From positions 1 to 34,547 of IMG/VR virus record IMGVR_UViG_3300050011_000549: a stretch of DNA of 34,547 bases. One strand, written 5' to 3'. Numbering within the stretch: position 1 is the stretch's first letter; every line of letters starts with the position of its first letter. Both the position numbers and the translations under genes were made by a program. The notes beneath the pieces are model-generated. The model was given only the letters and a program-made list of their open reading frames with translations, had not been told where the DNA came from and made no database searches. This DNA comes from a virus. Positions 1 to 34,547 of the stretch are shown piece after piece.

Positions 1-444
1 TTACTGGCCAGCGCTGACGAGGAATGTGCCGGCGGTACCGCCGCTCAGGCGAACAAAGCCGCCGCCCTTGACGGTGACGCTGGTGCAAGCCGCGAGGCCG
101 AGCGTGGTTGCGGGATTACCGTGCAGATCATAGCCGGTGATGTTCGAGCCCGATGGCCAGGTGCTGCCATCGGCACTGAACTGGAGGGCCTGGGCTGCCG
201 ATCCCGCCACCGTGCAATGGAACGTCACGCTACCATAGGCTCGGGCATCGAAAGTGGCGCCCGAGGTCGTTCCCGGTGTGTAGGATACCGGGACACTATA
301 GGCGGGCTGCATAGCCACCGGGTTGCCGCCAGGGATACCCTGCATGTTTACAGCGGCAGCTGCGCTCGTACCGGGAGCAGACTGGACGGCAGCTTGATTG
401 GCGGCCGACGCCGGCAGCGACTGGGATAGGGATGTTCCGGTCAA
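1..444 (-). CDS. Putative tail-tip or tail-fibre accessory protein (147 aa)
   Basis: No family recognised. The N-terminal third is Ala/Ser/Gln rich with no charged residues. The rest looks like a small beta-rich domain, alternating Gly, Ser, Thr and hydrophobic residues, and contains an FSADGSTWPSGSNITGYDL stretch typical of fibre or carbohydrate-contact modules. The start is a TTG at 444: a GGAGG lies five bases upstream (450-454) and no ATG is available until residue 34. The upstream gene's TGA falls between this Shine-Dalgarno and the TTG, so translation is probably coupled. As the most promoter-distal gene after the baseplate and fibre genes, a virion-tip role is inferred from position only. 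The stop codon coincides with the left edge of the window. Confidence 0.7.
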   Translation of the reverse strand: MTGTSLSQSLPASAANQAAVQSAPGTSAAAAVNMQGIPGGNPVAMQPAYSVPVSYTPGTTSGATFDARAYGSVTFHCTVAGSAAQALQFSADGSTWPSGSNITGYDLHGNPATTLGLAACTSVTVKGGGFVRLSGGTAGTFLVSAGQ

Positions 445-445
445 G

Positions 446-805
446 TCAGCCTCCGTAAAGATATGTGAGGGCGTAGCGCCAGGCGCCGCCGATCAGGTTG
501 AAGACGATCTCGAAGCCGCTGGCATCGGCCAGAAAGGTGGGTGAGCCCGCGATATTCGCGCCATTGCCGTTGATCGTGAGCAGGTGTGTGCTCCATGCCC
601 CGGCGCTATCGCGCACCACCACACGGCCGCCGGTCGCGGGCAGCGTCAGCGTCCAGCTGCCGGCGCTAGTGTCGGCCAGGATCACCTGGCCACTCTGGGC
701 GGTATAATTGGCCGTCTTGGCTTCAGGCGTCGCCAAAGCCACGGCAGCCGAGGTGACGGCTGCGGCCTCTTCGGCAAGCAGGCGGGCGACAGGATCTTCG
801 CTCAT
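446..805 (-). CDS. Putative tail fibre/tail-tip protein (119 aa)
   Basis: Hypothetical protein following the tail fibre gene. Residues 1-30 form an Ala-rich helix; the rest reads as a compact beta domain (VILADTSAGSWTLTLPATGG, then TINGNGANIAG) resembling the end domains of phage fibres, where a smooth hydrophobic/Gly/Thr pattern is common. The ATG at 805 is preferred over a TTG at 811 because GGGAG sits seven bases upstream of the ATG. The gene ends two bases before the TTG of the next gene. The function in receptor contact is inferred from its place after the baseplate genes, not from a recognised motif. Confidence 0.7.
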   Translation of the reverse strand: MSEDPVARLLAEEAAAVTSAAVALATPEAKTANYTAQSGQVILADTSAGSWTLTLPATGGRVVVRDSAGAWSTHLLTINGNGANIAGSPTFLADASGFEIVFNLIGGAWRYALTYLYGG

Positions 806-823
806 GATCAATCTCCCGAGTAA

Positions 824-1606
824 TTACGATCCGAAGGCGATGACATAGGGTGTGGTCGAGCCATCAAGGCCGCCGCCAGACTGGATGAAGACGGCGATCC
901 CCCCCGTGGTCGCCGCTCCCGATGTCTGGATGCTGGGCGTGCCATTGCTGTAGAAACTGCCGGACGTGTTCAGGGTGGGGAAGCAAAACGCGCCAGCATT
1001 GGCGAAGGGAACCGGAAAATTCACCGTCTGCGTCCCGTTGACGTTGACGGCCGAACCCACCGCGAACTGCAGGTAATACTGCGTTCCGCCGATCATGATC
1101 CCGATCGCCATGCCATTGGCATTAGAGGCGTAAGAGTTGACCTGCCCCACCAACAGCGCGGCGTGTAGAGCGGCCATTGTGGCAATCTGGGTGGTATTCG
1201 TGCCGGGTGCCGCTGTCGGCGCGGTGGGCGTGCCGGTGAGGGCCGGCGAAGCAAGTGGCGCATAGGTCGCCAGTGCCGCCGCGATCGCGGCCGACACCTC
1301 GGCCGGATTGTCGAGGCCGGCCACGGCCGCCGCCAGAGAGGATGTAGCCGCCGCAACCGTCTCATAAGTGCTGGTCCGCGATGCCACATAGGCGATGATC
1401 GCCTGGCGCAGCTGGGTGTTGTCGGCCGGGTTGAGCACCAGCCCCTGCCACTCGATCAGCGAGGTGATCTCCTCCTGCATCGCGGTCAGCGCGGCGGCAT
1501 TGGGCGTCGTGCCGGCCTGCCCCGTGGCGGGGTTGTAATCCTGATAGGTATTCTTGCCCGCACCCGCGCCATTGACGAGGAAATTGGCGCCTGAAACCCG
1601 CTGCAT
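824..1606 (-). CDS. Tail fibre protein
   Basis: A 260-residue protein immediately downstream of the gp48-like baseplate gene, the position of the Mu fibre gene S. Residues 1-60 are a baseplate-proximal helical region. Residues 110-135 contain the PLASPALTGTPTAPTA-type repeat common to phage tail fibres, followed by TNTTQIATMAAL, the short collagen-free linker seen before gp53-like fibre ends. Residues 160-260 are Gly/Asn/Ser rich with an NFPVPFANAGAFCFPT segment similar to gp53-like C-terminal domains. The fibre is short compared with Mu S (about 500 aa), and no chaperone U or invertible segment follows, so host-range switching of the Mu type is not supported here. Confidence 0.8.
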   Translation of the reverse strand: MQRVSGANFLVNGAGAGKNTYQDYNPATGQAGTTPNAAALTAMQEEITSLIEWQGLVLNPADNTQLRQAIIAYVASRTSTYETVAAATSSLAAAVAGLDNPAEVSAAIAAALATYAPLASPALTGTPTAPTAAPGTNTTQIATMAALHAALLVGQVNSYASNANGMAIGIMIGGTQYYLQFAVGSAVNVNGTQTVNFPVPFANAGAFCFPTLNTSGSFYSNGTPSIQTSGAATTGGIAVFIQSGGGLDGSTTPYVIAFGS

Positions 1607-1607
1607 G

Positions 1608-2213
1608 TCAGCTGCTCCCGTAGTTGAAAATGAGGGTGCCCCACGCGGGCTGGTAGCGCTCGAACAGCGCCTCGATCACGCCGGTGCGCACGTAGCCGAG
1701 CGGATCACCGCACTGTGACGCGCCGACCTGAAAGGCATAGACGATGGGGTTGGGCATATTGACCTGCCACAGGAACCACAGCGATCCATCGCCGCTCAGC
1801 TGGTCGCGGCCGGTCATGCCGTAGCCGCAGCCCCAGGGCTGGTATTTGGTGATGGTGATCATGGCGCCCAGCTGGGCCGCCAGCGCGATGAAATAGGCAG
1901 CCGACTGGCCCCCGATCGCGGTGAGCCGCATCAGCAGCCACAGCCGCCGTTCCACCAGCGATTGCTGCGCGCCGCCCACGGCCGGATCGGGCAGATCACA
2001 CACGCGCTCCCAATCAGGCAGCAACTGGCTCGTGGTGCGCGGGTCGGCCTCGTCATAAAGGCCGGCGGCGGAGGCATCCACATCAGCCAGCACCTGGGCA
2101 AAGGCGCCCAGCAGCAGGGTCAGATTGGCCGAGGGATCGCGGGTGAGCGCGGAGCCGGGCGGCAGATGCTGCTGCAGCACCTTCAGATAGTCGGTGGCGG
2201 TTTTCACACCCAT
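1608..2213 (-). CDS. Mu gp48-like baseplate protein (DUF2313)
   Basis: 201 residues. It matches the Mu gp48 / DUF2313 family in length, in its position between gp47 and the fibre gene, and in the N-terminal pattern of a short helical lead (DYLKVLQQHLPPG), then LTLLLGAFAQVLADVDASAAGLYDEADPRT and a PDWER motif. In this family the protein helps connect the baseplate wedge to the fibres. The ATG at 2213 overlaps the end of gp47 by 10 bases; the open frame extends upstream but inside gp47. The C-terminal half has three cysteines and a GCGYGMTGRDQL segment whose role is not known to me. Confidence 0.88.
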   Translation of the reverse strand: MGVKTATDYLKVLQQHLPPGSALTRDPSANLTLLLGAFAQVLADVDASAAGLYDEADPRTTSQLLPDWERVCDLPDPAVGGAQQSLVERRLWLLMRLTAIGGQSAAYFIALAAQLGAMITITKYQPWGCGYGMTGRDQLSGDGSLWFLWQVNMPNPIVYAFQVGASQCGDPLGYVRTGVIEALFERYQPAWGTLIFNYGSS

Positions 2214-3244
2214 GTGATCACCCCCATGGTGGTGATGCTGCCCGCCGCCACGGTGACGTTCGCCACCGGCTCGGACAGGACGAAATCGACGACGCCGGCG
2301 GCGGCCGAGATGGTCGCGCTGATCTGGGTGAGCGGCAGCGTGCCGCCCGGCACACAGGTGCTGGCGATCAGATCTGCCTGATCGGTCTGCACCGCGTTCC
2401 GGATTGCCGCACCGTCGGGCTCCAGATGGAGCGAGTAGTTGAGCGGAACCGGGGTTGGCGCGATGGCATAGGCCGCGCCCGGCGCCGGGGCCATCAGATC
2501 GAGCACCGCCTGCACCGCCGCGACATCGGCGCTCTGCGGGATCGGATTGACGCGATCGTCGCACATGAACAGCACGCCGACAGTGCCGGCGCCATTCCAG
2601 CCCTTCACCGCCCAGGCGCGGGTGACGCCGGGCACGGAAAGCGCCCACTCCTCGTAATCGGACAGCGATCCGCCCTGCGGCGTCTGGCGGATGCGGATCA
2701 GCAGCCGGGCGAGCAGCTCGGGCGCCGTTTCCATGTCGGCGCCGGCCGACAGGCCATAGCTGGTCACTGTGGACGACACGCCGCTGACCGGCGACATCAG
2801 CGTCAGCGTCGCGCCGTCGCCAAAATTGGTCATGGCCCCGGCGGAAAGGCAGGTGACCGTGCCCTCGGCCTCGCCGCCCACCAGCGTCACATCGGCATCC
2901 AGCGCATATTGCACGCCATCGGCACGGGTCATCACCGCACCGGCAAAGATCGTGCCGATGCCGCCGGTAAACGCGACGACACCCGTTGCCGGCGTCGGCA
3001 CCTTCAGGGTGAGACCCCAGATGCCGGCCCAGCGGATCAGCGCGTTCTTGCTGGCGGTGTCGTAGATGATGTCCTTGGCGACAGTGTCGATATCACCATA
3101 CAGGCCATCGACCCCGCCGCTCAGCGCCTTGGCCAGCACACCCAGCATCGAGCGGGGCAGCGTGGGGTCGCGCCGCATGGCGCTCACGATCGCGGCATTC
3201 GTCTGCAGCGAGATCGTGTCGATATCGGGCGTGTAATAGGTCAT
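2204..3244 (-). CDS. Baseplate J-like wedge protein (Mu gp47)
   Basis: 346 residues, the usual size for the baseplate J / gp47 family of contractile tails, related to T4 gp6, which forms the baseplate wedge ring. Features include the N-terminal RRDPTLPRSMLGVLAKALSG helix, a GLTLKVPTPATGVVAFTGG beta segment and the family's conserved TPQGGSLSDYEEWAL motif around residue 190, followed by VPGVTRAWAV. Its ATG overlaps the TGA of the gp46-like gene as ATGA. Gene order gp45-gp46-gp47-gp48 is exactly that of Mu. Confidence 0.95.
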   Translation of the reverse strand: MTYYTPDIDTISLQTNAAIVSAMRRDPTLPRSMLGVLAKALSGGVDGLYGDIDTVAKDIIYDTASKNALIRWAGIWGLTLKVPTPATGVVAFTGGIGTIFAGAVMTRADGVQYALDADVTLVGGEAEGTVTCLSAGAMTNFGDGATLTLMSPVSGVSSTVTSYGLSAGADMETAPELLARLLIRIRQTPQGGSLSDYEEWALSVPGVTRAWAVKGWNGAGTVGVLFMCDDRVNPIPQSADVAAVQAVLDLMAPAPGAAYAIAPTPVPLNYSLHLEPDGAAIRNAVQTDQADLIASTCVPGGTLPLTQISATISAAAGVVDFVLSEPVANVTVAAGSITTMGVITWV

Positions 3245-3720
3245 GCGACGCCCCCCCAGCTCAGTTCGTCGGTGTGGGTGCTGGTGGTGCCATCCGGCCA
3301 GGTCGCGGTGATGCTGAAGCCCAGCACGCCAAGGCGCGGATACCAGACGCTGATCGCGAGTGCGGTGGCGTAGCCGTCCTCGGTCATCCAGGCGAAGGCC
3401 TCGGCGAGGATCTTCTTGGCCTTCACCAGATTGGCGGCGGACTGGACCTCACGCTCGAACAGCCACAGGCGGCTGCCGATGCGGTCGGGGTTGGCGCCAT
3501 TGCCGGCTTGCGGGCGGGCGAGCGGCTGCACCCGGTCGCCCCACCATCCGCGCGGATCGGCACCGGCCGGCAAATTGTCATCGGCATGGGCGCGCCGATC
3601 GACGAAGGCCGAAAGGATCACCGCGCCGGTCCAGCCATCATCGGTGGCAAGATCGGTATCGGTCAGCACCAGATCGAAGCCCTGAAAGGCGGGGTTCAGG
3701 CCAAGCACCAGATCCGTCAT
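3241..3720 (-). CDS. Mu gp46-like baseplate protein (GP46/gpW-gp25 type)
   Basis: 159 residues starting at the ATG that overlaps the gp45 stop (ATGA). It corresponds by position and length to Mu gp46, a wedge protein related to T4 gp25. Seen directly are an N-terminal beta region with a DLVLTDTDLATDDGW stretch, an LSAFVDRRAHADD segment, and a conserved-looking GSRLWLFER motif near residue 90 preceded by NPDRIGSRLW. The C-terminal ITATWPDG/TDELSW beta strands fit the family. The longer open frame upstream (to 3849) overlaps gp45 and has arginine-rich shadow composition, so it was not used. Confidence 0.9.
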   Translation of the reverse strand: MTDLVLGLNPAFQGFDLVLTDTDLATDDGWTGAVILSAFVDRRAHADDNLPAGADPRGWWGDRVQPLARPQAGNGANPDRIGSRLWLFEREVQSAANLVKAKKILAEAFAWMTEDGYATALAISVWYPRLGVLGFSITATWPDGTTSTHTDELSWGGVA

Positions 3721-4277
3721 GCCGCTGTCACCTTGCTGCTGCCGGAGGTAATCACGCCGCCCGAAACCGTGTCTCCCACGCGCGCCACCGCCGCGCCGCC
3801 TTCGCCGCCCAGCTGCACGTCGCCGGCCACCTGAAGATTGCCGGTGCACGCCACGTTGGGAGCATCGAGCGTGATGGTTTGCGGCGTGTAGATGGTGATG
3901 CCGGTGGCGGACATGCGCACCAGCTGACCGCGAAAATCGTACATCGCGACATCGCCGCCTGGCAGCCCGGTGAGGCGATAGCGGCGGTCATCCACGGCGA
4001 TCACCACGCCATGTGCCTTCACACCATTCACGGCCAGCACCAGCGCCTCGGCACCTTCCAGCGGCGAGGCGGTAAAGCCATATTGCTGAAACCGCTCCAG
4101 ATCGTCGGCCAGCTCCGCACCCGCCGGGCCGCCGCTAGCCTGCGGCATCGCGCGTAGCTGCACCTGCACCCGCTGCAGCGCTGCCGCATCGTTCACGAGT
4201 GTGATCACCCCGCGCAGCACCATGCCGCGCACGGCCCGCCCCAGCGGCGCAACCACCTTGTTGATCAAGCGGATCAT
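3717..4277 (-). CDS. Baseplate spike protein, Mu gp45 / gpV type
   Basis: 186 residues. The protein has the three parts expected of Mu gp45, the trimeric membrane-piercing spike: an N-terminal helix and OB-fold (residues 1-110, including LQRVQVQLRAMP and LTGLPGGDVAMYDFRGQ), then a repetitive beta-helix (ATGITIYTPQTITLDAPNV, CTGNLQVAGDVQLGG) and a short tail with VARVGDTVSGGVITSGSSKV. No terminal HxH iron-binding motif of the kind found in P2 V/Mu gp45 is visible at the C-terminus, which is an oddity. It overlaps the P-like gene as ATGA. Confidence 0.92.
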   Translation of the reverse strand: MIRLINKVVAPLGRAVRGMVLRGVITLVNDAAALQRVQVQLRAMPQASGGPAGAELADDLERFQQYGFTASPLEGAEALVLAVNGVKAHGVVIAVDDRRYRLTGLPGGDVAMYDFRGQLVRMSATGITIYTPQTITLDAPNVACTGNLQVAGDVQLGGEGGAAVARVGDTVSGGVITSGSSKVTAA

Positions 4278-5344
4278 TTGGTGGCTCCGCTGTTATCGTA
4301 GGGGTCTTCGTAGGGCAGCGTTTCGGGCACGAAGGCGGAAAGCCGGGTGCATTTCAGGTCCGTCACCTTGCCGCCGTCATCGAGCGCGAGTTTCACGCCA
4401 CTCACCAGCAGGCTCTCGTGCAGCCCGAGGAAATCATCCTCCACCCGCACCATGCTGTTGGGCTCGTAGATGGCGCCCTTGGCATCGCGCCAGCCCTGCA
4501 CCTTGATGGTGCAGTTGCGCGCCTTGCCCGAGCGGTGCGCGGCTTCCCACTTCGCGCGCCTTGGCAGGAAGTCCTGGCTCACCGTGTTGCATTCCACGCT
4601 GACGATCAGCGGGCGATAGCGGGTGACGTTGGGGTCCTTGGCATGGGCGAAGGCGCCGTTGGAAACGCGCGGGTCGGAATAGGTATCGCCGCCGCCGGGG
4701 AATTGCCCCAGCACGTAATAGTCCGAGAAGGTATCCTTGCCCGAAAGGCTGCCCGAGGCGGAAAGGATCGCGCCGCCCAGCTTCAGCTCGGCCAGCGCCG
4801 GGCCGGCGCCAGGCACGGTCAACAGCAGATTGCCCAGCCCATCGGGCATGGCGGTCACGCCATAGAGGCGAAGCGCCCTCTCAAGGCATTCCCAAACGCT
4901 CTCGCCCATCTGGATATCATGCCCGGCCAGCACCTTGTCGGTGATCGCCACGCTCGATTTGATCGCGATACCATAGGGCTTCAGCAGCACTCGCGCGATG
5001 TCCATCACGCTCACGCCATTCCAGCCGCCCGAGCCGTCGACGATCGCCGAACAATCGACCAGATCGCCGGTGCGATCGCGGCCCTTGATCGAAACGGTGT
5101 GGCTGGTGCTGTCGTAGGACGGGTCGATATCGTCCGTCCATCCGGTGATCAGCGGGGTGTCGTCGATCGCCAATTGGAAGGGCAGCCCCGGCGGGATGCG
5201 ATGGGTGGCCTGGCTGCCCGGCCACTGCTCTGTAACGCTCAAGGAGAAGCTGCCGGAAGGCGCGCCCAGCTCGCGGTCGATCGAGACGGCGGTCCAGCCA
5301 GTGTAGATCTGGCCACCCACCTTGAGCTGCACGATATCGCTCAT
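4274..5344 (-). CDS. P: Baseplate hub protein (Mu P / gp44)
   Basis: 356 residues, close to Mu P (379). P-family proteins are the T4 gp27-like trimeric hub that the spike sits on. Diagnostic stretches are VQLKVGGQIYTGWTAVSIDRELG near the N-terminus, SVTEQWP, the GWTDDIDPSYDSTSHTVSIKGRDRTGDLVDCSA strand pair (residues 70-100), and EGGGDTYSDP-like and RYRPLIVSVE segments in the second half. The start overlaps the stop of the preceding circularisation-protein ORF as ATGA. No copy of the 25-bp late element was found upstream of it, in contrast to Mu where gene P has its own late promoter. Confidence 0.93.
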   Translation of the reverse strand: MSDIVQLKVGGQIYTGWTAVSIDRELGAPSGSFSLSVTEQWPGSQATHRIPPGLPFQLAIDDTPLITGWTDDIDPSYDSTSHTVSIKGRDRTGDLVDCSAIVDGSGGWNGVSVMDIARVLLKPYGIAIKSSVAITDKVLAGHDIQMGESVWECLERALRLYGVTAMPDGLGNLLLTVPGAGPALAELKLGGAILSASGSLSGKDTFSDYYVLGQFPGGGDTYSDPRVSNGAFAHAKDPNVTRYRPLIVSVECNTVSQDFLPRRAKWEAAHRSGKARNCTIKVQGWRDAKGAIYEPNSMVRVEDDFLGLHESLLVSGVKLALDDGGKVTDLKCTRLSAFVPETLPYEDPYDNSGATK

Positions 5345-6108
5345 GATGCTGCCCCCGGACTGAGGATGGTCAGCATGCCCGCGCCGACGAACAGCGGATT
5401 GGCGATGTCGTTGCGCGCCACGATATCGGGCGCCATCGTCGGATCATCATAGATCCGGCTGGCCAGCACCAGCGCCGGCACGTCGCCCACATTGACCCAG
5501 CTTACCAGCGCCGTGGCTTGTGCCGCGCGGGTGTTGATATCGGCCACCAGCGCGGTCTTGAGGGCACGGAAAGAGGCCCGCATCCTGCGCGAGGATGCAT
5601 TGCGGATGGCGTCATCGATCCGCCGGGCCAGATCATCGCCCAGCGCGAAGGCGGCCTGCTGGGTGGCAAAGGTTGTGGTGGCCGAGGCACGCACCGCCTC
5701 GATCAGTGCCTGATTGGTCACCAGCGCCTGAAGCGCGTCGCGATTGGCGCCGATCTGCAGGGCATAAACGCCGTTCCACACCCACGGCCAGGTCCAGTTG
5801 GCGGCGGCCAGCTGATCGGCGAGCTGAAGCAGATCGACGCTAGTGCCGGCGAAGGCCTGCACCAGGGCAATGAGGCTGCTGGCCAGCGTGGCCGGCGTGG
5901 AGATCAGGATTGAGAGATTGGCGCTGACGGCGTCGATCTGCGCGAGCAGCGACAGCCCGGAGACGGCCGAGATGTCGATCGCGCCGCTGGCCGAGGTCGC
6001 AGCGGCCACCGATGCGGAAAAGTCGATGCTAGTGGCGGCGGCGCGCAGCACGGCCAGTAGCACCGCCGTGTCCGCCTCGGCGGCCGAGATCAGCGTGCCG
6101 CTGCTCAT
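5341..6108 (-). CDS. C-terminal half of a Mu N/gp43-like DNA circularisation protein
   Basis: 255 residues, starting at an ATG that overlaps the TGA of the upstream 84-aa gene as ATGA. The C-terminus (residues 228-250) has the order expected for the end of Mu N family proteins: RIYDD, PTMAPDIVARNDI, NPLFVGAGMLTIL. The rest is Ala/Leu-rich helix with alternating AALV and RAS stretches. In Mu and most relatives this is fused to the DNA_circ_N domain in one protein of about 490 residues. Here that domain is encoded separately at 6356-6841, so the family member appears divided into at least two polypeptides. The assignment rests on the C-terminal motif and on position between tape measure and P. 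Confidence 0.75.
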   Translation of the reverse strand: MSSGTLISAAEADTAVLLAVLRAAATSIDFSASVAAATSASGAIDISAVSGLSLLAQIDAVSANLSILISTPATLASSLIALVQAFAGTSVDLLQLADQLAAANWTWPWVWNGVYALQIGANRDALQALVTNQALIEAVRASATTTFATQQAAFALGDDLARRIDDAIRNASSRRMRASFRALKTALVADINTRAAQATALVSWVNVGDVPALVLASRIYDDPTMAPDIVARNDIANPLFVGAGMLTILSPGAAS

Positions 6109-6359
6109 GCCCGAAACTCGCGATTGACGATAAAGCGGCAGCTCGCCCGCACCCGGCTGACCACACCATTGACCGAGATGCTGAACTGCAGCCTCCAGCC
6201 ATTGGGATAATCGGCGCGCACGCGGCGGATGCGGCCATCGGCCTGGCGCCACAGCGTCACACCCACCGGCGTCTCGCCCGCGCCGATCGGCATGATGTCA
6301 TGCAGCAGCGGGGTGGTGCGCGCGATATCGCCGGCATGTTCGGTGAAGCGCGCCTTCAT
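6105..6359 (-). CDS. Small protein within the split circularisation-protein locus (84 aa)
   Basis: Not recognised. 84 residues, basic, predicted beta-rich: GVTLWRQADGRIRRVRADYPNGWRLQFSISVNG followed by a short arginine-containing tail. Both ends overlap neighbours as ATGA, so it is an integral member of the tail operon and not a shadow. It lies exactly where the middle of a single-chain Mu N protein would be expected, between the N-terminal and C-terminal parts. It could be a genuinely separate tail component or a rebuilt middle segment; the sequence alone does not decide this. Confidence 0.7.
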   Translation of the reverse strand: MKARFTEHAGDIARTTPLLHDIMPIGAGETPVGVTLWRQADGRIRRVRADYPNGWRLQFSISVNGVVSRVRASCRFIVNREFRA

Positions 6360-6841
6360 GCCAGGCCTCCCGCGAAGCCCGAGTTGAAGCTGGCAGAATT
6401 GGCGTTGGTGGCGTTGGTGGCCGCCGTGGCAGACCCTTGTGCGGTGTCGGCGGTGGGCGTCGTCACCACGTCGTCACCGCTTTCCACGAAGATCAGCTGG
6501 AAACGGATGATGTTCTGCTCGTTGATATAGTCGATGCTGCGGGTCCAGTCATCGACCATGACCTGAAGCTGGCCGTAGGACGGGTGGATCAGCAGCCCCG
6601 AGCCACCGGCATCGAGCGCGTCGACGAACTTGTCGCTCGCATCAAACGTGCCGTCCACGCCGACGAAATAGGCGTCGAACGAGAACTGCTTCTGCTTGGA
6701 ACCGAGATCCTCGGCCTTGGGCTTGTCGCGCAGCGGATACTGGTGATTGGCCAGCCGCCGGCCGCCGCGCAGCTTGTCCTTCTGCACCTGGAACGCCACG
6801 CCCCGGAACGAGGCATCGTCGAGTTCATCGAGCCATGCCAT
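6356..6841 (-). CDS. DNA circularisation protein N-terminal domain (Mu N/gp43-like)
   Basis: 161 residues. The whole ORF matches the DNA_circ_N domain: start motif DASFRGVAFQVQKD, then GGRRLANHQYPLRDKPKAEDLG, the FSFDAYFVG strand, LIHPSYGQLQV and a RFQLIFVESGDD end. In the family this domain sits at the N-terminus of the Mu N protein, part of the tail and described as needed to circularise infecting DNA. Here it stops after a low-complexity Ala/Thr/Asn tail. The start lies three bases after the tape measure stop. Confidence 0.88.
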   Translation of the reverse strand: MAWLDELDDASFRGVAFQVQKDKLRGGRRLANHQYPLRDKPKAEDLGSKQKQFSFDAYFVGVDGTFDASDKFVDALDAGGSGLLIHPSYGQLQVMVDDWTRSIDYINEQNIIRFQLIFVESGDDVVTTPTADTAQGSATAATNATNANSASFNSGFAGGLA

Positions 6842-6844
6842 CGC

Positions 6845-9397
6845 CTATCCCCAGCTCATCGCCATTGACGTCCCGCGATCGAGCGAGGCCTCCATGTCGG
6901 CCGAGTGATCGAGATGGGTCTTGGCGCGGCCCTGGGCATCAATCTTGATAGTCAGGTGCGCGCGTGCCGGATTGCTGTCACCACCAACGGAGCCGCTACT
7001 GGCATCCGGAGCCGGATCTGTGCTGGCGGTGGACTGCCCGTAGATCGTGCTGGGCACCAGCACGCTGTGGTGCGTGGCCTTCCCCAGTCTCGCGCCGCTG
7101 CCCTGGGCGAGTTGCGATGAGCTACCACCACCGCCCGCATTCAGGTTCGTGGCCGATCCACCTTGCGTGAGCACAGCCGCCAGCTGGTCCATGCCCAGCA
7201 CGTCATGGCCCTGCTCGTGGTGGATCATGGCATGCATCAGCGAGGCGAGTGTGCCCTGATTGTCGAGGTCGAGGTGAACGCCAGCACCAACGCCCATCCG
7301 GCCCGTCACATCGCGCACATAGGCGCCGACGTTGTTTTCGCTGGGGGGAGCCCATTTGCGCACGATCTGGGCGACGGTGTGCAGATGATCGCGATTGGCA
7401 TAGAGCTGGAGCTGATGGGCCATGGCCAACGCGCCCTGCTCATCCGACGCGAACGACTGAAATCCCGCACCATGCACATTGCGCAGATTGCCGACATTGT
7501 GGCCCCGCGCGCCGCCATGGCCAGTGACCTTGTCCCACATGTCGTGAAACCAGCCGCCGTTCGACGAGCTGTCGCCGGATGAGCTGTCGCTGCCGATTGA
7601 GCCCGAGCTATCGCCGCCCGAGATACCGAAAACACGCTTCACCCAGTCCGGGAGCGTGAACTTGTCGGTCATCTTCTTCCAGCCGTCAGCAATCCAGTTG
7701 AAGGCCTTATCCCACCAGTGCTTGATCTTATCGACCACGCCACCGACGAATTCACCGACCGCCTTCACCGGAGCCGGCATCTCGCCCCATGTTTTCTTCC
7801 AGTGGGTTGATAGATAATAGATGCCGCCAACTACCAGCGCGATCGCCGCAATGACGGCAAGTATGGGCCATGTTGCCGCGATCACACCCGCAGCCCACGC
7901 GAGTGTATTGATAATGACGGGGATGAGGGCGCCAGCGACGTCCCACAGGAGGATGGCAAAGCGACCGACCAAATTAAGCGTGCTGCCGAGCACAGAGATG
8001 AGTCCGGTGCTCAGGGCTGCGACGAGACGCCAGACACCTGTGGCAGCTTCACCCGCCCATGTCAGACCCTTGCCGACCGCTACTAGCCCTGCCAATCCAA
8101 CCACTACGTCGCCGACGATGCCATTACAGGAATTGAGCGCATCGACGAACAGGTTGAGGGGGCCGGTGAACATCGACTCCGATGCCTCATCCATGGCGTT
8201 CTTCAGCCGCTGCATGCCACCCGACAGGCTGTTGCTGGCCCGCGTGGCATCGTCGAGATATTGCGCGCCATCGCCCTTCGCACCCAGCACCTGGTCGAGG
8301 GTGGTGGAGCGACCGGTGTTCGCGATCTCGCCGCCGACCGCGCCAAACATACGCGAGGCGTTGTCGCCCACCAGCGCGTTCAGCCGCTGGGTCGCCGCTT
8401 CCTGCTGGTTTTTCGGCAGGCGTTGCACCGCCGCATATTTGGCCGCCATCTTCTGCATGATGATGCGCGGGTCCATCACGAAGCCATTGAGATCGGTGAT
8501 CCGCTCGCCCATCGCCATGCTCAGCTGGTCACGATAGGTTTTCGTCTGGAGCTGGTTAAGCCAGCCCTCGGTTTCGCTGCGCGCCACGCGGGCATTGCCA
8601 CCGGCGCTGCGGGCCGCCACCGCATAGACCGCGTTCAGCGCCAGCGCTCCTTGCGTGCCAGAATAATGCAGCTTCATCATGGCGGCCACCAGGCGCCCGC
8701 TGGCCTCTGCGGCGGCCTCCATGCGCTCGGGCACATGGTCAAGCTGCGCGTTCATCTGTGCGAGTGTGGCGAGCACCTGCTTGGGATCGGTAATGCCCAT
8801 TCTTCCAAGGCTGGCTAGTTGCGTGCCCGCTGCCCCCGGGTCCATATTCTTGTTCAGTTGCAGCGTGGCCGCCAGCGCGCCCGCATTCTGGCCGAAGGTG
8901 CGTGGATCGCCACCACCATCGCGATAGGCATCCATCGCGGCCAGCATCTTGTCCTTGGCCACGCCGTATTGCGCGGCGGCCGCGCCGATCGACTCCTTCA
9001 ACCCGTCGATCGCGTTCTTCGCCATGCCGGTGTTGATCTGCAGGCGGCGGAAGAACTCTTCCTGATCGGCCACGTTCTTGAGGCTGAACCCTTCGGCCAC
9101 CACCGCGCCCATGCCGGCAAAGCTGGTTGAGAACTTCTCGGCCGCCTCGCCCGCTGCCCGGCCCAGCGCAGCGGCGCGGGCGATCGGCGCGGCCATGGCC
9201 TCGGTGACATCGCTCAGCGCGGTCTTCACCTTGGCAAAGGCCGATACCTGCCGTGCCGATGATGCCTCGGACGCATCGCCCAGCGCGGCAGCGGCAGCGG
9301 TGGGCTCGGCCATTACCTGCGCAATCTCGCGGATCTTGGCGCTGGCGCCGTCCACGATCTTGAAGATCAGGCTGTAGGCAAGGTTCTGCTGTCCCAC
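6845..9397 (-). CDS. Tape measure protein with C-terminal peptidoglycan-hydrolase-like domain
   Basis: 850 residues starting with GTG at 9397, four bases after the frameshift product of the upstream chaperone gene ends. Residues 1-430 are mostly helical with many Ala/Lys/Glu heptads and contain the family-type segments GVAKDKMLAAMDAYRDGGGD and MDPRIIMQKMA. Residues about 430-545 carry several hydrophobic segments (for example LVAVGKGLTWAGEA and LAVIAAIALVVGGIYYL), the usual membrane-insertion part of tape measures. Residues about 630-745 read NVGNLRN ... FASDEQGALAMAHQL ... IVRKWAPPSENN ... YVRDVTGRMGV, the pattern of a small lysozyme-like domain in phage structural proteins. This would locally open the cell wall at entry. 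Protein length implies a tail of medium length. Confidence 0.92.
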   Translation of the reverse strand: MGQQNLAYSLIFKIVDGASAKIREIAQVMAEPTAAAAALGDASEASSARQVSAFAKVKTALSDVTEAMAAPIARAAALGRAAGEAAEKFSTSFAGMGAVVAEGFSLKNVADQEEFFRRLQINTGMAKNAIDGLKESIGAAAAQYGVAKDKMLAAMDAYRDGGGDPRTFGQNAGALAATLQLNKNMDPGAAGTQLASLGRMGITDPKQVLATLAQMNAQLDHVPERMEAAAEASGRLVAAMMKLHYSGTQGALALNAVYAVAARSAGGNARVARSETEGWLNQLQTKTYRDQLSMAMGERITDLNGFVMDPRIIMQKMAAKYAAVQRLPKNQQEAATQRLNALVGDNASRMFGAVGGEIANTGRSTTLDQVLGAKGDGAQYLDDATRASNSLSGGMQRLKNAMDEASESMFTGPLNLFVDALNSCNGIVGDVVVGLAGLVAVGKGLTWAGEAATGVWRLVAALSTGLISVLGSTLNLVGRFAILLWDVAGALIPVIINTLAWAAGVIAATWPILAVIAAIALVVGGIYYLSTHWKKTWGEMPAPVKAVGEFVGGVVDKIKHWWDKAFNWIADGWKKMTDKFTLPDWVKRVFGISGGDSSGSIGSDSSSGDSSSNGGWFHDMWDKVTGHGGARGHNVGNLRNVHGAGFQSFASDEQGALAMAHQLQLYANRDHLHTVAQIVRKWAPPSENNVGAYVRDVTGRMGVGAGVHLDLDNQGTLASLMHAMIHHEQGHDVLGMDQLAAVLTQGGSATNLNAGGGGSSSQLAQGSGARLGKATHHSVLVPSTIYGQSTASTDPAPDASSGSVGGDSNPARAHLTIKIDAQGRAKTHLDHSADMEASLDRGTSMAMSWG

Positions 9398-9400
9398 CGT

Positions 9401-10143
9401 TCAAAATCCCGACTTGGCTTTGGCCATGGCTTTCGCAACCGCCACGGCTTGCACATGCCAGGCGGCCAGCTCGGCCCAGGTGTAATTCTCGATCATGGGC
9501 AGCGGTGTGTTCAGCACCGCTGCCACGTCGGCTGCTATCGGCCGCCACTCGGTTGCTGGCGGGGCTTTCCCAAAAAATCGCTCACCAGCTCGGACAGGAT
9601 CATGCCGTCCAGTGCATCGAGCTTGCCCAGCATCAGCGGCCCGATACCGGTGAGGATCGCCAGCAGCTTCACCGCAGCAGACAAGGTGGAGCCCTGATTG
9701 GTGCGCGTCTCTTTCAGGGTGGGATGACGCACCACGATCTCGTCGCTCTCGCCCTGCGGCGTGTTGATGGGCCGCAGCAGCTTCAGCGACGCGTCGAAGT
9801 CGGTGATGGTCAGCCGGTCGGCATGGCGATCGAGCAGGCTGCCTTTCTCGCCATATTCCAGCATCCGGGTCATCACCTCGGCCAGCACCATGCTGTCGCC
9901 ACCGGGGATTTCGTCGATTTCCGCCAGCTTCAGGCCGGTGAGGCGCGCCACCACCATCGCCATCTTCAGCATGTCATCACCGCTCGCCTTTTCATTGGCG
10001 AGCAGATCCTCCAGCAAAGGTCGCTTGGCGATAAGGGTGGAAACCTCGCCGCTGCTGGTCTTCAGCGGCTTAAGAAGCGTGAAGATGGCCGTGCCATCCT
10101 CCTGCCAGTCAAGCCGATCTGCGTGGGTGTCGAGCAGGCTCAT
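9401..10143 (-). CDS. Predicted -1 frameshift fusion of the tail assembly chaperone (247 aa)
   Basis: If ribosomes slip one base back on the TTTTTTG at 9577-9571, translation passes the TAG at 9535 and continues for 56 codons to a TGA at 9401-9403, four bases before the tape measure GTG. The extension has the pattern seen in chaperone extensions of other tails: MIENYTWAELAAWHVQAVAV followed by a basic AKAMAKAKSGF end. It has no start codon and SD of its own that would make it a separate gene. Alternative: the downstream frame is an overlapping gene starting at an internal ATG (at about residue 26 of the extension), which would leave only about 30 residues. The fusion is the better reading. 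Confidence 0.7.
9535..10143 (-). CDS. Tail assembly chaperone, Mu gp41-like, with two tandem domain copies
   Basis: 202 residues, about twice the size of a typical gp41/E-type chaperone (about 100). Residues 2-97 and 102-191 are two copies of the same domain: both start SLLD-x-HADRL (9 of 10 residues identical) and continue with a (T/K)LL(K/R)P(L/I) strand, an E-x-RHP/KRP-L segment and a helix ending A-x-LTG-(L/I). Chaperones of this class coat the tape measure during tail assembly. Position between tube and tape measure is as in Mu. The programmed-frameshift site lies near the end of the second copy. Confidence 0.85.
   Translation of the reverse strand: MSLLDTHADRLDWQEDGTAIFTLLKPLKTSSGEVSTLIAKRPLLEDLLANEKASGDDMLKMAMVVARLTGLKLAEIDEIPGGDSMVLAEVMTRMLEYGEKGSLLDRHADRLTITDFDASLKLLRPINTPQGESDEIVVRHPTLKETRTNQGSTLSAAVKLLAILTGIGPLMLGKLDALDGMILSELVSDFLGKPRQQPSGGR
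9571..9577 (-). other. Slippery heptamer for -1 ribosomal frameshift
   Basis: On the minus strand the sequence is T TTT TTG, a canonical X XXY YYZ site, positioned in the zero frame as GAT TTT TTG (codons 189-191 of the chaperone). A -1 slip leads into an open frame of 56 codons. The position, close to the 3' end of the tail-chaperone gene and directly before the tape measure, is the standard place for this event in contractile and long flexible tails. Confidence 0.75.
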
Positions 10144-10146
10144 GGC

Positions 10147-10509
10147 TCAAACCCTCTCGATGTCGCCGCTGAAGGTGATGGTCACGGTGCCCTTGTTGGC
10201 ATCGAGCCCCTCATCCTTCGTGAAGATGGCATCGGCCATCTGGTAGACGACGCCGTTGTCGCACAGGAAATCGAGCGTGGTGGGCAAGCCGCTGTTGTAA
10301 ACGCTGATGTCGAAATCGGGGCCATGGGTGAACACGGCCTTGATCTGCGCCGATACCGCCTTGGTGGTGTAGCCCGAGGTCTGGCCTCGCGAATTGATGA
10401 CAGGGGTGTTCTCGATCCCGCCAAGGGTCGAGATCGAAGAGCCTTCCTGCGTGGTTTCGGCATAGGCGCCATTGACGTAAACGTCGGCGCGGCCGGTAAG
10501 CTGGTCCAT
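10147..10509 (-). CDS. M: Tail tube protein (Mu M / gp40)
   Basis: 120 residues, the usual size of a Mu M-type tube protein. The order of segments fits: VYVNGAYAETTQEGSSISTLGG at the N-terminus, then a SRGQTSGYTTKAVSAQIKAVF strand pair, LDFLCDNGVVYQMADAIF, and an ending TVTITFSGDIERV. Hundreds of copies stack inside the sheath as hexameric rings. Located directly after the sheath gene, 6 bases from its stop. Confidence 0.92.
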   Translation of the reverse strand: MDQLTGRADVYVNGAYAETTQEGSSISTLGGIENTPVINSRGQTSGYTTKAVSAQIKAVFTHGPDFDISVYNSGLPTTLDFLCDNGVVYQMADAIFTKDEGLDANKGTVTITFSGDIERV

Positions 10510-10515
10510 GTTCGA

Positions 10516-12003
10516 TTACTCCTGAAAAGCCATTTGGCCGGCAATGATATCGAGCGGACCCACCAGGCGCGGCGCCAGCAGCTGGTCGTTGCGGGCGTGG
10601 TTTCCGACGTTGCGGATGCTGGCGAGATCGGCCTTGAAGCCGGCAATATCCTGCACCAGCCCCAGCTTCATCATCGCCTGATACCAGGCAATGGTGGCCA
10701 GGCTGAGGATCTGCGGCGTCACCTCGCCAGAGATCACCGGCGTGCCATCGTCGGCGAAGGTAACGTTCGGGAACTTGGCCGACATCCAGCTGTTCCAGCT
10801 CTGGCGCAGATAGCTCAGCGTCGCCATCACCCAGCGGCCGTGATAGCTGGTATCGGGCGCGCCCGAGGCGTTGGTCTTGTAAGTCGTCACCGCCTTTTCG
10901 ATGGTAACGGTGCCATCGGCCTGCGCCTCCCAGCACGATCCACCTTCCAGATACAGGGTGTTGCGCTCGGGAAAGGTTAGCTGATCGGCCTGCGCCGGTG
11001 CGACGATATTGGGCAGCAGCGTGCCCTTCTGCGGCGCGTTGGGCCGATTGGGCAGGTTGGCACAATAGACCGCGCCAATCACCGCTGCCTCCACGAAGTT
11101 CGGTGTCAGCGCGCCCTGGCTGCCATAGCAATCATGCCACTGGCTGTTCATCGCGGCCAGCTGGGTGCCGATGGCGCCCGGGCTGCCGTGGAAGGCGGTG
11201 ACGACGCAGGCCTCGCGGGCCAGCAGCGCATTCCAGCGCCGCGCCATTTCCACCACCCAGGCGGCATAGGTGGCGCTGTCGTTCCATGGGCAGGCGATCA
11301 CGTCGTAGCGCACGTCGGCAAGCGCGGCGATGATGGCGGTGGCGGAAGGGTTGCCCGAGCCGCCGGTCATCGCCGTGATGGCGGCGGTGAGCCCGGCGGG
11401 CACCACGTCGCTCGACGAATAGAGCAGGCGGATGTCGATCGCGCCCGCCTCCACGCCCTTGTGCCGCGCGGTGATGGTAACGACACCCGCCGCAGCGGTC
11501 GCGGTCACCGGCAGGTCCAGCGCGGCATTGATCGCGGCGGCAAGCGCGGTGGCCACCTGCGCGGCCGTCTGCCCGGCCGTCACGCCGATCTGAGCGGGGG
11601 CAATCAGGCGGGAATAGCCGATATAGGCGGTGATCATGCCGGCGGCGGTGCTGGTGCCGGTGAAGGTGATGGCACCCGTTGCCGCCACGCCCGCGCCATT
11701 GTCCAGCGTCGGCACCGCCCACAGCTCGACCTGGCCATTGGCGGCCACCGCAGCGGCCACCTCGTTCGAGAGCATCGAGCCCTGGCCGAAGGCGATATCG
11801 GCCTGCGCCTTGCCGGCGACGATGCGCACCGGCACCAGCGGGGTGGCACTGCCGGCAGGCAGCATCTGGCCCATCACCAGATAGCGATAGGTGGCAGCGG
11901 CCGCGCCATTGTTGGCGTTGGCCGCGCTGAATTCCATATAGGTGCCGGGCACCTCCAGATTTCCAGGGATCTGGCTGAAGGAGATCGAAGTGAGCTTGCT
12001 CAT
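10516..12003 (-). CDS. L: Contractile tail sheath protein (Mu L / gp39)
   Basis: 495 residues, the same size as Mu L (495). N-terminal ISFSQIPGNLEVPGTYMEFSA and YRYLVMGQML, central variable Ala/Thr/Gly-rich domain (residues 100-230), then the conserved parts VRYDVIACPWND, a GTLLPNIVAPAQADQLTFPERNTLYLEGG motif around residue 335, and the C-terminal handshake region with RPQ-type LRQSW and LVGPLDIIAGQM. The presence of a sheath means a myovirus with a contractile tail. It is the longest gene of the central tail operon, preceded by DUF2635 and followed by the tube gene. Confidence 0.95.
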   Translation of the reverse strand: MSKLTSISFSQIPGNLEVPGTYMEFSAANANNGAAAATYRYLVMGQMLPAGSATPLVPVRIVAGKAQADIAFGQGSMLSNEVAAAVAANGQVELWAVPTLDNGAGVAATGAITFTGTSTAAGMITAYIGYSRLIAPAQIGVTAGQTAAQVATALAAAINAALDLPVTATAAAGVVTITARHKGVEAGAIDIRLLYSSSDVVPAGLTAAITAMTGGSGNPSATAIIAALADVRYDVIACPWNDSATYAAWVVEMARRWNALLAREACVVTAFHGSPGAIGTQLAAMNSQWHDCYGSQGALTPNFVEAAVIGAVYCANLPNRPNAPQKGTLLPNIVAPAQADQLTFPERNTLYLEGGSCWEAQADGTVTIEKAVTTYKTNASGAPDTSYHGRWVMATLSYLRQSWNSWMSAKFPNVTFADDGTPVISGEVTPQILSLATIAWYQAMMKLGLVQDIAGFKADLASIRNVGNHARNDQLLAPRLVGPLDIIAGQMAFQE

Positions 12004-12011
12004 GGCGGACC

Positions 12012-12269
12012 TCAGTTCTTGACGGTGGCAGAGGAGCCGGCGGCCGGCGCGGGTGCGGCAGGCTGGCCGATGGCGGGCATGGGTGCGGCCGGCGCGGCCG
12101 CCTTGATCACCACGATGTCACCGCATTGCAGCGCGCGATGCCAGTGCGGATCGTCGAGATCGACGGATACGGGCTGGGCCGCAGCATCGCTGACATTGGG
12201 CAGCACGGCCCGAGTCCTGGGATCGCGCAGGCGGCAGCCTTCCGCCGTCTTCACCGGTTGCAAATTCAT
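12012..12269 (-). CDS. DUF2635 protein (Mu gp38)
   Basis: 85 residues. N-terminal half has the DUF2635 pattern, LRDPRTRAVLPNVSD, and VSVDLDDPHWHRALQCGDIVVI, ending the folded part at about residue 56. The rest is an Ala/Pro tail. Family members always lie upstream of the sheath gene in Mu-like phages; the exact role in tail assembly is not known to me. Starts with an ATGA overlap on the gp37-like gene. Confidence 0.88.
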   Translation of the reverse strand: MNLQPVKTAEGCRLRDPRTRAVLPNVSDAAAQPVSVDLDDPHWHRALQCGDIVVIKAAAPAAPMPAIGQPAAPAPAAGSSATVKN

Positions 12270-12889
12270 GAGTCGTCTCCAGTCGGGAGGATGAGGGTGT
12301 TGTTGTCGGGATCGTCGATCGCGGGGCCGCCATCGATCTGGGCGGCGAAGATGGCGACGATCTCAGCGAGCGCGACGCCGCTTTCATCGGCAACGGTCGA
12401 CCGCGCGGTGGAATAGCGCGTGGTGAACTGCAGGCCGGTGACCGAGAAGAAGTGCTGGCCACCCGCACCGCCCGCCTGGCCGGAATAGAGTTCGTCGATC
12501 GACACCGGCTCCAGCGCCGAGATGGGCAGGCCCAGCTGCTGTGCCGAGAGGATATCGCGCATCAGCTCAGCGATCGCGCGCGAGCCCAGCTCGGTCGACG
12601 CCACGCCGCCAACGCGAGAGGCCAGCGTTTGGGTGCGGCGCGAGGTCGAGCCGCACACCAGCGTGAATTCACCCTGCCACTGCGTGCCGGTCTTCGAGCT
12701 TTGCAGCGCGATCGAGCGCGTGTGCGAGATCAGCACGAAGGGCGCCATCGTCACCAGCTGGTCCAAATTCTCGTCGGCAAACTCGCCCGAGTAGCGGTCC
12801 ACCGTCTTCAGCAGATTGCCGAGGTTGGGCACGGTGTTGACCAGCTTGATGCGGGTGATCGTCGCGTCCTCGATCTGGCGGATGATCAT
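12266..12889 (-). CDS. Mu gp37-like protein (DUF1834)
   Basis: 207 residues, matching the Mu gp37 / DUF1834 family in length and position after G. The N-terminus has IEDATITRIKLVNTVPNLGNLLKTVDRYSG; a central APFVLISHTRSIALQSSKTGTQWQGEFTLVCGSTSRR strand set follows, and the end has the typical FSVTGLQFTTRYS. Thought to act at the head-tail join or in tail completion by context. The ATG follows the G stop by three bases. Confidence 0.88.
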   Translation of the reverse strand: MIIRQIEDATITRIKLVNTVPNLGNLLKTVDRYSGEFADENLDQLVTMAPFVLISHTRSIALQSSKTGTQWQGEFTLVCGSTSRRTQTLASRVGGVASTELGSRAIAELMRDILSAQQLGLPISALEPVSIDELYSGQAGGAGGQHFFSVTGLQFTTRYSTARSTVADESGVALAEIVAIFAAQIDGGPAIDDPDNNTLILPTGDDS

Positions 12890-12892
12890 CGA

Positions 12893-13447
12893 TCAGCCCC
12901 CCATCACGAATTTGTGGACGAGGGCGGCGATGGTCTTCTCGTCAGCAGCCGAGACCCCAAGATAGGGCCGGCCGGGAATGGTCACCGAATGCGCGCCCAC
13001 CGTGTGATCCGTGGCGAAGTCGCTTTTGGACTTCTTCACGAAGCGCGACTTGCCGGCGGCCATATCCTTCTGGCTGCGGTAGATCGTGGTGGTGCGCTCG
13101 GGCATCTGGGTGGTGCCGCCCAGCTGCTGGATGCGGGCATAGATCAGGTTGGTGCCCACCTCGACCTGATTGGACGAGGCATTGAACGTGATCGACTGGC
13201 GCAGGCGGCCAGAGGCCAGCAGCGCCTTGGCGCCCGGCCCGCGCTTCTTCAGCGTGGCCTTGGACAGCGGCGTCCACGCCTTGCCGTCAGGCCCGCTCTG
13301 GGTGGCGAAGCGACGGATGGTGGACGAGACCAGGCTCTGGCCGATCGCCGCCATCAGCGGCTTGCCCTTGCCCATCCGCTGGGCGATCTCGGCATAGACC
13401 TTGGTGGCCTCATCCTCGACCGTGGCTGTGAGCTGCAAGCCGCCCAT
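12893..13447 (-). CDS. G: Virion morphogenesis / tail completion protein (Mu G type)
   Basis: 184 residues of the phage virion morphogenesis family (Mu G, P2 S). Conserved segments: SSTIRRFATQSGPDGKAWTPLSKATLKKRG near residue 45-70, LLASGRLRQSITF, VEVGTNLIYARIQQLGG, and the terminal IPGRPYLGVSAADEKTI. The family acts in tail completion at the head-proximal end. In Mu, G follows F directly; here it has moved to between gp36 and gp37, a known variation in Mu relatives. Start overlaps gp36 stop as TGATG. Confidence 0.92.
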   Translation of the reverse strand: MGGLQLTATVEDEATKVYAEIAQRMGKGKPLMAAIGQSLVSSTIRRFATQSGPDGKAWTPLSKATLKKRGPGAKALLASGRLRQSITFNASSNQVEVGTNLIYARIQQLGGTTQMPERTTTIYRSQKDMAAGKSRFVKKSKSDFATDHTVGAHSVTIPGRPYLGVSAADEKTIAALVHKFVMGG

Positions 13448-13881
13448 CAGAAGGCCCTCAGGCTGTGGCTGGAAAAGGTGCGCGGTGCGCCGGAGATCTC
13501 AATCGCCTCGCCATCCACGGCGATGGCGGCATCGGGCAGGCCGGCTGACTGCAGCACGATCTTGCCCAGGCGCGCCTTGTCCAGATCGGCGAGCGCGTCG
13601 GTATAGGCCACGCGGTCCGCCTCGCGGGGTGAAAACTGCAGCTTGTACCAGGCGATGGCGCAGGCCCAGCCCAGCACGATGCCGGTCACCGGGTTGAGCG
13701 GCAGCGTGTAGCGCTCGCCCAGATAGCCATCCATCAGCTCGGTCGCATCCGCGCAGGCGGCCGCCACCAGATCGGCGTTGATCACGCCGTCGCCATCGCG
13801 ATCGCTCGCCTGCAGCAGCTGGTCAGTGCCATAGCGGGTCGATAGATCGGCACTGGTGCAATAGGCGTAAGCGTCGGCCAT
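13447..13881 (-). CDS. Mu gp36-like head-tail connector (DUF1320) with EF-hand-like loop
   Basis: 144 residues in the DUF1320 family: YCTSADLSTRYGTDQLLQ at the N-terminus, then DATELMDGYLGERYTLPL and the helix VLGWACAIAWYKL. Residues 27-38 read DRDGDGVINADL, i.e. D-x-D-x-D-G-x-I, eight of the twelve positions of a calcium-binding EF-hand loop, but position 9 is N and position 12 is L instead of E/D. Whether calcium binds is open. The protein is expected to close the capsid neck. AGGA lies nine bases before the ATG. Confidence 0.9.
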   Translation of the reverse strand: MADAYAYCTSADLSTRYGTDQLLQASDRDGDGVINADLVAAACADATELMDGYLGERYTLPLNPVTGIVLGWACAIAWYKLQFSPREADRVAYTDALADLDKARLGKIVLQSAGLPDAAIAVDGEAIEISGAPRTFSSHSLRAF

Positions 13882-13902
13882 GGCGGTTCCTGATGGAGCT
13901 AT

Positions 13903-13930
13903 CCCTGCCGGGCCGGATCGCCCGGCAGGG
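13903..13930 (-). terminator. Stable hairpin after the major capsid gene
   Basis: A perfect 11-bp stem (arms CCCTGCCGGGC and GCCCGGCAGGG on the plus strand) with a six-base loop, located in the 87-base gap between the capsid stop at 13969 and the gp36 start at 13881. It has no run of T on either side, so it is more likely a partial terminator, a processing site, or a stabiliser of the abundant capsid transcript than a full stop signal; gp36 has no promoter of its own that I can see. Confidence 0.45.
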
Positions 13931-13968
13931 GTTGCGCTCGCTCTCGGGGTTTATGCGGTTGTCAGGCG

Positions 13969-14892
13969 TTACCAGGTGATGCGGGGCGTCATCAGCACCT
14001 CGGCGGTGCCCTTCCAGATGTTGCTCGGGGCCGCGCCGCCATCGCCAGCCAGGACGACGATCGTCTGCCCCTCAATGATGGTTTTGGCCGCGCCCTCGTT
14101 GCTGGGGCCCACCAGCAGCGTGTCGGGCACGAGGTTCCACGGCTGACCATTGTCGCGCAGGAAGCTCATCATCTGCACGCGGGCGGCTTCGTAATTGGCG
14201 GCGGTCAGCGGCTGCTGCGAGCGGATCGCCGTCTGCCACAGGCCGAAGCCAACGTTGCTGCGCCCATCCACGCCGAAGTCGAACTCATCGCGCTTGAACA
14301 CGTTGGGGTCTTTGAGATCGACCAGCGCGGTGAAATTGTAGGGCCGGCGCTTCTGGTACATCAGCGGCTTGATCACCTGCTTGGTGCACAGCAGATACCA
14401 GGTCGCCCCGGCGCCACCCATGTCGTTCGAATAGGTGGTGTTGCGCTTCGCGGCGGTTTTGCCCGGGTGCGCGTTGGAGAAGAATGGCAGCCCGTCATAG
14501 CACAGCAAGGTGCCGGCATTTTGCAGCGCCTGGAAGGTCAGCACATCCGGGTGCTCGGAGGCATCCTTGCCCAGCTGCGCGAACATCGGATTGAAGACGC
14601 CATAGCGGTCATCCTCGACCGCATCACGGGGGATGGAGACCGAGTTCTCGAACTTCTTGTTCTTGATCGCGTAGCTGTGCACCGACAGGTTCTGCATCAC
14701 GCGATCGCCAGCCCACTCGCGGAAGCCCGTCGACTGGCCCAGCCAGGGATATATCTCCTCGCTGGTGGTCGAGGTGTTCTCGGTGCACAGGCGCTGGTAA
14801 ATCACCTCTGGCGCATAGGCGTTGAAGGCGTTCTGATAGATCGCCTGCACGCCGGTCGTCAGGATCTGCAAATTGGCGGTATTGAGGTCCAT
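13969..14892 (-). CDS. T: Major capsid protein, Mu gpT type
   Basis: 307 residues, same size as Mu T (305). Recognised by the N-terminal NTANLQILTTGVQAIYQNAF, YPWLGQSTGFREWAGDRV, the KKFENSVSIPRDAVEDDRYG segment (E-loop/N-arm region), LCYDGLPFFSNAHP, and the TLLVGPSNEGAAKTIIEGQ end section. This is the gpT family of Mu-like HK97-fold capsids. It follows the decoration gene, with AAAGG upstream of the ATG. Confidence 0.95.
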   Translation of the reverse strand: MDLNTANLQILTTGVQAIYQNAFNAYAPEVIYQRLCTENTSTTSEEIYPWLGQSTGFREWAGDRVMQNLSVHSYAIKNKKFENSVSIPRDAVEDDRYGVFNPMFAQLGKDASEHPDVLTFQALQNAGTLLCYDGLPFFSNAHPGKTAAKRNTTYSNDMGGAGATWYLLCTKQVIKPLMYQKRRPYNFTALVDLKDPNVFKRDEFDFGVDGRSNVGFGLWQTAIRSQQPLTAANYEAARVQMMSFLRDNGQPWNLVPDTLLVGPSNEGAAKTIIEGQTIVVLAGDGGAAPSNIWKGTAEVLMTPRITW

Positions 14893-14926
14893 GGGAAGCT
14901 AGCCTTTCAGATGCGCTGGAGGGCGC

Positions 14927-15352
14927 TCAGATGATCTCGATGAAGACGTTGCCGCTCACCGCATCGATGTTGTAGATCCGGCCCGCGACCGAGCGCGTGG
15001 CCGCGCCACCACCGCCGCCATTGGTCAGGCCCACGGTGTTGTCGTCGATGATGTAGGCGTTGGCACCGATGTTGGCCTCGGTGATGGCATCGCCACCCGC
15101 GCCCGAGTTCCAGGCAACGGGGCCACGCCGAACCTTCACGCTGAGAGCGCCCGCAGCCCCGCCGGTGTTGTCCACCTGGTGCTCGGCGCGGCCGAGCGCG
15201 ATCAGCCCGGTGGCCGTGGTGCCCGGCGCGGCATAGCCGGCGTTCATCACCACCAGCGCGCCGGCATAGATCTTCACACCAGCCGCGACCGGGATCGAGC
15301 GGATCTTGCCGTCGACGTAGGGGGCATCGAAATCTGCGGTGAGAGCAGCCAT
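14927..15352 (-). CDS. Putative capsid decoration/cement protein
   Basis: 141 residues between the protease/scaffold gene and the capsid gene, where decoration (cement) proteins lie. The sequence is beta-type: IPVAAGVKIYAGALVVMNAGYAAPG, GLIALGRAEHQVDN, a Gly-rich loop GGGGGAATR, then SVAGRIYNIDAVSGNVFIEII. The KIYAGALVVMN type of start is common in small capsid-surface trimers of this kind (DUF2190-like). Starts 4 bases after the stop of the protease gene. Function is inferred from position and this pattern. Confidence 0.75.
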   Translation of the reverse strand: MAALTADFDAPYVDGKIRSIPVAAGVKIYAGALVVMNAGYAAPGTTATGLIALGRAEHQVDNTGGAAGALSVKVRRGPVAWNSGAGGDAITEANIGANAYIIDDNTVGLTNGGGGGAATRSVAGRIYNIDAVSGNVFIEII

Positions 15353-15355
15353 GGT

Positions 15356-15835
15356 TTAAGCGGCCTTCTGCTTGGAGGCGGTATAGTCCGCCGTGGTGAT
15401 GCCCAGCTGGGCGCAAACGGCCAGCTCGGACGGCGTGAGCGCGCCGGTTGCGACCTTGCCAGCCTCGGCGGCGGCGGCCACGGCGGGATCGATGCCACCG
15501 GCCACGATCACCGGTGCGGCGGCCAGCCACGTCTCGAACCCGGCGGCATTCTGGCTGGCATAGGACAGACCCCACTCGCGCATGGCGGGGGTCAGCTTGC
15601 CGGCCTTGGCGGCACCATCCACCAGATTGGTGGCATGGGCGCTGGCGGCCGTATCGCGCAGCTGGCCCACCTGCGTCTGCAGATCAGTGAAGGCCGCCAT
15701 CGGCACATAGAGCGCCGGGTCGGGCGCGCCGGTCTGGATCTTGTGCGTCTCGGCGTGCGCCACGATTGTTTCGATGGGCGCGCCGATCGGCAGCCCAACG
15801 GCCACCGCCAGGCGGTCCTGCAAAGTCTTGTCCAT
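15356..15835 (-). CDS. Possible internal scaffold protein (Mu Z-like) from an in-frame start
   Basis: In Mu, the scaffold gene Z starts inside I and shares its C-terminus. Here an in-frame ATG at 15835, residue 168 of the protease, starts with MDKTLQDRLAVAVGL and is preceded by GGAG with an 11-base spacing (long but usable). The product would be 159 residues, mostly helix and Ala-rich, right after a low-complexity linker that separates the protease from the scaffold. The nested gene is inferred from the Mu arrangement. Confidence 0.45.
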   Translation of the reverse strand: MDKTLQDRLAVAVGLPIGAPIETIVAHAETHKIQTGAPDPALYVPMAAFTDLQTQVGQLRDTAASAHATNLVDGAAKAGKLTPAMREWGLSYASQNAAGFETWLAAAPVIVAGGIDPAVAAAAEAGKVATGALTPSELAVCAQLGITTADYTASKQKAA

Positions 15836-16336
15836 GGGGATTGGGTCTCCGGGCTTCTGGGAAGAAAGGGCGCTCAATTGCGCGTTGATCGCGGGCAGCT
15901 CCCGCAGATTGGGGGCATTGACGAGGCCGGCGCTGACGATGTGCGTCACCTCGCCGGATGCGTCCTGCTTGAAGGCGGGGCTGAGGTAGCGATATTCGCG
16001 GCTCGCCACCGCCGCGCGGCCGGGCCCGGTCCAGTCGACATGACCCCAGATCGCACCCTCGCGCACTTCGAGCTTGTCGATCCAGCCTGACGCTGGGCTT
16101 CCCTGTCCATTCAGGGCGGCAAACACCGTCTGGTGATTATAGTCGAAAGGCAGCGAACGGCCGTCATTCATGGAAGCGGCAACCACGGCCTCGGGCCGCG
16201 ACAGCTTGAATGGGCCGCGCCCATCCACCCCGTTGCTGGTGCCTGCGGGAAACAGCATCAGCCAATCGGGCGCGGCGCCATTCTCGGCCAAGGGCAGCGC
16301 CGAGCAGGTTTCGAGGAAGCTGACCTGTGGTTCCAT
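15356..16336 (-). CDS. I: Prohead protease/scaffold, Mu I type
   Basis: 326 residues, slightly shorter than Mu I (361). N-terminal half has the family's LPLAENGAAPDWLMLFPAG, the conserved SLPFDYNHQTV motif near residue 75, GWIDKLEVREGAIWGHVDWT and SREYRYLSPAF. The C-terminal half (from about residue 168) is a helical scaffold. The ATG at 16336 fits the N-terminus of relatives; its SD is weak (AAGG 14 bases away). Upstream lies a 25-bp element shared with the endolysin operon, at 16405-16429, which probably drives this gene and the head and tail genes after it. A catalytic serine cannot be assigned with certainty. Confidence 0.93.
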   Translation of the reverse strand: MEPQVSFLETCSALPLAENGAAPDWLMLFPAGTSNGVDGRGPFKLSRPEAVVAASMNDGRSLPFDYNHQTVFAALNGQGSPASGWIDKLEVREGAIWGHVDWTGPGRAAVASREYRYLSPAFKQDASGEVTHIVSAGLVNAPNLRELPAINAQLSALSSQKPGDPIPMDKTLQDRLAVAVGLPIGAPIETIVAHAETHKIQTGAPDPALYVPMAAFTDLQTQVGQLRDTAASAHATNLVDGAAKAGKLTPAMREWGLSYASQNAAGFETWLAAAPVIVAGGIDPAVAAAAEAGKVATGALTPSELAVCAQLGITTADYTASKQKAA

Positions 16337-16404
16337 GGGGCGGAAAAGAGCCTTGCAAGTGGTGCGTCTGTTGAGGCACCCTTGTTCCACGGCAGCGAAG
16401 GTCA

Positions 16405-16429
16405 CGTCTGGCTGAAACGCTTCAGGTCA
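16405..16429 (-). promoter_or_regulatory. Candidate late activator site upstream of gene I
   Basis: 25-bp element, identical at 23 positions to the one at 25993-26017, with core dyad CTGAA-ACGC-TTCAG at 16412-16425 (plus strand). It sits 69 bases upstream of gene I, where Mu has its late promoter PI. The two differing bases lie in the spacer of the dyad. Function as binding site of the Mor/C-type activator is inferred. Confidence 0.65.
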
Positions 16430-16744
16430 ACCGGGCCAGATCCCCGCCGATCTCCGCAACGCGCCGAGCCCCATAGAAGCCCTGTGAGCGCCTGACAGTG
16501 GCAAGGGCCATCCGAGGGCGGCTTTGCGCACAGACCCATCTCTCAGTCGGCTCTCATCGCTCCCATTCGCCCATTGCCGCGCCATTGCGCCGCTGCTGGT
16601 GCGTGAGGCCATGGCTGCGGTTGAACATCGCGCGTCCATGGCCTATATCGGCACTGCCAGTTTGAAGTAGAAAACCGCTATGTCCACGCGGCGATCCAAC
16701 AGATTGCCGAGATGAGGGAGCTAGGGCGTCCCTCCAGACCGGCA
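16430..16744. other. Gap of about 315 bases without a supported gene
   Basis: Between the F-like gene stop and the late element. The open frames here have arginine, serine and histidine-rich shadow composition and no good SD. A short minus-strand ORF (16554-16745, 63 codons) begins at a TGATG overlap with the F-like gene, but its sequence does not look like a protein. A hairpin with a six-bp stem (GAGGGA/TCCCTC, 16714-16734) lies just after the F-like stop. It may be a weak terminator separating the upstream operon from the operon started at the late element. Confidence 0.5.
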
Positions 16745-18043
16745 TCACTTCTCCCACACCACCTCGTAGGTTCCGGCGTTGTCCAGCGCATCGGCCGGCA
16801 CCAGGCTGGAATGCACCACGCCGTTGGTGAACAGCGGCCCGTGGCCCTTGGGGCTCCAACCCACTTCCATCACCACCTTGCCCGCGCGCGGGTCATCCTC
16901 GGGCGTGAACACATAGAGCAGGTTCTGCTTGGCCTTGTCCCACAGGATCTTGTCGGGCGCGGCCACCAGTTCGGGCAGCCGCATCAGATCGGCAACAGAG
17001 GTGGCATTGGGCACATGCTTCGCGGTGCCCTTCACGTGGCGCGCGTTGCGGAAGTGCATCAGCGCGTTGTCCTCCACCGTGATCGCGCCCGAGCTGGGCG
17101 TCACGTTGCGGGCGTCGAGGAAGTCCAGCGCCTCCTGCCGGATCGCGCCCACCACTCGCCGGTCGCCGTTGGGGCGGGCGCTTTCCAGCTTGCCATTGGC
17201 CCATTCCCCGAAGCCCCTGGTCAGATCATCGAGCATGAACTTCACGCTCTCGGCCGAGGCGGCGGCGGCGAGTTGCGGCGGATAGGCCACCCATTTGGAT
17301 GCCGCCACGCGGGCCGCATGGATCTGCACCGCGACCTTGCCGGGGTTATAGCCAAAGCCGGGGTCCACGCCGATCGGCACCTCGGTCACCTCGCCGGTGC
17401 GCGCGTTGATGTAGGTTTGGGTGGGTGACGCCGGCGGCGAGGCCAGTTTCAGCCCCTCCTGATGCAGCTCGATGTCGGAGAGGAAGCGCCAGTCGCAGCG
17501 GCAGTTCCAGCCACAGGGCGTGGCGTGCGTCTGCGCCCAGTCGCTATCCATGTGCACCACGGTGCCATCCCACTCCAGGTGAAGCGGCCGCGTATGGTCA
17601 TCATGGATCGCGCAATACTGGCCGTAGGGATGCGTGGCCTTCGTCGCCTCGGCCTTGGTCCATTTGCCAGCCGAGTAGGCCATGCGCGTGTTCACATCGA
17701 AGATCGTCTGCAGCCGGCGTGGGCTGCCCAGCTGGGCGACCTGAAGCTGCCCGGTCTCGGGATCTGGCGCGAGGCCACGGCCCCACCAGCCCTTGGCCTG
17801 CAGCGTGGGCGTCAGGGTCTTCTTGAAGTCGGCGAAGGTGGTGCCGTTCGCCATCGCGTCGACCAGGGCGGCATGGATATCGCCCAGCACGTCAAAGCCT
17901 GCGGATTTGGCCACGGTGAAGGCGGCAGCGTGATCGGCCTGCCACATGTCGCGCCAGTCGAAGGTGGGCGACAGCACGAAGCCCTTGGCCTTCAGATAGG
18001 CGATCGCCTCCTCGGGCGGCAGGGACTTCAGCTCAAGGGGCAT
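16745..18043 (-). CDS. F: Mu F-like minor head protein with C-terminal nuclease-like (PBECR-type) domain
   Basis: 432 residues. Residues about 60-190 are the Mu F / SPP1 gp7 head morphogenesis domain: GSPRRLQTIFDVNTRMAYSAGKW, then a Cys/His patch, C144-x2-H147, H150, DGTVVH, and HATPCGWNCRCDWRFLSD ending with C177, C181, C183. Residues about 295-430 are a second domain: an ITVEDNALMHFRNARHVKGTAKHVPN segment, LPELVAAPDKILWDK, then LLYVFTPE and a C-terminal strand pair ending in AGTYEVVWEK. This resembles the PBECR fold (barnase-EndoU-colicin E5/D-RelE-like) known at the C-terminus of other F-type proteins. The F domain is minor head/neck; the C-terminal domain may be carried into the cell. The ATG at 18043 overlaps the DUF2786 gene by 11 bases. 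Confidence 0.88.
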   Translation of the reverse strand: MPLELKSLPPEEAIAYLKAKGFVLSPTFDWRDMWQADHAAAFTVAKSAGFDVLGDIHAALVDAMANGTTFADFKKTLTPTLQAKGWWGRGLAPDPETGQLQVAQLGSPRRLQTIFDVNTRMAYSAGKWTKAEATKATHPYGQYCAIHDDHTRPLHLEWDGTVVHMDSDWAQTHATPCGWNCRCDWRFLSDIELHQEGLKLASPPASPTQTYINARTGEVTEVPIGVDPGFGYNPGKVAVQIHAARVAASKWVAYPPQLAAAASAESVKFMLDDLTRGFGEWANGKLESARPNGDRRVVGAIRQEALDFLDARNVTPSSGAITVEDNALMHFRNARHVKGTAKHVPNATSVADLMRLPELVAAPDKILWDKAKQNLLYVFTPEDDPRAGKVVMEVGWSPKGHGPLFTNGVVHSSLVPADALDNAGTYEVVWEK

Positions 18044-18722
18044 GCGGGAGTGCCTTCCTACCGCCAGAGCTACCACCGACCGCACCATGCAATTCGACTT
18101 CGCGACCGAGCACGTGGCCGGCCCAATAATCCATTGATGTGTCGCGGCCTTTGGTCGATGCGGCACGGGCGCTCACGGTCGTAAGCGCATCGCCATAGCG
18201 TCGCTCGATGTACTGCCCAACCCGATCGTCTACCGGTTGCCGTGGCATCAGCTTTTTGACCTGGCTGTAGACGGAAGAGGCCCAAGCCTCGCAAAACACA
18301 TCTGCTCGCTGCCGCTTCCGGGCCAGAGAACAACGCTTCAGACGGGTGCGGGTATATTCAGCCCGTTCGGCCTTCAGCTTGCGAAACAGCACTGCGAAGG
18401 CATAGGCTGCCACTTGGGGAGCGGCCCCGCGACCAATATAGATCCGTTTGCCGTCGGCGCCGACCAACACTGTGACGCCCAGCGCATGCTGAATGGTTTG
18501 GCAGAGGGCAACTTCCCACAGTGGCGCGCGCTGGGCACAATTTCCCTTCACGCTTTCCTCGCTGATTTCCGAGAGCAGAATATCCTCTTGCGTGATGCCA
18601 TGAGCGTCCATCAGTTCGCGCGCTTTACCGATGGCGGCGGCAGCTTCATGCTCGTTGCTGCTCTTCCCCAGAGCGAGACATTTGCGGATACGGGCTAGCA
18701 GATCGGCCTTGGGCTCAGCCAT
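18033..18722 (-). CDS. DUF2786 protein (229 aa)
   Basis: The N-terminus (residues 7-45) matches DUF2786: LLARIRKCLALGKSSNEHEAAAAIGKARELMDAHGI. The remainder (to residue 229) has a LCQTIQHALGVTVLVGADGKRIYIG strand segment, a basic RTRLKRCSLARKRQRADVF stretch and a CEAWASSVYSQVKKLM helix, typical of the second domain found with DUF2786. The function is not known; DUF2786 proteins are frequent in prophages and have been suggested to bind nucleic acid. This part of the window has visibly lower GC than neighbouring genes. ATG at 18722 or GTG at 18725 are both possible; both overlap the upstream stop. Confidence 0.8.
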   Translation of the reverse strand: MAEPKADLLARIRKCLALGKSSNEHEAAAAIGKARELMDAHGITQEDILLSEISEESVKGNCAQRAPLWEVALCQTIQHALGVTVLVGADGKRIYIGRGAAPQVAAYAFAVLFRKLKAERAEYTRTRLKRCSLARKRQRADVFCEAWASSVYSQVKKLMPRQPVDDRVGQYIERRYGDALTTVSARAASTKGRDTSMDYWAGHVLGREVELHGAVGGSSGGRKALPHAP

Positions 18723-18931
18723 CACGCGCCCCGCCGGATACGATCGCGGTTGGCTCGACGCGCGGCCTTCACGGCAGCCCGCTTTGACGATGGCACGTTA
18801 CTGGGTTTGGGGCGCCTTGGTCGATGGTATGATCTAGGGCTCGGACGGTCCCACAACAGAAGCGGGGGGAGCAGGATCGGACAGTAGTATTCATCTCGGA
18901 ACACATACGTCGAATGCACCTCGGCCATCAT
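18722..18931 (-). CDS. Small basic protein (69 aa), unknown
   Basis: Not recognised. Residues 9-27 are hydrophobic and aromatic (YVFRDEYYCPILLPPLLLW), followed by a strongly basic tail, RRPKPSNVPSSKRAAVKAARRANRDRIRRG. The start overlaps the portal TGA as ATGA, and the stop overlaps the DUF2786 start as TGATG, so it is joined to both. The basic tail could bind DNA. Composition is lower in GC than the flanking phage genes, so it may have arrived with the DUF2786 gene. Confidence 0.6.
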   Translation of the reverse strand: MMAEVHSTYVFRDEYYCPILLPPLLLWDRPSPRSYHRPRRPKPSNVPSSKRAAVKAARRANRDRIRRGA

Positions 18932-20607
18932 GCATCTCCCGCGATCGGCGCGCCGGTCAGCCCGGCCAGGCGCGCGGCGAAGGCGGAGCGGGCGAGCATC
19001 TCGGCCAGCTTGGCGGGGTCCTGGTCCTTCATCAGTCCGGCCAGCCCCGCCTGAAACTCCTCCATCGTGGTGCTGTGCTCCAGCAGCTCGGCCACGGGAT
19101 CGGTCATCGGCGAGACCAGCGGCTGCCAGTCGGCTAACTGCTCGGCCTGAAGCGCGTCCAGCGCATCATTCACCGGAGCCGCCGCCTGCGGCAGCTGGGC
19201 CGCGACAGCTACCTTGCCGCCGGGGCCTGGCAGCGCGAGCGGATCGCCACTATCGCCGCCACCGCCGTCTCCGCCATCCGGCGCGAAGGGCGAGGGCGGC
19301 GGTGCGGGCGCGGCCAGCAGGATATCATCCGGCGCCGGCTCTGGTACGCCCAGCTTGCCAGCCAGCCATAGCTCGCTCACCCGGCCACCCAGCGCCACGA
19401 AGGTTTTGACGTTGCCCACCAACGCGGTGACATCCTCACTCTCCGGCTCGCCGATGGTCACCTTGGGCAGCCGCGCACCGGTGCCGATATTGAACATGAT
19501 CAGCGGCCGGGCGAGATCGCGGACCAGCGGCGTGGCTAGCTGCACACCATCATCATCGCGGATGTCGCCGCGCACATGCTCATGGGCATCGGCGGTGCCC
19601 ACATAGGCCGCCGTGTCGGAGGTGCCCGTCTGCCCCAACACCAGCTTGGAGATCTGGTTGTTCCACCAATCCAGATTGCCCTGGTGCAGCGTGCCGCCCG
19701 TGGTGGTGGGCGGATCGATAAAGTCGATCGACATGGTGTCGGGGATGATTGCGGCCGCATCCATGGAGATGTTGCGCACCGCACGCAGCAGGGTGGCCTT
19801 CTCCTCACGCGAGGCGGAGTTGTTGTATTTGCCCAGGCGCAACGGATGGCCATAGACCTCCAGGAAGATCGCCCAGCTCTTGGTGGTGAAGTTCTGAAAC
19901 ATGTATGCCCAGGCCGCTGGCCGGCTGAGCGCACCCCGGATCGGGATGCCGCTTTTGGAGCGGTGGATGTGGGTGATGTATTTGCCGAAGGGCAATGGCG
20001 TGCCGAAATTGCCGCGCGCCGCCTCGGCCGGGTCGATCTGCAGCGAGTTCGAACCATCGCCGGGTCCACCACGCAACAGAATGGTGGTGCCGTCAACCCG
20101 ATCGGGTACGAACCATTGCGGGCGTCGCCACAGGATCTTGTCGGGACGCCATTCCGTCGCCTGCTGATCCCAGATGATCTCCGACACCGAATAGCCCTTG
20201 CCGATGGCATCGAGCATGTCGAACAGGGCGCCCTTGACGGTCGCGCTGTCCATCACCTCGCGAGTGATATCGGCCGCGCGCTGGTCGATGGCATCGGTGG
20301 ATGCCGCCTCCACCTGAATGGGCAACGCCGAGACCTGAAGCTTGCGGGTCGCCAGCACCGATCGGTAGTGCAGGTACTTCTCTTCCATGCTCTCGGCGAG
20401 ATCGAGCGCGGGGATGACATCGCCCATCTCCGCGCCCTTGAGGATCACGGCCAGGCGGTACGGATCGAGCCCCTCTTCCGGGTGTCCCGCCATGATGGTG
20501 CGGATGCCGGCGATGGTGGCGGCGGCCTGCTCGCTCTTCAGCACTTCGGGATCGGGAATGCCGAGAGCCTGCCCCAGCACCTTGGCCACTTTGTCAAACA
20601 GTCCCAT
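18928..20607 (-). CDS. Portal protein, DUF935 family (Mu gp29)
   Basis: 559 residues, similar to Mu gp29 (512). Recognised from the N-terminal TIAGIRTIMAGHPEEGLDPYRLAVILKGAE, MEEKYLHYRSVLATRKLQVSALP, GYSVSEIIWD, and RRPQWFVPD motifs, the AWAYMFQNFTTKSWAIFLEVYGHPLRLGKYN run (around residue 245-275), and the WWNNQISKLVLGQTGTSD helix. Residues about 435-465 are a Pro/Gly/Asp-rich linker (GGDGGGGDSGD), then a C-terminal helical part. The start at ATG 20607 shares its A with the terminase TGA (TGATG). Portals form the dodecameric DNA channel at the head vertex. Confidence 0.94.
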   Translation of the reverse strand: MGLFDKVAKVLGQALGIPDPEVLKSEQAAATIAGIRTIMAGHPEEGLDPYRLAVILKGAEMGDVIPALDLAESMEEKYLHYRSVLATRKLQVSALPIQVEAASTDAIDQRAADITREVMDSATVKGALFDMLDAIGKGYSVSEIIWDQQATEWRPDKILWRRPQWFVPDRVDGTTILLRGGPGDGSNSLQIDPAEAARGNFGTPLPFGKYITHIHRSKSGIPIRGALSRPAAWAYMFQNFTTKSWAIFLEVYGHPLRLGKYNNSASREEKATLLRAVRNISMDAAAIIPDTMSIDFIDPPTTTGGTLHQGNLDWWNNQISKLVLGQTGTSDTAAYVGTADAHEHVRGDIRDDDGVQLATPLVRDLARPLIMFNIGTGARLPKVTIGEPESEDVTALVGNVKTFVALGGRVSELWLAGKLGVPEPAPDDILLAAPAPPPSPFAPDGGDGGGGDSGDPLALPGPGGKVAVAAQLPQAAAPVNDALDALQAEQLADWQPLVSPMTDPVAELLEHSTTMEEFQAGLAGLMKDQDPAKLAEMLARSAFAARLAGLTGAPIAGDA

Positions 20608-22154
20608 CACCAGCACCCATCATTGAAGGTCAGGCCGCCCGATCCGGCCACCTCGTCGTCGTCGTCACGGGAACGCGTGGGCAGCGAGCGGGCAGAGGTG
20701 TACTCGTATTCCACCACGTCCATTCGGCTTGCGAAGACTGCCAAGGCGCCCGCGATCGCGCTGTCACCATGGCGCTTGCCGCCATCCTTGCCCTTGGTGC
20801 GCTCGGGCACGCGGGCCACGCCCTGGACCATGACCACGACGCGGTGATCGGCCAGCACGTCGGCATCCTTGGGGATGATGATCGTGCGGTCCTCGAACGC
20901 CGCTTTGTAGCGGGGCATGTTGTCGCGGTACCATTCAACGCTGAGCATGACCTGGCTGATGCGACCTGCGCCCCAGCGCTGCATGGCACGCTCGGCCAGA
21001 TACTGTCCGTTGCCGCGCGCATCGAGCGCACCGGCCTGAAGCCGTGGCAGCCGATCGCCAACGTAATAGAGGATCTGCTCCTGCTGCCGGAATGGCACGT
21101 TGCGCAGCTCGACCACGAAGGGCGTGCGCGCTTTCAGATCCTGCCCGATCAGCAATGGCCAGATTACCGAGAGATCGCCGCTGCGGCCAAAGTCCATGCC
21201 GAAGACCGAGCGCCACAGCTCTGGATCGAGCCGCTTCAGCAGCGGCAGCAATTCCCGCTCGCACCAATCGGCACATTCCGCCTCGCGGATATGGTCTGGC
21301 AGCTCGGCAAAGCTGGTGGGATAGGCCAGGCGCACCACCGGGATGTCCGGCTCCATGCACTTTTCCAGAATGGCGAGGCTGAGGAAGGTGCCCGAGCCTT
21401 CGTTGGGAATGCAGAACAGCTCCTCGTCTGCGCCATCGCCGTAAAAGGCGATGATCTCCGCGCGCCAGACGGCTTCCTTCTCGGCCGACCATTCCTCGCC
21501 CTTGGTGTAGCAGATCCGCTGATACAGCCCGTCGGCCAGCGCATCGTCGAATGTGCAGCGCAGCAGCTTGTAGGGCTTGCGGCCCGCGCGGATGTCATTG
21601 ACCAGCGTGTTGAACGGATTGGCATCGCCATTGTGGGTGGAGATCACCACCACGCGGCCTCCCCAGATCAGCAGCGCGAAGGCAGACTTCAGCAGCTCAT
21701 CCAGATCATCGTGGAACGCAGCTTCGTCGATGATGACCATGCCCTGCATACCGCGCAAGGATCGCGGGCAGGATGGCAGAGCCAGCACCTTGAAGCCGCT
21801 GGCGAACTCCACGCGGAAGGCCTTGATCTCCTTGTCCGGGTGTTCGGGATCGGTCCAGAACGTTTCCTCGACCGCGACAACGGCCGTCTGCAGGTGCCGT
21901 GCCCAGTCCGCGACATAGTCGATGAACTCGCGGGCCATCTCCAGATTGTAGCCGATGTAGAAGGCGTCCATGCCACCGGCCGACTTGTCGGCGGCAGCGA
22001 CCATCGCGGCATCGGCGGCGATCGCCCAGGAGTATCCGGTGCGCCGGCTCTTCTCCACCACTGTCACCGCATAGTGCGAGACGGTCCGCATCAGCTCCTG
22101 CTGATAGCGCAGGAAAACGTCTGGTGGCGCGGCGGGCGCGGCGGCCGCAACCAT
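20607..22154 (-). CDS. Terminase large subunit (Mu gp28)
   Basis: 515 residues (Mu gp28 is 551). ATPase part: a Walker A-type segment at residues 34-43 (EKSRRTGYSW), Walker B at 139-144 with D143 and E144 (MVIIDEAAF), and coupling motif VVISTHNG at 169-176. Nuclease part (RNase H-like): D321 in FGMDFGRSGD, D378 in GALDARGNGQ, D464 in GKRHGDSAIAGALA. In this family the protein packages DNA and cuts the concatemer or, in Mu-like phages, cuts host-flanked DNA outside the phage ends. The start ATG shares a base with the stop of DUF3486 (TAATG). Confidence 0.95.
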   Translation of the reverse strand: MVAAAAPAAPPDVFLRYQQELMRTVSHYAVTVVEKSRRTGYSWAIAADAAMVAAADKSAGGMDAFYIGYNLEMAREFIDYVADWARHLQTAVVAVEETFWTDPEHPDKEIKAFRVEFASGFKVLALPSCPRSLRGMQGMVIIDEAAFHDDLDELLKSAFALLIWGGRVVVISTHNGDANPFNTLVNDIRAGRKPYKLLRCTFDDALADGLYQRICYTKGEEWSAEKEAVWRAEIIAFYGDGADEELFCIPNEGSGTFLSLAILEKCMEPDIPVVRLAYPTSFAELPDHIREAECADWCERELLPLLKRLDPELWRSVFGMDFGRSGDLSVIWPLLIGQDLKARTPFVVELRNVPFRQQEQILYYVGDRLPRLQAGALDARGNGQYLAERAMQRWGAGRISQVMLSVEWYRDNMPRYKAAFEDRTIIIPKDADVLADHRVVVMVQGVARVPERTKGKDGGKRHGDSAIAGALAVFASRMDVVEYEYTSARSLPTRSRDDDDEVAGSGGLTFNDGCW

Positions 22155-22732
22155 TACACGGCTTCCTTGCCGAAGATCCCTGCCTTGAGTTTGGCAATCA
22201 GCTCGGCCGAAAGACCGTTCGCGCGGCCCTCCTTCTCGACGGCATTGGCCGCAGCGATCTTCGCCTTCTTTTCGGCCCGCTCGGCGATCTTGATCTCGCG
22301 CTCGGTATCGGCCTTCGCCGCGTTCACCAGCTTGTTGATGGCATCGGCCAGGAACATGCATTCCTTGGCATCGAGCGTGGCCATCTCGCCTTCCTCGGTG
22401 AACATCAACCGGGTGAGCAGGCCCTGCGCCATGGCGATGTTGAGCCGGGTGGTACGGTTGTCGCTGGCCTCGCCATAGCGCGACACCAGCGCCTCGCCGA
22501 TCTGCGCCTGACGCTGCATCTCCTCAATCATCGCACCCTGCTGCTTGGCCCAGCGACCCAGCGCGGTGCGGCCAGGCAATGCCTCGGGCGGCAGCTCCAG
22601 CTCGCGCAGCTTGGCGAGGATCTGATCGAGCGTGAAACCGGACTTGAGTAGCGCGCCGAGCAGCGCGCGGGCCTCTTCCGGCAGGCGGGCAATCTTGCCC
22701 GGCCTGCGCACTCTGCTGGTGGTTGCGGCCAT
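22154..22732 (-). CDS. Small terminase subunit, DUF3486 (Mu gp27)
   Basis: 192 residues in the DUF3486 family. N-terminal basic SRVRRPGKIARLPEEARALLGALLKSGFTLDQILAKLRELELPPEALPGRTALGRWAKQQ region holds the DNA-binding helices; the middle is coiled-coil rich (MIEEMQRQAQIGEALVSRYG); the C-terminus ends in LIAKLKAGIFG. Four bases lie between the preceding gene's stop and the ATG at 22732; alternative upstream ATG at 22759 overlaps the previous gene and is less likely. Confidence 0.92.
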   Translation of the reverse strand: MAATTSRVRRPGKIARLPEEARALLGALLKSGFTLDQILAKLRELELPPEALPGRTALGRWAKQQGAMIEEMQRQAQIGEALVSRYGEASDNRTTRLNIAMAQGLLTRLMFTEEGEMATLDAKECMFLADAINKLVNAAKADTEREIKIAERAEKKAKIAAANAVEKEGRANGLSAELIAKLKAGIFGKEAV

Positions 22733-22736
22733 CGCC

Positions 22737-23045
22737 CTATTCCCCCGAAGGGCGGGCAACGCCGGTGAGCCACTCCTCGCCGCTGGCCACGCGCTCGCCT
22801 TTGGCGGTCAGGCTCACCTCCTGGATGCTGCTGCCCAGATCCTCGACCCGCACGGCGCCGCGCGTCGCCAGCCAGCTCAGATCGTCGGCGATCATGGCGC
22901 GGTCGATGTACTTGTGGCCCCAGGCGCGCACCGCGCTTTCGAGGCTGGAGGAATTGAGCGCACCGCGATAATCGGCCAGCAGGCGCAGGATCACCAGCCG
23001 CCGGTCTTCGTCGATCTTCTGCTGCACGATGGGGTTGTGGCTCAC
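22737..23045 (-). CDS. Winged-helix phage protein, Mu gp26-like (VpaChn25_0724 family)
   Basis: 102 residues. Pattern typical for this small family upstream of the small terminase: QQKIDEDRRLVILRLLADYRGALNSSSLESAV, AWGHKYIDRAMIADDLSWLATRGAVRVEDLG, then a LTAKGERVASG end, i.e. a three-helix winged-helix fold with a wing. It probably binds DNA, but no function is known to me. The gene starts on an ATGA overlap with the DUF2730 gene. Confidence 0.85.
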   Translation of the reverse strand: MSHNPIVQQKIDEDRRLVILRLLADYRGALNSSSLESAVRAWGHKYIDRAMIADDLSWLATRGAVRVEDLGSSIQEVSLTAKGERVASGEEWLTGVARPSGE

Positions 23046-23494
23046 GTGCGGTTCCTTGTCGGTTTGGTGGCCCGGCCCTCGGCCATGTGGCCCTCGACCA
23101 TGCCCATGGTCAGCCGCTCGATCGGGCGCAGGGCACTTTCCAATGCCTTGATGTCGCCGCGCAGATCGGCGATCTCGACATGCATCTCGCCCATGCTGTC
23201 CGCTGCGGCACGGGCCTCGCCAGCGGCATCTCTGGCCTGCTCGGCCGCCAGCTTGACCATCTCGATCGCGCCGGTGAGCGCGATGAACCTTTTGTCGCCA
23301 GCACTCAGCCGCCCTTCCAGCTCATGGAACTTTCGGTCGCGCTCTTTCAGGTGAGCGGCCAGATCGTCCCGTGTGACGAAGGTGCGGCGGGCCAGCAGCA
23401 CGGCGAAGCCAGCGATGGTACCCCCGAAGCCGCCCAGAATTTCCAGCGCCTGCAAGAACACATGCGCCCAGGCGGCAGCGGTTCCATCACTCAT
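23042..23494 (-). CDS. DUF2730-like membrane/coiled-coil protein (Mu gp25)
   Basis: 150 residues. An N-terminal transmembrane segment (residues 10-36, AHVFLQALEILGGFGGTIAGFAVLLA), a short basic loop, then a long coiled coil (residues 43-130) with heptads such as LAAHLKERDRKFHELEGRL and DLRGDIKALESALRPIERL. This layout and the position before the gp26-like gene match the DUF2730 family. A spanin role has been proposed for such proteins by position; that is not proven. Confidence 0.85.
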   Translation of the reverse strand: MSDGTAAAWAHVFLQALEILGGFGGTIAGFAVLLARRTFVTRDDLAAHLKERDRKFHELEGRLSAGDKRFIALTGAIEMVKLAAEQARDAAGEARAAADSMGEMHVEIADLRGDIKALESALRPIERLTMGMVEGHMAEGRATKPTRNRT

Positions 23495-23509
23495 GGGGTC
23501 GGCACTTCC

Positions 23510-23740
23510 TTATGAGGCGATGGATGAGCCGGCGTGGCCCGCAAGCTGCTCGGCCTCGGCGACATTGGCGGCAGCGGCGGCATCAAGAAACGACCAGTCT
23601 GCCGCGCTGATATCGACGCCGGCCGCCTGATCGGCTTGGATGCGCGCAGAGATTTGGCTGAGGAATGACGCGACCTCGGTGCCGGTTTCGGCCAGCGCAA
23701 GGGCGGCATTGAGGATCTGAAGCACAACGAGCGGGTTCAT
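23510..23740 (-). CDS. Small Ala-rich helical protein (76 aa), unknown
   Basis: Not recognised. 76 residues with a hydrophobic N-terminus (NPLVVLQILNAALALAETG) and helices rich in Ala and Ser. The start overlaps the stop of the lipoprotein gene (ATGA). A second gene in the lysis group would fit a spanin partner, but the N-terminus is too weakly charged to decide between membrane helix and coiled coil. Longer open frames upstream overlap the lipoprotein gene and have shadow composition. Confidence 0.65.
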   Translation of the reverse strand: MNPLVVLQILNAALALAETGTEVASFLSQISARIQADQAAGVDISAADWSFLDAAAAANVAEAEQLAGHAGSSIAS

Positions 23741-24165
23741 GCGATTGCTCCCGATGCGGCTGCGCCAGCGAGAGCCGGCGTGGTGGTAGAGGCGGCCGGC
23801 GTGGGTGGCGCATACTGAGTGACAAGTGCCTGCAGGGCCTGAATGGCCGCCTGCGCGATGGCGATCGCCGAGGTAGCCGTGCTGCCGCTCTTCACCGCCG
23901 CCTCGGCGACATTCACCGCAGAGTCGGCCGTCACGATGGCCTGATTGATCTCCGCCGCGCCAGGCGCGGTGCAGGGCCGCACCACCGGGCACGCGGTGGT
24001 CTCATAGGCCAGCGCCGCATCCTCGGCTGACACGAGGGCGCCCTTGATCTCATAGACGGACTGCGCAGTGGTCTTGGGCGCGGGCGGCAGCAGGTTCTGA
24101 ACTGCCGTGCAACCCGCCAGGAGCGCCAGTGCGGTCAAGCTCCCGAGGATCATCTGTTTCGACAT
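23737..24165 (-). CDS. Putative lipoprotein of the lysis region
   Basis: 142 residues with a clear lipoprotein signal: basic MSKQ start, hydrophobic ILGSLTALAL, lipobox L-A-G-C at residues 16-19 (C19 would be lipidated). The mature part is Ala/Thr/Ser rich and mostly helical, with two further cysteines at about residues 59 and 65. A strong SD (AGGGAG) is placed nine bases before the ATG. It may be an outer-membrane spanin component or another cell-surface protein. Ends with a Pro/Ala/Thr linker and no charge. Confidence 0.8.
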   Translation of the reverse strand: MSKQMILGSLTALALLAGCTAVQNLLPPAPKTTAQSVYEIKGALVSAEDAALAYETTACPVVRPCTAPGAAEINQAIVTADSAVNVAEAAVKSGSTATSAIAIAQAAIQALQALVTQYAPPTPAASTTTPALAGAAASGAIA

Positions 24166-24184
24166 GGTAGTCTCCCTAATCGGG

Positions 24185-24225
24185 GGCCGACGGTTCGGCC
24201 GGTACCCCGTGGCGGATCACCGGGG
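24185..24225 (-). terminator. Two adjoining inverted repeats in the gap before the lipoprotein gene
   Basis: In the 64 bases between 24166 and 24229 there are two hairpins: GGCCGA-CGGT-TCGGCC (24185-24200), and CCCCG with CGGGG (24205-24209 / 24221-24225) in which the inner TG/CA pairs are separated by a bulge. There is no T tract. It may be a leaky terminator or RNA stabiliser that separates the endolysin-holin part from the rest of the operon. Confidence 0.35.
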
Positions 24226-24229
24226 CCTG

Positions 24230-24766
24230 TCAGGCCTGGGCAGCTCCGGTGGCGGCGGGATCTGCGGGGGCTTCGGCACCCCCGGCGGCGACATCGATGG
24301 CAGCAGCAGCGTCACCCTCGGCCGGCGCGAGGGCACCGGCGCTGGCAGCTTCGGCGGCTAGGTCGCCCTCAGGCAGCGCGGCGGCGGCACCGGGGCCAGC
24401 CAGCGCCGTGGGGGCGGCGAGACCATCGTCACCAGTACCTGCACCTTCTTCGGCGCCCTGCGCGGGCAGATCGAGCGGGGCGACGGCGCCAGCGCCGGCC
24501 GGGGGCGCCAGCACCTGAATGGTGTGGCCGCTGTCGTGGCGCACCATCACAATGTCATAGGTCGCGCCCGGTTCGAGGAAATCGAACGCATCCGGGTTAG
24601 TGATGCTGAACTCGAAATCCGCCTTTGGCATGAACTTGGCGAAGCTCTTGTTCGGGTCGTTCGGGTCGTTCGAATGCACCGGCGAGAGCTTGGCGGTGCG
24701 GGCATCGACCAAAGCGAGGACCGAGATGGAGGCGAGGCGGAAACCGAGGGCGGCGATCTTGGGCAT
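24230..24766 (-). CDS. Acidic protein with Ala/Gly/Pro/Glu-rich tail (178 aa), unknown
   Basis: Not recognised. Residues 1-78 form a folded-looking domain (ISVLALVDARTAKLSPVHSND, NKSFAKFMPKADFEFSITNPDAF, YDIVMVRHDSGHTIQVLAPP). Residues 79-178 are a low-complexity tail of Ala, Gly, Pro, Glu and Asp (GGAEAPADPAATGAA type). A DNA repeat of GTTCGGGTC (2.5 copies, at about 24650-24672) codes for the NDPNDPN segment. AAAGGA lies upstream of the ATG. The gene sits in the lysis group after the holin-like gene. Confidence 0.7.
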   Translation of the reverse strand: MPKIAALGFRLASISVLALVDARTAKLSPVHSNDPNDPNKSFAKFMPKADFEFSITNPDAFDFLEPGATYDIVMVRHDSGHTIQVLAPPAGAGAVAPLDLPAQGAEEGAGTGDDGLAAPTALAGPGAAAALPEGDLAAEAASAGALAPAEGDAAAAIDVAAGGAEAPADPAATGAAQA

Positions 24767-24791
24767 GGGAAGTGGTCCTTTGCGGATGAAA

Positions 24792-25361
24792 TCAGGCGGC
24801 GGGGGTGATGGCGGCGGCAGCCAGCGCGGCAGCAATGGCCGACCCCGGCGCTGGCAGATCCTCAGCCACGGGAGCGGGGGCCGGAGCGGCGGCAGGCGCA
24901 ATGGGCTGTGCCGACACCGGCGGCGATGGCGAGAGTGCGGCGCCATCGTCGGCCGATGCCGGCACATCCACCTGCCCGGCCGGGGCCGGCTGTTCGGGCA
25001 GATCGGCAGGAAGGGCATTGGCCTGCGCGGCCGCCGTGATGGCAGAGGCCAACATGTCGATCTTGCCCGACATGTTGGCCACCAGCTGGGCCGCCTGAAG
25101 CGAGATGCCCGCATGGCCCAGCAGCGTCTGCAGATCGGTCCGCAGCCCGGCAATGTCATCGGCCGAGAGCGCGGGCGCAGATAGGGCAACCACGCCGCCA
25201 ATCGGCGTGGTGGTGATCTGGCGCAGCAGGATGGCGCCAATGCCCCAGGCGGCAACGAACATATCCGCCCACTGGTTGGCGGTCTGCGGGCTGATCTTCC
25301 AGCCCAGCATGCCCACCAGGGTCATGATCGCGCTGAAAATGATGGTACGATAACCCTTCAT
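24792..25361 (-). CDS. Holin-like membrane protein (189 aa)
   Basis: Residues 1-60 hold two hydrophobic segments (about 5-22, YRTIIFSAIMTLVGMLGW, and 34-50, FVAAWGIGAILL) separated by a short polar loop, an arrangement of small two-pass holins. The rest is a helical then Ala/Pro-rich tail (QPAPAGQVDVPASADD), unusually long for a holin. Position directly after the endolysin (13 bases) supports a role in lysis. AAAGGA precedes the ATG at 25361. The longer upstream frame to 25388 overlaps the endolysin. Confidence 0.75.
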   Translation of the reverse strand: MKGYRTIIFSAIMTLVGMLGWKISPQTANQWADMFVAAWGIGAILLRQITTTPIGGVVALSAPALSADDIAGLRTDLQTLLGHAGISLQAAQLVANMSGKIDMLASAITAAAQANALPADLPEQPAPAGQVDVPASADDGAALSPSPPVSAQPIAPAAAPAPAPVAEDLPAPGSAIAAALAAAAITPAA

Positions 25362-25374
25362 CTGGGCTGTCCTT

Positions 25375-25938
25375 TCAAGCGTTGGCACGGGCGATCCAGT
25401 CCTTCAGGAAAACTTGGCTGGCCGGGCGCGCCTCGACGATGCGCTCGTAATTCACGACCAGGGCGCGCTTCAGCCAGGTGAGGAAGCGGGCCGGGTCCTG
25501 CGCGTTGATCAGGGCAACGGCGGCAGCGGCGATCGGGCCATTGGGGACGCCGCGCGCGCCGCACGCTGTCAGCGCGTTGGAGACGATGCGGCCAATGCCG
25601 GTGGGGCCGAGGTTGATGCTCTCGTCCAGCAGCTTGGCGGCAACCTTGGGGTCGGTGGCCTTGTCCAGGCACTGCGGCACCCACACGAACTCGTGAAAGA
25701 ATGCCACGGCGACCTCGCGGGTCATGTTCCGGATATCGTTCACATCGATATGGCCATTGTGGTCGACATCGAGATCGATGCCGTCGACGATAAAACCGTG
25801 GCGACGCACGAAGTCCTGCAGCGTGGCCAGCGTGATGCCAAATCGGGTGGCACCGCCGGGGTCGCGCGGATCATCGACATAGCCGACGCCCTCATGAGAC
25901 AGGGCAAAATCGATCGCTGCTGGATAGTTGTCGCTCAA
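25375..25938 (-). CDS. Endolysin, GH108-type muramidase with an EF-hand loop
   Basis: 187 residues, the normal size of GH108 (N-acetylmuramidase) endolysins. The family motif is at residues 14-30, SHEGVGYVDDPRDPGGA, with E16 the likely catalytic acid, followed by TRFGITL. The C-terminal half is the PG_binding_3-type domain (LLDESINLGPTGIG, LTWLKRALVVNYERIV). Residues 57-68 form a perfect calcium-binding loop, D57, D59, N61, G62, I64, D65, D68 (D-x-D-x-N-G-x-I-D-x-x-D), inserted before the HEFVW region. No signal peptide, so holin-dependent. The start is a TTG at 25938: no ATG or GTG in frame upstream or just downstream gives a full motif. Its SD region (GGGGCAAGG) is part of a hairpin. Confidence 0.9.
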   Translation of the reverse strand: MSDNYPAAIDFALSHEGVGYVDDPRDPGGATRFGITLATLQDFVRRHGFIVDGIDLDVDHNGHIDVNDIRNMTREVAVAFFHEFVWVPQCLDKATDPKVAAKLLDESINLGPTGIGRIVSNALTACGARGVPNGPIAAAAVALINAQDPARFLTWLKRALVVNYERIVEARPASQVFLKDWIARANA

Positions 25939-25941
25939 TGC

Positions 25942-25971
25942 CTTGCCCCGGTCATAACTACAGGGGGCAAG
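25942..25971 (-). promoter_or_regulatory. Inverted repeat that pairs with the endolysin ribosome-binding site
   Basis: Arms CTTGCCCC and GGGGCAAG (8 bp, perfect, loop of 14 bases) on the plus strand. On the transcript, the second arm overlaps the only purine-rich stretch before the TTG of the endolysin. If it forms in mRNA it would lower endolysin translation; as DNA it could be an operator. It sits 22 bases downstream of the 25-bp element, in the direction of transcription. Confidence 0.5.
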
Positions 25972-25992
25972 CTAGAGGGTGCGATAGGCCGC

Positions 25993-26017
25993 CGTCTGGC
26001 TGAAAGACTTCAGGTCA
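25993..26017 (-). promoter_or_regulatory. Candidate late activator site upstream of the endolysin gene
   Basis: 25-bp element matching 23 of 25 bases with 16405-16429; core dyad CTGAA-AGAC-TTCAG at 26000-26013 (plus strand). It lies 55 bases upstream of the endolysin TTG, in the 107-base gap between the Mor-like activator gene and the lysis genes, the same place as Plys in Mu. A -10-like TAGTTAT is found about 30 bases further along the minus strand. Role as activator site is inferred. Confidence 0.65.
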
Positions 26018-26045
26018 GATTGGGGCGCTCAGCAGGGCGCGATGA

Positions 26046-26468
26046 TCAGAAGGGCAGCGCCAGCTGGCGCGGGTCTGGCGTGGCGCGGTCATCGGCCAGA
26101 ATGTAATAGATGTTGCGCTCGGTCATCCCGAGCACCAGCGCGATCTCGGCAATCATGGTGCCTTCCGCGCGCAGGCGCAAGACGCGCAGGTGGCGGCGCA
26201 GTTCGAGGGTGCGGCCCATCCGGGGAATATCGAGCCGCAGCAAGCCGTCACGGCGCGCGCGCTCAAAGATCAGATCCGTGGCCCGCGCCCCAACGATGCG
26301 CTCCAGCGGGCTCTTGAGGCGCGATGTCGGCCCCACCGATGTCCGCGTGCCGCCCAGCTCTGCCGCGATCTTCAGCATGGCATCCTCGCCCACCACCTCA
26401 AGCAACAGCATGAGGACGGCGGGGAGGTAGCCATATTTCTCGCGGTAGCCGGGTGCGGCTTCAGCCAT
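26046..26468 (-). CDS. Mor/C-family transcription activator
   Basis: 140 residues, close to Mu Mor (129) and C (140). N-terminal dimerisation part has YLPAVLMLLLEVVGEDAMLKIAAELGGTRTSV, the family pattern (L..(L/V)GE..A(L/M).IA..LGGTR.YVP); the C-terminal helix-turn-helix is at residues 105-125, MIAEIALVLGMTERNIYYIL. Mor/C proteins bind a dyad upstream of the -35 region and bring in RNA polymerase. In Mu, Mor turns on C and C turns on late genes. Here only one family member is visible, so it may do both. It follows GemA with the ATG four bases past the stop. Confidence 0.92.
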   Translation of the reverse strand: MAEAAPGYREKYGYLPAVLMLLLEVVGEDAMLKIAAELGGTRTSVGPTSRLKSPLERIVGARATDLIFERARRDGLLRLDIPRMGRTLELRRHLRVLRLRAEGTMIAEIALVLGMTERNIYYILADDRATPDPRQLALPF

Positions 26469-27057
26469 GCTCGCCTCGCACCATCCGGCCGAGCATTGCG
26501 ATCGTCTGATCCAGCTCGCCATCAGCCATGCCATCCATGGCGCGGCCCCAGCCGGGGAGAAATTCGCATCCCTTGGCCTGCGCCAGCTCGACCTGCCTGG
26601 CGATCACGCACCGGCGTGGATCGTTGTAGGATGCCCAGTCCACGCCCAGCCGCGTGCACCATTGCTTCAGCCCCTCGATCACGGCGAAGCTCTGCGAGGG
26701 GCGCACGAAGGCGATATCATCGACATGGTGCTGGCGCTTCACCCATGCCCGCAGCGCCTGCTCGGAAGGGTCCGAGATCGCGCCCAGCCCCTGCAGCGAG
26801 ATCCACAGCGCCCGCGCCTTCTTCGCCGTGGGGCTCGTAGTCTTGGGCGGGGCGAAACGGGTATGATGCCCGATTCGCTTCGCGCCGCCGTTCATGTGAT
26901 CGAGCACCTGCCGCAGCTCGCCATCCGACAGGTCCTTGGCCGACGACTTTCCGGTGATCCGATCGAGCATCGCCCGATAGGTGTCATCGTCCAGCTCGGC
27001 GGCCTTCTTGGCGGCATGCACCGCGCCGATCAGGCGGTTACGCTGTGGGGCGGCCAT
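26461..27057 (-). CDS. gemA: GemA / Mu gp16-like regulatory protein
   Basis: 198 residues. It matches the gp16 (GemA, DUF1018) family by RNRLIGAVHAAKKAAELDDDTYRAMLDRITGKSSAKDLSDGELRQVLDHM in the first 55 residues, then TSPTAKKARALWISLQGLGAISDPSEQALRAWVKRQ. In Mu, GemA modulates host gene expression and DNA gyrase; the phage benefit is not settled. Overlaps the previous gene by 20 bases. Confidence 0.9.
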   Translation of the reverse strand: MAAPQRNRLIGAVHAAKKAAELDDDTYRAMLDRITGKSSAKDLSDGELRQVLDHMNGGAKRIGHHTRFAPPKTTSPTAKKARALWISLQGLGAISDPSEQALRAWVKRQHHVDDIAFVRPSQSFAVIEGLKQWCTRLGVDWASYNDPRRCVIARQVELAQAKGCEFLPGWGRAMDGMADGELDQTIAMLGRMVRGEHG

Positions 27058-27289
27058 CGAACTGCCCCCTCAAGCTGTCCAAGAGGGAGCTAAGGTTATG
27101 GTGCCTGGCGGTCACCAAAGCTTTCACGCTCTTGCACACAAAGGCCATTTCGGCCGGCGACATTTGCAAATCACCGGCCTCCTCCAGAGCATCCCTGATC
27201 TGGGGCTGGGCAAGGATCACCGCAGCGCGTTCCGCTGGCGTCAGGCAGTCCATCGCCACGATATGCGCAATGCGCTCTTCAAGGGTCAT
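27038..27289 (-). CDS. Small helical early protein (83 aa), unknown
   Basis: Not recognised. 83 residues, three to four helices (TLEERIAHIVAMDCLTPAERAAVILAQ, IRDALEEAGDLQMSPAEMAFVCKSV, VTARHHNLSSLLDSL). ATGA overlap with DUF3164 and 20-base overlap with GemA show that it belongs to this operon. No catalytic motif. Confidence 0.75.
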   Translation of the reverse strand: MTLEERIAHIVAMDCLTPAERAAVILAQPQIRDALEEAGDLQMSPAEMAFVCKSVKALVTARHHNLSSLLDSLRGQFDGRPTA

Positions 27290-28125
27290 GACTGTAGCCC
27301 TTTCACAATATGAAGCGCCCCTTCGATATCGTTATTGAGCAACCGGGCATGGATCACACCGATGCCGATGGCCTTTTCAACCTCCAGCCCACTCATCTTG
27401 GCTAGCGCTTCCCGCAGCTCCTCCACCTGCCTGCGCAGGCTGCGCCGGGCAAACGCCGCCGGGCTCGGCGACACGCTGGCAAGGTCCAGCGGGATCATCT
27501 CCATCCGCCCGTCCGCGCCCTTGCGGTAGAACCGCAGGTAGCTCTTCGACCCGAACACCTTCACGCTGTCGTCGATCGCGCGGGTGATGTCGGCCCAGCG
27601 GCTGTCGTCCACCTCCAGCCGGCGCAGGGCGAGGATCGAACCGGTGTCGACCTTGCCCTCCTTGTCCGTCTTGAAGGCCTGCGTCACCAGCGCCACGAGG
27701 AACGGATCGGCCCCTTCCGCCTTCTCCATGATCAGCTCGTCCAGCAGCTTCTTGGCCGCCTGCAGCTCGGGCCCGAAGGCGATCTGATCGGCCACGCACA
27801 CCTTCACCTGCAGCGATCCGTCGAAGCTGGTGAAGCTGCGGTTGCCCTTGGTGCTGGCCTTGGCCTTCACGCCATATTCCTGATCGAGCAGCGCGTCGAA
27901 GGCGGCGATGTCGGCATAGGAATGCGACTGGAACCGGGCCAGCTCGGCCGAGAGGTCCTCGGCATAGTCGATGGCCTTGCGCACCATCTCGTCCTGCAAC
28001 AGGTCCATGGGCTTGATGTTGGCGATCGGCGTCAGATCGCCGCGGGCATTGCGCAGGTAATGCGTGCCGCTGATCTCGACGGCAGCAGGGTGGGTGGCAT
28101 GGGTTTTCGGGACGTGGCTAGACAT
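27286..28125 (-). CDS. DUF3164 protein with a C-terminal extension
   Basis: 279 residues. The DUF3164 part covers about residues 18-215: HYLRNARGDLTPIANIKPMDLLQDEMVRKAIDYAEDLSAELARFQSHSYADIAAFDALLDQEYG, KGNRSFTSFDGSLQVKVCVADQIAFGPELQAAK and ADITRAIDDSVKVFGSKSYLRFYRK. Usual DUF3164 proteins are about 200 residues; the extra 60 residues (EELREALAKMSGLEVEKAIGIGVIHARLLNNDIEGALHIVKGL) look like a separate helical module. The family occurs next to MuB in transposable phages and its function is unknown. SD GAGG with 9-base spacing to the ATG. Confidence 0.9.
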   Translation of the reverse strand: MSSHVPKTHATHPAAVEISGTHYLRNARGDLTPIANIKPMDLLQDEMVRKAIDYAEDLSAELARFQSHSYADIAAFDALLDQEYGVKAKASTKGNRSFTSFDGSLQVKVCVADQIAFGPELQAAKKLLDELIMEKAEGADPFLVALVTQAFKTDKEGKVDTGSILALRRLEVDDSRWADITRAIDDSVKVFGSKSYLRFYRKGADGRMEMIPLDLASVSPSPAAFARRSLRRQVEELREALAKMSGLEVEKAIGIGVIHARLLNNDIEGALHIVKGLQS

Positions 28126-28136
28126 CGGAATTCTCC

Positions 28137-28397
28137 TCAGATCATGATGGAAAGGTGCACGACCGCGTTGCGGCGCCAGCCATGAAGAAGGGTGCTGGTG
28201 TCATTGGTGACGCTGGAGGAAACGATGCCAGCGTATCGCAGCTGATGAATGCCGCTGGAATTTCCAATATATGCGCGGTGATTATCGATCAGGCCGGTAA
28301 TGATATCCTCGGGCTCAGCATGGCGCTCGAGCTGGTCGAGCACATAGGTGAGAGCGCGATGAGCACGGTCGGCCATGGCTAGGGTCAGCGGTTTCAT
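28137..28397 (-). CDS. Small early protein downstream of MuB (86 aa), unknown
   Basis: Not recognised. 86 residues; the first half is helical (DRAHRALTYVLDQLERHAEPEDIITGLIDNHRAY), the second half has strands with many Ser and Val. A good SD, AAGGAG, is seven bases before the ATG at 28397. In Mu the kil gene follows B; this one is not similar to kil as far as can be seen. Confidence 0.75.
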   Translation of the reverse strand: MKPLTLAMADRAHRALTYVLDQLERHAEPEDIITGLIDNHRAYIGNSSGIHQLRYAGIVSSSVTNDTSTLLHGWRRNAVVHLSIMI

Positions 28398-28410
28398 CAG
28401 CTCTCTCCTT

Positions 28411-29379
28411 TTAGGAAACGAGGGCATCGCCCAGCTGGTTGAAGGCCTTGGTGATGGCTTCCTCGCTCAGCGCGTTGCCGCCGTCGCCAGCCGCCACGAT
28501 CGAGGCGAGCTTCAGCGTCTTGGTCAGCACGCGCAGCGCGCCCGGCCGGGCGGCGATCTTCTGCACCAGCCGCATCACCTTGGGGTCCACGATGCCCCAT
28601 GCGCCGGCCAGCGCGGTCACATCCTCGGGGCGTGGGCGCGCCTGTGTCATGCGCATGCCGATCCGGCTGAATAGCTGGGCCAGATTGCCATCACGGCTCT
28701 TGCCCTCGATCTTGGTGTAGACCGACGGGGCACCGATCAGGGCAATGCCGCAATCCCACAAATCATGCAGCGAGCGCACCTCATCCAGCGCCTCGGGCGA
28801 GAGGTGCTGGGCTTCATCGACGATGATCAGGGCACGGCGCCCCTTCAGCTTCGTGCCGATCGCGCGGTTCAGGCGCGAGCCCAGCCTCTCCTCCACGCCG
28901 AGCACGATCGCGATCTCAAGCAGGATATTGTGGGCGCCCTTAAGCGATGTCCGTGCGGTCACCAGAAACACATTGGCGCCGGTGCGCTGATATTCCGTCG
29001 CTGCCGTGGTCTTGCCCACACCGGGTCCTGCCGCCACCACCACGATATCGGGCGAGCTTTGCGCGAAGGTGAACAGCGACGTGATGCGCCGGGCCGTGGG
29101 CGTATCGACATAGGGCGGCGCGGTAGGGATGGATGCCACCACCGCTGCCCGCTCGACCCGCGCGGCCAGCCACTGGCTCACCTGCCCCATGATGCGGGTT
29201 GTGTCGGCGGCATAGGTGCCAGCTATCCAGTTGGTGAAACTGCCATAGGCGATGCCGGCTTCCTTGGCCTGGGCAACAAAGGTCAGCCCCTCGTCCTGCA
29301 GCACCCGGCACGCCTTCTTCAGATCCTCCTCATTGTATTTCGGTGGCTCCGGCTCAAAATTCATCGCTGCTGCACTCAC
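28411..29379 (-). CDS. B: MuB-type ATPase, target-DNA activator
   Basis: 322 residues (Mu B is 312). N-terminal Cro-like HTH (residues 18-60, VLQDEGLTFVAQAKEAGIAYGSFTNWIAGTY), AAA+ ATPase part with Walker A GPGVGKTT at 118-125 and Walker B IIVDEAQHL at 185-193, then the sensor region LIGAPSVYTKI. The AAA+ filament binds target DNA, directs transposition and gives target immunity together with the transposase. A GTG at 29379 has a strong AGGGGGG six bases upstream and is the preferred start; an ATG five codons on is possible. Start lies 31 bases after the transposase stop. Confidence 0.93.
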   Translation of the reverse strand: MSAAAMNFEPEPPKYNEEDLKKACRVLQDEGLTFVAQAKEAGIAYGSFTNWIAGTYAADTTRIMGQVSQWLAARVERAAVVASIPTAPPYVDTPTARRITSLFTFAQSSPDIVVVAAGPGVGKTTAATEYQRTGANVFLVTARTSLKGAHNILLEIAIVLGVEERLGSRLNRAIGTKLKGRRALIIVDEAQHLSPEALDEVRSLHDLWDCGIALIGAPSVYTKIEGKSRDGNLAQLFSRIGMRMTQARPRPEDVTALAGAWGIVDPKVMRLVQKIAARPGALRVLTKTLKLASIVAAGDGGNALSEEAITKAFNQLGDALVS

Positions 29380-29410
29380 GATTGTCCCCCCTAAAAAGTG
29401 GTTGGTAGTC

Positions 29411-31393
29411 TCAGAAATCCTCGTCATCCCGCACGAGCTGCAGGCCCTTCTGGAAGTGGGCCATGAACTCGTCCTGGTCCGCCGCCTGTTCGCTGATGGC
29501 GACATGCCGGGCGGCCAGCGCCGCAGAGCCAGCGGTCGGGAAAATATGCTGGATGACAGTGTGCTCGGTCTCGGGCGGCTCGCTAGTCGGCGGTTCGGGC
29601 AGCTCTGCCGCCCGCTGCAGCACGGTCATCGACCGCTCGGCCGCCAGCTGCACCTTGCCCGCCTTCATCCATAGGTTGCGCTGGCGGGCGTGCTCCCGGG
29701 CAGCGCCCACATCGGCGAAGCCCTGCGCTTCCAGCACCGGCGCGAAGCCCAGATACCGCTCGGCCTGGTCGTAGATGAACACGCCGGCATGCATGTTCTG
29801 CGGATCGAAACGCACGATCAGCTTGTCCCCGGCATGCTGGCTCAGCCAGCCATCCCAGAAGCGGTTGCCGTGGATCATGACCGAGCCATCCTTGCGGTGG
29901 GCGGCAATGCCCTCGGCGGCCAGCCGCCACTGGCGCATCATGCCCTCGCTGGCCGTGCGGATCAGCGCGCCCTTGGAGGCATAGCTCTCGGCAAAAACCG
30001 CATCGAACGAACGGCCCCGCGCGATATCGGTGCGCCGGCCCTGCTGGGCATTCCAGGCATGGATTTCCTGCCCCGCTATGCGCACGAAATCATCGAAGGG
30101 CACCGCCGCGTTGCCGTAATTTTCCGGCTTGGCCATCGGGTTGTTGCCGCAATAGGCCCCGGCGAAGGCGGGGTGCTTGGCGATATCCTGCGCGAAATCG
30201 CGCCATGCCCGCTCGATCGGCTTGGATTGGCCCGAATAGGGCAGCACGAAATGCACGGCTATCCCCATGGCCTCGCACAGGCCAATCGGGTCCTCATCGC
30301 GGGTCTTGAAGCGGTAGCGGTGTGATGACCCGGCCGTCAGCGCCTTGTTGGCAAAGGCGTGGGTGTTGTCGAAGTAGATATGGCCCGGAATGCCGAATTG
30401 CTCGACCACGTCGCCCAGCGCCAGGCGGATGCTTTCCTTGTTCTCGCTGCGGTCGAACCGCCACGCCAGCATCTTGTTCGAATAGAGGTCCTGAAACGCC
30501 ACCATCATCGGCCGGCCGATGCTGCCATCGGGGAAGCGCACGAACACATCCCATTTGTGGCCGTCGCCATTGATCGCCTCCAGCGCATGAAAGCCGCTGC
30601 GGTCGCGCTTCATGGCGGGCATCGTCTGCTTCAGCGCATCCATGCCCTCTCGCGCCAGCACCAGCACCGTGCGATGGATCTCGCGCTCTATCTTGCGGGC
30701 GATCGTCTTCTCGGCAGGCAGGCGCCAGCCATGCTGCTCCGCGCTGCGGCACAGGCGGCGATAGCAGGCGGTGAGGGTCGGCGCTTCCAACCGCAGATAA
30801 TCGGCCTTGAACAGCTCCCACGCCTCATGCGTCAGCTCGGCCGCGCTGCCCCCACCGGCATGGGCCGGGGCCAGCGCCGGTAGCCAGTCATGCCGATCGA
30901 GCCCGGCCACGGCGGAAAACCACCGCCAGATCGAGCGGGCGGACACCTGCTTGTCGCCCATGCTGCTGATCAGCGCCACGGCGGCATCGCGGGTATGCCC
31001 ATTGGCCACCAGCGCCTCCACCTTGCGCAGCATGGCATGGCGCGCCTTGGCCTTGTCCTTCGCGTGGGCGGGCTGGCGGTCATACCATTCCCACAGATCG
31101 GCGCCGGTCAGCCTTGCGCGCTCTGTCTCCTCGGGCTCGGGAACCGGCGCGCCGCTCTCCAGCATCACCCGCACCTGCGCATCCGCGCCCAGCAGCGCCA
31201 AATGATATTCCACCCCACCACCACGCCCGGCGCGCTTGCGCCACACGCCCGCTGGGTTGCTAGTGGCATCCCACCCGCGCGCCGGGTCATTCCAGCCTGC
31301 TGCATCAGCAATCATGTTGATGCCCCGTTTGGTCGCAGGCATCCCCGGCAGCGCCATTCCAGCCAGCTCGGCGGCGGTGAACCATTGCTTCAC
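29411..31393 (-). CDS. A: MuA-type DDE transposase
   Basis: 660 residues, GTG start overlapping the preceding stop (GTGA); Mu A is 663. Residues 1-70 are the winged-helix Mu DNA-binding domain (WFTAAELAGMALPGMPATKRGINMIADAAGW, RGGGVEYHLALL). Two further helix-turn-helix DNA-binding parts follow (about 100-250). The catalytic core is D277 in NGDGHKWDVFVRFPDG, D342 in YFDNTHAFANK and E394 in PYSGQSKPIERAWRDF, spacing 65 and 52, as in MuA. C-terminal beta-barrel and the tail that contacts B and ClpX follow. It catalyses strand transfer and phage replication by transposition. Confidence 0.96.
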   Translation of the reverse strand: MKQWFTAAELAGMALPGMPATKRGINMIADAAGWNDPARGWDATSNPAGVWRKRAGRGGGVEYHLALLGADAQVRVMLESGAPVPEPEETERARLTGADLWEWYDRQPAHAKDKAKARHAMLRKVEALVANGHTRDAAVALISSMGDKQVSARSIWRWFSAVAGLDRHDWLPALAPAHAGGGSAAELTHEAWELFKADYLRLEAPTLTACYRRLCRSAEQHGWRLPAEKTIARKIEREIHRTVLVLAREGMDALKQTMPAMKRDRSGFHALEAINGDGHKWDVFVRFPDGSIGRPMMVAFQDLYSNKMLAWRFDRSENKESIRLALGDVVEQFGIPGHIYFDNTHAFANKALTAGSSHRYRFKTRDEDPIGLCEAMGIAVHFVLPYSGQSKPIERAWRDFAQDIAKHPAFAGAYCGNNPMAKPENYGNAAVPFDDFVRIAGQEIHAWNAQQGRRTDIARGRSFDAVFAESYASKGALIRTASEGMMRQWRLAAEGIAAHRKDGSVMIHGNRFWDGWLSQHAGDKLIVRFDPQNMHAGVFIYDQAERYLGFAPVLEAQGFADVGAAREHARQRNLWMKAGKVQLAAERSMTVLQRAAELPEPPTSEPPETEHTVIQHIFPTAGSAALAARHVAISEQAADQDEFMAHFQKGLQLVRDDEDF

Positions 31394-31590
31394 GCACGCG
31401 CTCCCTCTGGCAGGTAATATTCAACAGGCTGGAAATCGAGCGCAACGCCCCCGGAGGCGGGATAGACCCAGCCCATGCCATCCCAGCGCGCCAGCGCCAT
31501 ATCGTCACAGCGGCGCACCAGCTGCGAGTTGCCATCGCGGGCGGCGGCATCGATCAAGCGCCAGCAAAGGGGTGCCCGCATCCGTGTCAT
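31390..31590 (-). CDS. Small early protein (66 aa), unknown
   Basis: Not recognised. 66 residues with two cysteines and a strand region (ALARWDGMGWVYPASGGVALDFQPVEYYLPEG). It overlaps the transposase GTG and starts four bases after the stop of the upstream gene, with GAGGGA upstream. Operon context and length support it as a real early gene. Confidence 0.7.
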   Translation of the reverse strand: MTRMRAPLCWRLIDAAARDGNSQLVRRCDDMALARWDGMGWVYPASGGVALDFQPVEYYLPEGARA

Positions 31591-31594
31591 CGGC

Positions 31595-31852
31595 TCAATC
31601 CCTCATCATCCAGGGTTGATCCGGTGCGCCCGTTTCCGCCTCATCCGTCGCCTCGTGGCGCGGGCCATAGCGGATCGGCGCGGCCATCTTCGCGGCCAGC
31701 CGCTTAGCTGCCTCGCGGTGGCGTTCCATCGCCGCCTGATGGCGCAGCTTTTCCTCGGCCTGGCGGATCGTGATGCCCTGCTCCAATGCCAGCGCATAAG
31801 CCGCGCGGTGTGCCTGCGAGTACTCGACAAATGAGGGTTTGGGTTTCGTCAC
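31595..31852 (-). CDS. Small basic early protein (85 aa), unknown
   Basis: 85 residues beginning at a GTG that overlaps the previous stop (GTGA). Helix-rich: YSQAHRAAYALALEQGITIRQAEEKLRHQAAMERHREAAKRLAAKMAAPI, then a short acidic tail. Could be a small DNA-binding or adaptor protein, but no family is recognised. The longer frame upstream (to 31945) lies inside the preceding gene and has an arginine-rich shadow composition. Confidence 0.72.
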   Translation of the reverse strand: MTKPKPSFVEYSQAHRAAYALALEQGITIRQAEEKLRHQAAMERHREAAKRLAAKMAAPIRYGPRHEATDEAETGAPDQPWMMRD

Positions 31853-32322
31853 GATCTGCACCTCGCTCTGGCGTGGCGCCGCGCGGCATCGAACGCGCGG
31901 TCGAATTCGTCTTTCCGCTCGGCCAGCTGGCCCACCTCGATCCATGGCAGATAGCGGTCATCCACCACCGAATGGTCGAACAGCTCGGCGATCATCTGCA
32001 GGATGCGCAGGTCGCCCGTGGCATGGATCAGCGCGATCAGGCGGAGCAGGCTGATCACATGCTCTTCGCGCGCCTGGCTGGCATAGGCATCGAGCAGGTT
32101 CTTGCTCATCCCTTCGCCCAGCCAATCGACCATGGCGTCAGAGATCGCCTCGCGGGTCAGCTCGCTGCCCTTCAGCGTTTCGGCCACGGCCAGCGATATC
32201 TTGTTCTTCAGGTTCGCCGCCCGCACCATGTGGTCATCAAACCGATGGACGACTTCCGGCGGCTGCCAGTCGTCGAACAGGTCCAGCGTCCTTGTGTCGC
32301 GCGGAGGGCGGCCCACCGGCAT
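31849..32322 (-). CDS. Helical early protein (157 aa), unknown
   Basis: 157 residues. Starts MPVGRPPRDTRTLDLFDDW, then long helices (LKNKISLAVAETLKGSELTREAISDAMVDWLGEGMSKNLLDAYASQAREEHVISLLRLIALIHATGDLRILQMIAELFDH). The ATG at 32322 shares its A with the ParB-like TGA, as TGATG. Similar genes stand next to the ParB-like gene in some transposable phages as far as I recall; no function is known to me. Confidence 0.8.
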   Translation of the reverse strand: MPVGRPPRDTRTLDLFDDWQPPEVVHRFDDHMVRAANLKNKISLAVAETLKGSELTREAISDAMVDWLGEGMSKNLLDAYASQAREEHVISLLRLIALIHATGDLRILQMIAELFDHSVVDDRYLPWIEVGQLAERKDEFDRAFDAARRHARARCRS

Positions 32323-33197
32323 CAATCCTCGCTGCCGGTGATGTAGTCATCCAGCGCTCCGGCCGAATGCAGATAGTCGAGGAAGCGCCCACGCGTCTTG
32401 GCCGATGCCCGCGTCCACTGCGTCACCAGCCCGGCAAAGGCCTTCTCGTCCGGCGCCACAGGAGCCTCGCGGTGCCCGCGCATCTCGGCGATCGCCGCGC
32501 CCACATTCTTGGCCGGTGCTTCCCCGCGAAACAGCAGGTCCAGCACCGCGCCACGCTCGGCTGCGGGCATGGCAGCCAGCGCCTTCAGCTGCTGCTGGTT
32601 ATCCTCCAGCCAAGTGCCCCGCACCTGGTCGATCACCTCGGGGGTGAGCGAAAGCATGCGGAAAATCTTGACGTCGCGCTGGATCGAACGCTGCGACAGG
32701 CCAATCTTTTCGGCAGCCTCTGCTCCGAACGACAACTTGTCGTTCTGATCGGTGCCGCGATGCCAGCGGGCCTTGTTGCTGCCCTTGCTACCCACCTTAT
32801 CCGGGTTCATCTCGCGCCAGATGCGGTCGCGATCGGCGAGGAAAGCTGCCCGATCCAGCGCGTTCAGCTCGGCCCGGCACAGGTTTTCGTCGATCTCCAC
32901 CAGCCGCGCTTGCAGCTCGTTCATATCCTGCACGATCGCATCGATATGGACATCACCCAGCAGCTGCGCGGCGGCCAGACGGTGCGCACCGGCCACCAGC
33001 TTCCATACCTCTTCGCCGCACGGGCGCAGGATGATCGGTGTATCCAGCCCCCTGCCGCCCTGCTGGCGCGAGGCCAGTATGCTGTCAGCGATCAGCTGCA
33101 CTTGCGCCGGGTCGACCGGTCGCAGGCGGTCGGACGCATCGATCTGGCGGATGGGGACAAAGCCAAGGCCCATAGTGGATATTTTGATGCCGCTCAT
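32322..33197 (-). CDS. ParB-like (ParB/Srx fold) early protein
   Basis: 291 residues, starting at the ATG that overlaps the upstream TGA (ATGA). The ParB/Srx-fold part covers residues 10-120: FVPIRQIDASDRLRPVDPAQVQLIADSI, the box II motif GAHRLAAAQLLG (G70-R73), and box III ENLCRAELNALDRA (104-117). A helix-turn-helix follows at about 157-180 (AEAAEKIGLSQRSIQRDVKIF). The ParB/Srx fold binds CTP or hydrolyses nucleotides in various relatives; no ParA partner or parS-like site is seen here, so partition is unlikely. Regulation of early transcription or DNA binding near the phage end is one option. Confidence 0.87.
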   Translation of the reverse strand: MSGIKISTMGLGFVPIRQIDASDRLRPVDPAQVQLIADSILASRQQGGRGLDTPIILRPCGEEVWKLVAGAHRLAAAQLLGDVHIDAIVQDMNELQARLVEIDENLCRAELNALDRAAFLADRDRIWREMNPDKVGSKGSNKARWHRGTDQNDKLSFGAEAAEKIGLSQRSIQRDVKIFRMLSLTPEVIDQVRGTWLEDNQQQLKALAAMPAAERGAVLDLLFRGEAPAKNVGAAIAEMRGHREAPVAPDEKAFAGLVTQWTRASAKTRGRFLDYLHSAGALDDYITGSED

Positions 33198-33469
33198 GCC
33201 GCACCGCCAATCTGTCCAAACATCTTCGTGAATTCGGCCGCCCACTTGTCAGCCTGCGCCTGGTCGAATTCGCAGAAAATTTTGTCGCGGAACTCTCGCC
33301 CGTCGGGGCTATCTTTCCATGGACCATGTGTGACGGTGGGGCTGGCCCACTCGTTTCCTTCTCCACGAATGGAAAGGCACGGACCGAAATTGTCGCCGCT
33401 TTCATTCTCGGTTGTGACGAGAATTTGACCGAAGGCTGTATCGAACAGCTTGGCGAATGGCGCGCTCAC
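33194..33469 (-). CDS. Small early protein (91 aa), unknown
   Basis: 91 residues from a GTG that overlaps the preceding stop (GTGA). The sequence starts SAPFAKLFDTAFGQILVTTENESGDNFGPCLSIRGEG and ends with a helix (FDQAQADKWAAEFTKMFGQIGG). No family recognised. The strand-helix layout suggests a small compact fold. Operon overlaps on both sides support the gene. Confidence 0.75.
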   Translation of the reverse strand: MSAPFAKLFDTAFGQILVTTENESGDNFGPCLSIRGEGNEWASPTVTHGPWKDSPDGREFRDKIFCEFDQAQADKWAAEFTKMFGQIGGAA

Positions 33470-33717
33470 AGCTCATCCCCCAGCACATCGTGCATCGCGG
33501 CGGCCAGCTCGCGGAAGCTTTCGTCAACGCTGGCTGGCAGCCTGTAGGAAAAGAACGGCCCCGGCATCATGGCTGGGGTGAGGATCACCACCAGGCATGG
33601 GCGCACCATGTCGCCATCCGGGCCCATCACCATCGTGTCCATGCGGACGCTGTCGATGACCATAGGTCCGGGCAGCGAAAGCACCCGCGCACGCGGCGTC
33701 TGGTCGATATCGGTCAT
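33466..33717 (-). CDS. Small early protein (83 aa), unknown
   Basis: 83 residues. ATG at 33717 with GGAG seven bases upstream; longer upstream frame is arginine/histidine rich and rejected. It contains MVIDSVRMDTMVMGPDGDMVRP and FFSYRLPASVDESFRELAAAMHDVLGDEL; a short beta part and a C-terminal helix. No family recognised. Confidence 0.75.
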   Translation of the reverse strand: MTDIDQTPRARVLSLPGPMVIDSVRMDTMVMGPDGDMVRPCLVVILTPAMMPGPFFSYRLPASVDESFRELAAAMHDVLGDEL

Positions 33718-33749
33718 GGGATCTCCGTGCATTTGAGGATTGAGGCCGC

Positions 33750-34547
33750 TCACCAGCGATCCGGCCCGATGGCGCAGATGAAAGCGGCGCTGAGGACGAC
33801 AACAGCGGCGATCAGCATGGTGAAGCCAAAGCCCCATAACAGGCCGCGAAAGGTGAGTTCCGGGCGGTCGATTTCGGCCGCGCGCCACTCGATCTCGGTA
33901 GCTGCATGTTCATCGCCGGGTGCGTTTTGAACGGTGTCGAGATCGCCCCCAGCGGGTACGTCGAAAACTCTGAAGCGGTAGCGATTCCCCGCACCGCCTG
34001 TGAGGGGCCTGCAAGATGGATTTGAGCAAGTACGAGGACTGGGCTCACGACGAGCTTGAGTGGCTGAACCAGCGAATGCTGAACGAAGGCATCGAAGCGC
34101 TGCGATCAAGCTACGAACAACTCGGCGAACGGGGGATCTTTGCCTTTTTATGTGAGCACAAAACCGAGATCCGCAAATTCCTCGGCGCAGCTCGTAGCCA
34201 GCGCGAACCCAAGATCCGGAAGATGTCTGATGAAACAGAACGCCATGCCTTCCTGTTGTGCACAGCATATATCGCCAAAAGCGGATTTCTATTGATCTCT
34301 CTCGCCGGGCGAAGCGGATTTGAAGCCAACGGCGGAATGTCAAAACCAGATCTTCTTTTTCGATCTGCTGAAATTGTTCTGGAGATTGAGTCTGAGGCGC
34401 AATCGTTTTGGCCATTCGATACCGAAAGCTGACGTGGTCAGGATCAATCGGAGTGAGGTCGCACATCCACTCGCGCCGTTCGCGCGCATGCTCCCGCGCC
34501 GCCACTGGGTCAGCAAAGCTAATCGGTTCGTGATCGCTCGCATTCAT
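33750..34547 (-). CDS. Large minus-strand ORF, doubtful in its middle part
   Basis: 265 codons, from an ATG that forms the last three bases of the window. The first about 40 residues (FADPVAAREHARERREWMCDLTPIDPD) and the last about 60 (ending FRGLLWGFGFTMLIAAVVVLSAAFICAIG, one transmembrane segment) look like real protein. Residues about 40-200 are rich in Cys, Arg and Ser with rare codons AGA, AGG, ATA and CGA, as expected for the complement of the plus-strand ORF at 34016-34432. Possibilities are one real 265-aa gene, or two gene parts flanking an inserted plus-strand gene. The C-terminal part has no ATG, GTG or TTG start of its own after the middle region, which is a point for a single reading frame. 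Confidence 0.45.
   Translation of the reverse strand: MNASDHEPISFADPVAAREHARERREWMCDLTPIDPDHVSFRYRMAKTIAPQTQSPEQFQQIEKEDLVLTFRRWLQIRFARRERSIEIRFWRYMLCTTGRHGVLFHQTSSGSWVRAGYELRRGICGSRFCAHIKRQRSPVRRVVRSLIAALRCLRSAFAGSATQARREPSPRTCSNPSCRPLTGGAGNRYRFRVFDVPAGGDLDTVQNAPGDEHAATEIEWRAAEIDRPELTFRGLLWGFGFTMLIAAVVVLSAAFICAIGPDRW
34016..34432 (+). CDS. Plus-strand ORF of 138 codons, unknown
   Basis: The only plausible plus-strand gene. SD GAGGGG is nine bases before the ATG. The protein has ordinary composition with acidic and hydrophobic helices (DEWAHDELEWLNQRML-like start, YEQLGERGIFAFLCEHKTEIRKFLG, ERHAFLLCTAYIAKSGFLLISLAGR). No HTH or repressor motif is recognised. Codon use is lower in GC than in neighbours, suggesting recent arrival. 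In Mu the repressor gene c runs opposite to the early operon at this place, but this product does not look like it. It conflicts with the large minus-strand ORF over its full length. Confidence 0.5.
   Translation: MDLSKYEDWAHDELEWLNQRMLNEGIEALRSSYEQLGERGIFAFLCEHKTEIRKFLGAARSQREPKIRKMSDETERHAFLLCTAYIAKSGFLLISLAGRSGFEANGGMSKPDLLFRSAEIVLEIESEAQSFWPFDTES

What the first reader, a model, noticed from the sequence alone, without database searches (positions are those of the whole stretch)
16745..17160. F-like minor head protein ends in a PBECR-type nuclease-like domain
Residues about 295-430 are not part of the normal F domain. They have the H-x-x-x-x-R plus L-P-x-(L/V)-(L/V)-x-x-P-D and LLYVF strand pattern that I associate with the barnase/EndoU/colicin E5-D/RelE-like fold known to be fused to F and other polyvalent phage proteins. 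Being carried in the head, such a domain could enter the host with the DNA and cleave RNA, acting against host or rival phages.
Basis: partly seen in the sequence, partly recalled or inferred. Interest (0 to 1): 0.7.

Follow-up and report, generated by a model that had tools for sequence, protein, structure and literature searches.

The report
Mu-phage F protein with RNase-like tail
A Mu-like phage's internal head protein ends in a domain folded like the bacterial toxins that cut RNA, and this is a further, possibly still active, member of a domain already described at the end of phage Mu's own F protein, so it is mostly ordinary.

Summary
Gene F (window 16745-18043, minus strand, 432 aa) has a standard Phage_Mu_F domain followed by a separate C-terminal domain. 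AlphaFold2 models that domain confidently (pLDDT 93) as a helix plus four-strand meander. The best solved-structure matches are RNase toxins of the barnase/EndoU/colicin/RelE (BECR) fold: the top 19 rows for the core are BrnT, RelE, ParE/HigB and CDI toxins, Z 6.6 to 4.0. The quoted motifs and H330/R332/R335 are present.

The domain is not an unusual addition. A profile of its core recognises phage Mu gp30 (E 2e-15) and D3112 (E 8e-11), and Iyer et al. 2017 already named the Mu domain 'MuF-C', a PBECR domain. They judged it inactive in Mu and probably active in orthologues. This window is such an orthologue: it keeps the helix histidines (H330, H336) that Mu and D3112 lack, but has H411 where most relatives have T, N or S in strand 4.

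Across relatives the C-terminus is exchanged (MuF-C types, PBECR2, ART, zincin-like or none; 18 changes on the F-domain tree). No immunity-type gene follows F. RNase activity, injection and toxicity remain inferences.

The parts
16745..18043 (-). F-like minor head protein gene (432 aa), downstream of the Mu-type portal and upstream of the Mu-like protease
17492..17881 (-). Phage_Mu_F (MuF) domain, residues about 55-184
   Evidence: Pfam PF04233 E 1.1e-18; phrog_220 E 3.6e-86 'minor head protein and DNA pilot'
17099..17338 (-). Lead-in to the C-terminal domain, residues 236-315: long helices, one strand, one helix
   Evidence: AlphaFold2 model, pLDDT above 90 over most of it
16748..17098 (-). 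BECR-fold core (MuF-C/PBECR type), residues 316-432: helix plus four-strand meander plus a C-terminal strand
   Evidence: models; VIA-align to BrnT, RelE, ParE/HigB, CDI toxins; profile match to Mu gp30
17054..17056 (-). H330, candidate catalytic His in the N-terminal helix of the core
   Evidence: His in 21 of 29 relatives; absent in Mu and D3112
17036..17038 (-). H336, second candidate His
   Evidence: His in 18 of 29 relatives, Lys in 9
16811..16813 (-). H411 in strand 4, at the column where relatives carry T (11), N (9) or S (3)
   Evidence: His only in the window, L001 and L073
16406..16744 (-). Interval between F and the protease reading frame with no convincing gene, so no immunity-type ORF

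Best explanation
The C-terminal domain of this F protein is a MuF-C/PBECR-type domain of the BECR RNase fold. Shown here: the domain exists, is homologous to the Mu gp30 C-terminus, folds like BECR RNases, keeps the helix histidine(s) that Mu and D3112 have lost, and is under purifying selection. Inferred: a few copies are held inside the head through the F domain bound to the portal, enter the cell with the DNA, and the domain acts as a metal-independent endoribonuclease early in infection, with H330 and/or H336 and a strand-4 residue (H411 or a neighbouring serine) at the active site. The substrate is probably an RNA whose cleavage favours the phage (host or early phage mRNA, or a defence-related RNA) and not a lethal tRNA or rRNA target, because no immunity gene accompanies it.
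For: Two confident models (pLDDT 93; 87). Top 19 VIA-align rows for the core are RelE/BrnT/ParE/HigB/CDI-type toxins, Z 6.6 to 4.0, and the first unrelated row comes at Z 3.9. Profile homology to Mu gp30 and D3112, with no shuffled hit. Relatives hit Pfam MuF_C (19 of 29) and PBECR3 (12 of 29), best E about 1e-5. Viral fold matches include entries named 'Phage MuF C-terminal domain-containing protein'. Iyer et al. 2017 call the Mu domain an inactive PBECR and predict RNase activity for orthologues with the active site (PMC5512222). H330 in 21 of 29 and H336 in 18 of 29 relatives. dN/dS 0.32-0.35 in the core against L001 and L073. Exchangeable C-termini, including enzyme domains. SPP1 gp7 is carried inside the capsid in a few copies (PMC6316719).
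Against: VIA-align Z stays under 8 and Foldseek alone gives no significant PDB match, so fold assignment rests on the pattern of matches. Pfam cut-offs are not reached by the window protein (PBECR3 14.4 against 30 bits). The strand-4 S/T is replaced by His in this subgroup. Mu and D3112 are viable phages without the histidines, so catalysis is not needed in every such phage. Nothing here shows injection or RNase activity.
Confidence: 0.55

Rival explanations
1. The domain is a catalytically dead BECR fold, as proposed for Mu, serving as a nucleic-acid-binding or assembly module of the head protein.
For: Mu and D3112 lack both helix histidines and Iyer et al. judged Mu inactive and probably RNA-binding. 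Strand-4 S/T is His in the window group. The JBD30 paper calls gp33, which by gene order (next to portal gp32) may be the F homologue, a scaffolding protein (PMC11445458).
Against: H330 and H336 are kept in the window, L001 and L073 and H330 in 21 of 29 relatives. F versions ending soon after the F domain exist (17 loci classed 'short'), so the C-terminus is not needed for head assembly in general.
Confidence: 0.32
2. It is the toxin part of a MuF polymorphic toxin aimed at competing bacteria or rival phages, with a paired immunity protein.
For: MuF polymorphic toxins are established in temperate phages (PMC5576092). C-termini are exchanged in relatives, two of them recently: L006/L018 F parts 98% identical with last 135 residues 37%; L055/L066 95% and 26%.
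Against: No small conserved ORF follows F in the window, L001 or L073, whereas 89% of MuF toxin genes are followed by one. F lies among late head genes, which makes expression only during particle production likely.
Confidence: 0.1
3. The resemblance to BECR nucleases is coincidental and the domain is an unrelated alpha/beta fold.
For: VIA-align Z under 8 can reflect common arrangements (tool note); Foldseek PDB E-values are not significant.
Against: All of the top 19 rows are one superfamily, and sequence homology to the published MuF-C/PBECR domain is independent support.
Confidence: 0.03

Closest known systems
MuF-C domain (a PBECR family) of phage Mu F/gp30, Iyer et al. 2017, PMC5512222
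   Same: Same position after the MuF domain, homologous sequence (E 2.3e-15 with the core profile), BECR fold
   Different: Mu has lost the helix segment with the histidines; the window keeps H330 and H336 but has His at the strand-4 position
PBECR3 (Pfam PF18812)
   Same: Weak profile match over residues about 317-374 of the window protein (E 0.038) and stronger in relatives (best E 1.3e-5)
   Different: Below the curated cut-off
PBECR2 (Pfam PF18810) fused to MuF, as in L013, L058, L060
   Same: Alternative C-terminal nuclease-like domain on the same F protein
   Different: No detectable sequence similarity by hhalign
RelE/BrnT toxins and BECR CDI toxins (CdiA-CT EC3006, Kp342)
   Same: Helix plus four-strand meander; CdiA-CT EC3006 uses K204, Y208, H256, R260, T330 (PMC9086364)
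   Different: No sequence similarity found; delivered by other systems or paired with antitoxins or immunity proteins
MuF polymorphic toxins, Jamet et al. 2017, PMC5576092
   Same: MuF domain with an exchangeable C-terminus
   Different: No immunity-type ORF next to this F gene

Membership tests
MuF-C/PBECR clade (Iyer et al. 2017) | Homology to the C-terminal domain of Mu gp30 | tested here: met
   Core profile built without Mu hits Mu gp30 E 2.3e-15 and D3112 E 8e-11; 500 shuffles none
MuF-C/PBECR clade (Iyer et al. [quoted passage not shown]
   Models; top 19 VIA-align rows are BECR/RelE-superfamily toxins
MuF-C/PBECR clade (Iyer et al. 2017) | Histidine (Arg in one family) in the N-terminal helix | tested here: met
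   H330 in helix 325-331, H336 in the next helix
MuF-C/PBECR clade (Iyer et al. 2017) | Ser/Thr in strand 4 (active members only; Mu counts as an inactive member) | tested here: inconclusive
   Aligned residue is H411, followed by S412 and S413; a one-residue shift of register cannot be excluded
MuF-C/PBECR clade (Iyer et al. 2017) | RNase activity | not testable with these tools
   Predicted in the literature, no assay here
Pfam models PF18819 MuF_C and PF18812 PBECR3 as curated | Score above the curated cut-off | tested here: not met
   Window: PBECR3 14.4 against 30 bits, no MuF_C hit. Mu gp30 itself scores 21 against 27.6 bits for MuF_C. Not filed as a member of these models
Phage_Mu_F (PF04233) | Score above the curated cut-off, next to the portal gene | tested here: met
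   68.5 against 29.6 bits; portal 18928-20616 upstream with one gene between
MuF polymorphic toxin | Exchangeable C-terminal domain on a constant MuF domain | tested here: met
   18 changes of C-terminal type on the F-domain tree of 79 relatives; L006/L018 junction
MuF polymorphic toxin | Immunity gene directly downstream | tested here: not met
   No convincing ORF at 16406-16744 and no conserved one in L001 or L073. Not filed as a member
MuF polymorphic toxin | Toxicity of the C-terminal domain | not testable with these tools
   No assay here

The most novel reading that the evidence does not exclude
F proteins of Mu-like phages switch between catalytically armed (His-bearing) and unarmed (His-lacking) MuF-C domains by exchange of the gene's 3' end together with the adjoining accessory-gene slot, and the window's subgroup carries a variant active site (H330/H336/H411) in place of His plus Ser/Thr. 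Two near-identical F pairs (L006/L018 and L055/L066) differ in just this way.
Probability: 0.25. Interest if true: 0.5.

Novelty: new member of a known kind. Interest (0 to 1): 0.27.

Why it matters
Mu F is a classical head protein whose C-terminal domain has a published but untested prediction: inactive in Mu, RNase in orthologues. The window, L001 and L073 give histidine-bearing versions, and L006/L018 gives a natural pair with one F part and two different C-termini. That makes it possible to ask directly whether transposable phages deliver an RNase with their DNA. If not active, the finding is an ordinary annotation.

Tried and rejected
Pfam on the window domain alone: only PBECR3 below cut-off. 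PADLOC and NCBIfam gave nothing meaningful for the domain. No solved structure found by sequence. Searching MuF_C in 289 genomes of one class gave 2 hits and was not pursued. The idea that this is an abnormal fusion was rejected because Mu and D3112 have the domain. The idea of a neighbouring immunity gene was rejected for lack of an ORF. The upstream DUF2786/DUF7168 gene was considered as immunity and not adopted: it matches phrog_421, a phage family of unknown function, and no PADLOC model.

Full report
What is there. The window is a Mu-like transposable phage with a contractile tail: transposase A and B genes, tail sheath, Mu-type portal, Mu-like I protease and gpT major head protein; its record is a virus contig of 34,547 bases. 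The F gene runs from ATG 18043 to the stop ending at 16745 on the minus strand, 432 aa. The longer ORF starting at 18166 overlaps the upstream gene, and relatives L001 and L073 align from the 18043 start. Pfam Phage_Mu_F covers residues about 55-184; phrog_220, 'minor head protein and DNA pilot', extends over nearly the whole protein.

Not a foreign addition. tblastn places phage Mu gp30, D108, SfMu and D3112-like phages as homologues, with the alignment to D3112-like phages running to residue 429 and that to Mu to residue 383. A profile of the C-terminal part built without Mu or D3112 finds both at E about 2e-21. A profile of the nuclease-like core alone finds them at E 2.3e-15 and 8e-11, with no hit among 500 shuffled sequences. 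Both matches begin just after the helix that carries the histidines, which is the part Mu and D3112 have lost.

Fold. AlphaFold2 with 29 own and related sequences gives pLDDT 93.2 and pTM 0.88 for residues 236-432 and pLDDT 87 for residues 316-432 alone. The core is a strand, the helix with H330, short helices, then a four-strand meander and a last strand. VIA-align to solved structures gives BrnT, a Serratia CDI chain and RelE as top rows for the longer model (Z 4.4, 4.0, 3.7). For the core it gives BrnT Z 6.6 (76 residues, rmsd 3.3), a Salmonella toxin-antitoxin chain 6.2, RelE 5.5, RelE2 5.5 and so on, with 19 consecutive rows of this superfamily before the first unrelated one at Z 3.9. These Z values are modest and Foldseek alone is not significant, so the assignment leans on the consistency of the list and on the sequence link to MuF-C. 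In the viral structure library the matches with probability 1.00 include entries named MuF C-terminal domain proteins.

Literature. Iyer et al. [quoted passage not shown] The finding is therefore a further member of a described kind.

Active site. In 29 relatives His is found at 330 in 21 and at 336 in 18. D369 and G299 are invariant and Y377 nearly so. At the strand-4 column the letters are T 11, N 9, S 3, H 3; the three His are the window, L001 and L073. Active PBECR members are described with Ser/Thr there, and EndoU is listed with S, N or T (PMC3482391). Whether H411 substitutes, or S412/S413 takes the place, is open. dN/dS against L073 and L001 is 0.35 and 0.32 in the core, against 0.20 and 0.24 in the F part: constrained, but faster evolving.

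Exchange of the C-terminus. Among relatives found with the F protein, the C-terminus is MuF-C type A (41 loci, as here), type B (29; linked to A by hhalign, probability 94%), PBECR2 (3), ART with a kinase-like part (3), zincin-like HExxH (3), nearly absent (17) or unassigned (2). On the F-domain tree of 79 rows this needs 18 changes, of which only some are forced by well-supported branches. L018 and L006 are 93% identical in DNA through the F part, diverge at the start of the nuclease-like core, and become 93% identical again only after 1.8-2.8 kb. The replaced block holds the core and the accessory genes behind it; in L018 these are ShosA/ShosT-like defence genes. In D3112 the region just downstream of F and G holds an anti-CRISPR gene. 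L055/L066 is a second such pair (95% and 26%). In both pairs one partner has helix histidines and the other has none.

Mechanism. The likely course is carriage inside the head through the F-portal contact, entry with the DNA, and RNA cleavage early in infection. SPP1 gp7, a MuF protein, is targeted to the procapsid interior by the portal in a few copies and supports the start of infection (PMC6316719), but injection of this protein is inference. The absence of an immunity-type gene and the late position of F argue against a classic toxin-immunity pair. The dead-domain reading remains a strong rival because Mu and D3112 live without the histidines.

Verdict. Observation confirmed; interpretation right on fold and family, wrong that the domain is foreign to normal F, untested on activity. 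A new member of a known kind.

Noticed in passing
L018:747-3575 against L006:4915-6754: In two nearly identical Mu-like phages (93% DNA identity on both sides) the 3' end of F and the genes behind it are replaced as one block; in L018 the block holds ShosA- and ShosT-like genes (PADLOC E 1.7e-98, 8e-40, 8e-10).
   Followed up: partly
L055:3929-5281 and L066:3953-5215: Second pair with 95% identical F parts and only 26% identity over the last 135 residues; one keeps a helix histidine, the other has none.
   Followed up: partly
window 18033-18725 (-): DUF2786 plus DUF7168 protein (phrog_421) wedged between portal and F, overlapping the F start by 11 bases; function unknown.
   Followed up: no
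L023:3983-6085 and L029:3917-7225: F proteins with a kinase-like segment (weak HipA_C in L029) and a C-terminal ADP-ribosyltransferase domain (ART E 3.5e-11 in L029).
   Followed up: no
L060:3797-6259: F protein with an intein-like segment between the MuF domain and a PBECR2 domain.
   Followed up: no
L019, L028, L067 C-termini of F: HExxH zincin-like C-terminal domains on F; L028 matches the ATLF model weakly (E 5e-4, below cut-off).
   Followed up: no
window 16406-16744: About 340 bases between F and the protease frame with no convincing gene, at the place where related phages carry accessory genes.
   Followed up: partly
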